In this document: piece after piece, positions 1-46,244 of the stretch | Numbering within the stretch: position 1 is the stretch's first letter | Layout of the letters: each line of letters starts with the position of its first letter | Virus record (IMG/VR): IMGVR_UViG_3300044949_001400 | Location: 1-46,244 of that record | From: a virus | DNA: 46,244 nt | Reading direction: 5' to 3' (one strand) | Position numbers and translations under genes: made by a program | The notes under the pieces: generated by a model | The model's database searches: none | Seen by the model: the letters and a program-made list of their open reading frames with translations, nothing else | Told to the model about the DNA's origin: nothing

Positions 1-127
1 CGCCCTGGGGCCCCGCCGAGTTCTGGGAATGCCACGCCGGCCTGAGAGACGTTCCGGATTGGCTGGCCCCAGCCCCCGCCAATCCGGCGCCGCTGCTCAG
101 CGCGGATCAGGCTGCGGAGCTGTGCGC
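1..127. repeat. Left copy of the 127-bp terminal direct repeat
   Basis: These 127 bases are identical to positions 46118-46244. An open reading frame starting at 45799 continues in frame across the join, so the two ends overlap on a circular or circularly permuted molecule. The unit length is therefore 46,117 bp. A length of exactly 127 matches a common largest assembly k-mer, so the repeat is more likely an assembly overlap than a biological terminal repeat (inference). Confidence 0.95.
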
Positions 128-425
128 AAGCTGGGCCGATCGCGCTCGGGCCCTGGTCCGCGCCGCGGGCGGCACCGCCGGGGATCTGATCCGCGCCGGC
201 CAGGCGGCTCCAGCTCGCCACCGTCAGCAGTGGGGGATGGTGGTGCTCGGGCTTGCCGTCTGGTCACCTGAGGAGCTGCGCGAGCTGTGGGATCCGGCAG
301 CCGGCGAGTGGCAGCCGGGCCAGTGGCTGGAGACCTGGGGCCAGTCGCTGGCTGAGCCCGGCCCCGATGCGCGGGGGGGGGGGGGGGGGCGAGGTCGGGA
401 CTCTGAGCCGAGTTTTGCGATGTAG
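1..425 (+). CDS. HTH regulator, 3' part (continues from 45799-46244)
   Basis: This is the continuation of the gene that starts at 45799. Reading in frame from base 3 there is no stop until TAG at 423-425. The encoded part contains an Ala/Arg-rich helix followed by WSPEELRELWD and two further Trp-containing segments. I do not recognise this C-terminal domain. The last 18 or so codons run through 17 consecutive G residues (373-389), giving a Gly stretch. One G fewer would extend the frame to about position 432, and one G more would end it about ten codons earlier, so the exact C-terminus depends on the homopolymer length. Confidence 0.7.
   Translation, partial: PWGPAEFWECHAGLRDVPDWLAPAPANPAPLLSADQAAELCASWADRARALVRAAGGTAGDLIRAGQAAPARHRQQWGMVVLGLAVWSPEELRELWDPAAGEWQPGQWLETWGQSLAEPGPDARGGGGGRGRDSEPSFAM
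373..389 (+). repeat. Poly-G tract (17 G) inside the regulator gene
   Basis: Seventeen consecutive G lie within the last codons of the regulator. Slippage here changes only the C-terminal tail. The tract could be a hypermutable switch or simply a mis-sized homopolymer. Confidence 0.9.
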
Positions 426-443
426 ATCCTGATACCTGTCGGG

Positions 444-455
444 TTCTGCTACTGT
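444..455 (+). promoter_or_regulatory. Extended -10 promoter candidate for the early operon
   Basis: The sequence TTCTGCTACTGT contains an extended -10 of the form TGnTAnnnT (TGC then TACTGT at 450-455), 26 bases before the ATG at 481. The same TCTGCTACT 9-mer occurs before the plus-strand gene at 38018, again at an extended -10. No convincing -35 box is visible, as expected for an extended -10 promoter. Confidence 0.45.
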
Positions 456-480
456 TAATTCGCCCCGCTACCACTGCCGT

Positions 481-1218
481 ATGGCAGAAAACCACACAGG
501 CACGCCCTCGCATTTGCGCAGCCCCGAGCTGGCAGTCCGAGCATTCGAGGCCGAGATCGAATTTAACGAGGCGCTTTCTAGTTTTCAGTGCTACAACCTG
601 CCGCTATTGGCAGGGACAGACGCGGCCTCGTTTTTACAAGCCGCTAATCGCGCCGGGTTTTCCTGGACGATTCGCGCTGCTCACGGCGATTCCGTAGAGC
701 TGGCGCTGCTGCATGACGGCGGCGCGGAGAGTGCGATCACCACCACGGCAGCAGCCCTGCTGCCCACGCTGCTGGGGCTGCTGGGTGTGCTCCCTGCCGT
801 CCACCAGGCGGCTCCTCAGCCTGTCGAGCCTGAGGCTGTTGCTGTTATTGACGGCGTTAATCACGTTTGCGGCGACGCAGCTTGGCTATCCACCCCTCCG
901 GGAAACGATGCCGCCATTGCCGCTCAATCCCTTGCCGTCGCCACCGACGGCGCCGTAGCAGCTGCTGACCCGGCATCCGAACCGGCGACGCCCCTGACCG
1001 CCCCCGACGCCCCGCTCTCTGAGGAGCAAAAAGCCGCAGCTGTCGCCATGGTCGGGGCCATGTCTGTGATGCAGCGCAAGGCGTTCACCATCGCGTTTCG
1101 CAATGCCTTCAGCGTGCCGCGCGAACAGGTCAGCCTGGTGCCGCTGATCACTCAGATTCAGCACCTGGAGTTCATTGACCGCGTCACAACCGAAGCCGCC
1201 GGAGGGGTGGTGGCATGA
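481..1218 (+). CDS. Hypothetical early protein
   Basis: A 245-residue protein of unknown function. The N-terminal 110 residues look globular and mixed alpha/beta, residues about 115-180 are a Pro/Ala-rich linker, and the C-terminal 65 residues form a predicted helical unit rich in conserved-looking hydrophobics (MQRKAFTIAFRNAF, then an LEFIDR segment). No catalytic motif or membrane segment is visible. It is the first gene of the early operon, 55 bases after the regulator stop and downstream of an extended -10 candidate. Its stop overlaps the ATG of the next small gene (ATGA), which suggests translational coupling. I do not recognise the family; a DNA-associated early protein is only a positional guess. 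Confidence 0.75.
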   Translation: MAENHTGTPSHLRSPELAVRAFEAEIEFNEALSSFQCYNLPLLAGTDAASFLQAANRAGFSWTIRAAHGDSVELALLHDGGAESAITTTAAALLPTLLGLLGVLPAVHQAAPQPVEPEAVAVIDGVNHVCGDAAWLSTPPGNDAAIAAQSLAVATDGAVAAADPASEPATPLTAPDAPLSEEQKAAAVAMVGAMSVMQRKAFTIAFRNAFSVPREQVSLVPLITQIQHLEFIDRVTTEAAGGVVA

Positions 1219-1382
1219 CGGCTGCAGCACCGTTCCGCTCGTACGCCGTCGACTGCAATGGCCAGGCGTTTCGGATCGTCGCCGGCCGGCGGGTCTGGCT
1301 ATCGCCACCACCTGCTGAGCGGCGGCTGGAGATGCAGCTCGACGCTGCGGCACTGGCTAGCGCCGGCCGTTGCCATGGTTGA
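1215..1382 (+). CDS. Small hypothetical protein, 55 residues
   Basis: The ATG overlaps the upstream stop codon as ATGA, and its own TGA at 1380-1382 overlaps the start of the next gene, which is typical of coupled phage operons. The peptide begins with a short beta-like segment (SYAVDCNGQAFRIVAGRRVWL) followed by a helix containing ERRLEMQLDAAALASA. It has one cysteine near each end and no recognisable motif. The start/stop overlaps and the amino-acid balance argue that this frame, not the longer overlapping frames, is the coding one. Function unknown. Confidence 0.55.
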   Translation: MTAAAPFRSYAVDCNGQAFRIVAGRRVWLSPPPAERRLEMQLDAAALASAGRCHG

Positions 1383-1584
1383 GCCAACTCAACCTATCGA
1401 GCCTGAGCTACTTGTCCGCCGTCGACGCTACGGCAGGACGCCGCGAGGCCGACAAGTCGGGGTCTGGGTCTCCAGCGACACGCTGGCAGCGCTGAACCGG
1501 GAGGCCCGACGGCTGGCCCTAACCCGGTCCGGCGCGGCGCATCATTTTCTGAGGCTGGCGCTGGGGCTCCCCTCGCTGCTCTGA
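1375..1584 (+). CDS. Ribbon-helix-helix-like small DNA-binding protein
   Basis: The frame is open further upstream, but the ATG at 1375, which overlaps the stop of the preceding gene, is the likely start and gives 69 residues. After a basic linker (VRRRRYGRTPRGR) comes a short beta strand, QVGVWVSSDT, then two helices (LAALNREARRLAL and SGAAHHFLRLALGL). This is the beta-alpha-alpha pattern of Arc/CopG/MetJ ribbon-helix-helix repressors, which dimerise to insert a beta ribbon into the major groove. A second ribbon-helix-helix-like gene lies at 37734-37910. Its target is unknown. The family assignment rests on this pattern and composition only. Confidence 0.55.
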   Translation: MVEPTQPIEPELLVRRRRYGRTPRGRQVGVWVSSDTLAALNREARRLALTRSGAAHHFLRLALGLPSLL

Positions 1585-1622
1585 TTAATTCAATTTACCC
1601 AAGCATTCACTGCATCACCACC

Positions 1623-2294
1623 ATGCCTATCGAAATCAACGAATCAGCTAACTACGTTAGCTATCCTATTATTAAGCATCGGAATATTGGCGAATACTGC
1701 CGGCTGGCGGTGATTCGCTGGGAGCAGCGTGCTCAGCTCAAGAACGACCCCAGCACTGGGCAAATGGTCAAGGTCCCCAACGGCATGGATCGCGACAATC
1801 ATCCAAAATACAAACAAGAGCTTGTAATTCATGCTATTGCTGTCAACGGCAACATGCAGGCCGCCATCGGCGATGCATCGGGCATACCTGCTAGCGGCGA
1901 TCGCGTCAGGGTGATTCTTAAAGCTAAGGCATTTGGCGACTGGATTGAGCAACGCAAACTTCACAGGGGCGGCAAGTTTCATGTTGGCGATCTTCTCGAA
2001 CTTGAGACCACACACGCCCAGCAGTACGACCAAAACGGCGCCCCCAAAGGCGCCGAGATCAAAGATCATGCAATTGCAGCGGCTGTGCCCAGGGGCGTGA
2101 CCCTGGGCTTCTATGGCACGCTGACGCTATCTGCCGGCACCGATCCCCAGGCCATTGCAGCCGCAGAGGCCGCGTATCACGCCGATGAAGAGGCCAAACG
2201 GCAGCGCAGCGCTGTGCAGCTGCCTCCTATGGATGGCGGCTTCAACGACGAATTCGGCGGCATTCAGAGCCCTGCCGAGGTGGAAGGATGGTAG
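1623..2294 (+). CDS. Hypothetical protein, possible ssDNA-binding-type fold
   Basis: A 223-residue protein. The first 165 residues contain alternating strands (RDNHPKYKQELVIHAIAVNG, a GDRVRVILKAKAFG segment, GDLLELETTHAQQYDQNG) separated by loops, consistent with an OB-fold or similar beta-barrel. The C-terminus is a charged helix followed by a disordered acidic tail ending FNDEFGGIQSPAEVEGW. A beta-barrel plus an acidic flexible tail is the layout of many phage single-stranded-DNA-binding proteins, but I see no diagnostic signature, so this is a weak inference. The local base composition is more AT-rich than in neighbouring genes. It overlaps the sigma gene by seven bases. Confidence 0.6.
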   Translation: MPIEINESANYVSYPIIKHRNIGEYCRLAVIRWEQRAQLKNDPSTGQMVKVPNGMDRDNHPKYKQELVIHAIAVNGNMQAAIGDASGIPASGDRVRVILKAKAFGDWIEQRKLHRGGKFHVGDLLELETTHAQQYDQNGAPKGAEIKDHAIAAAVPRGVTLGFYGTLTLSAGTDPQAIAAAEAAYHADEEAKRQRSAVQLPPMDGGFNDEFGGIQSPAEVEGW

Positions 2295-3148
2295 CCGCAG
2301 ACTGCGCCACGTTCTGGCGCGACCAGGCGGGTCGAGTGCCGCTGCTCACCACCGATGAGGAACTGCACCTGGGCCGCCTAGTGCGGCAATGGCAGGACTG
2401 GCCTGGCGGTCCAGAGGCTGCCCCGTCCAAGGTGCAGCGCAGCGGGCGCAAGGCCAGAGATCGAATGGTGTCCGCCAACCTACGGCTAGTTATTTCGTAT
2501 GTTGGCAAAAAAATCCCCCACCTGGGGGAACACGTTACTCAAGCTGATTTCCCAGACATACTGCAGCAATGCGCTATTGGCTTGATCACTGGCGCTAACA
2601 AATTTGACCCCGAACGCGGATACAAGTTTTCGACCTACGCTTATTGGTGGGTGCGCCAAGCCGTCGCCCGCTGGCGCGATAACGATTCGCGAGCAATCAG
2701 GCTGCCGCAGAACAAGGCCACTTTGTCGGCCAGGGCTATGGCTATGCGTGAATTGCTCGCCAGGCAGCTAGGCCGCAGTCCATCGGCTGCGGAACTGGCG
2801 GCGGCACTGGAGATCGACATAGAGGTGATTGAGGTGCTGCTGGCTGTTGGGCCATGCCCCATCAGTTTGGACGCGCAATGCCGCAACGCCGACTCTGAGA
2901 TCACGCTGGTAGAGATGATCACCGCACCCGAGCCCAAGCCGCGCGATCCGCTGATCGATGAACTGCCCAGGCTGCTAGCGCGGCTAAACGAGCGCTCGCG
3001 CAGCTTGCTGGTTTTTTACTACGGCCTAGGCGAAAGCAAGGCGATGAGTTTCGCTCAAATTGGCAAAATAATGAATCTGTCTCGAAGCAGGGTAAGTCAA
3101 CTGATTGCAGTTGCACATCAGGAGCTGCGGCGGGAGGTGGAGGCGTGA
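2288..3148 (+). CDS. Phage-encoded RpoD-like sigma-70 family factor
   Basis: A 286-residue sigma factor with all DNA-contacting regions. Region 1.2-like sequence spans residues 8-35 (FWRDQAGRVPLLTTDEE, typical of cyanobacterial sigmas). Region 2 spans about 55-130 (NLRLVISYV, then FDPERGYKFSTYAYWWVRQA, the core-binding and -10-melting part). Region 3 spans about 138-190 and region 4 about 225-286, with the HTH AQIGKIMNLSRSRVSQLI. It should bind host core RNA polymerase and redirect it to promoters with related -10/-35 elements. GAGGTGG followed by GAAGG precedes the ATG. It sits in the early operon directly before thyX. Sigma factors of this full 1.2-to-4 form are more usual on host chromosomes, so an origin by capture from a cyanobacterium is likely. 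The family assignment is firm; the regulon is unknown. Confidence 0.93.
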   Translation: MVAADCATFWRDQAGRVPLLTTDEELHLGRLVRQWQDWPGGPEAAPSKVQRSGRKARDRMVSANLRLVISYVGKKIPHLGEHVTQADFPDILQQCAIGLITGANKFDPERGYKFSTYAYWWVRQAVARWRDNDSRAIRLPQNKATLSARAMAMRELLARQLGRSPSAAELAAALEIDIEVIEVLLAVGPCPISLDAQCRNADSEITLVEMITAPEPKPRDPLIDELPRLLARLNERSRSLLVFYYGLGESKAMSFAQIGKIMNLSRSRVSQLIAVAHQELRREVEA

Positions 3149-3876
3149 ACATGGACCCTCGCTTCCGGGTTGACCTGATCGCCGCCACCCCCAACCCCCA
3201 GCAGTGCATCTACGCGGCGATGCACCAGGACTACAGCGAGGGCTACGTGGTGGACGACCGCGCCAACTGGCCTGAGGAAAGCCGCGCTGGCGAGATCTGC
3301 GTGAGGCGGTTATTGGCGGGCGAGCGCGGCCACTACGGGTGCTTAGAGCATCCCCAGATTACTCTTAATGTGGGCTGGTTTCCCCATTCCGTTATGCAGC
3401 AGGCCCGTACCCATCGGGTCGGGGTTTCGTTCGATGTGCAGAGTCTACGCTATACGGGGGGAAGGATAATCGATTACGTGTTAGGCGAGCGCGATTTTGA
3501 AGAAGTGTTCTACCTGCGACCCGTGGGTAACTACAGCGATCGGCAAGGTAAGAAATACTGCTACAAGGCACATCAGCGAGCTGCCGATAAAGAGCTTTGT
3601 ACGAGTGCTGCGCTTCGCTATGCCAGACTAATTGAAGATGGTTTTGCCGAAGAGCACGCCCGCAGTATCCTGCCCTTTGACGTGCGCCAGCACTTCGTAG
3701 TGAGCTTCAGCCTGCGGGCCTTCCTGCACTTCCTCGACCTGCGGGCCAAGCTCGATGCCCAGGACGAAATTCGCCAGCTCTGCGATTTGATGTGGCCCCA
3801 CCTACAGAGTTGGGCGCCAGAGATCGCCGCCTGGTATCACCAGCACCGCTGGGCTAAAGCGAGGCTGGCGCCGTGA
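3145..3876 (+). CDS. thyX: Flavin-dependent thymidylate synthase ThyX
   Basis: A 243-residue enzyme that methylates dUMP to dTMP using methylenetetrahydrofolate and FAD with NADPH. The ThyX signature is present at residues 88-103 as RTHRVGVSFDVQSLRY, a cyanobacterial-type variant of the RHR-x7-S motif. The downstream block (SILPFDVRQH, then LRAFLHFLDLR, then a conserved AQDEIRQL) matches the substrate and FAD-binding half. The ATG overlaps the sigma gene stop (GTGA-type overlap) and the gene itself overlaps the next one, so all three are likely co-translated. ThyX is frequent in cyanophages and supports high dTMP demand during replication. A thymidylate kinase at 40617 provides the next step of the same pathway. 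Confidence 0.95.
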   Translation: MNMDPRFRVDLIAATPNPQQCIYAAMHQDYSEGYVVDDRANWPEESRAGEICVRRLLAGERGHYGCLEHPQITLNVGWFPHSVMQQARTHRVGVSFDVQSLRYTGGRIIDYVLGERDFEEVFYLRPVGNYSDRQGKKYCYKAHQRAADKELCTSAALRYARLIEDGFAEEHARSILPFDVRQHFVVSFSLRAFLHFLDLRAKLDAQDEIRQLCDLMWPHLQSWAPEIAAWYHQHRWAKARLAP

Positions 3877-4460
3877 AAGAGCGCTCAATTCTGTATCAGG
3901 CGCCAATGGTCCGCTCCGTGCGGAACGGCAGCAAGACGCAAACGCGGCGCGTTGTTAAATTTCGGCACGACGACGGCTTCCCCGCCAATCCTTACGGCAT
4001 ACCTGGCGACCGTTTATGGGTGCGGGAAACCTGGCGCGTTAGCAGCGCACATGACAACCTGCCGCCATCTCAAATTCCTAAAGGAACGACTGTTGAGTAC
4101 CTGGCCGACGGGCCAGGGATGCTTGACGGCAAAACTCGCCCCTCCATCTACATGCCCCGATGGGCTTCCCGAATCACGCTGCAGATCACTGACGTCAGGG
4201 TGATTCGGTTGCAGGAAATCAGCAAGGCCGACGCCAGGGCAGAAGGGATCGCCGAGCTGCCGCTGCAGGCTGGCCAGGCTGGCGCCTGGTGGTCTGCTGA
4301 TCCCACGCAACCAGCGCTGCATAGTCGTACTCCTATTGCTGCGTTTCGACTGCTATGGGAGTCCATCCATGGCCAGGGCTCGTGGCTGGACAATCCCATG
4401 GTTTGGGCCATTTCATTTCAGTTAATACACTCAGTTAATCCACTCGCAATCTCAACATGA
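3873..4460 (+). CDS. ASCH-domain-like phage protein
   Basis: A 195-residue protein resembling the phage ASCH/PUA-like family. It begins with the pattern ILYQAPMVRSVRNGSKTQTRR, followed by GIPGDRLWVRETW, then PSIYMPRWASRITLQITDVR and a conserved LQEISKADARAEGI segment. This order (TQTRR, GDRLWVRE, RWASRI, ADARAEG) is characteristic of ASCH proteins carried by many phages, which are thought to bind RNA or modified nucleotides. No phage function is firmly established. Its start overlaps thyX, and its last codons overlap the ATG of the next gene. The C-terminal 15 residues (LIHSVNPLAIST) look unconstrained. Confidence 0.8.
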   Translation: MKERSILYQAPMVRSVRNGSKTQTRRVVKFRHDDGFPANPYGIPGDRLWVRETWRVSSAHDNLPPSQIPKGTTVEYLADGPGMLDGKTRPSIYMPRWASRITLQITDVRVIRLQEISKADARAEGIAELPLQAGQAGAWWSADPTQPALHSRTPIAAFRLLWESIHGQGSWLDNPMVWAISFQLIHSVNPLAIST

Positions 4461-5230
4461 CTAAACCCGCCTGGTTCACACAGCTAGAACATGACCTGAA
4501 CGCTCCTTTGGAGCCGGATGGTGCGGCAATCGACTGGGATCGGTGCCGAGATCTATTTCTGATTTCACTGCTCCAGCGTCTGGAGAAGCGCTCCAACAGC
4601 CCGCACCCTGCCATCGTGCGCGGGCTGCTGCAGCGGCGTTTCGCGGGCGAAGATGTGACGGCTGCGCTATCCGCCGCCCCCACCTGGGCCGCCGCCTGGG
4701 TCGCCGCCACCGCCAGCGCCACCTGGCCCGTCGCCGTCTGGGCCGCCGCCTTGGCCGAACCCACCGCCCCCGAACGCGCCACATGGGCCGCCTGGGCCGC
4801 CCGGGCCGCCGCCTTGGCCGAACGCACTGCCGCCGACGCCGAACGCGCCGACCAGTTGGCCGACCTGCGAGCAGCCGTGGCCGCGTCTACCCAGCAGCCA
4901 GCGCTGCCAGACGGCTACATCGTGCCAACCCCGGTCGATCTAGCTGCGCTGCATGATCCCACGTTTTCGGATGGGCTAACACCATCCCAGCTTCTAGATG
5001 TTCTGCGCGGTGGGCCAGATCCTCGGGTGTTGATTTCAATTGTGGCGCCCACCTCCCCCGCCGGCTCGCTGGTGGAGCGGGTGGCGGGAAGCATTTGGAA
5101 AACCTGCGACCTGGAGATAGAAGCCCGCGCCGCGATCCTTGAGGTGGCGGCTTGGCTCACCGAGAACTACGCATCAGACGTGGTTGGCCCCTCGCCCCAC
5201 CAGATGCTGCGCGACGAGGCCAACCGATGA
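4457..5230 (+). CDS. Ala/Trp-repeat protein of unknown function
   Basis: A 257-residue protein of three parts. Residues 1-68 are a globular helical start (WFTQLEHDLNAPL, DRCRDLFLISLLQRLEKR). Residues about 70-125 are a low-complexity repeat of W-A-A-A-like units interspersed with Glu, Arg and Thr. Residues about 150-257 form a second globular region (LTPSQLLDVLRGGPDPRVLISIVAP, then EARAAILEVAAWLTENY). The repeat is encoded by imperfect GCC-rich tandem DNA near 4676-4830, so expansion and contraction are likely. The Trp/Ala pattern would make an amphipathic helical repeat, possibly membrane-active or oligomerising. I do not recognise the family. The start overlaps the previous gene and the stop overlaps the next (ATGA). 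Confidence 0.7.
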   Translation: MTKPAWFTQLEHDLNAPLEPDGAAIDWDRCRDLFLISLLQRLEKRSNSPHPAIVRGLLQRRFAGEDVTAALSAAPTWAAAWVAATASATWPVAVWAAALAEPTAPERATWAAWAARAAALAERTAADAERADQLADLRAAVAASTQQPALPDGYIVPTPVDLAALHDPTFSDGLTPSQLLDVLRGGPDPRVLISIVAPTSPAGSLVERVAGSIWKTCDLEIEARAAILEVAAWLTENYASDVVGPSPHQMLRDEANR

Positions 5231-5466
5231 GCACCGACTACCGCGCCCGCGCCGTCCTTGCCCGATGGGGCACCCGGCCCCTTAGCGAGTGGACCGATGA
5301 CGATGGCGATGTTCTCTGGTGGAGATTCGTTGACGGCAACTGCGGCGAGCCTCCGTGGGTGGGCAGCCCGTTATCTGACGACTGGATGAGGGGCATCGAT
5401 AATGATTACTACACCCACTGGACACTTCTGCCGCATCTTAACCTTCCCGCCACGGAGCAGCCATGA
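5227..5466 (+). CDS. Small hypothetical acidic protein
   Basis: The ATG at 5227 overlaps the upstream stop and gives a 79-residue protein. It is rich in Trp and Asp (LSEWTDDDGDVLWWRF, DDWMRGIDNDYYTHW) and strongly acidic. No family is recognised. The overlap with genes on both sides (ATGA at each junction) supports it as a real member of the early operon. Acidic Trp-rich small phage proteins sometimes act as DNA mimics or inhibitors; here that is only a suggestion from composition. Confidence 0.65.
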   Translation: MSTDYRARAVLARWGTRPLSEWTDDDGDVLWWRFVDGNCGEPPWVGSPLSDDWMRGIDNDYYTHWTLLPHLNLPATEQP

Positions 5467-5969
5467 TCAGCCGCATCACGCAGGCCATCGCCCGCCTCTT
5501 GACCCCGTGGCGCACCATTCGCCAGCTGGAGCGCGAAGTAAAACGGCTGGAGGGGGTCATCGCCAACCCCTATCTGGCCGGGCTGCAGATAGGCCGAGAT
5601 ACAGGCATCGAAGTGGGCTGCAGAGGGAGCGGCCCACAGCTCCTGGCGGGCATGTTTGAGGGCCTGCTGGAAAAGGATGGGGCCGCCGCTCCCAACTATC
5701 TGGATCTGGAGTTTCACACCCGGCGCCAGGGGCGGATCCTGGTGCATGTCCAGCGGCTCCACGGCGAGACGCCGCACGCGCTGCGGGTGAAGGCTGAGAA
5801 GAAAGCAGCCGAGTGGAAGGCTGTTGCCCAGGAATTACTTGATGTTCTTGTTGGCCTGTACCCTATGCCGCTCTCGTCCGCAGCGAGGGCCGCAATGCAG
5901 GCCCACCAAGACTTAAAAACTACGGCTGGTCGGCGCCAATCCTCCGAGGTTGGCCCCAGTTGTCCCTAG
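5463..5969 (+). CDS. Hypothetical protein with N-terminal coiled-coil
   Basis: The last gene of the early operon, 168 residues. Residues 1-35 carry an amphipathic helix and a short coiled-coil (WRTIRQLEREVKRLEGVI). A central block around residues 40-110 appears mixed (GRDTGIEVGCRG, LEFHTRRQGRILVHVQRLHG), and a charged helix follows. The start overlaps the previous stop. No signature motif or membrane segment is present and the family is not recognised. A hairpin just after the stop separates it from the convergent HNH gene. Confidence 0.65.
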   Translation: MISRITQAIARLLTPWRTIRQLEREVKRLEGVIANPYLAGLQIGRDTGIEVGCRGSGPQLLAGMFEGLLEKDGAAAPNYLDLEFHTRRQGRILVHVQRLHGETPHALRVKAEKKAAEWKAVAQELLDVLVGLYPMPLSSAARAAMQAHQDLKTTAGRRQSSEVGPSCP

Positions 5970-5973
5970 CGCT

Positions 5974-6309
5974 TTATGGAAAGGGGGCTTTCGGGGGCCC
6001 TTTCTCATTGCCGCCATTGTTATTGCCCGCCAGCCACTCCAGCAGCCGCTGCTCCCTGAGGGCCGACCAGCCGGGCCGAGGCCGCCACCAGCTCAACGCT
6101 TCCTGGTGGCCCTTGTCGCGGTTGCATGCCAGGCAGGCCGCCACCAGGTTGGCGGCCACGGTGAGGCCGCCGGCAGCCTTGGGTACGACGTGATCTAATG
6201 ACTGGGCCGGGGCGTTGCAGTAGGCACAGCGATGGCCCCAGGCCTCGAATATTCGCCCCCGCCAGCTGGCCCGAGTGATCAGCTCGGGCCCGTCGATCAG
6301 CGCCTGCAT
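5974..6309 (-). CDS. HNH endonuclease
   Basis: A 111-residue HNH nuclease. Zinc-binding pairs are C28-x2-C31 and C59-x2-C62, the catalytic segment is LDHVVPK at 38-44, and N54 and the CNRDKG element complete the fold (HNH with the second zinc knuckle). Such small HNH proteins are common in tailed phages. Some support cos-type packaging next to the terminase, others are homing or moron nucleases. Here the gene is at the far end of the virion block, about 26 kb from terL, so a packaging role is less obvious. A TAGCCTGATGCC motif (6325-6336 on the opposite strand) lies 15 bases upstream of its ATG and may be a promoter, so it could be transcribed separately from the tail genes. Confidence 0.88.
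   Translation of the reverse strand: MQALIDGPELITRASWRGRIFEAWGHRCAYCNAPAQSLDHVVPKAAGGLTVAANLVAACLACNRDKGHQEALSWWRPRPGWSALREQRLLEWLAGNNNGGNEKGPPKAPFP
5979..6004. terminator. Hairpin between convergent operons
   Basis: GAAAGGG (5979-5985) pairs with CCCTTTC (5998-6004) around a GC-rich loop, immediately after the stop of the early operon and over the 3' end of the convergent HNH gene. The following TTTCTC is only a weak U-tract on the plus strand, so termination efficiency is uncertain. The position suggests a bidirectional terminator. Confidence 0.5.
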
Positions 6310-6324
6310 CTGGTGCGGTCGGCT

Positions 6325-6336
6325 GGCATCAGGCTA
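6325..6336 (-). promoter_or_regulatory. Recurrent CTAG-type upstream motif (HNH gene)
   Basis: Read on the minus strand this is TAGCCTGATGCC. Closely similar 12-mers immediately precede the ATGs at 12176, 20267 and 28544. The TAGCCT portion fits a TAnnnT -10 element, which would place transcription starts at or just before the start codons. The rest of the 6310-6519 gap holds nothing I recognise. Confidence 0.35.
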
Positions 6337-6519
6337 GGGCCGTGATCAGGCTCCTGAGCCAGACTGCAGGGGATGCCGAGGTGTGATGGGAGAGCAGATC
6401 AGGGCCACCACTGACGCTGCAGGCGGCGTCTGCTGGGAGGCGTGCGTCGGCGGCGTCTGCCTGCAGGATCGCAGCAGGCAGCGGCTGGCGGAGCGCCTGG
6501 CCGCTGCTGCAGCGCAACC

Positions 6520-6996
6520 TCAGCCTCCCGATCCCGAGCCCCCCGCTGCAGCCTCTGGGAGCTGATACAGACCATGAAGGCCATGGGCCACCAGCAGCCC
6601 CCCGATCTCGGCCCAGTCGGCGGCATCGAGATCGGTAGCGGTGGCGGCAATGCCGGACAGGCAGGCCTGCAGTGCGGCCACATTGGGCCGGCCCGCTTTG
6701 GCGTCGGTCATCGAGAACGAAAACTCGGTTGCCGCATATGCCAACGCCGTGGATGTCATGCCCTGGGCCCGAATTTTCTGGTATGCACCACTTGCCAGCA
6801 GCGCATCACTGAACCCGATGTAATTGGGCTGCGGCAGAGAAGCGGGTGACTCGTAGGGGGTGGGCGTGTTACCGGCGTCAAGCCAGGCCTGGTATTCCCG
6901 CCATTCGGGGGTGCCGTTGTTTTCGGCGGGGAGAAATAGAACGTTGCCGTTCTCCAGTTGGAACTGGATCGTGTTACTGGCGGTGAGTTGATACAT
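6520..6996 (-). CDS. Tail fibre assembly (Tfa-like) protein
   Basis: A 158-residue protein directly downstream of the fibre gene. The block NNGTPEWREYQAWLDAGNTPTPYE at residues about 26-49 is the hallmark of phage tail-fibre assembly chaperones, which carry a conserved PEWREYQAWL-type segment. The remaining sequence is a helical domain ending in a Gly/Ser tail (GGSGSGG). Tfa proteins bind the fibre C-terminus and promote its trimerisation, and sometimes remain on the virion. Position after the fibre and the central motif make this the best call. An alternative is a small accessory fibre subunit with the same motif. Confidence 0.65.
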   Translation of the reverse strand: MYQLTASNTIQFQLENGNVLFLPAENNGTPEWREYQAWLDAGNTPTPYESPASLPQPNYIGFSDALLASGAYQKIRAQGMTSTALAYAATEFSFSMTDAKAGRPNVAALQACLSGIAATATDLDAADWAEIGGLLVAHGLHGLYQLPEAAAGGSGSGG

Positions 6997-7005
6997 GGTT
7001 GTGGG

Positions 7006-8283
7006 TTACAGGCGGGCGGAAGCGGCAATGCTGGATATAACTTGTACCACCCCAGCAGTTGTGCAGGCGGCGCCGTAATTGAAGCCGTTTGGGGTTACGG
7101 ATCCCGCCGCTACGCTGTTGGCGTTTAGGTAGGATGTATTAGTAAATGAAATATTAGGGGCTGTCCTCATCGAAACCGGGAAGCCTATGTGCTGCCGAAA
7201 CCCGCTTCCTGCGGATTGATACGAAACATACTCAACGGTGTCGCGAGTCCAGTAATACCTCTGGCACAGCGCCAGTTCAACTCCGATAGGCCGCTGCTCG
7301 AAGAGCGTAGCAACGGAACCGGGCTCGATCTGTACTTCGGAAATATCAAATGTTCCCGATTGCTGGCCTAGGGTGCTAGTGCGCGAGTTAAAACTAGAAC
7401 CAGCGTCAAACCAAATAGTCAGGCGCAGGGAGTCGCTGCCATCAGTGCCTAATGTTTTTCCGCTGATCGATGGCACTGTTATGGTAGCAGTAACATATTG
7501 CCAGCTAGTACCAATAGATACCTTGGAAACGCCGATACCAGTTACATCTGCGCTAGGCGATCCACCAGTTCCGAAGTGCTGTGCCACTTCTATGGCAATG
7601 TTTTTTGTGGTGTTTGCCTTAGCCTTAAAACTAACTGTAGCCTGCTGACCGGCATAAGTGCGCACATCCTCAATTCGCTGCTGTAGGTGTGAATAGTTAC
7701 TGGCTCCACCTACGGAGCTGACAACTGTGCGGCAAAAAAACTCTGGCTCGCCTGGTACGTCAGTTTGCCCTAGCGTAAACTGCTGTCGGGTGACAGTGTG
7801 CGTAGTGCCAACGCGGCCATGAATCCACTGGTCGGCGCCGTAATCGTTGCCCGTGAATGTAGTGCCGGCCTGCCAAATATCAAAATTACCGTTAATTACT
7901 ATATTGCGGAATCCGGCCAATGGTCCGCCGTTCAGGCTCGGGACCGCGACCGGTCCCGTGAAAGTGGCGCCGGCCAGCGCGGCGTAGCCGGCCACGGTCG
8001 ATCCCGTGGGCAGCACCACCGGCCCCGTGAAGGTGGCGCCGGCCAGGGGGGCTAGGCCCAGGTTGGCGGCGCCAAGAGCGCCAATGGTTATCCATGCGGT
8101 ATTTGCGCCGTTGCGGATTTTTCTCAGTTCATTGAGCGTGTCATTCCACTCCATGTAGGGATAGGTGACACTGGGCGCCGCGTTGCCGCTGTTGCCCGTG
8201 GCGATGGCGGCTAGGGCGTTGTTCAGGTCGGCTAGGACTGCCAAGCCCGAGGCGTCTGAAATTGTGTAATCGTGTTGGGCCAT
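7006..8283 (-). CDS. Tail fibre / receptor-binding protein
   Basis: A 425-residue fibre. Residues 1-60 form an attachment region. Residues about 78-115 contain two or three collar-type repeats (APLAGATFTGPVVLPTG, then ALAGATFTGPVAVPSLNG). From about 125 a jelly-roll domain begins with the phrase NIVINGNFDIWQAG, common in phage fibres and usually sugar-binding. The C-terminal 130 residues are beta-rich with no recognised catalytic motif and probably bind the host surface. The base composition is slightly more AT-rich in the C-terminal part, as often seen in exchanged receptor-binding tips. It lies directly after the tail-tip gene and before the fibre chaperone. Confidence 0.85.
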   Translation of the reverse strand: MAQHDYTISDASGLAVLADLNNALAAIATGNSGNAAPSVTYPYMEWNDTLNELRKIRNGANTAWITIGALGAANLGLAPLAGATFTGPVVLPTGSTVAGYAALAGATFTGPVAVPSLNGGPLAGFRNIVINGNFDIWQAGTTFTGNDYGADQWIHGRVGTTHTVTRQQFTLGQTDVPGEPEFFCRTVVSSVGGASNYSHLQQRIEDVRTYAGQQATVSFKAKANTTKNIAIEVAQHFGTGGSPSADVTGIGVSKVSIGTSWQYVTATITVPSISGKTLGTDGSDSLRLTIWFDAGSSFNSRTSTLGQQSGTFDISEVQIEPGSVATLFEQRPIGVELALCQRYYWTRDTVEYVSYQSAGSGFRQHIGFPVSMRTAPNISFTNTSYLNANSVAAGSVTPNGFNYGAACTTAGVVQVISSIAASARL

Positions 8284-8289
8284 GGTTGC

Positions 8290-11200
8290 TTAGGGAATTT
8301 GACGGCCAAAGCCGACAGCGGTGTAACTAAATTGCCGCGCCACTGCGACGGCAGCGCTGTTTCTGAACGCAATGCTAAACCCGATTCTGGTGATGCTGGC
8401 TGGGTCCAGTGTCCAGTAATCCCCTGCCGCGAGGTTGTAGCCGGTAATCCCAATATTTGGCGGTTCATAAAAGGCTTCGGCAAACGTCACTGTCAACGCC
8501 GCCGCAGTGGTCAGCAGCGTGCCTGATTGCTCGATTCGCTGTTGCAGCTCCATAACTGCCCCCAGCTCGTCAATGATGATGTTGCACGCCGGGTCGCTGC
8601 TGGTTGCGTGAGCCTTGAACTGGAAGGCCCGGCCCCTCACAATTCCATTAGCCAACCCGCTCCACTCGCTCCACTGGGGGGCGGTGTTCGGGTCATGCGG
8701 CGTTGAGCGCACCAGCAGCGCTGCATCCACATCTCCACCGGATGGGCCCGACCATGACGGCCAGCCGCCGACCAGGCCAGGGCGAGCGCTAACCAGATCC
8801 AGCTGATTGAGCGGTCGAGTAACAAAGCGCCGTTGGATGTTTACATCAAATACTCCGCCCATGTCATAGGTTGAGCCGAACTCGTATTCACCCCTGGCAG
8901 CAACCGGCTGAGTCAGGGAAGAGTCGCTTGAGCCGATAGACGCCACTGCAGCGACGCTGGCATACGAACTGAACAGAACACCACTCCCCAGCACCAAAGC
9001 ATCAAAAGCAGGGCTATATAGCATTTCAATAGCGTTGCCATTGAACGGCGGCGATTCCTGATCCTCGGCGTATGTTTTCACCAGCAGCCTGGCCTGAGGC
9101 TGCGGCAGATCGGCAACTACATAGGCGGTTCCAGTGGATTGGCGTCCGCCATCATCTTCAAAGCGCAGCAGATAGCTACCCTCCAGCAACTGCACACGCG
9201 CTTGCACCTGGCCACCATTGGCCGTTGCAATGCCAATGGCCTCGCCCCATGCCGGAGTATCGAGCCTGGGGCTGTGGCGGATCAGGACCTGCCCGCCCAA
9301 CTTCACATCCAGGTCGAGAGCCTGATCCCAGGATAGGATAGCAGTAACCGAGTCGACCGGCACTAGCGACAAGCCTGTTACATCAGTAGGTGGCGCTGTT
9401 TTGCCGTAAGCGATAAACTGGAGCGCAGACGATTTGCCAGCCACTAATCCGCGCAATCCCAAGACCGTGATCTCGTAGGTGCCGGCCGCTGAATCTAATA
9501 TCTCGCATGCAGGCGCTAGCGTGGTCTGTCTTTGCCAGTTGCCACCATTCAACCGCCACTGCACACGATAGCTGCTGGCGTCGGCGACAGATGTCCAGCT
9601 AAGCTGAATTTTAGCCGCTGCTCTGCCCTGTAATTCGTAGATCACTTCTATGCCGGTCAGGTTTTCCGGAGCGGCGGGACGTATATTCAGGTCGGTAATA
9701 TCGCGCGGTTCTAGCGCCCATCCGTATTCAATATTATTATACTTTGATGGGTCGTGGGCCATGGCGCCGATCTCATAATCCACGCCATTTGTTTCGCTAA
9801 CGCTCAGCACCCGCCAGAGAGATTCTCTGACGGCAGTGGTCTCGAATTGCCAGATGCCATTCGGCATCGGTGCAGACGAAAACCCCGGCGACACTGTGAA
9901 CACATTGCCAGCAATGCTGGTGACTGGCCGGGTCTCGGCCGTGCCGTCGTCGAGCTGCACGGACAGGGTGGGGCTGTTGGTGGCCGTCAGGTCCGCCGTG
10001 CTATCTGCGGTGATGGCTGTGGTGGTGGCTGCAGCGATCCGGCCCCCTCGGCGGCTGCCGGCGCGTACTGGATCGGCGATGCCGATCACCTGCCCTGGCC
10101 TGGCAATGGAGCCGATGGCCAGGCCTGTCGTCGCCCCCACCAGCTCGCCTTCTTCCCATTCAGTGTGCAGCAGCCATTTGCCCCATCGGGCTGCCTGGCC
10201 CCTGCTGGTGCAGCCGACGGCCTCGGTCTCAGCTTTGACTACTCCATATTTAATAATGGCATCCCTGCGCTCTACAGGCTCGTAGTCGTAGTCTTGGATG
10301 TCATTATTAAAGAATTTTACCACTGCAACAGTAGGCCGCCTACGTAAGCGGCTGCCTGAGTATTTGAAGCCCTCCGGTGACACGTTGGATGTGTTCAGCC
10401 TGAACGACACGTCTGCCGGCCTGTCCTGAGCAATAGTCATTGCGCTTTCCGACAGGTAGGGCATCGCTCGCATAATCGAGCAAAAATCTTGAATTAGTTT
10501 ATAGGCGTCGGCGGGCTGATCAATAACCATATTGACAGCAAACCTAGGCTCCCAGCCACCAAAGCCATCAGGAATCAATTGAGCGCTATATTGGCTAGCG
10601 GCAAAAAAAGCCCACCGATCTAGCTGGCTGGCGTCTATGTGATCGCCAAAGCCATAGGGCTGCGTCAGTAGATCCCAGAGGCACCAGGCTGGATCTGTCG
10701 TCCACTGCGCCGCGCCAAAAGTGCCGTCCCATACGCCGCTATAAATCAAGCGCCCGTTGCTCGGATCAACTGCTGCGTTGCTGGGAATTTTTACCTCTAG
10801 GCCGTAAACGTCAAAGCTGCAAGTTGGAATACTATTGAACTGCTCAGCGCCTAGCCTGATTCCAGCGTGCGCAAAACCTGGATACGCCAGCTTGGCGTAG
10901 GTAATAGGGCTGTAGGTACTCCATACAAGTTGATTAAATAGATTGTTGCTGTTGCTGTCTGGGGTGACGCGCGACACCCGAATATCCACGGGGAACGCGC
11001 CAGTAATGGCGACCTGAACTTGCCGCTGGTAGCCCTGCCTGGTGCGACCGCTAATCACATCGTCTACCACAGTAGTATAACCACCGCCGTTATACTGAAT
11101 AGCAACGCGATAGTTTACGCTTGCCGCTAAGATGTCGTTTTTGTCTGTGTATTCTTCCAGTCGCGGTACGGTGATGGTTAGCCGCACGGCGTTAGCAGTG

Positions 11201-11577
11201 CTGTCTGTGACCGTTCTGGTAATCGGCGTAGATTGAGCGACCGCTACGCCAACCGAGTAGGGCCCAGCCGCTACAGCATCAAAGCCGGGGATGTAGCCTT
11301 GGTCTTGCGCACCGTCGCGGAATGTGATAGCAACGTTTTCAAAATTAAAACTGCCGTCTGGATTTTGTAGCGGTGTTTTATCAAAATAAATAGATTGAAG
11401 GCCATTTACCAGCCCTTTAATCTTGCCGGCACCTAATACATTAAGCGTCTTTACGTAGCTATCGGAAAACAGGCTTTCAGTATCTTGGCGGGGTACGTAC
11501 TGTTGTGGCTGAGCTGTTGCACCGCCGCCACCGCCGCCCTTGCCACCGCCGCCACCGCCACCGCCGCTAATGATCAT
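8290..11577 (-). CDS. Tail tip / host-specificity protein (lambda gpJ-like)
   Basis: A 1,095-residue central tail-tip protein that forms the trimeric tip below the tail tube and contacts the receptor. The N-terminus starts with a Gly-rich stretch (two runs of poly-Gly in residues 5-20), typical of J homologues, then TESLFSDSYVKTLNVLGAGKIKG. The large central part corresponds to the tip core, and around residues 640-740 there are fibronectin III-like modules (AKIQLSWTSVADASSYRVQW). The C-terminal third is beta-rich. The gene order I-J with a four-base overlap is exactly that of lambda. The family assignment is firm; the receptor is unknown. Confidence 0.93.
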   Translation of the reverse strand: MIISGGGGGGGGKGGGGGGATAQPQQYVPRQDTESLFSDSYVKTLNVLGAGKIKGLVNGLQSIYFDKTPLQNPDGSFNFENVAITFRDGAQDQGYIPGFDAVAAGPYSVGVAVAQSTPITRTVTDSTANAVRLTITVPRLEEYTDKNDILAASVNYRVAIQYNGGGYTTVVDDVISGRTRQGYQRQVQVAITGAFPVDIRVSRVTPDSNSNNLFNQLVWSTYSPITYAKLAYPGFAHAGIRLGAEQFNSIPTCSFDVYGLEVKIPSNAAVDPSNGRLIYSGVWDGTFGAAQWTTDPAWCLWDLLTQPYGFGDHIDASQLDRWAFFAASQYSAQLIPDGFGGWEPRFAVNMVIDQPADAYKLIQDFCSIMRAMPYLSESAMTIAQDRPADVSFRLNTSNVSPEGFKYSGSRLRRRPTVAVVKFFNNDIQDYDYEPVERRDAIIKYGVVKAETEAVGCTSRGQAARWGKWLLHTEWEEGELVGATTGLAIGSIARPGQVIGIADPVRAGSRRGGRIAAATTTAITADSTADLTATNSPTLSVQLDDGTAETRPVTSIAGNVFTVSPGFSSAPMPNGIWQFETTAVRESLWRVLSVSETNGVDYEIGAMAHDPSKYNNIEYGWALEPRDITDLNIRPAAPENLTGIEVIYELQGRAAAKIQLSWTSVADASSYRVQWRLNGGNWQRQTTLAPACEILDSAAGTYEITVLGLRGLVAGKSSALQFIAYGKTAPPTDVTGLSLVPVDSVTAILSWDQALDLDVKLGGQVLIRHSPRLDTPAWGEAIGIATANGGQVQARVQLLEGSYLLRFEDDGGRQSTGTAYVVADLPQPQARLLVKTYAEDQESPPFNGNAIEMLYSPAFDALVLGSGVLFSSYASVAAVASIGSSDSSLTQPVAARGEYEFGSTYDMGGVFDVNIQRRFVTRPLNQLDLVSARPGLVGGWPSWSGPSGGDVDAALLVRSTPHDPNTAPQWSEWSGLANGIVRGRAFQFKAHATSSDPACNIIIDELGAVMELQQRIEQSGTLLTTAAALTVTFAEAFYEPPNIGITGYNLAAGDYWTLDPASITRIGFSIAFRNSAAVAVARQFSYTAVGFGRQIP

Positions 11578-12176
11578 CCCAGAACCTGCACTACGTCAAT
11601 TTCTTGGCTTACTATGTTAGAGCCAACTACGCGGCGCCCGTATATCAGCGCTGCCGATAATCCGAGGCGAGTATTATTCTGGATTCCCGAGAAGCTGTAG
11701 GTTTTGCGGGGGTCCTTCGCTTCGTCTGTCTGCCCCTGGTTGCCACCTGCATCAAATCTGGGCACCGGCGTCAGCAGCTGGGCAACGCCGCCTAGGGCCA
11801 GGCTTGCGCCAAGTCCCGTTGTCAAAGCAAAGAGCCCGATGTTTTTAGCAAATGCAGCGCCCAAAAAGCCAGCTCCGCTTGCAAACGACAGCGCAATCAA
11901 CGCCACTCCCGCAATAATTCTCCCCACGGCCCCAGCCCCGCCGATCACCGGTACGATGCTGATCTCCTGAGCCCCTGCGGGTTCCTGTAGCTCATCCTCG
12001 CCAATCGCCCTGGGGCCCAGCTTCACCCGGTAGCGCTGGTCGTTCATGTGCCCCTCTATCTGGGGGAAATTGGCATGTAAAAACCTCATCGCCTCCGCAG
12101 CGCTAGCCACCTCCGCACGGAACACCCGGCGGCCCAGGAACCGCGCTAGCCGGCCGTAGACGCGAATCACCCTCAT
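11574..12176 (-). CDS. Tail assembly protein (lambda gpI-like)
   Basis: A 200-residue protein. Residues 1-90 form a ubiquitin-like beta-grasp region (VIRVYGRLARFLGRRVFRAEV through an EISIVPVIGGAG segment). A glycine-rich hydrophobic stretch follows at about 95-145 (GRIIAGVALIALSFASGAGFLGAAF), characteristic of gpI, which may insert in or pass the membrane during DNA entry. It is essential for tail assembly in lambda. Start and stop overlap gpK-like and gpJ-like genes. The ATG is directly preceded by TAGACTGAGGCC, one of the recurrent motifs, although at this site the sequence is also coding for the end of the upstream gene. Confidence 0.88.
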   Translation of the reverse strand: MRVIRVYGRLARFLGRRVFRAEVASAAEAMRFLHANFPQIEGHMNDQRYRVKLGPRAIGEDELQEPAGAQEISIVPVIGGAGAVGRIIAGVALIALSFASGAGFLGAAFAKNIGLFALTTGLGASLALGGVAQLLTPVPRFDAGGNQGQTDEAKDPRKTYSFSGIQNNTRLGLSAALIYGRRVVGSNIVSQEIDVVQVLG

Positions 12177-12904
12177 GGCCTCAGTCTACCGATCCAGCCG
12201 GTGGCTTTCTGCAGATAGTCGCCGTAGAGATCCCGACTCGACAGCCGCCCCCGCAGGTGATGGAGCACCTGCTGCTCGCCCAGGTAGATGCCGATGTGGT
12301 TGAGCTGCGTGTTGCGGATGGCCATGAATATCGCATCGCCTTCCTGCAGGTCGGCGAACTCAACCCGCTCGAACCCGGCGGCGGCCCAGTTCTGAGCGAA
12401 CAGCGGCGCCGCCTCGAACTCGGCAGGCGTAGTTGGTCGATCGAAATCAGGCAGCTCGATGCCGCGCTCCTCTCGATACCAGTCGCGAGCCAGAGTCCAG
12501 CAGTCGTGAACGCCCCAGATCCACAGGCGCCCGATCAGCGGCGCCCTAAACCCACAGGGCTCGCACTGGGCCCACTCCGCAGTCTTGGGATTGACGATCA
12601 GCCAGGGCAGGCCGGATTTCTCGCACGCGGCGCGGTCGTCGTCGTGGGGCCCCGGTGGCGTGACCGGGTGCGAATGGAACACGGCCACTACCTCGCCAGC
12701 ATCCTCGGCTGCCTGGTAATCGTCCGGGTCGAGGATGAACATCAGACCCGGGTCGTCGCCGTCAGCGCCCTCGGCGGCATTTCGGCAGGGCCAGTAGCGT
12801 TGCTTGCCCTTCACGATCACCACCAGTCCGCAGGCCTCGCGGGGGTCATCCTGCTGGGCGTGGGCCAGGGCTGCGACCTTGATTGCGTCGTCGATGTAGA
12901 TCAT
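12173..12904 (-). CDS. Tail tip protease/peptidase (lambda gpK-like)
   Basis: A 243-residue protein with two domains. Residues 1-125 are a JAB1/MPN/Mov34 metalloprotease with Glu23, the HSHP motif (His77, His79) and a downstream Asp-rich segment. Residues about 128-243 are an NlpC/P60 peptidase, with the catalytic Cys in VHDCWTLARDW near residue 137 and the His in NHIGIYLG. This domain pair defines lambda gpK. It is thought to process the tail tip and to cut peptidoglycan during DNA entry. Overlaps with L- and I-like genes match the lambda M-L-K-I-J order. Confidence 0.92.
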   Translation of the reverse strand: MIYIDDAIKVAALAHAQQDDPREACGLVVIVKGKQRYWPCRNAAEGADGDDPGLMFILDPDDYQAAEDAGEVVAVFHSHPVTPPGPHDDDRAACEKSGLPWLIVNPKTAEWAQCEPCGFRAPLIGRLWIWGVHDCWTLARDWYREERGIELPDFDRPTTPAEFEAAPLFAQNWAAAGFERVEFADLQEGDAIFMAIRNTQLNHIGIYLGEQQVLHHLRGRLSSRDLYGDYLQKATGWIGRLRP

Positions 12905-13593
12905 GCGTAGCTAGTGCCTGCGCCAGGGAATCCGCCAAACGGTAGCTGGTTATTGGCGCCCCAGTTGTTCTTGCAATCCGATAGGCGCTTCCCGCAGTTA
13001 GGTGCAAACTGGCATTGAGTCGTGCTGGTCCACTGGCATAGCGTAACCATCTGGAACCGTGGTGCACGCACCGTGGAAAGGTCAAATGTGGCGCACAGCT
13101 CAAACTCAACTACCTCCCTGGTCTCCGCTTTTTTTTGATCTACCCAGTACACCTGTCTTGGGTATTCGTAGGTGGGATCTGGTGTGCCCCAGGGGTTGAC
13201 ATTGCCTGGGAAGTTCACTGCATCGAGGTGCCTGGCGTGGACCCGCACGCGGCTGACCTGCGCCCCCTCTAGCCCGTTGGGCAGGCTGAGCAGTAGGCCG
13301 CTGATCAGGCCACCCGCAAACGGGTTATTGCTGGTCAGCGGAATATTGGCGACCCGTAGCGTGGGGCGCGGCAGTGATCCGGTGCCGGTCAGGGCAAAAC
13401 CCTCAGCCTCTATAGGCAGCGCTTCGTAGGTGTTGCCGGCCCACACCACGTCGTCTGTCTGTTTTGCGTTAATCCCAGCGTGAAATCGATAAACTTCATC
13501 GACGCCGTGGATAGCCGCAAACAGCTGCAGTTCAAACAACTCGATCAGGGCGGACGGGGCCGGAAGTTGCGCCTCACCAAAGGGGATTGGCAT
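12901..13593 (-). CDS. Minor tail protein (lambda gpL-like)
   Basis: A 230-residue tip component. The C-terminal part contains four cysteines in the spacing seen in gpL (LCQWTSTTQCQFAPNCGKR, then SDCKNNWG), which in lambda bind an iron-sulfur cluster. The N-terminal domain begins PAPSALIELFELQL, followed by beta-rich sequence with an Asn/Pro segment. It joins the tube-end to the J trimer. The one-base and four-base junctions with neighbouring genes support co-translation. The family assignment is good; the cluster is known in the family and is inferred here. Confidence 0.9.
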   Translation of the reverse strand: MPIPFGEAQLPAPSALIELFELQLFAAIHGVDEVYRFHAGINAKQTDDVVWAGNTYEALPIEAEGFALTGTGSLPRPTLRVANIPLTSNNPFAGGLISGLLLSLPNGLEGAQVSRVRVHARHLDAVNFPGNVNPWGTPDPTYEYPRQVYWVDQKKAETREVVEFELCATFDLSTVRAPRFQMVTLCQWTSTTQCQFAPNCGKRLSDCKNNWGANNQLPFGGFPGAGTSYA

Positions 13594-13928
13594 TAGAACT
13601 CAAACACCTGGACAAAGGTGGCCGTAATTTGATTGTTATTAAAATTGGTGTAGGTTACTCTCCATTCTGGGCATTTGAATTTGCCAGCGCTGCCCCATGG
13701 CGGTGTCCAATCAAATGACTCGGCGCCGCCCCTGGCGTCTAGGAATGCTTCGATCTGATCGCGCTCGGTGTTGCTGCGATTCTTGAACTGCAGTGGATAA
13801 ATCTTAGGGTTTGAATTGAGCCCCCTTGGAATACGCTGGCCGTAGCCATCTCCAAATTGGGATTCGTAGACGGCTGGTTTGCTTTCCTTGGGAAGGTCAA
13901 AATCTGGCGTCCAGGTGAAGGTAGCCAT
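13593..13928 (-). CDS. Minor tail protein (lambda gpM-like)
   Basis: A 111-residue beta-rich protein. It starts TFTWTPDFDLPKESKPAV and continues with QFGDGYGQRIPRG and NSNPKIYPLQFKNRS, the signature blocks of the gpM family, and ends with strands including ATFVQVFEF. It caps the tape-measure complex between the tail tube and the tip. Directly downstream of the tape-measure gene, with a one-base overlap, as in lambda H-M. Confidence 0.9.
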   Translation of the reverse strand: MATFTWTPDFDLPKESKPAVYESQFGDGYGQRIPRGLNSNPKIYPLQFKNRSNTERDQIEAFLDARGGAESFDWTPPWGSAGKFKCPEWRVTYTNFNNNQITATFVQVFEF

Positions 13929-16900
13929 TAGCGGTTCAGGAGGCCTCCTCGCTCCATGTGCCGCTGCAATTGCCGATCGACCATCGGCCCCACCATCGGC
14001 ACCAGCATGCGAGCCAGATCGTTGCCCAGGGCCTGGGCGTCGCCGGAGCCGTCGCTGTTGCTGGTCACGTTGCCATTGGGGTGGACGTGAACCGCAATAT
14101 TCACCTGGGTCGAGCTGGTGGTGCCGCTATTGCCCTGCGCATGGTCCACCACGGTTTCCCGAGGGTGGAGCATGGCCATGAATCCACCACGGCCATCCAA
14201 GCCGCCAGATCTAGGGCCGTTGCCGGTGTAGCCGCCTCCGGCAAAGCCGGGCAGGCCGACAGGCGCTGGCCCCACTGGGTTGAACGATGTAATAGCGCCA
14301 GGGAAGCCCGTGCTAATTCCGCCACCAAAATCGCCAGTAAATGACTGTGCCATGGACGGCGCGGCGGCTGCCGATGGCGACAGGAACCCCAGCGCCGTCA
14401 TGATGGTTTTTAGCACGAGCTGCCGAAATATCATCCGACTGGTGTCGGTTAATACGCTGGCCGCGAATGCATTGAAGTTGCCGCTGCCGGTAGTGGCCAA
14501 GCTCACCAGGCTATTCTCTAATCCACCCATGCCGTCTACGGTCAAAGACGCAATTGCGTCGCGCACATTGCCAATAGAATCGCCATATTGCTTCATTCCT
14601 TGAGACAACCCGGCGCTTGCGGAATCGCGAGATTGATATTCCTTGATTGCGTCGCCCATGGCGAACACATTTTCCAGACGCTGCCGATCGAGGTCGAGCT
14701 GCTCTGCGGTGATCCGCTTGAGATCCTCGCGATAGGTGAGCTCCGCCCGGCCGGACTCGGCAGCCTGAGCCGCGTTATACGCCGCCTGGGCGTCTGGGTT
14801 GCCGTTGACACCCTTGAGTAGCTCGGCATAGCGCCGCGCCCGCTCTGCCCGCTCTGCCTCGAACTCAGCCAGGGCCTTCGCGGCGGGGCCCGTGGCCTCG
14901 GCAATCCTCAACAGCCCCTGGTTAGTGGCCAGCAGCTCGCGGGCCGAAGCCAGCTGATCGGCTCGGGTTTTCTGCAGCGCCGCGGTCTTCTCGCTGCCCT
15001 GCACTTGATCAGCGCCGGCCTGGGCCAGGTCGTAGCCCACATTCTCCATGCTGCCGCCGAAAAACATGCGCAACGCCTTCTGACGGTGCGGGCCCATGCG
15101 GGCCACTCCGCTGGCGGGGGTGACGCCATTGCCGTCTGTGCGGGTCAGGCTGGCCTTGGGGTTGCCCCCCAGCACCGTGCGGTAGAGCGTCAGCAGGTCG
15201 GCGCCCTGGGTGGACATTCCTCGGCTATTGAATCGATCCTGGAGGTATCTCACCACAGGCCCCTGAACCTGTTCCTCGAACGATTGGCCAGCATGGGCGC
15301 CGTATTTCTTGCGTTCTGGGCCGCCCATTTGAATCAGGCCCAGATAGTTATTGCCAGAGCCGCCCCACTTGCCTGGGTTAAATGTGCCGCCAGTCTCAAA
15401 CGAAATAATCGTTGCCAAATCAAGCGGCGATACGCCTAGCTTGCCGGCGGCGCTGATCAGGGCCCGGGCTTTGCTGCTGGGCTGGAAGCTGGTGCTGGTG
15501 CGTGCGCCGCTGCCTGCGCCGCTGCCTGCGCCGCTGCCAACAGTCTTCTCCACCAGCGCACGCATGGCGGGGTCGTCAGGCTTGGTCCCCGCGTACATGC
15601 GATTGCCGCGAATGCCGCCGCCCTGCTGTTGGCGCGTGACAAACTCCGCCCAGTTGGGATCAACCTTGCCCCCCTTGACGCTAGGCATGGTCGGCTTGAT
15701 CAATGCGCCAGTGTTAGGGTCGAACTGCCCCGCAACACCTGCAACGCTATAAGGGCTAAGGTATGTAAACCTTTTAGTGATTATTGGCGAGCCGGGCTTA
15801 TATGGTACGCCTTTGGGTTCAGCTGGCTTGTCAAGCATGCTGCCTACGTCCGTAAGCCTGCGCCATTGCTGATCGGCCTGTATTATCTTGGTCATTAGCT
15901 CAAGCGTCTTGACCAGCGCCGGCAGGTAAGCTCTACCTGCATTAGCTGAAAAATCTTTCCATGCATTACTAAATTGCTTAACAGGATCAACGGCTTGCTT
16001 TGCTGCCTTGGCTGCCTGCCCCGTCAAGGTGTCCATATTTTGCAGCGACTTGTTATAACCTTTCAGTCCGTCATTAGTCAATGATACAACGGCCTTAAAT
16101 CCGTCAATATCCGAAAAGAGCACGCCAAGCGCCGTAGCGCTGCCCTTGGTTTTCACCATCACATCCTGCAGGAAACCGCCCAAGCCCTTGGCTTGCAAGC
16201 CAGCAACGCTAAACTCTATGCCTAGCGCCGCCGCAAGCTTTTTCGCTTCTTCGGTTGGTTTGATGATGCTTTTGATTGTTTGGTTCAGGCCACTCATTGT
16301 GGTCTCAACTGGTGCGCCCTTAGCCGTCAGCGCGGAGATGGCAGCATTCATCTCTTCTACCGACAAGCCTGCAACGGCAAACGATGGCGCCAGCCTGCCA
16401 ATCGATTGGGCGTACTGATCAACTACAATCTTACCGTCATTCTGAGTTTGCACCATTTGATCAACAACCTTTGCAGCTTTATCAGCGGAAAGGTTGAATG
16501 AGTTCATAATGGACGTTGCGCCATCCGCAACGGTTTTAATATCTGAAAAACCGCCAGTAGCACCTAGCGTCGATACCTTGAGAATTTTGATAACGTCGTC
16601 AGTCTTGCTAAAGCCAGAGCTGAGGATTTCATAGGCTGCGGCGCCTGCTTCTGCGCTATTCGATAGATTCCCCTGCGCTACGGTTAGCTCCCTGATTTTT
16701 GCCATCAGGGCATCTGAGTCTGCGGTTAGCGTTCGTATGCGGCGCAGGCTGCCGTATTCGTCCAGCGCCGCTCTGGTGCTGTTGACGGCCAGTGCGCCGG
16801 CCCCGAGCACGCCCGCACCGGCCACCATCCCGGCAACACTGCCCGACGCTGCCATGCCCCCAGCCAGGCTGCCCATGGCGCCCTGCATGCCGCCGCCCAT

Positions 16901-17428
16901 CAGCAGGCTGCCGCCAGCAGAGCCACCGATTGCCCGCCAGTCCATTTTGGCGGGGGCTGCTGTGGCGCTGGCCATCTTCGCCTGGAGCCTGGCAATCCCA
17001 GCGGTGTACAGATCGAACCGCTTGGTGCCCAGATCCACCTCCTGGCGGAGCTGCTGCATTCGGCTAATCTGCTGACTTATCCCCGCCAGGCTGTTAGCGC
17101 TCGCGCGTGGCAGCTTCTCCTGTGCAGCCGTGAGCTGAGTCAGTCTGCCCCGGAGCGCATCAGCCTCGCGACCTAGGCGGTTGTACGCGTTGCTGCCAAC
17201 CTGCGTGCGATCGCGGAGCCGATCGAGTGCCGCAGCGTGGGCCTTGATGCCGGCCACGGTGTTGCCAGCCTCACGCGCAGCGCGATTGACCGCGATCTGC
17301 ATGCGGCCCAGCTCTGCATTGCTGAGCTCGCCAGCTCGCCGTAGCCCCTGCAGGCCATCGGACAAACTCTTGATGTTATTGGCGCCAGCAACCTGGGCCG
17401 AGATCCTCAGGATTGCGTCTTGACTCAC
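13928..17428 (-). CDS. Tape measure protein with embedded lytic domain
   Basis: A 1,166-residue tail-length determinant. The first 180 residues are coiled-coil. Residues about 185-215 are a Gly/Ala-rich hydrophobic stretch with a TM-like character. Residues about 220-470 match the TP901-type core (AGAAAYEILSSGFSKTDDVIKILK through a SFAVAGLSVEEMNAAISAL segment). A lysozyme/lytic-transglycosylase-like domain lies at about 655-800, with SFETGG (Glu678 as likely catalytic acid), then NYLGLIQMGG. Such domains degrade peptidoglycan during genome ejection. The C-terminal 300 residues are helical with a Gly-rich linker. The gene follows the G/GT chaperone pair, the standard siphovirus order. Confidence 0.93.
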   Translation of the reverse strand: MSQDAILRISAQVAGANNIKSLSDGLQGLRRAGELSNAELGRMQIAVNRAAREAGNTVAGIKAHAAALDRLRDRTQVGSNAYNRLGREADALRGRLTQLTAAQEKLPRASANSLAGISQQISRMQQLRQEVDLGTKRFDLYTAGIARLQAKMASATAAPAKMDWRAIGGSAGGSLLMGGGMQGAMGSLAGGMAASGSVAGMVAGAGVLGAGALAVNSTRAALDEYGSLRRIRTLTADSDALMAKIRELTVAQGNLSNSAEAGAAAYEILSSGFSKTDDVIKILKVSTLGATGGFSDIKTVADGATSIMNSFNLSADKAAKVVDQMVQTQNDGKIVVDQYAQSIGRLAPSFAVAGLSVEEMNAAISALTAKGAPVETTMSGLNQTIKSIIKPTEEAKKLAAALGIEFSVAGLQAKGLGGFLQDVMVKTKGSATALGVLFSDIDGFKAVVSLTNDGLKGYNKSLQNMDTLTGQAAKAAKQAVDPVKQFSNAWKDFSANAGRAYLPALVKTLELMTKIIQADQQWRRLTDVGSMLDKPAEPKGVPYKPGSPIITKRFTYLSPYSVAGVAGQFDPNTGALIKPTMPSVKGGKVDPNWAEFVTRQQQGGGIRGNRMYAGTKPDDPAMRALVEKTVGSGAGSGAGSGARTSTSFQPSSKARALISAAGKLGVSPLDLATIISFETGGTFNPGKWGGSGNNYLGLIQMGGPERKKYGAHAGQSFEEQVQGPVVRYLQDRFNSRGMSTQGADLLTLYRTVLGGNPKASLTRTDGNGVTPASGVARMGPHRQKALRMFFGGSMENVGYDLAQAGADQVQGSEKTAALQKTRADQLASARELLATNQGLLRIAEATGPAAKALAEFEAERAERARRYAELLKGVNGNPDAQAAYNAAQAAESGRAELTYREDLKRITAEQLDLDRQRLENVFAMGDAIKEYQSRDSASAGLSQGMKQYGDSIGNVRDAIASLTVDGMGGLENSLVSLATTGSGNFNAFAASVLTDTSRMIFRQLVLKTIMTALGFLSPSAAAAPSMAQSFTGDFGGGISTGFPGAITSFNPVGPAPVGLPGFAGGGYTGNGPRSGGLDGRGGFMAMLHPRETVVDHAQGNSGTTSSTQVNIAVHVHPNGNVTSNSDGSGDAQALGNDLARMLVPMVGPMVDRQLQRHMERGGLLNR

Positions 17429-17430
17429 GA

Positions 17431-17673
17431 CTAGGCCTCCTGTGCGCGAAGAGCAGTGAGCGCGGCATGCTCCATCACTCGCAACCGCTCCACCATGGCC
17501 CGGTGGTCAGGCACCTCATAGAGATCGAAGAGCTTGCCTGGGCCCAGATAGGTATTGAGGTCAAGGCATTCCCGACCGTTCATGCTGAATTGCCACTGCC
17601 CTCGGCAGAACATCATCACGGCGTCCCAGTTGGCGGGGAGCACCGGGTAATCGATGATTTCGGGCTCGGGCAT
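17431..17673 (-). CDS. Tail assembly chaperone, T part of the GT frameshift product
   Basis: An 80-residue ORF with the pattern of the T domain (DUF1799-like): LPANWDAVMMFCRGQWQFSMNGRECLDLNTYL. It can be translated from its own ATG at 17673, but the frame remains open upstream to 17778, where a slippery heptamer in the preceding gene would fuse 35 extra codons (AAEYWATGGKRK followed by PYSPDAIAAAAAFG). The likely biological form is therefore the C-terminal half of a 246-residue GT protein that recruits tube subunits to the tape measure. It has a two-base gap to the tape-measure gene. Confidence 0.85.
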   Translation of the reverse strand: MPEPEIIDYPVLPANWDAVMMFCRGQWQFSMNGRECLDLNTYLGPGKLFDLYEVPDHRAMVERLRVMEHAALTALRAQEA

Positions 17674-17684
17674 GGCGGGGAGTG

Positions 17685-18170
17685 CTACACCGAAGGCTGC
17701 GGCGGCGGCGATGGCGTCGGGAGAGTAGGGGGCTTTTCGCTTACCGCCGGTTGCCCAGTATTCAGCGGCGCCGAGTAGTTTTTTTCTTCGCCTTCAGTGT
17801 CGAGGCTTTCGATCCATCTGTCGATAATGGCCCGCAAAGCGCCTTTAATGCTGAGCACTCTGTTCCGAGCAACTTCATCAAATAGCACGGAATTGCCCCC
17901 AGGCCCAACGATGTCATCCCAGCCGCCCAGGATGATGTCAACTATCTGCCGATCGGTTCGGGGCTCCCTGGTTTTTTCGTCTTCTGTTAGCTCATCTTGC
18001 TGCCCAGCGGCCCGCCAGAAATCAACGAATACATCCCTGATTTGCTTTACGTCTAGCCGATTATATAGCGCCGTGAATTTAATTTCAATGGGAGTGCTGG
18101 GGCTGTCGCCCGCCACTTTCCAGCTCACCTCGCGCGGGTAGGTGGGAGACAGGTCAAGAACAAAGGTCAT
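17685..18170 (-). CDS. Tail assembly chaperone (lambda gpG-like)
   Basis: A 161-residue chaperone that coats the tape measure during tail assembly. The body, residues about 1-130, is a mixed alpha/beta domain with FVLDLSPTYPREVSW, FTALYNRLDVKQIRD and a VLFDEVARNRVL helix. At residue 129 the reading frame contains the A AAA AAC slippery site. Ribosomes that do not slip finish a 32-residue Pro-rich tail and give G; those that slip give the longer GT. A separate 48-base gap upstream carries CTCAGACTCCCTAGCCCGAT (on the minus strand), one of the recurrent intergenic motifs. Family inferred from position, sequence pattern and the frameshift. Confidence 0.85.
   Translation of the reverse strand: MTFVLDLSPTYPREVSWKVAGDSPSTPIEIKFTALYNRLDVKQIRDVFVDFWRAAGQQDELTEDEKTREPRTDRQIVDIILGGWDDIVGPGGNSVLFDEVARNRVLSIKGALRAIIDRWIESLDTEGEEKNYSAPLNTGQPAVSEKPPTLPTPSPPPQPSV
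17778..17784 (-). promoter_or_regulatory. A AAA AAC slippery heptamer for -1 ribosomal frameshifting
   Basis: On the minus strand the zero-frame codons are GAA AAA AAC, so A-AAA-AAC (17784 to 17778) fits X-XXY-YYZ exactly. The -1 frame entered here is open for 116 codons and includes the downstream T-like ORF. This is the lambda G/GT arrangement with a different heptamer. Confidence 0.85.
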
Positions 18171-18218
18171 GGTGGTGGTGAGTGGGGATCGGGCTAGGGA
18201 GTCTGAGCCAGCAGACGC

Positions 18219-19172
18219 TTAGGTAAATGCAAACGTGTGGCCATCATTGCCCGTAGTGCTGGGCAGCAAAATGCCCGGCACCCTCATCATTACCACCCCG
18301 TTATCATTCTCATAGCTAGGGATCAGCGTCTTGGCCCTGGCAGCTGCAAATGCCACGCGGTTGCCGTTGGTGGTGCCGTGGGTGACACTGAGGGCCCCAG
18401 TGGTATTAGTAAGCGCAGCTGCAAATGGGTCGAATACCGATTGTAGCGGGGCCTCGTAGACGGCTTCGAACGTCGTGGTCTGCATACCGGTGATCAACAC
18501 CTGTGGGGCGCCACCTGGCCGGGAGTTATAAATCGTGTCATTTGTCAACGTCACCCGGAAGCTTTGCAGGTACCCAGCGCTATGGCCGGCAATGTTTATG
18601 TTCAGCGTATTGCCCAGGGTGACCGGTAGCGCAAGCGGCGCTGTAGTGGAGAATGTATAAGTAGGCAGCGCAGCTGTGACGGGGCCTGCGTAGATTCCAA
18701 TGCCCTGGAAGGTAAAGTAGCCCTTATCGTTATTAACCAGCTCAAATGTCACTGAAGAGCCGCGCCAGCCGGTGATGACGTGGCGGGAGCCGTTGTACCA
18801 GATTTGGCAAGTGACGCTAGTGCTAGCGGCGCCAATTGTACTAATCTCGGAATAAGTATTAGACGTGGTGGCAACCGTAGTCAGCGCGTGGCGGCTGGCC
18901 TGTAGCAGTGGGCCATAGCGCGGCGCAGTACCGGCGACGCCGCTGCCGTTGACCTCAACCTTGAAATTGACCGCGTAATGCTCGCCGACAACCATTTGCC
19001 GCTGGCCGCCCATGAACGGCCGCACCAGGCTCTCGGTGATAACTTCCCCGCGCATCTCGGGGATTACCGGTTCAACGCAAAGAATAGCGTCATTGGCTGT
19101 AGGAACAGCATCGACGCCATAGGCGGTCTCCAGCTTGACCAGCGCTAGGTTTTCAACTGCAAAATTGGCCAT
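18219..19172 (-). CDS. Major tail (tube) protein
   Basis: A 317-residue tail-tube subunit. It begins NLALVKLETAYGVDAVPTAND, the usual start of siphovirus tube proteins, then contains the beta-rich fold with GQRQMVVGEHYAVNFKVEV and long Thr/Ser/Gly strands. The C-terminal part has an extra domain (VTLGNTLNINIAGHSAGYL and beyond) that may be displayed on the tail surface, Ig-like in character. Placed between the tail terminator and the chaperone pair as in lambda (gpV position). The tube role is well supported by order and pattern. Confidence 0.9.
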   Translation of the reverse strand: MANFAVENLALVKLETAYGVDAVPTANDAILCVEPVIPEMRGEVITESLVRPFMGGQRQMVVGEHYAVNFKVEVNGSGVAGTAPRYGPLLQASRHALTTVATTSNTYSEISTIGAASTSVTCQIWYNGSRHVITGWRGSSVTFELVNNDKGYFTFQGIGIYAGPVTAALPTYTFSTTAPLALPVTLGNTLNINIAGHSAGYLQSFRVTLTNDTIYNSRPGGAPQVLITGMQTTTFEAVYEAPLQSVFDPFAAALTNTTGALSVTHGTTNGNRVAFAAARAKTLIPSYENDNGVVMMRVPGILLPSTTGNDGHTFAFT

Positions 19173-19178
19173 GATTAT

Positions 19179-19364
19179 TTACCGGGGGGCTGGGGTGGAG
19201 GGCTTGGCCTGAGCTGCGGCAGGCTTGGTAGGCTTGGTAGGCTCGGGAGCCTCCGCGGGCAGCGCAGGCTCTGTGATGAGCGTGCGTCTTCCGGTCACAG
19301 GGTCGAGTTGGTAGCTGCCGCCGTGGCCAGCAGCAAACATTTCATCTGCAGTCAGGCTAGCCAC
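19179..19364 (-). CDS. Small Pro/Ala-rich hypothetical protein
   Basis: A 61-residue protein between the tail terminator and the tube gene. The first 30 residues are globular (LTADEMFAAGHGGSYQLDPVTGRR), and the second half is a Pro/Ala/Lys-rich disordered tail. No family is recognised. Small proteins at this site in lambda-like phages are often accessory tail or neck proteins, but that is positional. Gaps of 6 and 10 bases to the neighbours fit co-transcription. Confidence 0.6.
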   Translation of the reverse strand: MASLTADEMFAAGHGGSYQLDPVTGRRTLITEPALPAEAPEPTKPTKPAAAQAKPSTPAPR

Positions 19365-19374
19365 TCCGATCCCC

Positions 19375-19806
19375 CTAGATAGTTGCGGTCGGGTCGTCGC
19401 GCCGGTGGCGGAAACGAACCTCGAACCTCAGCCTAGCGATTCCGATCTCTCCCACGGCACGATCCCACTCTGTCCCTTCGGGCACGATGTCCCAGGCCAA
19501 GCCCCCCAGGGTGCGGGGGCTGGCCATCAGCCGCTGACTGATGGCAACGCGGATTGGATCTGCCAGGGTCGCTAGGGGCCGCCCTGAGACGCAGATGTCG
19601 ATGAAGGCCTTCAGCCGGCAATCCACTACGGGCACCGTCCCGGTGCTGCTGGGCTCAGCGTCGCAGCCCAGGATCAGGCAGGGGCATTCGTCGCGGCTGG
19701 GCGGCTCCTCGCGCTCGCGCCAGATCCGCGTGCCTACCTGCGGCACGCCCTGCAGCAGGGCCTCGACGGCCACCATGATGCGCTCACTGATGCTGCTGCT
19801 GGTCAT
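19375..19806 (-). CDS. Tail terminator (lambda gpU-like)
   Basis: A 143-residue protein in the gpU position. N-terminal helix with SISERIMVAVEALLQGVPQVGTRIWRERE, then strands including CPCLILGCDAEPSSTGTVPVVDCRLKAFIDICVSG, then RLRFEVRFRHRR at the end. This is the usual pattern of tail-terminator proteins, which cap the tube after the tape measure is fully covered. Upstream on the minus strand is CTCGGACTCTCGACCC, one copy of an intergenic motif also seen before the genes at 35023 and 34173. Confidence 0.8.
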   Translation of the reverse strand: MTSSSISERIMVAVEALLQGVPQVGTRIWREREEPPSRDECPCLILGCDAEPSSTGTVPVVDCRLKAFIDICVSGRPLATLADPIRVAISQRLMASPRTLGGLAWDIVPEGTEWDRAVGEIGIARLRFEVRFRHRRDDPTATI

Positions 19807-19852
19807 GGCCGGCGGCTATAGGGGTTAGGGTCGAGAGTCCGAGCGCCAGGGG

Positions 19853-20005
19853 TCAGCGCACGCGGCTGTAAGGGAACGCACGACGCGCGGCGCTCAGCAC
19901 CAGCTGCAGCACGCTGTTGCTCCGCAGCCTGCTCATGCCGATCAGCTCGCTGGTGACGAACAACGCCAGGCCTGCATACTGCGCATAGTCGCTGGAGATG
20001 GTCAT
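19853..20005 (-). CDS. Small hypothetical protein, 50 residues
   Basis: The ATG at 20005 has GAGG seven bases upstream. The peptide starts TISSDYAQYAGLALFVTSELIGMS and continues with a helix rich in Leu, Val and Arg (SVLQLVLSAARRAFP). It could be a small amphipathic or membrane-associated protein. No family is recognised. This frame is preferred over the longer overlapping frames because of its ribosome-binding site, hydrophobic pattern and lack of the Arg/Gln/His bias seen in the shadow frames. Confidence 0.5.
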   Translation of the reverse strand: MTISSDYAQYAGLALFVTSELIGMSRLRSNSVLQLVLSAARRAFPYSRVR

Positions 20006-20051
20006 GGAGTGCCTCTGTCTGGCTACAGGCTACTGCCAACAGCCGGCCAGC

Positions 20052-20267
20052 TCACAGGCCGCCATCCCTCAGTCGTTCGTCGTGGCGGTCGGCGACCTGC
20101 TCCAGTCGGTTGATCTGGGATTGCTGGTTGCGGATCACCTCAAGGATTTTGGCCTCGAACGAGCCGAGGCCCCTGGCAATTTTAAACAGTGCTGCGGCGC
20201 CAGCAGAGCCCACTCCCAGCAGAGACAGGCCCAGTGCCGCAAGCGCAATCATGGCATCAACTCCCAT
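20052..20267 (-). CDS. Small membrane protein with coiled-coil tail
   Basis: A 71-residue protein: one transmembrane helix at residues about 5-30 (MIALAALGLSLLGVGSAGAAALF), then a short Gly linker and a coiled-coil (FEAKILEVIRNQQSQINRLEQVADRHDERL). The plan of one membrane segment plus a coiled-coil recalls XhlA-type or holin-accessory proteins, so a lysis role is possible but unproven. Its ATG is directly preceded by TAGCCTGAGGCC, one of the recurrent motifs. It lies among uncharacterised genes between the tail terminator and the 821-residue structural protein. Confidence 0.7.
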   Translation of the reverse strand: MGVDAMIALAALGLSLLGVGSAGAAALFKIARGLGSFEAKILEVIRNQQSQINRLEQVADRHDERLRDGGL

Positions 20268-20279
20268 GGCCTCAGGCTA
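20268..20279 (-). promoter_or_regulatory. Recurrent CTAG-type upstream motif (20267 gene)
   Basis: On the minus strand TAGCCTGAGGCC abuts the ATG at 20267. Further upstream is CTCAGACTCG, matching the sequence before the G-like gene at 18170. The motif overlaps the stop codon of the preceding gene, so part of it is constrained by coding. A similar copy occurs at 12177-12188 and another at 28545-28556. Confidence 0.35.
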
Positions 20280-20463
20280 GCGAGTCTGAGGCTGACTCAC
20301 CATCGCCGGGTTCCGGATCGGGCTCGGGCAGTCGAACAATGGTGGCCGTGCCGTCAACACGCAACGTGACAGCCCAGTTGGCCATCAGTTGTAGTCGGTC
20401 GGCAGTGCAGCCTGGAGAATGTTTTTCCAGCAACTCGCACAAGTCAGCGGACAGCGCAAGCAT
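20272..20463 (-). CDS. Small hypothetical protein, 63 residues
   Basis: The peptide reads LALSADLCELLEKHSPGCTADRLQLMANWAVTLRVDG and ends in an acidic Pro/Glu/Asp tail. It has two cysteines but no recognised motif. The stop overlaps the recurrent motif before the next gene. A helical N-terminus followed by short strands could be a small regulatory or virion protein. The start codon choice is uncertain because no strong ribosome-binding site is visible. Confidence 0.5.
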   Translation of the reverse strand: MLALSADLCELLEKHSPGCTADRLQLMANWAVTLRVDGTATIVRLPEPDPEPGDGESASDSLA

Positions 20464-20480
20464 TCCAGCCGCTGTAATCC

Positions 20481-20666
20481 CTAACTCTGCGACCGTTGCC
20501 GGTGGATCTGCGCATCGACAGCCTCGCTGTTGTGACGCAAAAAACCTTTGCCGGTTGTGGCGCCAGCAGTGACGCTGACGCCGCCCAACCGGTCGAGTGC
20601 CACGCGATCGGCGGCAGCTGATAGCGTGGCCCAGCTCAGAGGCTTGTTTAACTTAGTACGTTGAGA
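20481..20666 (-). CDS. Possible small ORF without a recognisable start codon
   Basis: The minus strand is open from the TAG at 20667-20669 to the stop at 20481-20483, 61 codons, and the predicted peptide is protein-like (NKPLSWATLSAAADRVALDRLGG through GKGFLRHNSEAVDAQIHRQRSQ). No ATG or TTG starts it near the 5' end. The only internal GTG would give 42 residues. A promoter-like TAGTCT (20669 to 20664) lies just upstream. It may be a decayed gene, a gene using a rare start, or a chance frame. It otherwise fills an apparent gap between two small genes. Confidence 0.3.
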   Translation of the reverse strand, partial: SQRTKLNKPLSWATLSAAADRVALDRLGGVSVTAGATTGKGFLRHNSEAVDAQIHRQRSQS

Positions 20667-20708
20667 CTAGCATTACGTTTTTAGCCACTAACGTAGTAAC
20701 GTTGACGT
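20658..20708. promoter_or_regulatory. Cluster of five ACGT palindromes
   Basis: ACGT occurs at 20658, 20675, 20691, 20699 and 20705 in an AT-rich segment between the 88-residue gene and the genes below it. A TAGTCT -10-like hexamer on the minus strand (20669-20664) lies within it. The cluster may be an operator-rich promoter for the downstream small genes. It could also contain a target for DNA methylation. No protein is known to bind here. Confidence 0.35.
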
Positions 20709-20709
20709 A

Positions 20710-20976
20710 TCAACCTTCAATTGGTTCAGGTTCTGGTTGAGGTTCTGGTTGAGGTTCACTGTGAAAAGCCTCAGGCTCAGCACGGGAAGCAAGTAGCGCG
20801 GCAACCCTAGCATCATGGCTAGTGGTAGTACCAAACTCGCTGGTGTAGATTTCGCCAACTCCACTAGCGATCAGGCCATTAGCCTGGTCATCGTTATCGA
20901 AGACAACCAGCTGAGTGGCCGCGTATTCAATTTCGTCAATAGGGCCGTTGACCAGCAGCCTCAATGTTTTGGCCAT
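20710..20976 (-). CDS. Hypothetical virion-associated protein with EPQ-rich tail
   Basis: An 88-residue protein. The body contains alternating strands and helices (TLRLLVNGPIDEIEYAATQLVVFDNDDQANGLIASGVGEIY), and the last 20 residues are a Pro/Glu/Gln repeat (EPQPEPQPEPEP) encoded by tandem GGTTCTGGTTGA-type DNA. It starts seven bases after the stop of the 821-residue structural protein gene. I do not recognise the family. A small structural or neck accessory protein is plausible from its position in the virion block. Confidence 0.65.
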   Translation of the reverse strand: MAKTLRLLVNGPIDEIEYAATQLVVFDNDDQANGLIASGVGEIYTSEFGTTTSHDARVAALLASRAEPEAFHSEPQPEPQPEPEPIEG

Positions 20977-20983
20977 GAATCAA

Positions 20984-23449
20984 TTAAGCAAAAAACACCG
21001 AACCAACTATAGCACCATCAGGCGCTGCCGTGGCGCTGGAGTCAGCGGCGCCTGTTACGGTGGTAAGCGTAAGGCCGGTAGCAAAACCCGTTAGTCCCCC
21101 TTCGTTAAAATGACGATTGATCCCATTAGGAGGGATTGCAATTGGGATAACAACCCCTGCGGTACCGGCTGTGGCCGTTGTTGAATTATATAACTTGGCA
21201 TATACCCATAAAGTCGTAGTATTTGCCAAGTTCCAGCCAAGTGGTCGTGTTACTCCAACTTTAAGTATTGAGCTTGGGCTTGCCGCCGAAGATATTACCT
21301 TGGCGGGCGTGGCACCACCTGTGACGCTAGCACGGTATTGAACACCAACATCGCTGGCAAGTGCCGTACCAGCTAATACAGTAACAGCACCTGTCATTGC
21401 TAGTGGAGATCCAAACCCCGACTGCTTCATACCCGCTAGGTATAAAGGGATGTTGGCATTCTCTTCCAGCGATAAAGACAATATAGTCCACGTTGTTGCA
21501 GAAGCTGGTGCTGTAGAGCCATTGTAAGCCCACAGATACAAAAATAAATTCGTACTGTCATCTGGCACAATATCTGATCTTAATGCCGATAAATTAAGTA
21601 CATCCCCTATTCCTGATCGACAGGCTGCAGCGGTTCTGCCGTCTAGCTGAATAGATGCAGAGTGAATATTAGCATAAAGAGGGGCAGTCATTGTTACAGA
21701 ACCAGTATTCCAACCCCCACGCTGGGCGTCAAGCGTAGCGTTTGCAGTACCAGAGTAAAGCTGCTGCACGTAGCTGTGCCCAAACAAGTCAAGCGTGCCG
21801 CTACTGCTAGCTGGCCACGCAGTTACTGTAAAGGTAATAGTATTTGCACCAACACTAGCAATAGGATATCGTCCTGGAATGCCAGCCGCACCAGTAATAG
21901 CACCCAACATCATAGACTGACCGACGTTGGCTGACGTGTATGAATGACCAGGAAACGTTACAACTACGTTTGTAGCCGTGCATGTGTAGGCAAGGTTTTC
22001 ACCAATTCTGTCAGCAAGCAAAACCATTAAGTTACTGTTTGCTATCCTTTGCGACGGTAGCAAGCGCCACCTTAAAGCCACCGTTCCCCTAAATGAGACA
22101 GCAGATCTGCAGAGCAGTTCAGCGTTTGTCGCAGTACCTGTGTTGACAAGCAAGTTACCGCTAGCTTGTGATACTACTAATGAAGACGATGATCGTAACA
22201 CTAACTCTGGTGCCAGTAAATCAGACCCAGTGCTAGAAAAATCTGCTTTCCACTGAGAGCAAGGTGCATGTCGAACCACTGAACCACGATCGGATGATGC
22301 GGCTGACGTAGTTTGCACATCTGGCTGACTACTGGCTATCGCAGCCAGCGATATTACCGCCGGGCTGTCACTAGCTAGTGTCACTCGCTGAGTGCTGCCA
22401 TCTGCGTTACCAACACCACGGGTAACGTTTGGAGCAACCGGTAGGACGGTTCCACTGGACGCCCCTTGCACCGTCAACACATCCGAACTAGGCGCACCGG
22501 CAGTACCAAACGCCGGCAGCTTCAGCAGGATCGAGCTGAGGCCTTGCGCGAGCCGCTGCATCCGCCCATTTAGGCCAGCGCTGGCGGTGTCGCTATTTGG
22601 AGGGGTTTCATTAGTAGTGCCCAGGCAATTGTTAATAATTTCCTGATTGGTGGCGGTGGCGGCATCAGCCGCCAGAGACGGCGCCACCTGCAGCCGGCCG
22701 CCGCTCAGTGTCGCCGGCAGCCTATCCAGCAGCGCCTGATAAAACACCTGCACCAATCCCGCGAGGCCGCTGGCGCCAGTTGGCAGGGTGGGGGCATCTG
22801 TGCCGGTGACGCCCAGCCTGCCGTCAATGCTGCCCAGCGCAACATTAGATGCCGCCTGGTTGGTGGCTGTGGATGCATCGGTCGCCAACGACGGTTCAAC
22901 CTGCAGCCGCGTGCCGGATAGTGTCAGAATTGGCAGCCTCGCAGTCAGCTGCACGTTGGTCAGCGGGCCAGAGACCGGCTGAGTTGTCTGCCAAAAAGTC
23001 CCTGAAACCGGCTGAGTTGCTGGCCAGAACGTTCCGCTGACTGGCACTGGCTGAGCCCTCAGCTCAACGTCAGTCAGCGGTCCAGATACGGGCCACCGTC
23101 CACCGTCTAGCGGCGGCAATTTGTCGCCGATGCCACCCAGCAGGACATTCCCGGCTGCCTGCAGTGCGCTGGTAGCGCCTATTTCGCTGTCATCAATAAC
23201 AATTTGCAGCGCATCGCCGCTGTTCATTGCTGTGGTAACGATCTCAAGCGTTAAAATGCCTGTTGTCGCGTTATATGCGCCGCCACGTCCCGACTGTACG
23301 GGCAGATAAAGATAAATCTCATTAGAAGTATTGACAATGCTGACAATCTGTGCCTGATGCGTTGGCCTCGTAGATCCCGATGCAAACGTCACCGTTCCAG
23401 CCGTTGGGCTAAACGTGAACAGCGATGGGTCGAGCGGTGGCTTGCGCAT
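20984..23449 (-). CDS. Large structural protein with VSGTFW repeats (neck/head fibre candidate)
   Basis: An 821-residue protein immediately downstream of the head-tail joining genes and upstream of the tail terminator block. Residues 1-95 are beta-rich. Residues about 118-170 carry the repeats VSGPLTDVEL, VPVSGTFWPATQPVSGTFW and VSGPLTNVQL, and similar PVSG-x-FW units occur in virion-associated proteins of other tailed phages. A long Thr/Ala/Ser-rich beta region follows, with a likely C-terminal trimeric or lectin-like part. It has no counterpart at this position in lambda. A whisker, head-fibre or decoration role is inferred from composition and location. No enzyme motif or transmembrane segment is seen. 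Confidence 0.65.
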   Translation of the reverse strand: MRKPPLDPSLFTFSPTAGTVTFASGSTRPTHQAQIVSIVNTSNEIYLYLPVQSGRGGAYNATTGILTLEIVTTAMNSGDALQIVIDDSEIGATSALQAAGNVLLGGIGDKLPPLDGGRWPVSGPLTDVELRAQPVPVSGTFWPATQPVSGTFWQTTQPVSGPLTNVQLTARLPILTLSGTRLQVEPSLATDASTATNQAASNVALGSIDGRLGVTGTDAPTLPTGASGLAGLVQVFYQALLDRLPATLSGGRLQVAPSLAADAATATNQEIINNCLGTTNETPPNSDTASAGLNGRMQRLAQGLSSILLKLPAFGTAGAPSSDVLTVQGASSGTVLPVAPNVTRGVGNADGSTQRVTLASDSPAVISLAAIASSQPDVQTTSAASSDRGSVVRHAPCSQWKADFSSTGSDLLAPELVLRSSSSLVVSQASGNLLVNTGTATNAELLCRSAVSFRGTVALRWRLLPSQRIANSNLMVLLADRIGENLAYTCTATNVVVTFPGHSYTSANVGQSMMLGAITGAAGIPGRYPIASVGANTITFTVTAWPASSSGTLDLFGHSYVQQLYSGTANATLDAQRGGWNTGSVTMTAPLYANIHSASIQLDGRTAAACRSGIGDVLNLSALRSDIVPDDSTNLFLYLWAYNGSTAPASATTWTILSLSLEENANIPLYLAGMKQSGFGSPLAMTGAVTVLAGTALASDVGVQYRASVTGGATPAKVISSAASPSSILKVGVTRPLGWNLANTTTLWVYAKLYNSTTATAGTAGVVIPIAIPPNGINRHFNEGGLTGFATGLTLTTVTGAADSSATAAPDGAIVGSVFFA

Positions 23450-23793
23450 TACTGGAACACAGATAGGTAGTAAGAAAAACCCACGTCTTCATGGGCGGGA
23501 GGTGGGGTTTCGTCAGTGGGCATCAGGGGCACGATGCACATTGCCCCGTCATCAATTGGACGAGGCTTGTACTCCACCTTGAAGGTGACGCCATCCACCG
23601 TAATAATTTGGCCATAAACAAGATTGCCAAATGTGGCAGTTGGTGCCAACAGCGGATATTCAACGTAGGCAAGATCGCCGCCCAGAGCAAATTCACCGGA
23701 CTGGTCCAGGATGCCGAGGCCCGTCACTGTTCCCGCCACAACCGGCTTCCCGAAGTCAGCGAAAAAGAGATCTAGGGCCTCGGTAAATGGCAT
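23449..23793 (-). CDS. Head-tail joining protein (lambda gpFII-like)
   Basis: A 114-residue protein with the pattern of gpFII-type connectors: ALDLFFADFGKPVVAG, then GILDQSGEFAL, then FGNLVYGQIITVDGVTFKVEYKPRPIDDG. These blocks (FADFG, VDG-x-FKV, DDG) occur in the same order in the family, which forms the tube-facing ring of the head connector. Overlaps by one base with both neighbours. The segment after residue 95 is variable. Confidence 0.75.
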   Translation of the reverse strand: MPFTEALDLFFADFGKPVVAGTVTGLGILDQSGEFALGGDLAYVEYPLLAPTATFGNLVYGQIITVDGVTFKVEYKPRPIDDGAMCIVPLMPTDETPPPAHEDVGFSYYLSVFQ

Positions 23794-23987
23794 CAGTCGG
23801 GGGTTTTCTCGGGCTGCCTGGCTTTCGCGGCAGGGAGCACTGCCTCAATGGCGCCCAGGGCCAGCAGCGGCGCGGCGGCATCGCTGCTCAGGGGGATTTC
23901 TTCCCCCTCCGGGTAACGGGCCCCATCGTGGTCAATGGGGCCCGTTAAGACCGTGTAGATGCTGGTGTCTTGTTTGGTCATGATCAT
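23793..23987 (-). CDS. Small capsid-connector-like protein (gpFI position)
   Basis: A 64-residue protein between the capsid and joining genes. The pattern YTVLTGPIDHDGARYPEGEEIPLSSDAAAPLLALGAIEAVL matches a widespread small phage family found at this position and often annotated as a hypothetical or head-tail protein (DUF7210-like). Two in-frame ATGs exist; the first overlaps the capsid stop as ATGA. The role is not established; head completion is a positional inference. Confidence 0.6.
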   Translation of the reverse strand: MIMTKQDTSIYTVLTGPIDHDGARYPEGEEIPLSSDAAAPLLALGAIEAVLPAAKARQPEKTPD

Positions 23988-24937
23988 GCAACAGCGGACT
24001 TAATCAGGTAGCCAGCGCTAGAGCCAGCAATCACCGGAGCTTCGCACCTAGTCACAGGAAAGATCTGTGATTTTTGATTGCGATCGTAGTAAGGATCTTC
24101 GGCAAATGGATAGCCGCTCAGGTTGTAAGTGTACCCAAAGGTCGGAGCACCATAGGCGTCAAGGGTTTCGGTGTCCGAGTAAGCAAGAACAATATCCTTG
24201 CCCCATACGTCGCTCAGCGTTGTGCCAGCGTCGTTAGACGTGATGCAATTGCCGACGTACCAATTGGGGATCCCAGTCAAGTCGGAAAGAATAGACAGAG
24301 TTGCTACTTCGCGGCCGGTGTATTTTGTGTACTCCGCCAAATCTGGGTGGTATTTCAGACTGGCCCATACGGCGGGGCCCATTATGCCGTGGGTGGGATG
24401 CTGGCCTGTCTGCGCTCTGACGGCTTCCTTGCCAGTCTCGAAGGCTGTCAGGGGGTTGGAGTTGGAGTAATCCGAAAACTGCGACGTACCCGAAAGCGTA
24501 ATCCGGTTGGCTGGGGGATAGTTAGCCAGGGTGGTGGCCAGAGTTGCCTGAGCAATCTCCAGCCGCAGGTCCATGATGCGGCTTGGGAGCTTAAGGGCCA
24601 TCTCTGCCCCATCAATTGAAAATCCGTTGGCGGCCACGCGGCCTTCCTGTTCCAGCTCTACCGGCAGCTTGCCCTCAAGCGAGAAATCCAACAGCGTATA
24701 GCTGCCAGCTGCATAGCCAAACTGAACCCGCGACGTAGCGGTGCCAGGAGCGCGTTGCAGGCCAGTGTATTGCATAAAAGCTTCGCGGCCAAATGTAATA
24801 ATTTGGCCGCCGCGCAGGGCAACATCCACTTTGGGGAAAAGCCAGCTGCCGACTAGATCGCGTTGCTTAATGCCCTGAGCAATTGTCGTCAATACCGGGT
24901 TAACAACCCTGGCTTGGGATGGGGTGAGCTGTGGCAT
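23984..24937 (-). CDS. Major capsid protein (lambda gpE-like, HK97 fold)
   Basis: A 317-residue capsid subunit. Recognisable parts are RVVNPVLTTIAQGIKQRDLVGSWLFP at the N-terminus, the extended region around GFSIDGAEMALKLPSRIMDLRLEIAQ, and AYSDTETLDAYGAPTFGYTYNLSGYP near the C-terminus, typical of gpE-type capsid proteins. No prohead delta domain is present, consistent with separate scaffolding from the upstream S49/scaffold gene. The gene lies between the decoration protein and the connector genes, as in lambda D-E-FI-FII. The start is preceded by TCTAGACTCCC on the minus strand, resembling the recurrent motif. Confidence 0.9.
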   Translation of the reverse strand: MPQLTPSQARVVNPVLTTIAQGIKQRDLVGSWLFPKVDVALRGGQIITFGREAFMQYTGLQRAPGTATSRVQFGYAAGSYTLLDFSLEGKLPVELEQEGRVAANGFSIDGAEMALKLPSRIMDLRLEIAQATLATTLANYPPANRITLSGTSQFSDYSNSNPLTAFETGKEAVRAQTGQHPTHGIMGPAVWASLKYHPDLAEYTKYTGREVATLSILSDLTGIPNWYVGNCITSNDAGTTLSDVWGKDIVLAYSDTETLDAYGAPTFGYTYNLSGYPFAEDPYYDRNQKSQIFPVTRCEAPVIAGSSAGYLIKSAVA

Positions 24938-24978
24938 GGGAGTCTAGACCTATTGGTTGGAATTGGCGAAAAACTGAC

Positions 24979-25314
24979 TTAGTTGGTGATTACGAGAATT
25001 TCCATCTGTGCACCCGCTGCGCTGGCTGCTGTCAATGCGCGGGCAACGGTGATGCCGGTGGTTCGGGTGATGTAACGGCCCGAGGCGTCAAATTCCAATG
25101 CCGCACCAAACGCCACAGCGGCGCCGGCTTCGCCGATTGCCACGCCTACCAGCGTCAACGGGATGGCGTCACCGATGACACCGCCCGTAGCAGCTGGATA
25201 GCCAGCGCCACCGGCGGTTACGGCAGCTCCGCTCACCTGCATGCCTCGATACTGGGTGGCCGTAGCGGTGGCAATTGTGGTTTTTTGCAGTAAGCCAATT
25301 TCGCCTACGGCCAT
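24979..25314 (-). CDS. Capsid decoration / cement protein
   Basis: A 111-residue protein directly upstream of the capsid gene. It is Gly/Ala/Val-rich, with GEIGLLQKTTIATATATQYRGMQV, then a central region with GVAIGEAGAAVAFGAALEFDASGRYI, matching the DUF2190-type capsid cement proteins that occupy the lambda gpD position. These bind the expanded capsid surface and stabilise it. No catalytic motif is expected. A 42-base gap separates it from the protease gene upstream. Confidence 0.8.
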   Translation of the reverse strand: MAVGEIGLLQKTTIATATATQYRGMQVSGAAVTAGGAGYPAATGGVIGDAIPLTLVGVAIGEAGAAVAFGAALEFDASGRYITRTTGITVARALTAASAAGAQMEILVITN

Positions 25315-25356
25315 GATTGATACCTCAGAATTGGGGATTGGGGAGTTGAATTGCTA

Positions 25357-26688
25357 TCAGGCAGATGCCTGAACCGCTTTGATGGCATCGATGTAGCAGG
25401 TGCCTGGGTGCTGCACCTGGTAGCGTTTGGCGGCAGCATCCAAAGCCGCCGTATCGGTGGACGCTGTGATGGCGCCGCCGGTTCCGAGTCGAGAGCCTGA
25501 GGCGTGATCCTCGGCCAGAGGCGCGGCGGCTTGCGGCACCGCGTCAATGGCGTCATCAAGCCGGGCTTGACGGTGGTTGGCCTGGCGCAGCCTGTCAGCG
25601 GCGATCACCCGCATGGCAGCCTCAGGCCCGGAAGTCTGACCATCGGCGGCCAGCTGTTCGATGAGGGCCTCATGGCCAGGCAATACCTGCTGGCGCACCG
25701 CGGCGATGCGGTCGCGTTCACCAGATGCGCCCTCGGCCCGCAGCACAGCCGCAGCCTGGGGATTCTCAGCCGCCCACGCGGCGGCGGCTTGGGTGGGGTC
25801 CATAGATGCTCGTCTCAGGGGGGGTACGACAACCGACGACCTGGCGGCCGTGGCTGCCCGATCGTTTAATTCGGCAATTACAGTCTCCAGGCTAGCGATT
25901 CCATCCGCCAGGCCTGCGTCTACAGCCTGCTGGCCAATGAACACCCGAGCATCGGCCATATCAGCAAGCACTTGGTCGACGGAGGCACCACGCTGAGCCG
26001 CTACATCGCCCACGAACAGCGAGTAGAGATAGTCCACCTGGTCTTGCATCGTCTGTCGCCCCAGCTCGCTTAGCGGCTGGTGGGGGCTCATAGCGGCCTT
26101 GAACCGGCCGGCAAATATCTCGGTCGTTTTCACGCCTAGCGACGCCTCGCGCTGGCTTTGATCGGAGTGGGTAGCGATCACGCCGATACTGCCCACCGGG
26201 TGAACACTGGAGCCCAGATAGACCCGATCCGCTGCTGAGCCAATCCAGTAGGCGGCGGACGCCATCGCCCCGTCAACCCAGCTGGCTATGGGTTTCGCGG
26301 CACGGGCCGCCATCACTGCCGCTGCTGCCGCCGGTGTGCCGCCAACAGCGCCGCCGGGCGAATCCACCAGCAGCACAATGGAGCTCACCGCGGGGTCAGC
26401 TGCTGCGGCCTGCACATCACGAACAAACAGCTCGGCGCTGGTGCCGCCGCTCACCTGAGCCATCAGGTTCATTCGCGGCGCGATCACGCCTCGCAGCGGA
26501 ATCAGCGCCGCCCCGTCCCGCACCTGATAGCCCTGGTGCTCGTTCTGCAGCTTGCGGCCTAGTCGGGCCTCCACCGCTTCGAGGTCGATCGATTCGCCCC
26601 GCAGGTGGTGTGCGTAGATCTCCTGAATCTCCATCAGGCGATCGGCATCAATCGCCCATGGCTGGTAGAGAACGTCGAGGATGTTCAT
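25357..26688 (-). CDS. S49-family head maturation protease with scaffold region
   Basis: A 443-residue protein in the lambda gpC/Nu3 position. The protease domain spans about residues 55-270 with LLVDSPGGAVGG at 107-118, the nucleophile Ser144 in DGAMASAAYW and general base Lys197 in GRFKAAM. After an Ala/Arg linker the C-terminal 145 residues are helical, Ala/Gln-rich and scaffold-like. An in-frame internal ATG (residue 296, MDPTQAAAAWAAENPQ) could start a separate 148-residue scaffold protein, as with lambda Nu3, though its ribosome-binding site is weak. It cleaves scaffold and possibly portal during prohead maturation. Confidence 0.9.
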   Translation of the reverse strand: MNILDVLYQPWAIDADRLMEIQEIYAHHLRGESIDLEAVEARLGRKLQNEHQGYQVRDGAALIPLRGVIAPRMNLMAQVSGGTSAELFVRDVQAAAADPAVSSIVLLVDSPGGAVGGTPAAAAAVMAARAAKPIASWVDGAMASAAYWIGSAADRVYLGSSVHPVGSIGVIATHSDQSQREASLGVKTTEIFAGRFKAAMSPHQPLSELGRQTMQDQVDYLYSLFVGDVAAQRGASVDQVLADMADARVFIGQQAVDAGLADGIASLETVIAELNDRAATAARSSVVVPPLRRASMDPTQAAAAWAAENPQAAAVLRAEGASGERDRIAAVRQQVLPGHEALIEQLAADGQTSGPEAAMRVIAADRLRQANHRQARLDDAIDAVPQAAAPLAEDHASGSRLGTGGAITASTDTAALDAAAKRYQVQHPGTCYIDAIKAVQASA

Positions 26689-26691
26689 GTC

Positions 26692-28320
26692 TTAATCGAG
26701 CTCGGCAGGGTCTTCATTCTCGCCAGGATCGTCATCCCCTGGTCCTGGCACGCTGCCGGCAGGGAGCTGGGGGGGCGCCGCGCCTGGCTGCTGCAGCACC
26801 ACGGGGGCTTCTAGACCACCTTCAACACGCTCGGCCGTAACTCGGACGCTGGTGCGGTGGTTGGCCTCCCAGTCGCTGCCGTCGTAAGCAAGCGATTCTT
26901 TTGGCAGCGTGGTGAGGCCAATCTTGATGCGTTTCTCAGCTGCGTTGGCCTCCTTGAGCGGATCCAGCGCACCAGGGCCGTCGCCACTCCAGCTGGAGCC
27001 GAGCCAGGCGGCACGAATGAACGGGTCGGAGAAAAACCCAGGGGCAGTCAGGTGGCCCATGGCCACGCCATCGGCAATGATCTCTTCGTAGATCGGCCCG
27101 CCAAACCTACTGGAGAGCCGAGCACGGCGCACCTGATAACTGCGCCAGGCGTCCATCAGCGCGGCGCGAGACGCTGAGTAGCTGGCGTTGAACGATTTAA
27201 GTACCACCTCGCGCGGCAACCCAAGGCCTACAGCGATTTCGTTATTTACAGCTTGAAAGAACTGTTCAAACACCGGGTTAGGTCGCCCTGGTGATGGGCT
27301 AGAGATCGTTTCGCCGGGGAAAGTATTGATAACCTTGCCAGAGTTAAGACCGCCGTCCCAAGACTTTGCATTCTCGATATAGGTTGCTTTTGATGCGTCA
27401 TCAAATAATCCGTCAAATGCTTCTGCGTCCATTGTTGCAAACACGGCAAACACTGCCGCATTGACTGCCGCGTCTACCTCTGCGTCGCTATAGCGATCGA
27501 GCTGCTTCAGCTTTGCGATCACTGGTGCCAGCCAGGGCACCCCACGGGTTTGGTTGGGGCGTTTCTTGTGGAACAGATGCAGCACCTTGCGGCTGCCATT
27601 GGCAGTGTAGAAAGGCCGTTCAATCCACTGGGGCGGCTTGCCGCTGATTGTTCGGCCGGGATGGCGGTCTGCTATATGAATGCTGGTGGCAATGCCGTCT
27701 ATTTTTGCAATCCCCTGGGTCAATGCATCGGTATCCATCGCATGGTTGGGATTCGATACACGATCGGCTTCAACGATCTGCACCGCAATGCGATAGGGCC
27801 AGTTCTTGGCTTTTGATTTCACCAGCAGCACAAAGGCATCGCCCGATTCCAATTCGGCGCGAAGCGCTAAGTCCTGTAGTTCGTAAAAATTCTGGCCTTG
27901 GTAATAGTCTGCAAATTGCGAGCCCGCCCAAGTATTAAAATACCGCTCAAATTCACCTTGATATTTACTGGCTTCGTCGTCGCTGAGCCCTAGCAGCTCA
28001 GCATCGATCCTGCTCTGCACCGTCAAGCCAGTGCCGACCACATAGGTGGCCATGTTCTCGATCGCACCGCTAGCAATCGGCGCGTTGCGAGCCATGTCCC
28101 GCGACCTGCCGCGCATCTCCCGCAGGTCGTACGCAATGTCGCTATCTGCATCGCGAACGCCAGGGGTCCACCCGGCAAAGCGTTCGCTGTAGCTGCCGCC
28201 CACATAGCCGCCCATCCGCGCCATGGTGGCCCGCGACTTCTCGCGCTCGAGCGCCCACTTCGGGGAAACCCGATTGATCAGGCGTTCCAGCAGCGGCGGC
28301 TTTACCTGCGGGGTCTGCAT
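26692..28320 (-). CDS. Portal protein (lambda gpB-like)
   Basis: A 542-residue portal that forms the dodecameric vertex channel. Recognisable blocks include RDMARNAPIASGAIENMATYVVGTGL (residues about 75-100), the DALTQGIAKIDG region, and FNASYSASRAALMDAWRSYQ (about 375-395), the gpB signature. The C-terminus is a disordered Pro/Asp/Glu-rich tail. Overlaps the gpW-like gene by one base and is followed after three bases by the protease, matching lambda W-B-C order. Confidence 0.92.
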   Translation of the reverse strand: MQTPQVKPPLLERLINRVSPKWALEREKSRATMARMGGYVGGSYSERFAGWTPGVRDADSDIAYDLREMRGRSRDMARNAPIASGAIENMATYVVGTGLTVQSRIDAELLGLSDDEASKYQGEFERYFNTWAGSQFADYYQGQNFYELQDLALRAELESGDAFVLLVKSKAKNWPYRIAVQIVEADRVSNPNHAMDTDALTQGIAKIDGIATSIHIADRHPGRTISGKPPQWIERPFYTANGSRKVLHLFHKKRPNQTRGVPWLAPVIAKLKQLDRYSDAEVDAAVNAAVFAVFATMDAEAFDGLFDDASKATYIENAKSWDGGLNSGKVINTFPGETISSPSPGRPNPVFEQFFQAVNNEIAVGLGLPREVVLKSFNASYSASRAALMDAWRSYQVRRARLSSRFGGPIYEEIIADGVAMGHLTAPGFFSDPFIRAAWLGSSWSGDGPGALDPLKEANAAEKRIKIGLTTLPKESLAYDGSDWEANHRTSVRVTAERVEGGLEAPVVLQQPGAAPPQLPAGSVPGPGDDDPGENEDPAELD

Positions 28321-28544
28321 CAGAACAGCGGCGAGGGAGTGATGGAGCGGCCACGCGATTGCCGGGCGCTCAGTTCCTGCACGCGCCGATTCCAGAGCGT
28401 GATGCCGGCCTGCACCGTCTCCAAATCGGCTCGCTTCATGCGCCGGGCGCCGATCGTGTACTCCTGCCCGGTCAGGATCGCCGTCTCGGCCGCTAGGTAG
28501 GCGTCGAGCTGCGTCTGTGCAGTTGCTAGCGAAATTCCTGCCAT
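28320..28544 (-). CDS. Head-tail joining protein (lambda gpW-like)
   Basis: A 74-residue protein with two helices and a short beta hairpin: ISLATAQTQLDAYLAAETAILTG, then QEYTIGARRMKRADLETVQAGITLWNRRV. This matches the gpW fold and position before the portal gene. It binds under the portal during head completion. A 23-base gap separates it from terL, and the sequence directly before the ATG is TAGTCTGATGCC (28545-28556), a purely intergenic copy of the recurrent motif. Confidence 0.88.
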   Translation of the reverse strand: MAGISLATAQTQLDAYLAAETAILTGQEYTIGARRMKRADLETVQAGITLWNRRVQELSARQSRGRSITPSPLF

Positions 28545-28556
28545 GGCATCAGACTA
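28545..28556 (-). promoter_or_regulatory. Recurrent CTAG-type upstream motif (gpW gene)
   Basis: On the minus strand TAGTCTGATGCC abuts the ATG of the gpW-like gene. It is preceded by CGGGCTAGC, giving a longer match to the sequence at 20268-20290. This is the copy least constrained by coding, and it lies in the gap between terL and gpW. Confidence 0.4.
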
Positions 28557-28567
28557 GCTAGCCCGAG

Positions 28568-30445
28568 TCACCGCTTCCAACCAGCAAGGGACAGGCCGCC
28601 GCCAACTGACTGGCCGGCCCGCACCTGCGCTTCCAGTTGATCCCACATCGTCGCCCGGTTGTAGCGGCGGGCAACCAGCTGCAGCGCCGCATAGGCCATC
28701 CTGGTGCAGTCGCCGGCCTCATCGCGGGAGCCGTTGGGGAGTACCCAGCTGTAGGTAGTCTGGCCGTTGTGCCGTTTGGGCATGCGTTTCCACGGGAACA
28801 GCTCCGCCAGGAACTGATCAGTCGAGGCCTCACCAAAATGCAAATAGCCGGGGCCTGGCTGTTCGTTGCGCAGACGGCCCTGTAGGTGGTTGATGCTGGC
28901 GTCGTAGCCGATGCCATAGAGCAGCACGCCCTTTTTCACGATGCCTTGGTTCTTGCGGTTGACATCCACGGCGACACCTTTCCCGAGCAGCGGCTTGCCC
29001 TTCTGAGGGGCCCCTTTCATCGGCACCCAGTTGGCAGTGCGGCCCCGGCACCAGTCGCGCACCTCATGAGTGGCATAGCCGCCGTCGTCAATGCCGCCCA
29101 TCGCCAGCCGCATCTCTGCGCCATCGGCCCTGACCCACTTGGTTTTGGCGATCTGATCCAGCTGCGCCAGCGTCTCGGGTTGCTGCGGGTCGCCATCGAT
29201 CTCCCAGTGGCCCAGGTGCCAGCCCTCTTCACCACGGCCCCAGCCCCATACCGTCACCACCAACCGCTCGCCTGAGGTGCCGCCGCCGCCCTGCACGTCA
29301 ACGCCAGCGGTGATCAGCAGCACGCCATCTGGCACCGTGCCAGCCGGGTAGCCGTTGCCGGCGGTTTCGTTCTTGCGGCGCTCGGCCAGGCCGTCGCCGG
29401 TCAATTTGCTGGAGATCGAATCCTCCCAGGGCAGCCCTAGCACGGTGTTGTGATAGGTCTGCATTGCATCAGGGTCGCCCTTGCGCATTGCCTCCAGGGC
29501 CTCGGCGTGCTCGCGCACCAGCACGGGCCAGCTCGCCGCTGGGGAATAGCTGTAGGCGGCCCAGATGTGGAAGCTCACCAGGCCTGGCTGCTGGCTAACA
29601 GCCGTGGGGCGCCACTCGCCGCGCTCCACCATCCACCGTTTTTTGCTGTGGGGGATCGGCTCGGCGCAGTTTTCACACCCGTAGTGGCCGGCGTGCTCGC
29701 CCTCGCGAATCATCTGCTCCCAGCGCAACACCTGCATCACCTGGCAGAACGGACACGGCACGAAATAGCGCCGTTGGTCGCCCCTCAGGAACCATTCCTC
29801 GGTTTTGCCACCCTTAAAAATTGGAGTGCCGCCTAGGCCGATCTTGCGATCCCAGTAATAATCGGCCCTGTTGCGGCCTAACTTGATCGGATCGCCTTCA
29901 TCGAGCTTGGGGTAGGCGTCCACCTCATCAAACAGCACAACCTTGCGGCTTTTGCGTCGGAAACTGCGACCGCTGGCAGCGTTCACAATGTCAATCAAGC
30001 CGCCGTTGCTCAGCTGCTTTAACAGAATCGTGTTGCTGACTGTATTGCGAGCTTTGCTTTCGGAGATTAGGCCACGCAGGCAGGGCGTATCTTGAAACAA
30101 GTCCTTAATTTCTTCTTTGCTATAGCCCTCTGCGTCTTCTTTGACCGGCTGCACAATCATCACGGGGCATGGATCCTGATGGCTGAACAGCTGAATCACC
30201 ACGCCCAACATCTTTGTCCAGCCAATTCGAGCGCTCTTCATAATCGCCACCGTCTCCACAGCTGGGTCGGTGAAGGCGTCGAGGATCTCGCGCTGATAGG
30301 GGAGCGTGTTCCACCGCCCCTTCTCAGCAGCGTTGCCGGTCATCACCGCAAACTTGTCGGCGTACTCGCTCAGCCGCAACCGTGGCGGCGGCTTGAGGCC
30401 GGCCAGGATCTGCCTGGTGAGTTCGGCCGGATCGGCGGTGATCAT
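28568..30445 (-). CDS. terL: Terminase large subunit (lambda gpA-like)
   Basis: A 625-residue packaging motor and nuclease of the GpA type. The Walker A-like motif MKSARIGWTK is at residues 69-78, Walker B LFDEVDAYP is at 171-179, and the region around residues 245-275 carries a CPFCQ...CENC zinc-finger-like pair (PCPFCQVMQVL and YGCENCAEP). The nuclease half begins near residue 380 (ITAGVDVQGG). GpA-type terminases generally cut at cos sites, giving genomes with cohesive ends. Start overlaps the methylase gene. Confidence 0.95.
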   Translation of the reverse strand: MITADPAELTRQILAGLKPPPRLRLSEYADKFAVMTGNAAEKGRWNTLPYQREILDAFTDPAVETVAIMKSARIGWTKMLGVVIQLFSHQDPCPVMIVQPVKEDAEGYSKEEIKDLFQDTPCLRGLISESKARNTVSNTILLKQLSNGGLIDIVNAASGRSFRRKSRKVVLFDEVDAYPKLDEGDPIKLGRNRADYYWDRKIGLGGTPIFKGGKTEEWFLRGDQRRYFVPCPFCQVMQVLRWEQMIREGEHAGHYGCENCAEPIPHSKKRWMVERGEWRPTAVSQQPGLVSFHIWAAYSYSPAASWPVLVREHAEALEAMRKGDPDAMQTYHNTVLGLPWEDSISSKLTGDGLAERRKNETAGNGYPAGTVPDGVLLITAGVDVQGGGGTSGERLVVTVWGWGRGEEGWHLGHWEIDGDPQQPETLAQLDQIAKTKWVRADGAEMRLAMGGIDDGGYATHEVRDWCRGRTANWVPMKGAPQKGKPLLGKGVAVDVNRKNQGIVKKGVLLYGIGYDASINHLQGRLRNEQPGPGYLHFGEASTDQFLAELFPWKRMPKRHNGQTTYSWVLPNGSRDEAGDCTRMAYAALQLVARRYNRATMWDQLEAQVRAGQSVGGGLSLAGWKR

Positions 30446-31446
30446 GCTGCGCAGCCTGAGCCAAACAGATCAGGCTGAACTGTCTTCAGGGATTGCGTCC
30501 CGACGCGGTGCCAATGGGGGCAGCGCTCAATGCCGATGAACTCCCGGCCCAAGGCAAGACAGGCTTGACCCGTTGCCCCGCTACCAGCAAACGAGTCAAG
30601 CACCACGGCGCCGGGCTTGGTGCTGCTGCTGATGATGTGCCGCAGCAGGGCCTGGGGTTTCTCGCATGGGTGCTTCCCTGGCCGTGGCTGGACGGCGCGA
30701 AAGGTCCAAACATCGGTGAACGGGTCAAAGCGGGTGACGCTGAACGGGCGGCGGAGATCCTCGTAGTCGCGGCGGAGATCCTCGTAGTCGCGGCGGAGAT
30801 ACTCGTGCCCTGGGCCGTTGTTGAACAAATGCCGCAGCTTGGCGTAGGCGTCTTCGGTGGGCAGCGCCCATTGGCTGGCCCCGAAATAATGGCGAGCCAT
30901 GTCCGACGTGCCCAAGCACTCGTCAACTTGCCGGTTTGTGATGCCTGCCCTGTCGCGCTCCTGAAGCAAGTACTGGCGCAACGGCTCAAACACGCCAGCG
31001 CGAAGCTCTGCGCATTGATCGGCCCAACCTGACCCGTGGAGCGCTGAGCCATCCGCCCCGAACTGCTCGGCAAAGATCACCGCTTCCCACGGCGACAGGT
31101 AAGACCGCAGTGCCTCCTTCTCTGCCTTTTTATGCCATCCCTGGGCCTTGGTCCACCGGATGTTGTTCAACACCTGGAACCGCTGCCCCAGCATCACCTC
31201 AACACGTGCCGCCATCTGCGGGGAAGCAAAGCAATAGAGCGACCCGTTGGGCTTGAGAACCCGCTGCCACTGCTCGGCCACCTGATCTAGCCAGGCAAGA
31301 AAAGCGGCCGGGTCGTCCCATTGGCGATCCCAGTCCTCGTCCTTGACGCGGTAGTACGGCGGATCGGTCACCACCGCATCCACGCTGCAGTTCGGCATGG
31401 TGCGAAGCACGTCCAGGCAGTCGCCGAGGTGCAGGGCCAGCGTCAT
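30442..31446 (-). CDS. DNA methyltransferase (N6-adenine or N4-cytosine class)
   Basis: A 334-residue methylase of the beta order: catalytic motif IV DPPY at 28-31 precedes the AdoMet-binding motif DSFAGSGATG at about 284-293. Around residues 220-240 it contains a direct repeat of seven residues, RRDYEDL, encoded by 21-bp DNA repeats. The specificity region spans about 100-260. It lies between terL and terS with four-base overlaps, and probably protects phage DNA against host restriction or marks a packaging-associated site. The base target cannot be read from the sequence. Confidence 0.9.
   Translation of the reverse strand: MTLALHLGDCLDVLRTMPNCSVDAVVTDPPYYRVKDEDWDRQWDDPAAFLAWLDQVAEQWQRVLKPNGSLYCFASPQMAARVEVMLGQRFQVLNNIRWTKAQGWHKKAEKEALRSYLSPWEAVIFAEQFGADGSALHGSGWADQCAELRAGVFEPLRQYLLQERDRAGITNRQVDECLGTSDMARHYFGASQWALPTEDAYAKLRHLFNNGPGHEYLRRDYEDLRRDYEDLRRPFSVTRFDPFTDVWTFRAVQPRPGKHPCEKPQALLRHIISSSTKPGAVVLDSFAGSGATGQACLALGREFIGIERCPHWHRVGTQSLKTVQPDLFGSGCAA
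30749..30806 (-). repeat. 21-bp tandem repeat within the methylase gene
   Basis: Two exact 21-bp units (30749-30769 and 30770-30790) plus a 16-base partial third copy with one mismatch encode the repeated RRDYEDL units. In-frame copy-number change would leave the gene open. Confidence 0.85.
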
Positions 31447-32021
31447 GCCGTCAGGTCTCCAGCCGCCAGCTCTTCCAGTGCCTCGCGAATCAGCAGCGTC
31501 AGCAGCTCCACCTCTTCCAGCTCCAGATGCGGGATCCTTTGTTTCGCCGCGCTGGGCACCCCTAGCAATCGCGATCGGGTGATATTCACAGCGCTGCCCC
31601 AGGCCTGTTCTGCATCCTCGCGGCGAAGCAGCTGGCCTTCCTGCGTCTTGCGTTGGAGTTCCAGCAGGTTTGCTTTTTCGTACTCGGCCCTCGCATGGCT
31701 GACGTGGTAATCAGGGGGAGGATCCTGAGCCAGATCCTCGGGGCCGTCTAGGCGCGGCGCAGGGCCTGGCCTGGGAGCTGGCTTGGCTGGCTGGCGGGGA
31801 GCTGGGCTGCTGGGCTGGCTGGGCTGGCTATTTGTTCGAGGGGGATGCTTGGACTTGGGGCGATTGATTTTTGCCCACAGCTCCTCCAACCCATCCCGCT
31901 CGACCAACTTGCCTCTCGGTCCGGGGAAAGACGGCAGGTGGCCTCCGTTGATCTTGCGGTAGATCTCGCCGCGACTCCCGAGCCCGAGCACCTTCATGGC
32001 CGCCTCAATGCTGATCAGCAC
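31443..32021 (-). CDS. terS: Terminase small subunit (lambda Nu1-like)
   Basis: A 192-residue protein with a GTG start. N-terminal winged-helix region at residues about 1-55 (AAMKVLGLGSRGEIYRKINGG, LVERDGLEELWAKI), a Pro-rich linker at 58-100, then a coiled-coil (RAEYEKANLLELQRKTQEGQLLRREDAEQAW) and a C-terminal helix that binds TerL. This is the Nu1 layout. It recognises the packaging site. The five TTGTCACA sites start nine bases upstream of its start codon, so they are candidates for its own binding sites or its operator. Confidence 0.88.
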   Translation of the reverse strand: MLISIEAAMKVLGLGSRGEIYRKINGGHLPSFPGPRGKLVERDGLEELWAKINRPKSKHPPRTNSQPSQPSSPAPRQPAKPAPRPGPAPRLDGPEDLAQDPPPDYHVSHARAEYEKANLLELQRKTQEGQLLRREDAEQAWGSAVNITRSRLLGVPSAAKQRIPHLELEEVELLTLLIREALEELAAGDLTA

Positions 32022-32118
32022 TCAGAGCCTTGTCACACCTTTGTCACATCATTCTAGGTTGTGACAAGAATGTGACAGGGGAGGGGGATCGTGTGCCCCG
32101 TGGCCGGCCCTTGTCACA
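32022..32118. promoter_or_regulatory. TTGTCACA site array upstream of terS (cos/pac or operator candidate)
   Basis: Sites TTGTCACA at 32030-32037 and 32041-32048 are 11 bases apart. The inverted sites TGTGACAA at 32060-32067 and TGTGACAG at 32071-32078 are also 11 apart. The four are exactly symmetric about position 32054. A fifth site, TTGTCACA, lies at 32111-32118. The spacing of one helical turn and the dyad suggest a multimeric DNA-binding protein. The site lies where lambda has cosB. It may equally be an operator for terS. Confidence 0.6.
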
Positions 32119-32213
32119 TTTACTGAGAACCGTTATCAACAGACAAACGGCGATTGCGTGGCACCCACGCTTAGCGCCGCCAGGGAGGACCCGTGAGCCT
32201 GCCCCCCCTGAGA

Positions 32214-32230
32214 GCGAGAATCATTCTCGC
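32214..32230. repeat. 17-bp palindrome upstream of terS
   Basis: GCGAGAAT, one C, then ATTCTCGC: an exact palindrome with an eight-base arm. It lies just after the 3' end of the gpZ-like gene. Either a terminator-type hairpin without a U-run, an operator, or part of a packaging site. Confidence 0.5.
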
Positions 32231-32243
32231 CAGCGGCGACAGC

Positions 32244-32930
32244 TCACCCGTCGAGCATGTCGAGCGCTGCTGCGCCGTAGCCGCGCTGGCCGGCCATCAG
32301 GGCACGCATAAAGCCAATGCGGTACCGGGCCGCCACCTCGTTGCGCACCTGGGCGCGGAGTCGCTCGCCAGTGCGCGTGTCGCCCATGAAAATACCGCCG
32401 ATGCTGGGCCCATAGAGACCGCGCAGCCTACCGCTGCGCTTGCGACGAAACACCAGCTGGTTGCCGTTGCGACCTGCGGCCTGGAACGCGCCGGTGATCG
32501 GCTGGCGACCGGCTGACTTGAGCTGCAGAGCGGTAAGTGGCTGACGTGCGGGGTTGGGCCTGCCCCAGCCCTTGCCACGGCCACGGCCTGGCTGAGGCGA
32601 TCGGCCGCCCAGTGGTGGGTGACCGGTGCCGGGCTTGATGGCGAATTGGTTGAGGGTTGGTGCTCGCTTGCTGAATCCAACTGTGATAAAGCTACCGTCA
32701 GGCGCGACAAATGGTTGCCTTATATCTGTGCTTATTCTTTGCTGCGTGATGCCGTAGCTTTCTGCAATTCCTTTCGCAATTATCGAATTAATCCGCCCAC
32801 GCCGATTGAATGATCTAGCGGCATAGCGCATGCCTGCCGCCTGGGCCTTGGCGAACTGCTCAGGTGTGAACAATGCAGCCAGCCGCGCGAGGTCATGAAG
32901 GCCATCGATGCCCATGGTCGTGACTGCCAT
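32244..32930 (-). CDS. Minor tail / tail completion protein (gpZ-like)
   Basis: A 228-residue basic protein. The N-terminal helix GLHDLARLAALFTPEQFAKAQAAGMRYAARSF followed by basic loops, SIIAKGIAESYGITQQRI, a stretch of Arg/Gly/Pro at about 115-160 and the late part LRAQVRNEVAARYRIGFMRALM are reminiscent of minor tail protein Z and other tail-completion proteins. In lambda, gpZ is encoded between FII and U; here the gene is upstream of terS, so it would be displaced. The assignment rests on pattern only and could be wrong. A TAGACTGAGCCC-like element lies near 32949. Confidence 0.5.
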   Translation of the reverse strand: MAVTTMGIDGLHDLARLAALFTPEQFAKAQAAGMRYAARSFNRRGRINSIIAKGIAESYGITQQRISTDIRQPFVAPDGSFITVGFSKRAPTLNQFAIKPGTGHPPLGGRSPQPGRGRGKGWGRPNPARQPLTALQLKSAGRQPITGAFQAAGRNGNQLVFRRKRSGRLRGLYGPSIGGIFMGDTRTGERLRAQVRNEVAARYRIGFMRALMAGQRGYGAAALDMLDG

Positions 32931-32968
32931 CCTGATCCCCTGCTGCTGGGCTCAGTCTGCCGCAACGC

Positions 32969-33391
32969 TTACTGCATGGTCCTGATCTCGATCTGACAGC
33001 CCTCTAGCTCAGTGGCGTAGCCGGGCGTGCAGTATTCCTTTGACGCCACCATGAACACCACCTGGCTGTCGTCGGCGAACAGCACACCGGTGAGACCGTC
33101 CAGCGTGCTGCGGCAGAGCTTGTCCAGGTCAGGCCTGGTGATGTGGCGAATGGGTGCCGAGGGTTTGAGCTGGCCCTTGGCGTTGCGGTGGCCCTTGGGC
33201 CTAGTGAAACGGAACGTCAGACGCAGGTAGATCGGGGCGCTGGTGATGGCCAGGCCCGTGGCTAGCGCTTCCTGCCGCACTGCCTCGCGCCAAGGCATGA
33301 CCTTGGCGCTGCTCTCTACCATGCGGCCACCGCCAACGTGGCGCTTGCTGCCTTGTGGCGCTGGGGTAATGCCGCAGATGTTAAACATCAT
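32969..33391 (-). CDS. rusA: RusA-family Holliday junction resolvase
   Basis: A 140-residue nuclease that cuts four-way DNA junctions, here probably resolving replication or recombination intermediates before packaging. The RusA signature is RPDLDKL at 86-92 (catalytic Asp88, Asp90), followed by STLDGLTGVLFADDSQV with Asp107/Asp108. The N-terminal GITPAPQGSKRHVGGG is also typical. It sits between tail and replication genes on the minus strand, near other recombination functions. The family is firmly recognisable. Confidence 0.92.
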   Translation of the reverse strand: MMFNICGITPAPQGSKRHVGGGRMVESSAKVMPWREAVRQEALATGLAITSAPIYLRLTFRFTRPKGHRNAKGQLKPSAPIRHITRPDLDKLCRSTLDGLTGVLFADDSQVVFMVASKEYCTPGYATELEGCQIEIRTMQ

Positions 33392-33425
33392 TGGTCTAAT
33401 TCGTAAAGCAAGAATTCGAGCCTGC

Positions 33426-33677
33426 TCACAAGAGTTCGTGCGTTAAGAACTGCGCCGCATCAGCTAACGTGAGCGGGCGCTTCGCCAGCTGCTCATGCGC
33501 CGTTAGCTCGGCTGCAAGTTGAAGCAACACCTCCTGCGCAACGCGCTGCGGCCAGTCATTCCCGACCTCGCCATTCTCCAACAGCTCCAGGATCGCGGCG
33601 GTTAAGCGACCCTTTAGGGTGGCAAGGTCGACAGCGAGCAGCGTGTTGCCGTCGTTCGCCCAGGGGTCAGCGATCAT
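33426..33677 (-). CDS. Hypothetical protein, 83 residues
   Basis: A small helical protein: NTLLAVDLATLKGRLTAAILELLENGE, then QRVAQEVLLQLAAELTAHEQL and a final RPLTLADAAQFLTHELL. Acidic overall with no recognised motif. Overlaps the previous gene by four bases (ATGA-type), so it is translationally coupled. It could be a small regulator or partner of the neighbouring replication proteins; nothing in the sequence decides. Confidence 0.65.
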   Translation of the reverse strand: MIADPWANDGNTLLAVDLATLKGRLTAAILELLENGEVGNDWPQRVAQEVLLQLAAELTAHEQLAKRPLTLADAAQFLTHELL

Positions 33678-34012
33678 GACTGTGGCCCCTTGATTGTCCA
33701 GAACGGGGCGCCTGTGCTGGCGGTGGCGCTGCCGTCAGCTTCAGCCACTTTCTTGGCGGCCTTGAGCTGCTGCTCTAGGGTTTTGACTGGAGCGGGGTAT
33801 GCCCAACTCCGTTTCCCTTCGCTATACGAAAACGCCCAGTCATTGTGGCTGAAGCCACCTGGGTCAATTTGGCCGGCTGCTACTCGCCGGTCTAATTCGT
33901 CAAGCAAGGATTCGAGCCTGCTTGAAAGAGACTTTTGCTCGGCTTTAATGCTAACGATGGCATCTAGCAATCCATTGCTAGATGCAAAGACGGGGTGAGA
34001 TACGCCGCTCAT
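33674..34012 (-). CDS. Hypothetical protein with coiled-coil
   Basis: The ATG at 34012 overlaps the stop of the upstream membrane gene as ATGA and gives 112 residues; an upstream in-frame ATG is unlikely because it lies inside that gene. The first half is a coiled-coil (LLDAIVSIKAEQKSLSSRLESLLDELDRRV), followed by a short beta/turn region with FSHNDWAFSYSEGKRSW and a helix. I do not recognise the family. The order of overlapping small genes suggests one transcription unit. Confidence 0.6.
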   Translation of the reverse strand: MSGVSHPVFASSNGLLDAIVSIKAEQKSLSSRLESLLDELDRRVAAGQIDPGGFSHNDWAFSYSEGKRSWAYPAPVKTLEQQLKAAKKVAEADGSATASTGAPFWTIKGPQS

Positions 34013-34173
34013 CTGATTGCCCCGTGAACCAGAGAGGCAAAGATCGCGGTAAAGAAAATAAACAAGATCCACTCGCCAACCTGGCTCTTGCTGCGGCTGC
34101 GGCGTGCCTGTGGCGGGATGGCTGCGCTGTGGTCGCGGCGCCAGGGGGGCACGGAGGATTGGTAGACGGTCAT
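34009..34173 (-). CDS. Small single-pass membrane protein
   Basis: The ATG at 34173 gives 54 residues: a basic cytoplasmic-like N-terminus (PPWRRDHSAAIPPQARRSRSKS) and a C-terminal transmembrane helix, VGEWILFIFFTAIFASLVHG. A longer start at 34215 is possible. The topology of a basic head and a terminal helix fits several phage membrane proteins, including holin-like or superinfection-exclusion proteins; here no evidence selects one. The upstream sequence carries one TCTCGACTC motif (34191-34199 on the plus strand). Confidence 0.55.
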   Translation of the reverse strand: MTVYQSSVPPWRRDHSAAIPPQARRSRSKSQVGEWILFIFFTAIFASLVHGAIR

Positions 34174-34294
34174 GGGGGAGACGTGGGTTGGAGTCGAGAT
34201 GCTGAGCCGCCGCAACCGTAGGGCAGATCAGCTCGGATAACTGAGGCGGTCGTTACGGTTCGTTACGTGGCCCTGGCTCGGGAGGGGGAGGCGA

Positions 34295-35023
34295 TCACGC
34301 GAGGGCAATGCCAGGCTCAGGCCTGGGGTGATGCGGGTGCAGCGCCCGCCAGGTAGCCCAGGCCGCAGCCCAGGCCAGGCGGCATTCCGCGACGGAATAC
34401 AGAGGACTGAACGTGGTCTGGCCGGGCCTGGCCCAGATGGTCTGGCCGTAGTCGTAGAAATGACCGTGAGTGCTCTCCAGGGCCTGGTAGCCGCCGAGCT
34501 GGGCGGCTGTGGAGTACGTGGCGCCGTTCTCCCCCAGGCTCTTCAGGTCAGCCAACACCCTGGCGGGCCCAGTGGCCCATGCGGGCCGATCTGGCGAGGG
34601 GGGCAGGGACGGATCCAGGTAGGCCACATCGAACGTGCCGGCCACCTGGCGGCGAGTGCAGCAGGTGGGGCGTTCGCTGGCGATCACCTCGACCTGAGCC
34701 CAGCGTTCGTGGGTGATCAGCGGCTGGATCCAGTCGGCGTAGGGGCCGGCGCAGATCTCTGCCATTTCGTAGACGTCGGCCCCATCGTTGCCGTGGCGGC
34801 CTAGCCGCAGAAACACCTCCAGCCCTAGGTGACAGCTGTTCCCGCGAGGCTCCCAGGTGGCGCGGGTGGTCTCGATCCGCTGCATGGCGAAATCGCTCTT
34901 CAGCACTGACAGGACGCCGGTGACGCTGACCGGAAACTCCAGATCGCCCAGCCAGTACCGGTGTTCAGGGTCGCGGCGGTGCAGGCCGGGGATGGGCACG
35001 AGCCAGGGGTTGGAGGTGGTCAT
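34295..35023 (-). CDS. PD-(D/E)XK nuclease, RecB/lambda-exonuclease-like
   Basis: A 242-residue nuclease. Candidate active-site residues are Glu117 in EVIASE, Asp132 in GTFD, Asp159 and Lys161 in ADLKS, and Gln175 in AAQLGGYQALE; this E, D, DxK, QxxxY order is the signature of Cas4/RecB-type exonucleases in phage recombination modules. The N-terminal part (YWLGDLEFPVSVTGVLSV) is a conserved-looking family segment. It probably generates single-stranded ends for recombination or replication. The neighbourhood has RusA and the primase-helicase. Family moderately sure; exact substrate unknown. Confidence 0.75.
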   Translation of the reverse strand: MTTSNPWLVPIPGLHRRDPEHRYWLGDLEFPVSVTGVLSVLKSDFAMQRIETTRATWEPRGNSCHLGLEVFLRLGRHGNDGADVYEMAEICAGPYADWIQPLITHERWAQVEVIASERPTCCTRRQVAGTFDVAYLDPSLPPSPDRPAWATGPARVLADLKSLGENGATYSTAAQLGGYQALESTHGHFYDYGQTIWARPGQTTFSPLYSVAECRLAWAAAWATWRALHPHHPRPEPGIALA

Positions 35024-35026
35024 CGG

Positions 35027-35035
35027 GGGTCGAGA
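35027..35035 (-). promoter_or_regulatory. TCTCGACCC motif upstream of the nuclease gene
   Basis: On the minus strand CTCAGCCTCTCGACCCCC lies directly before the ATG at 35023. Similar TCTCGACYC elements occur before the genes at 19806 and 34173, within the end of the gene before 37737, and at 45699 on the plus strand. The conserved 9-mer may be a regulatory site. Confidence 0.35.
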
Positions 35036-35063
35036 GGCTGAGGGGGGGGGTACTACGTAGGGG

Positions 35064-35245
35064 CGGGAATCGGGAATTTTTCGGCCAAACGGCAGTAGTG
35101 GCGGGCGATCTCAGCTATCAGAGAGCGGGAAAATGTGTGGGAATTCGGAGGCCCATCGGGAAAACAGGCGGGAATGCCGGGAAGGCGTCGGTGAAGGCTC
35201 GATTCCAAGGGGCGAAAAATCCCGATCAATTCCCGTATTTTCCCG
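35064..35245. repeat. Iteron-like CGGGAA cluster (replication origin candidate)
   Basis: Eight exact copies of CGGGAA occur in 182 bp: plus strand at 35064, 35071, 35126, 35157, 35169, 35178; minus strand at 35230 and 35240. TGGGAA at 35138 and an ATCCCG near 35219 are close variants. Random expectation for a 6-mer in this length is about 0.1. Flanked by the nuclease gene and the primase-helicase gene, the region fits a phage origin where an initiator binds iterons. The 338-base gap 35024-35361 holds no gene that I can support. Confidence 0.6.
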
Positions 35246-35361
35246 CTGTTTTCCTGATTTCCATTTCCCCAGATCCACTGCACCGCAAGGCATTACAAAG
35301 AATAATTCCTGATTCCTTCTCTCTTTAGGGGGAGAGAGAGGTGTGCTGGTTGCTGTGGCAG

Positions 35362-37737
35362 TTAGCGCCATGGGTTGGGGTTCCCCTGGCTGATCAGGTT
35401 GAGGGCCCTGCTGCCGGCTGGCGTGAGCTTCCAGGCGGTCCCGGCCTTGCTGACCAGGCCCCGTTTGCGCAGCCAGGTGAGGTTGTTTCTGATGGTCGAT
35501 TCGTTGTGGCTGTTGAGTTCGGTGATGATCAGGTTCGTTGCGGTCGAGATCTTGCGCTCGGTGCGCACCTCAATGCAGTCGAGGATTGCGCCGCGGGCGT
35601 TGCCGGTGACCTCGCCGCGCGTTACCTCAAAGCCGTCCTCGGAGAGGCGATAGCAAAATTCGCGAGACGGGGAGCCTCTGAGCTTGTGGACGCTCCATTC
35701 GTTGCCGGGGCCCCGATCGGTGACCACACGGGTGAGCTGATGCACGGCGCTGGGGATCTGGTTGATGTTCTGGCTGCCTGCTGCGGCCTGCAGCCCCTTG
35801 CCAGCGGCCTTGCCGCCTGCGGGGTGATGCAGCCACAGGAGCGAGCAATGGCGGCCTACCAGGGCCTGCATGAACCGCATCAGGGTGCCGACCGGGCCGA
35901 TGCCGAAGTTGACGCCTGCCAGTTCGAGCACCGCCTTTAGGCTGTCGATCACCACTAGCGCGTAGTCGCCCTGTTCGAGTTCGTCGCGCAGCTCCAGGAG
36001 GCCCCGGGGTGAACAACTCCAAGCGGGGGTGTCCTCGGAGCCCTCAGCTGTCCAGATGGTGAACCCGGCGATCACCTCGGGGTCGGTAGCAACTCCGAGA
36101 TCCTCCAGGTACTCGCGCACCATTGCTCTGGCGCCTTCGCCGCCGTCGCTGCCAATCCAGAGGATGCGACCACTGCGATCAGGGGTGATCTGCTGATCAA
36201 GGAATGGCCGGCCCTTGATGATCGAGACGCCCATGGCGGCGGCGGCCATGGTCTTGCCGGTGCCGCCAGCGCCGAATAGCACATGATCGCGGCGCCACAG
36301 CAGGAACCCAGGTAGCAGATCCTCAGCAGGCGAATCGAGGGGATCGGCAATTGAGCGGCCACGGCGCGCGCCACTGTGCCCTACCTGCAGTGGGAGGCCC
36401 CAGCGGGCGGCCAGCGCGTACATCATGCGATCGTCGATGGCGTCGCCGCGCACGCCCAGGTTCCACAAGTCCGCGCGGGTCGCCTGCTGCTTTGCCCAGG
36501 GATCGGACGGGTCGAGGTGCAGGTCGAGCAGGTGGTCTAGGAGCCGCTGAATCTGTTCATCTCGGGGCAGCTCTTCTGGCTGATCGCTGCTGGCGTTGGG
36601 CGTTGCGGCCGCGCCCTGCGGCTGTGGCGGGGTGGGCTGGCTGGGCTTGGGCTGGCCTGGGCCACTGCCGCGTGAGCTGCCGCTGCCAGGGGGGCGCCAG
36701 CCGTGCTGCCTGGCATGCCACCAGAACGTCTCGGCGGCGATCCGCTGGCCGCCAGACCTGGCCACCTGCGTGATGTCCCAGTTGCAGGCTTTGCTGGGGC
36801 TGTGGGCCTCCATGAGGCCGATAGCTACCTTCGGGCCGTGGCCAGCTTCGGCGCATGCCTGGATCAGGCCCCAGAGGATGTTCCGGTAGTCGCCGTAGGT
36901 TTCGTCACCACCACCAACACGTCGGGGGATGTAGCTGAGAGCGTCGCGGATCTGCTCAAGCGGCCTGGGAGGGAATTCCTGCAGCCGTAGTGCGATCGGC
37001 GCGAGGGGGGTCCCAGTGGCCGGCGCGTGCTGGGCCAGCTCCAGCTCCAGGGCCTGGCTTTGCTCACCTGCGGTGAGCGCGGCGTCGAACTCGGCAAGGC
37101 TGTAGCGGTTGCCGGTCTCATGGATGATCGTGGCCTGGCCCGTGGGTTGGCCGGACTTCTTGTCGTGGTAGATGCCGCCTGGCAGACGCATCAGGCGGGA
37201 GGGGTTGGAGCACTGGGGATCAGATTTGCAGTAGGCAATCAGGCGGGCGGTGATGGCGTGCCAGGTGGCCGGGTCGATGGCCTGATCGAGCGCCCAGTAG
37301 ACGTGGACTGATTTCCCGCCGGTGAGCACCATCACGGTGGGTTCCGGTAGCCCCAGCGTTCGCCAGGCAATCAGCTGATCGGCGATTGAGATCTTGTCCC
37401 ACTCGGCAAAGAAGGCGCGGCAGCTGATGATGTCCTCGTCGTGGACGCAGCCGGTGAGCTGGCCCTCGCGGTTGATGCCTGTAGCGGTGAGAGCAGTGCC
37501 GGTGATGAAGTAAACGGACGCGCCATCGGCGCAGTCGGCGATCAGCTCCGCCAGGACAAGGCCGTGCTGATCAGGTGCCCAACCCTTACGGCTTGGGTCC
37601 CAGCGGCGGCGGTTGGCGCCACGGTTGGGGACAATGGAGCGCAGCCAGACCGTGGCCGGGTCAAGGCCCAGCAGCAGCAGGAACCGCAACGCGGCGTTGC
37701 CGTCTACTGCTGGTGGGGTGATGGGCTCAGCCATCAT
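35362..37737 (-). CDS. Primase-helicase (bifunctional replication protein)
   Basis: A 791-residue replication protein. Residues about 60-240 contain a primase-like region (FFAEWDKISIADQLIAWR, TGGKSVHVYWALDQAIDP, and SRLMRLPGGIYHDKKSGQ), resembling AEP/PrimPol-type primases. Residues 255-345 match a PriCT-type linker (YIPRRVGGGDETYGDYRNILWGLI). The helicase has Walker A FGAGGTGKT near 485-493 and a later LVVIDSLKAVLE (RecA/AAA_25-like). The C-terminal 90 residues form a winged helix (STIRNNLTWLRKRGLVSKAG). It probably initiates phage replication at the CGGGAA cluster directly downstream. The start overlaps the ribbon-helix-helix gene. Confidence 0.88.
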   Translation of the reverse strand: MMAEPITPPAVDGNAALRFLLLLGLDPATVWLRSIVPNRGANRRRWDPSRKGWAPDQHGLVLAELIADCADGASVYFITGTALTATGINREGQLTGCVHDEDIISCRAFFAEWDKISIADQLIAWRTLGLPEPTVMVLTGGKSVHVYWALDQAIDPATWHAITARLIAYCKSDPQCSNPSRLMRLPGGIYHDKKSGQPTGQATIIHETGNRYSLAEFDAALTAGEQSQALELELAQHAPATGTPLAPIALRLQEFPPRPLEQIRDALSYIPRRVGGGDETYGDYRNILWGLIQACAEAGHGPKVAIGLMEAHSPSKACNWDITQVARSGGQRIAAETFWWHARQHGWRPPGSGSSRGSGPGQPKPSQPTPPQPQGAAATPNASSDQPEELPRDEQIQRLLDHLLDLHLDPSDPWAKQQATRADLWNLGVRGDAIDDRMMYALAARWGLPLQVGHSGARRGRSIADPLDSPAEDLLPGFLLWRRDHVLFGAGGTGKTMAAAAMGVSIIKGRPFLDQQITPDRSGRILWIGSDGGEGARAMVREYLEDLGVATDPEVIAGFTIWTAEGSEDTPAWSCSPRGLLELRDELEQGDYALVVIDSLKAVLELAGVNFGIGPVGTLMRFMQALVGRHCSLLWLHHPAGGKAAGKGLQAAAGSQNINQIPSAVHQLTRVVTDRGPGNEWSVHKLRGSPSREFCYRLSEDGFEVTRGEVTGNARGAILDCIEVRTERKISTATNLIITELNSHNESTIRNNLTWLRKRGLVSKAGTAWKLTPAGSRALNLISQGNPNPWR

Positions 37738-37910
37738 TTCGCCTGTTGCTGCTCAGGGTCGAGAGTTTGAGTTGCGGGATCTGCCTGCATGGCCTGCTCC
37801 AGGGCCAGCTGCAGCAACGTGGTGATGGGGATCCCCCGGAGCAGTCGCTGACGCTCGAGCCACTGCCGCTGGGCGGTGGTGGGGCGGAATGTGACGGTGG
37901 CGCGGGCCAT
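37734..37910 (-). CDS. Ribbon-helix-helix transcription regulator
   Basis: A 58-residue CopG/Arc-like protein that precedes the primase gene and overlaps it as ATGATG. The sequence ARATVTFRPTTAQRQWLERQRLLRGIPITTLLQLALEQAM gives one beta strand (RATVTFR) and two helices, the ribbon-helix-helix pattern, with a short tail. It may control replication by binding the operator region upstream, where a TCCGAG-n8-CTCGGA dyad lies at about 37929-37948. The divergent gene at 38018 shares this intergenic region. Confidence 0.75.
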   Translation of the reverse strand: MARATVTFRPTTAQRQWLERQRLLRGIPITTLLQLALEQAMQADPATQTLDPEQQQAK

Positions 37911-37961
37911 GGCTGGGTTCGGGGTTCCGAGCCAATGTACTCGGATGCGGGTCGGATCTGC

Positions 37962-37967
37962 TACTCT
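37962..37967 (+). promoter_or_regulatory. Extended -10 promoter candidate before 38018
   Basis: TACTCT preceded by TGC matches TGnTAnnnT, 50 bases before the ATG at 38018. The upstream 9-mer TCTGCTACT is identical to that before the 481 gene. No -35 box is obvious. Confidence 0.45.
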
Positions 37968-38017
37968 GAGCAGGCTCGCAGCTCAAGCGCGGCACCACCT
38001 ACCTGCAACCTCTCGCA

Positions 38018-38641
38018 ATGGCCAAAACCACTTCAACAGCTCTGGTGATCACCCCGCCGGACATCAAGACCATTCAGTTCAAGCTCCAGGGCACCGCCCC
38101 CCTTGTGATTAACCGGTTCAGCGCCAAGGCACGGGACGTGATGATTGCCACCCAGGAAGCGGGCAGCCAAGCAAAGAGCAAAAAGATCCGCGAACCCAAG
38201 GATTTCGACGCTCTCTATAACGGCGCCCGCCACATCAGCAACGACGGCTGGGATGGTGTACACGCTGCGGCATTTCGTAATGCCTGCATCAGCGCCTGCC
38301 GCGCTGCTGGCTTTGTGATGACACGGGCGAAGCTGTGCATCTTCATCGAGCCCGATGGGTTTGACGCCGACGACCTGACCCCCCTGGTTCGGATCTATGG
38401 CGAGCCCCAGAAGGTGATCAGCCCATGCCGCAATGCATCAGGTGTGATTGACCTGCGCGCTCGCCCGACTTACTTCCCCTGGAGTGCTCAATTGCGGGTG
38501 AAGTTTGATGCGGGCATTATGTCTGAAACCGACGTTGCCAACTTGCTAGCTCGCGCTGGGATGCAGGTTGGCATCGGCGAGGGGCGGCCGGACTCGAAGG
38601 AATCGAACGGGATCGGAAATGGCCTGTTTGATCTGGTCTGA
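38018..38641 (+). CDS. Phage protein with GxGEGRP motif (RAMP/Cas7-like fold possible)
   Basis: A 207-residue protein of a type found beside phage recombination genes. Identifiable blocks: IQFKLQGTAPLVINRFSAKARDVMIATQEAGSQAKSKK, then PKDFDALYNGARHIS and DGWDGVHAAAFRNACISACRAAGF, and near the end LARAGMQVGIGEGRPDSK. The last motif, a glycine-rich loop with E and R, recalls the RAMP/Cas7 superfamily, which binds RNA or single-stranded DNA, but the similarity is at pattern level and untested. A nucleic-acid-binding role near the replication block is a reasonable inference. Its stop overlaps the start of the frame that runs through the repeat array. Confidence 0.65.
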   Translation: MAKTTSTALVITPPDIKTIQFKLQGTAPLVINRFSAKARDVMIATQEAGSQAKSKKIREPKDFDALYNGARHISNDGWDGVHAAAFRNACISACRAAGFVMTRAKLCIFIEPDGFDADDLTPLVRIYGEPQKVISPCRNASGVIDLRARPTYFPWSAQLRVKFDAGIMSETDVANLLARAGMQVGIGEGRPDSKESNGIGNGLFDLV

Positions 38642-38683
38642 TGATTCCAACTGACACGGCATTACATGGAATCGCAGGCGTGG

Positions 38684-38950
38684 CTGGGCCTGGCGTGGCA
38701 TGGCCCGGCTTGGCAAGGCTCGGCGCGGCAGGGCAAGGCACCGCAGGCAAGGCACGGCGTGGCGAGGCAAGGCACCGCCTGGCGGGGCAAGGCACCGCAG
38801 GCACGGCATGGCGCGGCGGGGCGAGGCGAGGCGGGGCAAGGCACCGCAGGCCTGGCCTGGCATGGCGCGGCGGGGCGAGGCAAGGCACCGCAGGCCTGGC
38901 CTGGCATGGCGCGGCGGGGCGAGGCAAGGCACCGCAGGCGAGGCAGGGCT
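38684..38950. repeat. Pentanucleotide-periodic GGCNN array
   Basis: About 267 bp in which GGC recurs every five bases with variable following dinucleotides (GGCAA, GGCAT, GGCGC, GGCGG, GGCGA, GGCAC, GGCCT). The 13-mer GGCAAGGCACCGC occurs six times at 38732, 38766, 38786, 38835, 38879 and 38923; the last three are exactly 44 bp apart. Several overlapping reading frames are open on both strands because of the period, so I do not call a gene here. Confidence 0.85.
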
Positions 38951-39036
38951 TGCCCTGGCTAGCCAGGGCATGGCGCAGCAACAACCGGGGCGGCTACCTG
39001 CCCCATTTCTCTTACTGTTCTTTCATTTTCTGAACA

Positions 39037-39522
39037 ATGTCTTATTGTTTCCGTCAAAATCCCGGCTTTGAGACCGGGAACCTTACGCCGCAGATTGTTG
39101 GCGACGCGTTGGCCGACATTGAAGATCGCCATGGGGTCATCAATCCGCACACAGTCGTTAATGAATCGCGGCCAAAGGATGCACCGCTGCACCCTGTCTT
39201 TGAGTGGTGCGATGAGATAGCTGCTGAAAAGTGGCGCGTTGAGCAGGCTCGCCGCGTTGTGCGGTCAGTCGAGATCATTGCAAATGATCGCAACGAACCA
39301 ACGCAGATTGCCTACGTCAACATTCAATCTCATGGTGGCTACGTCTCAGCCGCCACGGTGCGCAGCCAGCCCGATTTCTATGAAGAAGCTCTGCGGTCGT
39401 ACCGCAGCCGCCTGGAGGCTGCATTGATCCAGCTGGCCAAGTTGGAAAAACTGGCGCCAGTCTCTCAGCGAGAGCGCATCAAACGGGATCGCCTCATCCT
39501 TGAGCGGCTTGCGCCGGTCTGA
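39037..39522 (+). CDS. Hypothetical protein, 161 residues
   Basis: A helical protein with a hydrophilic N-terminus (LTPQIVGDALADIEDRHGVINPHTVVNESR), then a conserved-looking block VFEWCDEIAAEKWRVEQARRVVRSVEI, a beta segment, and a C-terminal coiled-coil (YRSRLEAALIQLAKLEKL). This layout resembles a common family of uncharacterised phage and prophage proteins. The AT-rich sequence just upstream (38995-39040) is unlike the array and may hold its promoter. The start ATG has no obvious ribosome-binding site. Confidence 0.65.
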   Translation: MSYCFRQNPGFETGNLTPQIVGDALADIEDRHGVINPHTVVNESRPKDAPLHPVFEWCDEIAAEKWRVEQARRVVRSVEIIANDRNEPTQIAYVNIQSHGGYVSAATVRSQPDFYEEALRSYRSRLEAALIQLAKLEKLAPVSQRERIKRDRLILERLAPV

Positions 39523-39564
39523 CTGCCGACTCCCAACCCCAGTGACCACCACCACCCCACTCCC

Positions 39565-39738
39565 ATGACCACTCCAACCCCACCCCGTGGGCGCTTCATC
39601 GTGCTGGAAGGCATCGACGGCTCTGGCAAGACCACGCTGCTGGAGGCGCTGGCCGCTTGGCTGCCCACCAGCAATAGGCGATGCCAAGACGGAGCAGCTA
39701 GCAGACCTTGCACGCCATCAAGCCATACCTTTGTTTGA
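39565..39738 (+). pseudogene. Truncated duplicate of the tmk start
   Basis: Bases 39568-39672 match 40623-40727 with three mismatches in 105. The copy includes the ribosome-facing start, the P-loop GIDGSGKT and the following helix, then diverges at CACCAGC into unrelated sequence and ends after 57 codons. It cannot make a thymidylate kinase. It looks like an unequal recombination or gene-conversion product between two loci with similar ACCACCACCCC starts. Confidence 0.85.
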
Positions 39739-39835
39739 AGAATGGGCGACGAGCGTCGCCGCCAAGGCGGAGTTAGTTCAGCATATAGTTAACCACGCCC
39801 GCAAAACTTCGCCCACCACCACCCCGCTCACATGA
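39674..39835 (+). pseudogene. Remnant of a gene interrupted by the tmk fragment
   Basis: Downstream of the break the sequence shifts to another frame, open to the TGA at 39833-39835, encoding [20 protein letters not shown], then EEWATSVAAKAELVQHIVNHARKT. This has the composition of a real C-terminal protein segment and is not related to tmk. Its 5' part is missing, so it is the tail of a gene whose start was replaced. The function is not recognisable. Confidence 0.5.
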
Positions 39836-40620
39836 CTCCCACTCCCACCACCCCACCTTTTGATCTGCCAGAGGTTCTGCGACTGCATGTGTTGTGGCAT
39901 CAAGGCGACCCAGGCGGCCGCCGCGCCGATCTGGCCGGAGCGAATCTGGCCAGATTCGCTCTGGCCGGAACGAATCTGGCCAGAGCGAATCTGGCCGGAG
40001 CGGACCTGACCTACGCGAACCTGGCCGGCGCGAAACTGGCCGGAACGAAACTGGCCGGAGCGGACCTGACCTACGCGAACCTGGCCGGCGCGAAACTGGC
40101 CGTAGCGAATCTGGCCGACGCGGACCTGGCCGGAACGAATCTGGCCAGAGCGAATCTGGCCAACGCGGACCTGGCCGGAACGAATCTGGCCGGAGCGAAT
40201 CTGGCCGACGCGGACCTGGCCGGAACGAATCTGGCCAGAGCCAATCTGGCCGGAACGAATCTGGCCGGAGCGGACCTGACCTACGCGAACCTGGCCGGCG
40301 CGAAACTGGCCGGCGCAATTGGTCTGCATATTGCCAGCGACGCACCAACGCGGCTGCTGGCTGTGGCACGCGCCGCTCTTGCATCGGATAACGCATTGGA
40401 GATGCGCCGCTGGCACACCTGCAGTACTACCCACTGCATCAGCGGATGGGCAGAGTATTTAGGAGGGCCCAGCGCTACATTATTGTATCAGAAAATGGGG
40501 CCTGGCATTGCAGGGCTAATGCTGCTGGGGATAGAAGCACATAGCTATTTTTATGCGTCTAACGAAAAAGCTCGGGCTTTTTTGCAATCGGTTGTTGACA
40601 ACGCGGAGGCCTCCCAGTGA
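39832..40620 (+). CDS. Pentapeptide-repeat protein with C-terminal phage domain
   Basis: A 262-residue protein. Residues about 32-155 are A(D/N)LxG pentapeptide repeats (units such as ADLAG, TNLAR, ANLAG) that form a right-handed quadrilateral beta-helix. The C-terminal domain begins around residue 165 (ASDAPTRLLAVARAALAS) with the block MRRWHTCSTTHCISGWAEYLGG and LLLGIEAHSYFY-like segments, a domain seen in phage and cyanobacterial proteins. The DNA repeat unit is about 15 bp (CTGGCCGGAGCGAAT-type) over 39937-40316. The gene overlaps tmk as GTGA. Pentapeptide proteins may mimic DNA; the function here is unknown. Confidence 0.85.
   Translation: MTPTPTTPPFDLPEVLRLHVLWHQGDPGGRRADLAGANLARFALAGTNLARANLAGADLTYANLAGAKLAGTKLAGADLTYANLAGAKLAVANLADADLAGTNLARANLANADLAGTNLAGANLADADLAGTNLARANLAGTNLAGADLTYANLAGAKLAGAIGLHIASDAPTRLLAVARAALASDNALEMRRWHTCSTTHCISGWAEYLGGPSATLLYQKMGPGIAGLMLLGIEAHSYFYASNEKARAFLQSVVDNAEASQ
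39937..40316 (+). repeat. 15-bp tandem repeats coding for pentapeptides
   Basis: Degenerate CTGGCCGGAGCGAAT-like units encode the pentapeptide helix. They span about 380 bp, in phase with the reading frame, and remain prone to length change by recombination. Confidence 0.85.
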
Positions 40621-41285
40621 CCACCACTCCAACCCCACCCCGTGGCCGCTTCATCGTCCTGGAGGGCATCGACGGCTCTGGCAAGACCACGCTGCTGGAG
40701 GCGCTGGCCGCTTGGCTGCCCACCAGCGGCCTGATGCCACCAGGTGCCGAGCTGATCACCACTCGTGCACCGGGCGGCACGGCCCTGGGTCAGCGCCTGC
40801 GTGAGCTGCTGCTGCATCCGCCAGATGATGCCAAACCATGCCCAATTGCCGAGCTGCTGCTGTACGTCGCCGACACCGCCCAGCTGTGCTCCCAGGTCGT
40901 CGAGCCAGCCCTAGCGGCGGGGCACTGGGTGCTCTGCGATCGATTCACAGGTTCGACTGTGGCCTACCAGGGCTATGGCCGTGGCCATGATCTGGAAGTA
41001 ATCAGGCGGCTCAACATGCTGGCGGCTGAAAGCTTGGAGCCCGATCTCACCATCTGGCTAGACTTGTCCCCGGCCGACGCACTGCAGCGCCGCAGCAATC
41101 GCCCTGCCGATCGCATCGAGCGGGCTGGAGAGGGCTTTCTAGGCCGAGTGAAGCTCGGATACGGCGACCTGTACGTGGAATCCCTCAACTGGCGTTACTG
41201 CAGCGCTAATGCGCCATTAGCGCAGGTCACCAAATTTTGCCAGCAGAGGTTGCGGGCAAGATTTGGTGCAGATGCCACCCCGTAA
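40617..41285 (+). CDS. tmk: Thymidylate kinase
   Basis: A 222-residue dTMP kinase with a GTG start overlapping the upstream stop (GTGA). The P-loop GIDGSGKT is at residues 17-24, the nucleoside-binding CDRFTGSTVAYQGYGRG is around 98-115, and the LID-type segment RPADRIERAGEGFLGRV follows. It phosphorylates dTMP to dTDP, the step after ThyX. The 105-bp fragment at 39568 duplicates its start. It probably raises the dTTP supply for phage DNA synthesis. The family is certain. Confidence 0.95.
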   Translation: MTTTPTPPRGRFIVLEGIDGSGKTTLLEALAAWLPTSGLMPPGAELITTRAPGGTALGQRLRELLLHPPDDAKPCPIAELLLYVADTAQLCSQVVEPALAAGHWVLCDRFTGSTVAYQGYGRGHDLEVIRRLNMLAAESLEPDLTIWLDLSPADALQRRSNRPADRIERAGEGFLGRVKLGYGDLYVESLNWRYCSANAPLAQVTKFCQQRLRARFGADATP

Positions 41286-41787
41286 ACCCCCAGGCGCCCG
41301 CCGTCGCCGCGCCGCTGCTTCCTACGACCAATTGCCTGACGCCACGGAAATGGTTCCTGCCCCGCCGCCACCTCCTAGCCGGGAGACTCTGGCGGCGGCA
41401 TTGGTTCGGGCTGCCGAGGGCGAAGCGCTGCTGGCCGATCGGCCTGTGGAAGAGTGCCTAGGCAGCTACCAGCGGATCGATACGGTTTCCGGTTGGCTGC
41501 TGGTGCTCAGGTGGTCGTTCGATGGCGAGCTCTACGCCTGCACCGGCGCCACGGCCCCGGATGGCGGGCGCTGGCGGTGGGGCTGTGACTGGTGGCCGGA
41601 CTGGGAAGCAGGCCCCGCGGGGCAGCCGCTGAGTCCGCTGCACCACCTGATCTCGCCGGAGCAGCGGGCAGCGCTGGAGACGCGGTTGCGGGGCTGTCTG
41701 TGCTGGCCAGAGCATGAGCCGCCGCCACCGATCGTCGAGGACCCGTCAGCGCTTCAGCAATGGGCGCTCGCCAATCGACCATCGTGA
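41272..41787 (+). CDS. Hypothetical protein after tmk
   Basis: The start at 41272 (ATG) lies inside the last codons of tmk and gives 171 residues; a GTG at 41263 is an alternative. The N-terminus is basic and Pro-rich (PPRKPPGARRRRAAAS), and the centre has a strand-rich segment with TVSGWLLVLRWSFDGELYACTGATAPDGGRWRWG and a short Cys/Trp region. No family is recognised. It is the last gene before the terminator at 41846 and probably shares the tmk transcript. Confidence 0.65.
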   Translation: MPPRKPPGARRRRAAASYDQLPDATEMVPAPPPPPSRETLAAALVRAAEGEALLADRPVEECLGSYQRIDTVSGWLLVLRWSFDGELYACTGATAPDGGRWRWGCDWWPDWEAGPAGQPLSPLHHLISPEQRAALETRLRGCLCWPEHEPPPPIVEDPSALQQWALANRPS

Positions 41788-41845
41788 GGCAGAATTGATG
41801 GGCTCGGGCTGCTGAGCCTGAGGTGGATTCATTGAGCGGGATGCC

Positions 41846-41875
41846 AACCCCCTGGCTAGACACCGGGGGGTTTTT
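41846..41875 (+). terminator. Rho-independent terminator
   Basis: AACCCCC (41846-41852) pairs with GGGGGTT near 41866-41872, and the stem is followed by a T run that reaches 41875. It ends the plus-strand block that runs from 38018. Confidence 0.85.
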
Positions 41876-41876
41876 C

Positions 41877-41978
41877 ATGTGGTGGCGCCAGGCCTTCGAT
41901 ACCACGGCGGCCCCCACGGATGCCGCCGCAGACTCCCGCCTCACGGTTAGGGCCGACCTGACGCCACAGCCATCGTAG
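41877..41978 (+). CDS. Possible 33-residue peptide after the terminator
   Basis: Starting at the ATG at 41877 the frame is open to TAG at 41976-41978: a start WWRQAFDTTAAPTDAAADSR, then a basic tail. It would need transcription reading through the terminator. It converges with the L,D-transpeptidase-fold gene, whose stop lies three bases away. It could be spurious. Confidence 0.2.
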   Translation: MWWRQAFDTTAAPTDAAADSRLTVRADLTPQPS

Positions 41979-41980
41979 AC

Positions 41981-42517
41981 CTAGGCCTCCTGGTAGACCG
42001 AGACGAACACCGTGCCCGCCTGGGCGAGGGGCAGGATGCGATCGCGCAGATCGGCATTGTGAATCCTCACGCAACCGTAGGTGGGATGGAGCGGCTGGCG
42101 AGGGTGCCAAGCTCCAGGCCAGCCGCACGCGGACCCGCCACCGTGCAGCATGATTCCGGCACGGTTGTGCCGCCGTTCCTGGCCCTCCAGCTCTTCGAGG
42201 TCAAAGGCAATCCAACCGTAGGCCTGCAGGGTGCGGTCCCGATGCGGCGATAGTCCCACCCGTGCCACGTCGTTATAGATGGCGCCGATCCGGTAGAGCC
42301 CTGGCGGGGTGTCGGTGTTGGTTTCGGTCCACTGGTTGTCGCCTCCCTGTCCTCTGGCCAATGCGGGGATGGTGAACAGCTGGGCCCCGCCAAACGCAAA
42401 CGCTCGCAGCGTTTCAGCTGCATCATTCACCACCAGGTGGGTGTCACCCGGCTTGAATCCGAAATCCTGCGGCTTCTTGGTCGGCCCTGTCAGGCGGAGA
42501 GCTGGCGTGGTTGGCAT
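41981..42517 (-). CDS. L,D-transpeptidase-fold (YkuD) protein
   Basis: From the ATG at 42517 the protein has 178 residues. Catalytic residues of the YkuD fold are His125 in MLHGGGSACGW, Cys149 and Arg151 in TYGCVRIHN. The upstream sequence includes DTHLVVNDAAETLRAFAFGG and TPPGLYRIGAIYNDVARVG, typical of a phage/cyanobacterial L,D-transpeptidase branch. Such enzymes cross-link or modify peptidoglycan. There is no signal peptide. Longer starts into the palindromic region are less likely. It may help lysis, DNA entry or cell-wall modification in lysogens. It is the only obvious wall enzyme outside the tail. Confidence 0.85.
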   Translation of the reverse strand: MPTTPALRLTGPTKKPQDFGFKPGDTHLVVNDAAETLRAFAFGGAQLFTIPALARGQGGDNQWTETNTDTPPGLYRIGAIYNDVARVGLSPHRDRTLQAYGWIAFDLEELEGQERRHNRAGIMLHGGGSACGWPGAWHPRQPLHPTYGCVRIHNADLRDRILPLAQAGTVFVSVYQEA

Positions 42518-42574
42518 GGCGGCAGGTGGTTGACTGCTCCCATGTTGCTCCGGCTGGCGATGCTGAGCCAGCAG

Positions 42575-42603
42575 AAAGCCCCCACCGTGGAGGTGGAGGC
42601 TTT
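42575..42603. repeat. 29-base hairpin
   Basis: AAAGCCCCCACC pairs with GGTGGAGGCTTT with one mismatch and a five-base loop. It lies between the genes ending at 42698 and starting at 42517, and may terminate the former on the minus strand although it lacks a long U-run. Confidence 0.6.
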
Positions 42604-42606
42604 GCG

Positions 42607-42686
42607 TCCCCGCGTTGGCGGGGAATGTGGCGCTCATAGGAGCGGGCTAGCCGAGTCGCTATGGGCCATCCCCGCCAACGCGGGGA
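42607..42686. repeat. Palindromic doublet (REP-like; CRISPR-repeat-like stem)
   Basis: TCCCCGC-GTTG-GCGGGGA at 42607-42624 and its exact inverse TCCCCGC-CAAC-GCGGGGA at 42669-42686, with 44 bases between. Each is a seven-base-pair stem with a four-base loop. Centres are 62 bases apart. The layout fits REP/BIME-type elements, while the stem is the same as in many type I-E CRISPR repeats. Confidence 0.75.
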
Positions 42687-42697
42687 GTAGTGCGACA

Positions 42698-43042
42698 TTA
42701 GCAGGGAACCATGCCGGTGGGGCTGGGAGCGTGTTTGCGGGTTTCGCAGGTAGCGTCCATGATTTCAAATTCGCCTGAGCGCAGCTGCGACGGCTTTAGG
42801 GTCAGGATCTGGACTGTTGCTCTGCTGAACCCATCGGTCCATTGAATGATGGCCTCATAGTTGCCATCATCTCGGCGGGTGTACTCAAGTAACGCATCTT
42901 TTCTGAGCCAGTCTTCGCCCGATTCTGCGCGTGCGGTAGCTAGAAAATCGTCTACAAAGCCTGGATGTAAAACAGTTGGAAATTCGCCCCACCCTGGCTC
43001 TGCAGGGGTGACAAATACGGATTTTGGGACTTGGCTGTTCAT
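42698..43042 (-). CDS. Hypothetical protein, 114 residues
   Basis: The protein begins NSQVPKSVFVTPAEPGWGEFPTVLHPGFVDDFLATARAE and has a segment EYTRRDDGNYEAIIQWTDGF followed by strands. The C-terminal part ends near two cysteines (MDATCETRKHAP). No family is recognised. It is the middle member of a set of small minus-strand genes. A hairpin identical in stem to that downstream of the 43768 gene lies just upstream of its start. Confidence 0.6.
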   Translation of the reverse strand: MNSQVPKSVFVTPAEPGWGEFPTVLHPGFVDDFLATARAESGEDWLRKDALLEYTRRDDGNYEAIIQWTDGFSRATVQILTLKPSQLRSGEFEIMDATCETRKHAPSPTGMVPC

Positions 43043-43074
43043 GGCTGGATTGGCGGAGGTGGATCAGTGGGGTT

Positions 43075-43093
43075 GCCGGGATAGGCTCCCGGC
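43075..43093. terminator. Hairpin 3' of the 43107 gene (first copy)
   Basis: GCCGGGA, loop TAGGC, TCCCGGC. It lies 14 bases after the stop of the gene at 43107-43292, within a 30-base direct repeat (43071-43101) shared with 43731-43761. Confidence 0.55.
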
Positions 43094-43106
43094 ATGCCGT
43101 GGGCTA

Positions 43107-43292
43107 TCAGGCGGCAAGCCAACCTTTTCTTTCAACGTCTTCGACGCTTTCAATGCCGAATGATGCTTCAGCGCTAAAAGTCGGGCGGAGGAACTGCACC
43201 ATGTCGCGAGCAGCTTGGAACGTGTCATAGGTGCCAGGCAGAACCGACCACGCTGCGGACTGATCGGGCTGGGCAAGAATTACAACAGTCAT
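43107..43292 (-). CDS. Small accessory protein A (61 residues)
   Basis: The protein begins TVVILAQPDQSAAWSVLPGTYDTFQAARDMVQFL and ends in an acidic segment FGIESVEDVERKGWL. No family is recognised. It is flanked by the same leader and the same 3' hairpin as the gene at 43768-44142. This suggests a mobile or duplicated expression cassette. A mixed alpha/beta fold is predicted and no membrane segment is seen. Confidence 0.7.
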   Translation of the reverse strand: MTVVILAQPDQSAAWSVLPGTYDTFQAARDMVQFLRPTFSAEASFGIESVEDVERKGWLAA

Positions 43293-43354
43293 TTTTTTGT
43301 GGGGGTTGTGGAAGGTCTCCCTCCCGATGCACTAACTGTAAACCATGCGTGACA
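43293..43354 (-). promoter_or_regulatory. Conserved leader of accessory gene A
   Basis: On the minus strand: GTCACGCATGG, a TACAGT -10-like hexamer (43340-43335), a GGAGG-GAGA-CCTTCC hairpin with a GNRA-type tetraloop, then ACAACCCCCACAAAAAAATG. The same series occurs before the 44142 gene. Confidence 0.65.
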
Positions 43355-43380
43355 GCACAAGGCGCTGTCCTTGTGCCAGT

Positions 43381-43605
43381 TCACAGATTGTCACGTTGGC
43401 GCTGCCTGGATGCAGCGACCGCCTGAGCTGCCGCGGCCTTGCCGGCTGGGTCTACCGCTCGCCAGCAGCGCTGGCAGAGGGGCTGATATTTGCCAGTGCA
43501 GTTGCCGCCGCAGCGGCCACAGGTCAGCACCACGGCCTCTGGCAGCTGCATGGCCAGGCGTGCCCGGCGTCGCCGCTGGCGGGCGGCTGCGGTGGGGTCA
43601 GGCAT
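43381..43605 (-). CDS. Zinc-ribbon-like small basic protein
   Basis: A 74-residue Arg/Ala-rich protein with a CGRCGGNCTGKYQPLCQRCW segment, a four-cysteine pattern (Cys-x2-Cys, Cys, Cys-x2-Cys) that could bind zinc. The rest is a basic helical region (AARQRRRRARLAMQL). Such proteins often bind nucleic acid. Its ATG overlaps the stop of the 36-residue ORF upstream, suggesting coupling. No named family is recognised. Confidence 0.55.
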   Translation of the reverse strand: MPDPTAAARQRRRRARLAMQLPEAVVLTCGRCGGNCTGKYQPLCQRCWRAVDPAGKAAAAQAVAASRQRQRDNL

Positions 43606-43708
43606 CGGTGTAGCCCCAGCGAATCATGCATGGGAGAGGGATCGATCGCAGAGCTTTGCCGGCGTGTGTGGCCTGTAGTAGATCGTCGACCGTGGGAACG
43701 GGGCTCAT
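43598..43708 (-). CDS. Small ORF, 36 residues
   Basis: The ATG at 43708 gives MSPVPTVDDLLQATHAGKAL, then RSIPLPCMIRWGYTDA. The stop lies three bases into the start of the next gene. The composition is more protein-like than the alternative frames, and a coupled overlap with the zinc-ribbon-like gene supports it. Function unknown. Confidence 0.4.
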   Translation of the reverse strand: MSPVPTVDDLLQATHAGKALRSIPLPCMIRWGYTDA

Positions 43709-43734
43709 TGAATTGCAAGCAGGATTTACAGGTT

Positions 43735-43753
43735 GCCGGGATAGGCTCCCGGC
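43735..43753. terminator. Hairpin 3' of the 43768 gene (second copy)
   Basis: The same GCCGGGA-TAGGC-TCCCGGC stem-loop as at 43075-43093, 15 bases after the stop of the gene at 43768-44142. The flanking direct repeat covers 43731-43761. Confidence 0.55.
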
Positions 43754-43767
43754 GAGCCGTGGATTAT

Positions 43768-44142
43768 CTAAGCCGTTTGCGCATACATTGCCAGCAATTG
43801 TTTTTTGGATATTTTCCGCTTAGTCCCCACCAACTGCATCAGCTGCCGAGTAGAGAGCTGAGCAATTTCTACCGGGGCCTGCACTGGCGCCATGAGCTGC
43901 GGCTGCGGTGGCTGCTGTGGCGCTGGCTCAACTGCTGTGGGCTCTTCGACCGTTGCCGTGGGCTTCAACCCCAGTGCGGCGACGTGGGCGGCACCCAGCT
44001 GAGTGCTGGTGCGATGGACCCAGAGGCCTAGGCAATAGCCCAGGGTGTAGGTAAATGCGATGGCTTTTACAATTGCTTGGCCAACGTCGTGCCAGTTGAT
44101 TTGATCAATGAAATCGATTGTTGAATTGATGAACTTTTTCAT
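43768..44142 (-). CDS. Small accessory membrane protein B (124 residues)
   Basis: The likely start is the ATG at 44142 next to the conserved leader; longer starts run into the integrase upstream sequence. The protein has an amphipathic start (KKFINSTIDFIDQINWHDV), a membrane segment (IVKAIAFTYTLGYCLGLWV), a Pro/Glu-rich linker and a C-terminal SAP/Rho-N-like segment (IAQLSTRQLMQLVGTKRKISKKQLLAMYAQ). The last part resembles nucleic-acid-binding helices. No family is certain. The leader and hairpin are shared with the gene at 43107-43292. Confidence 0.7.
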   Translation of the reverse strand: MKKFINSTIDFIDQINWHDVGQAIVKAIAFTYTLGYCLGLWVHRTSTQLGAAHVAALGLKPTATVEEPTAVEPAPQQPPQPQLMAPVQAPVEIAQLSTRQLMQLVGTKRKISKKQLLAMYAQTA

Positions 44143-44200
44143 TTTTTTGTGGGGGTTGTGGAGGTCTCCCTCCTTGAGATCACAGTAATCCATGCGTGAC
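44143..44200 (-). promoter_or_regulatory. Conserved leader of accessory gene B
   Basis: On the minus strand: GTCACGCATGG, TACTGT (44187-44182), AAGGAGG, a GGAGG-GAGA-CCTCC hairpin, then ACAACCCCCACAAAAAAATG. It matches the leader of the 43107-43292 gene with small changes. Confidence 0.65.
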
Positions 44201-44247
44201 ATGATCCGCAAGGGGGTTGTGTGACACTTTAGGGATTGGCACATCAC

Positions 44248-44297
44248 GTATGCCCTGGCGTACACCACGGCGAGGGCTGGTGTACACCAGGGCATAC
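44248..44297. other. Candidate attP (50-bp inverted repeat before the integrase)
   Basis: Left arm GTATGCCCTGGCGTACACCA (44248-44267) and right arm 44278-44297 are inverted copies with one mismatch, separated by ten bases (44268-44277); the symmetric centre is at GA (44272-44273). Size, arm layout and location directly before a large serine integrase fit an attP site with a central crossover dinucleotide. It may also be an operator of the integrase gene. Confidence 0.7.
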
Positions 44298-44305
44298 TGG
44301 GCCCT

Positions 44306-45592
44306 ATGGACCACCTTCTCTCTGTCGCCTACGGCCGAGTCAGCACCGCCAGCGGCGAACAGCTGGCTGCCCTCGACGTGCAACTGGCCTGGCTCCAGGC
44401 GCAGGGGCCCGACGTGATCCTCTCTGACGTGGAATCCGGCCGAGTAGTGGCCAGGCCCAACTACCAGCAGCTGCGGGCGATGGTTGCCGCCGGCAGGGTG
44501 CGACTGGTGTTGGCAACGGCCCTCAGCCGGCTAGGCCGGGACGCAGCAGAGAGCGATGCGTTCATCCGCCTCTGCGATGACCACGGCGCCCAGGTCCTGA
44601 CACGGGACGATGGCCAGCTCACCATGGCCACGCCAGAGGATCTGCTGTTGACCCGGTTGAAGGGCTCGATCAGCCAGGGCGAGAGCATGCGCCTTAGCCA
44701 GCGGGTGAGGGGCGGCCTGGCCCAGGGCCGGGCATTGGGTAAACCCATGCGGGCCGCCTGTTGGGGGTATCAATTACGAGCCGATCGCACAGCATTCGAG
44801 CCGCACCCAACCGAGTTCAACAGGGCGGCGCAGTTTGTCGCCCACCTGCAGGCCAGCAGCTGGCGCATGTCGACCACCCTGCGCCAGCATCGGGACCTGT
44901 GCCCCTTCAGCAGCTGCCGCGCGGTGAGGGCCTGGCTGCTCAATCCCACCCTGCGGGGCGGGGTTGGCTATCACCAGCGGCCCAACCACGGATTTGCCCA
45001 GATCACCTGGGGGCGCCATGAGGCGCTGCTCAGTCATGCCCAGTTTGCCGAGTTCGAGCGGCAGATTGAGGCCAACAAATTGCTGTGGGGGCACAATGCC
45101 ACGGTCATCCCCAGGCCGCTGACTGGGCTGGTGGAATGCAGCGAATGTGGCAATCGGTTGAAATATATCGGCGCTCGAACTGTCCCATCGCTGCGATGCG
45201 GAGGCACCCTGTGCAGTCAGATATACAAAGGCACTCGCGAGGATGTAATCATCCGCTACGCCATTGCCGCTGTGGCCGCATCAGCGGCTGAGCGATTGGC
45301 GGCGGCAGTGGGTGAGACCGAGCCGCCAGAGGCCGGCGAGCTGCGGCGATCGATTGCCGCGTTGGAGGCCCTGGGGGATCCTGAGCTGAAGCCCGTGATC
45401 GAGGCCAAGCGCGCGCGGCTGGAGGGGCTGCCCAGGGTCGAGCCCGTGGATCCGGGGCTCGTTCAGCGCATCAGCGACCCGCGGTGGTTCGACTCGCTGT
45501 CGCGCGATGAGCTGCGCGAGGTGCTGCGGGCGACGGTGGAGCGGATCGTTGTGACCAGACAGGTGCCGTCATCCATTCGCCTGAGGCTCTAG
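44306..45592 (+). CDS. Large serine recombinase (integrase)
   Basis: A 428-residue site-specific recombinase. The catalytic domain starts LSVAYGRVSTASGEQ (nucleophile Ser13), with the conserved Arg region ALSRLGRDAAE (Arg75, Arg78). A recombinase domain follows (RLSQRVRGGLAQGRALGK). A zinc ribbon near residues 278-305 carries CSECGNRLKY and RCGGTLC. A C-terminal coiled-coil and acidic/basic tail end the protein. Large serine integrases act on short attP and attB sites; the candidate attP lies nine bases upstream of its ATG. It makes the phage temperate. An excisionase is not recognised but could be one of the neighbouring small genes. Confidence 0.92.
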   Translation: MDHLLSVAYGRVSTASGEQLAALDVQLAWLQAQGPDVILSDVESGRVVARPNYQQLRAMVAAGRVRLVLATALSRLGRDAAESDAFIRLCDDHGAQVLTRDDGQLTMATPEDLLLTRLKGSISQGESMRLSQRVRGGLAQGRALGKPMRAACWGYQLRADRTAFEPHPTEFNRAAQFVAHLQASSWRMSTTLRQHRDLCPFSSCRAVRAWLLNPTLRGGVGYHQRPNHGFAQITWGRHEALLSHAQFAEFERQIEANKLLWGHNATVIPRPLTGLVECSECGNRLKYIGARTVPSLRCGGTLCSQIYKGTREDVIIRYAIAAVAASAAERLAAAVGETEPPEAGELRRSIAALEALGDPELKPVIEAKRARLEGLPRVEPVDPGLVQRISDPRWFDSLSRDELREVLRATVERIVVTRQVPSSIRLRL

Positions 45593-45659
45593 CAGCCTGG
45601 TAGCGGGCGTCGTTGGCGGTGACGATCTCGGCCAGGGTGGGGCTGTTCATGGTCGGCAT
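45471..45659 (-). CDS. Possible small antisense-overlapping ORF
   Basis: Convergent with the integrase, overlapping its last 122 bases. From the ATG at 45659 (or 45650) the protein starts NSPTLAEIVTANDARYQAARASGEWMTAPVW and becomes Ala/Arg/Pro-rich where it overlaps the integrase. The first 30 residues look protein-like; the rest looks like an antisense shadow. It may be a short gene with a poorly determined end. The 45593-45798 region also contains a TCTCGACCC element at 45699-45707 and a CCAGT-n5-ACTGG dyad. Confidence 0.35.
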   Translation of the reverse strand: MPTMNSPTLAEIVTANDARYQAARASGEWMTAPVWSQRSAPPSPAAPRAAHRATASRTTAGR

Positions 45660-45798
45660 CCTGAGCCCAGTGCGGCCACCGCGTCAATCCCGCCGGAGTC
45701 TCGACCCGCACCCGCAGCAGTCAGCCGCAGATATACAGAACCCAGTTGTGGACTGGCAGTTCAGCTAGTAGGTTTTTTGGGTCGCTCGGAGTTCGGCA

Positions 45799-46244
45799 AT
45801 GCCGTTTCGGCATATTCGCGAGAATCAGGCGGACGCCGCCAGAGCGTTCGGCGCCATGCTGCGCAGGTGGCGTGGGGCCAATGGCTGGACTCAGTACACG
45901 GCCGCCAGGTGGGCCGATGAGAGCGGCCACCTGGGTATTTCCCACTCTGGGCTGTCTGAGTTGGAGAACGGCCTGACTCTGCATCCCAGGCTGGCCGTGT
46001 TCCTCGCACTGGCCGAACAGAACCAGCGCATCGCTGCCGGCGATTTCTCCGGAGTGCGGACTCGGGCTCTGTGCGATCAGCTCAATGGCAGCCTGCCTAT
46101 CACCCACCTAGACGGGACGCCCTGGGGCCCCGCCGAGTTCTGGGAATGCCACGCCGGCCTGAGAGACGTTCCGGATTGGCTGGCCCCAGCCCCCGCCAAT
46201 CCGGCGCCGCTGCTCAGCGCGGATCAGGCTGCGGAGCTGTGCGC
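45799..46244 (+). CDS. HTH regulator, 5' part (continues at position 1 to 425)
   Basis: The ATG at 45799 follows a GGAG ribosome-binding site seven bases upstream, with an in-frame stop at 45769. After joining the ends the protein is 247 residues. Residues about 10-65 look like an XRE-type helix-turn-helix: a GWTQ segment, then an Ala/Trp-rich helix, then SHSGLSELENG. This layout resembles phage and picocyanobacterial DNA-binding regulators. The middle of the protein (WGPAEFWECHAGLRDVP) is a distinct conserved-looking block of unknown role. It follows the integrase gene on the same strand and precedes the early operon, so a lysogeny repressor or early-gene regulator is a reasonable guess. A small dyad, CCAGT-n5-ACTGG at 45742-45756, lies in its upstream region and could be an operator. 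The function is inferred from the HTH and position only. Confidence 0.75.
   Translation, partial: MPFRHIRENQADAARAFGAMLRRWRGANGWTQYTAARWADESGHLGISHSGLSELENGLTLHPRLAVFLALAEQNQRIAAGDFSGVRTRALCDQLNGSLPITHLDGTPWGPAEFWECHAGLRDVPDWLAPAPANPAPLLSADQAAELC
46118..46244. repeat. Right copy of the 127-bp terminal direct repeat
   Basis: Identical to positions 1-127; see that entry. It lies inside the coding region of the HTH regulator that crosses the join, so it should be counted only once in the true genome. Confidence 0.95.

What the first reader, a model, noticed from the sequence alone, without database searches (positions are those of the whole stretch)
44248..44297. Candidate attP directly upstream of a large serine integrase
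A 50-bp inverted repeat (20-bp arms with one mismatch, ten-base centre, central dinucleotide GA) ends nine bases before the integrase ATG. This matches the usual place and size of serine-integrase attP sites. It would define the integration system of this phage, with a readable predicted crossover.
Basis: partly seen in the sequence, partly recalled or inferred. Interest (0 to 1): 0.75.

Follow-up and report, generated by a model that had tools for sequence, protein, structure and literature searches.

The report
Phage attachment site beside its integrase
A 50-base mirror-image DNA element just ahead of a phage's integrase gene is almost certainly the site where this freshwater cyanobacterial virus cuts and joins itself into its host's chromosome; related elements are found sitting in one particular host gene, so the predicted cut point is backed by comparative evidence.

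Summary
Window 44248-44297 holds an inverted repeat (20-bp arms, one mismatch, 10-bp centre, central GA), the strongest even-centred dyad in the window. The window is a complete circular phage genome (127-bp exact terminal repeat) related to freshwater Synechococcus phage S-LBS1. The adjacent gene encodes a 428-aa XisF-like serine integrase. Divergent relatives (52-66% identical) carry a matching site 25-50 bp before int. Their arms differ in sequence but stay inverted within each phage, and nearly all centre on GA. The pooled half-site (G2, GTG at 8-10, CGGG-n-TAYA at 16-24) has the recombinase-domain/zinc-domain layout of serine-integrase attP sites. Two Cyanobium MAGs carry an integrase relative (56% identical) right after a truncated M32 carboxypeptidase gene. 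Comparison with an empty copy puts the junction at ...GGGCCGA|, and the element-side half is in register with the attP consensus centred on GA. So attP and crossover are well supported. Not shown: recombination by this integrase, an integrated copy of this very phage, attR, or its RDF. M32 as this phage's own target is a prediction (shared core CGAGGGC). A new member of a known kind, linking cyanobacterial XisF-type recombinases to temperate phages.

The parts
44248..44297 (.). attP: 50-bp inverted repeat, half-sites 44248-44272 and 44273-44297
44272..44273 (+). predicted crossover (central) dinucleotide GA
   Evidence: dyad centre; GA in nearly all relatives with a site; host/element junction in two Cyanobium MAGs falls on GA
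44249..44257 (-). left zinc-domain motif (half-site positions 16-24), family consensus CGGGnTAYA
   Evidence: conserved columns; layout as in PMC3783163
44288..44296 (+). right zinc-domain motif (half-site positions 16-24), CAGGGCATA
   Evidence: conserved columns; layout as in PMC3783163
44263..44265 (-). left conserved inner GTG (positions 8-10), likely recombinase-domain contact
44280..44282 (+). right conserved inner GTG (positions 8-10), likely recombinase-domain contact
44306..45592 (+). XisF-like serine integrase, 428 aa (resolvase catalytic domain, recombinase domain, zinc ribbon C278/C281/C298/C303, short coiled coil)
43768..44142 (-). divergent small gene of unknown function; attP lies in the intergenic stretch 44143-44305
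1..127 (.). copy 1 of the exact 127-bp terminal repeat: contig is a closed circle of 46,117 bp
   Evidence: sibling L002 runs across the joint
46118..46244 (.). copy 2 of the exact 127-bp terminal repeat

Best explanation
44248-44297 is the attP of this phage. After the genome circularises, integrase dimers bind attP and a host attB. Each subunit places its recombinase domain on the inner half-site (GTG at 8-10) and its zinc domain on the outer motif (CGGGnTAYA at 16-24). Serine 13 makes a 2-bp staggered cut at the central GA, subunits rotate, and the ends are rejoined, giving attL and attR. In the prophage the int gene lies directly beside one junction. For relatives 56% identical the host site is the M32 carboxypeptidase gene, at codons DIHWA-E|G (CATTGGGCC-GA-GGG). 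The same site is the best guess for this phage because its attP core CGAGGGC is identical to that attB core. Shown here: the site, its conservation and arm matching, the integrase class, the free circular genome, and the junction position in relatives. Inferred: binding, chemistry, and this phage's own attB.
For: (1) The dyad is beyond chance. (2) In an unaided dyad search the best centre was GA at exactly -34 from the int start in L002, L004, L005, L010 and L012 (L003 has it at the same place, tied for best); GA was also best in L013 (-50), L017/L018 (-25) and L055 (-47). (3) The two halves match each other within a sequence better than across sequences: 151 matches against 125.3 (sd 6.5) under permutation, p=5e-5; without the two strongest sites p=0.01. 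L055 has a 17-bp perfect pair of arms of different sequence with the same CGCGAGC core. (4) Half-site columns sit at positions 8-10 and 16-24; the LI integrase attP half-site is 25 bp with its zinc-domain motif at 16-24 (PMC3783163). (5) A leave-window-out matrix puts 44272 first in the window, 28.7 against 8.3. (6) In L006 and L007 the int relative directly follows M32 truncated at GGGCCGA. G001 contig C65 (L052) has the same flank (114/115 identical before the junction) continuing into intact M32, and genus members keep M32 intact there. The element-side half is the best half-site of 14,944 positions in L006 and about fifth of 22,378 in L007, in the expected register. (7) The inner part of the M32 attB ranks high in an attP-derived matrix, first among GA centres in L052 and L048. 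(8) Fold matches over the full length are attL/attP/attB-bound serine integrases, E down to 3.9e-17.
Against: No integrated copy of this phage or its 94%-identical sibling was found. The integrated relatives are only 56% identical in int, sit at contig ends, and no attR was recovered. Phage genes other than int are not visible beside them. The shifted zinc-domain motif expected in attB is weak in M32. L014/L015 have no clear dyad by score (best-guess centre TG), and more distant relatives (L019, L022-L026) show no clear site. Some contigs used are fragments.
Confidence: 0.93

Rival explanations
1. The repeat is an operator: two tandem 12-bp palindromes (TGGCGTACACCA at 44256, TGGTGTACACCA at 44278, 22 bp apart) bound by a repressor that controls int and the divergent gene.
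For: Both 12-mers are near-perfect palindromes two helical turns apart in a divergent intergenic region. An attP this close to the int start could also let integrase shut off its own gene, so the two roles need not exclude each other.
Against: The internal 12-bp palindrome is not kept in relatives, whereas the 50-bp dyad around GA is. Other near-matches in the window lie inside genes. An operator would not explain the host/element junction on GA in the Cyanobium MAGs.
Confidence: 0.04
2. The repeat acts as an RNA hairpin in the int leader (translation control or terminator).
For: As RNA the region folds to -44.5 kcal/mol, z=-4.5.
Against: No terminator-like T run and no Rfam match. Most relatives have broken, weak stems of about 12-16 of 25 pairs, yet keep the spaced half-site motifs and the GA centre. 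Any strong DNA dyad would fold.
Confidence: 0.02
3. The site is attP, but this phage integrates elsewhere than the M32 carboxypeptidase gene (a rival to the target, not to the site).
For: int is only 56-57% identical to the integrases found in M32. Relatives with cores GCGAGCCTG, GCGAGCAAC or TG probably use other targets. No M32 fragment was found on any viral contig.
Against: The core CGAGGGC of this attP equals that of one Cyanobium attB (L052), and GAGGG is kept in the M32 genes checked.
Confidence: 0.5

Closest known systems
attP sites of large serine integrases (A118/LI, phiC31, Bxb1, TP901-1)
   Same: about 50 bp, two 25-bp inverted half-sites, non-palindromic central dinucleotide, outer zinc-domain motif at positions 16-24, next to the int gene
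   Different: arms more perfectly inverted than usual (own knowledge); motif sequence (GTG...CGGGnTAYA) is its own; target (for relatives) is an M32 carboxypeptidase gene
XisF and fdxN-type interruption elements of heterocyst-forming cyanobacteria
   Same: nearest named family for the integrase (NF041201, 183 bits); [quoted passage not shown]
   Different: below the XisF equivalog cut-off; carried by a complete tailed-phage genome; no XisH or XisI detected (those controls did not ring)
Synechococcus phage S-LBS1 (MG271909)
   Same: terminase large subunit 85% identical; freshwater picocyanobacterial siphovirus
   Different: S-LBS1 is reported to carry a lambda-like tyrosine integrase (PMC6157547), this phage a serine integrase
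Nodularia phage vB_NpeS-2AV2 Ser recombinase
   Same: closest full-length annotated isolate-phage hit to the integrase
   Different: only 22.7% identical

Membership tests
large serine integrase (LSR) | N-terminal resolvase domain with catalytic serine and arginines | tested here: met
   PF00239 E=2.5e-20; R11, S13, R75, R78 invariant in 22 relatives
large serine integrase (LSR) | C-terminal recombinase domain plus zinc ribbon with coiled coil | tested here: met
   C278, C281, C298, C303 invariant; model pLDDT 86.9; fold hits over the full length to LSR-att complexes, E 3.9e-17. Interdomain placement uncertain (pTM 0.45)
serine-integrase attP | about 50-bp pseudo-palindrome with non-palindromic central dinucleotide, adjacent to int | tested here: met
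serine-integrase attP | outer zinc-domain motif at half-site positions 16-24 and inner motif, conserved in relatives | tested here: met
   reference layout PMC3783163
serine-integrase attP | prophage junction falls on the central dinucleotide | tested here: inconclusive
   met for relatives 56% identical; no prophage of this phage found
serine-integrase attP | integrase recombines the site with attB | not testable with these tools
   needs a biochemical assay
XisF (fdxN element recombinase, NF041201) | score above the family cut-off | tested here: not met
   183 against 375 bits: XisF-like, not XisF
XisF (fdxN element recombinase, NF041201) | XisH and XisI partners on the element | tested here: inconclusive
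   none found in six phages, but the search rang in no control genome

The most novel reading that the evidence does not exclude
The phage is a live temperate relative of the XisF-type interruption elements of cyanobacteria. It inserts into a protein-coding gene (M32 carboxypeptidase) and could leave by precise excision, so that lysogeny reversibly switches that host gene off, as excisable elements do with nitrogen-fixation genes.
Probability: 0.2. Interest if true: 0.65.

Novelty: new member of a known kind. Interest (0 to 1): 0.45.

Why it matters
It gives a readable attP with an exact crossover prediction for a group of freshwater picocyanobacterial phages, and a host target gene for their near relatives, so lysogeny in Cyanobium/Synechococcus can be tested directly. 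It also ties XisF-like recombinases, known from gene-interrupting elements that have been suspected to be phage remnants (PMC4874684), to complete phage genomes. A compact 428-aa serine integrase with a clear attP and a candidate attB is a possible tool for cyanobacterial genetics.

Tried and rejected
Looked for the window's own prophage: viral contigs with either half-site returned only sibling L002; the integrase profile in about 400 genomes of the family and a similar draw of the order found only the two M32 insertions plus distant recombinases. Searched viral contigs for the free form of the L006/L007 element by its right half-site: none. Searched viral contigs for M32: none. Searched G001 and G002 for the M32 3' end to find attR: found an empty attB in G001 instead, nothing in G002. 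Operator, RNA hairpin and terminator readings examined and set aside. XisH/XisI not found, control silent. No RDF candidate identified. In one search the L007 line used a wrong junction (a chance GGGCCGAAG at 5156); one search corrects it.

Full report
OBSERVATION. Counting pairs outward from the centre it is the best even-centred dyad of the window (20 of 25). A higher odd-centred one (21 of 25, 39972) falls in the repetitive pentapeptide-repeat gene. 100 Markov genomes of the same composition reached at most 19.

CONTEXT. The contig has an exact 127-bp terminal repeat, so it is a closed 46,117-bp circle, and a 47.6-kb sibling (L002) runs across the joint. It is therefore a free phage genome with an intact attP, not a prophage cut out of a chromosome. 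It carries portal, head protease, terminase, tape measure, central tail fibre, primase/helicase, ThyX, thymidylate kinase and a sigma factor. Its terminase is 85% identical to freshwater Synechococcus phage S-LBS1.

INTEGRASE. ORF 44306-45592 is a serine recombinase (PF00239; PHROG integrase), nearest named family XisF but well below its cut-off. Catalytic residues and four zinc-ribbon cysteines are invariant in 22 relatives. A predicted model (pLDDT 86.9, pTM 0.45) matches DNA-bound large serine integrases over the full length.

COMPARATIVE TEST OF THE SITE. Relatives 52-66% identical were collected from viral contigs. The best dyad upstream of int centres on GA at exactly -34 in five of them (L002, L004, L005, L010, L012), with L003 showing it at the same place; it centres on GA in L013, L017/L018 and L055 at -50, -25 and -47. 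Individually most of these dyads are weak (shuffle p 0.04-0.85). The strength lies in the repeated position, the GA centre and the arm matching: left and right halves fit each other within a phage better than across phages (151 against 125.3, sd 6.5, p=5e-5; p=0.01 without window and L055). The choice of sites by best dyad or by the shared GA register favours pairing somewhat, so these p-values are optimistic. L055 is the cleanest independent case: 17-bp perfect arms of different sequence around CGCGAGC. The pooled half-site has G at 2, GTG at 8-10, CGGG at 16-19 and TAYA at 21-24. This is the layout described for the 25-bp LI attP half-site, with the zinc-domain motif at 16-24 (PMC3783163). 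A matrix from the relatives alone picks 44272 in the window, 28.7 against 8.3 for the runner-up.

INTEGRATED RELATIVES. Two Cyanobium MAGs from different projects, L006 (CALFOF010000376) and L007 (JAIXOF010000174), carry int relatives 97% identical to each other and 56-57% to the window's. In both, the integrase directly follows an M32 carboxypeptidase gene cut after ...GCLQDIHWAE (the name M32 carboxypeptidase rests on the recognisable sequence, HEWGH and DIHWAEGLFGYFPSY motifs, from my own knowledge). Genus members have that gene intact...TGGGC[C/A]GAGGG.... The L007 MAG itself also holds a contig (C65, L052) with the same 5' flank, 114 of 115 identical, that runs on into intact M32: the empty site. 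The sequences part right after GGGCCGA. The element-side half, counted from that GA, fits the attP half-site consensus: best of 14,944 positions in L006 and about fifth of 22,378 in L007, with no better score within three bases either way. The junction was fixed without use of the dyad, so this is an independent check of the GA crossover in the family.

TARGET OF THIS PHAGE. Its core CGAGGGC equals that of the C65 empty site, and the inner attB bases score well on the attP-derived matrix. The shifted zinc-domain motif is weak, and no prophage of this phage or of L002 was found. M32 is therefore a prediction at about even odds.

ALTERNATIVES. An operator reading rests on the 12-bp palindrome inside each arm, which relatives do not keep. 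An RNA-hairpin reading rests on a stable fold that most relatives could not form well. Integrase binding so near its own start codon may also repress int; that is compatible with attP.

STATUS. attP and crossover: strong comparative support, no biochemistry. Host site, attR and directionality factor: open. The kind of system is well known; the useful additions are the XisF-like phage group, its attP consensus and the M32 target of relatives.

Noticed in passing
window 1-127 and 46118-46244: Exact 127-bp direct terminal repeat: the record is a complete circular genome although the record class given did not flag end repeats.
   Followed up: yes
window 28568-30445 (-) and 44306-45592: Terminase 85% identical to S-LBS1, a phage reported to carry a tyrosine integrase, while this phage carries a serine integrase: an apparent swap of integration modules between close relatives.
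   Followed up: partly
L052 (G001:C65:1-1874) and L007: One Cyanobium MAG holds both an occupied and an empty M32 site (one SNP in the shared flank), suggesting a mixed population or strain variation.
   Followed up: partly
L026, L027 upstream of int: More distant XisF-like integrases have a different dyad (centre TA, about -81) with arms TCGCCTT...AAGGCGA; possibly another attP type.
   Followed up: no
L014, L015 upstream of int: Complete circular phages (127-bp terminal repeats) whose candidate site seems to centre on TG instead of GA; probably another target.
   Followed up: partly
window 39832-40620 and 2288-3145, 3145-3873, 40617-41285: Phage-borne pentapeptide-repeat protein, sigma-70 factor, ThyX and thymidylate kinase.
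   Followed up: no
window around 32054-32094: Further strong dyads (17-18 of 25) near 32054 (odd-centred) and 32094 in a gap between genes; unexplained.
   Followed up: no
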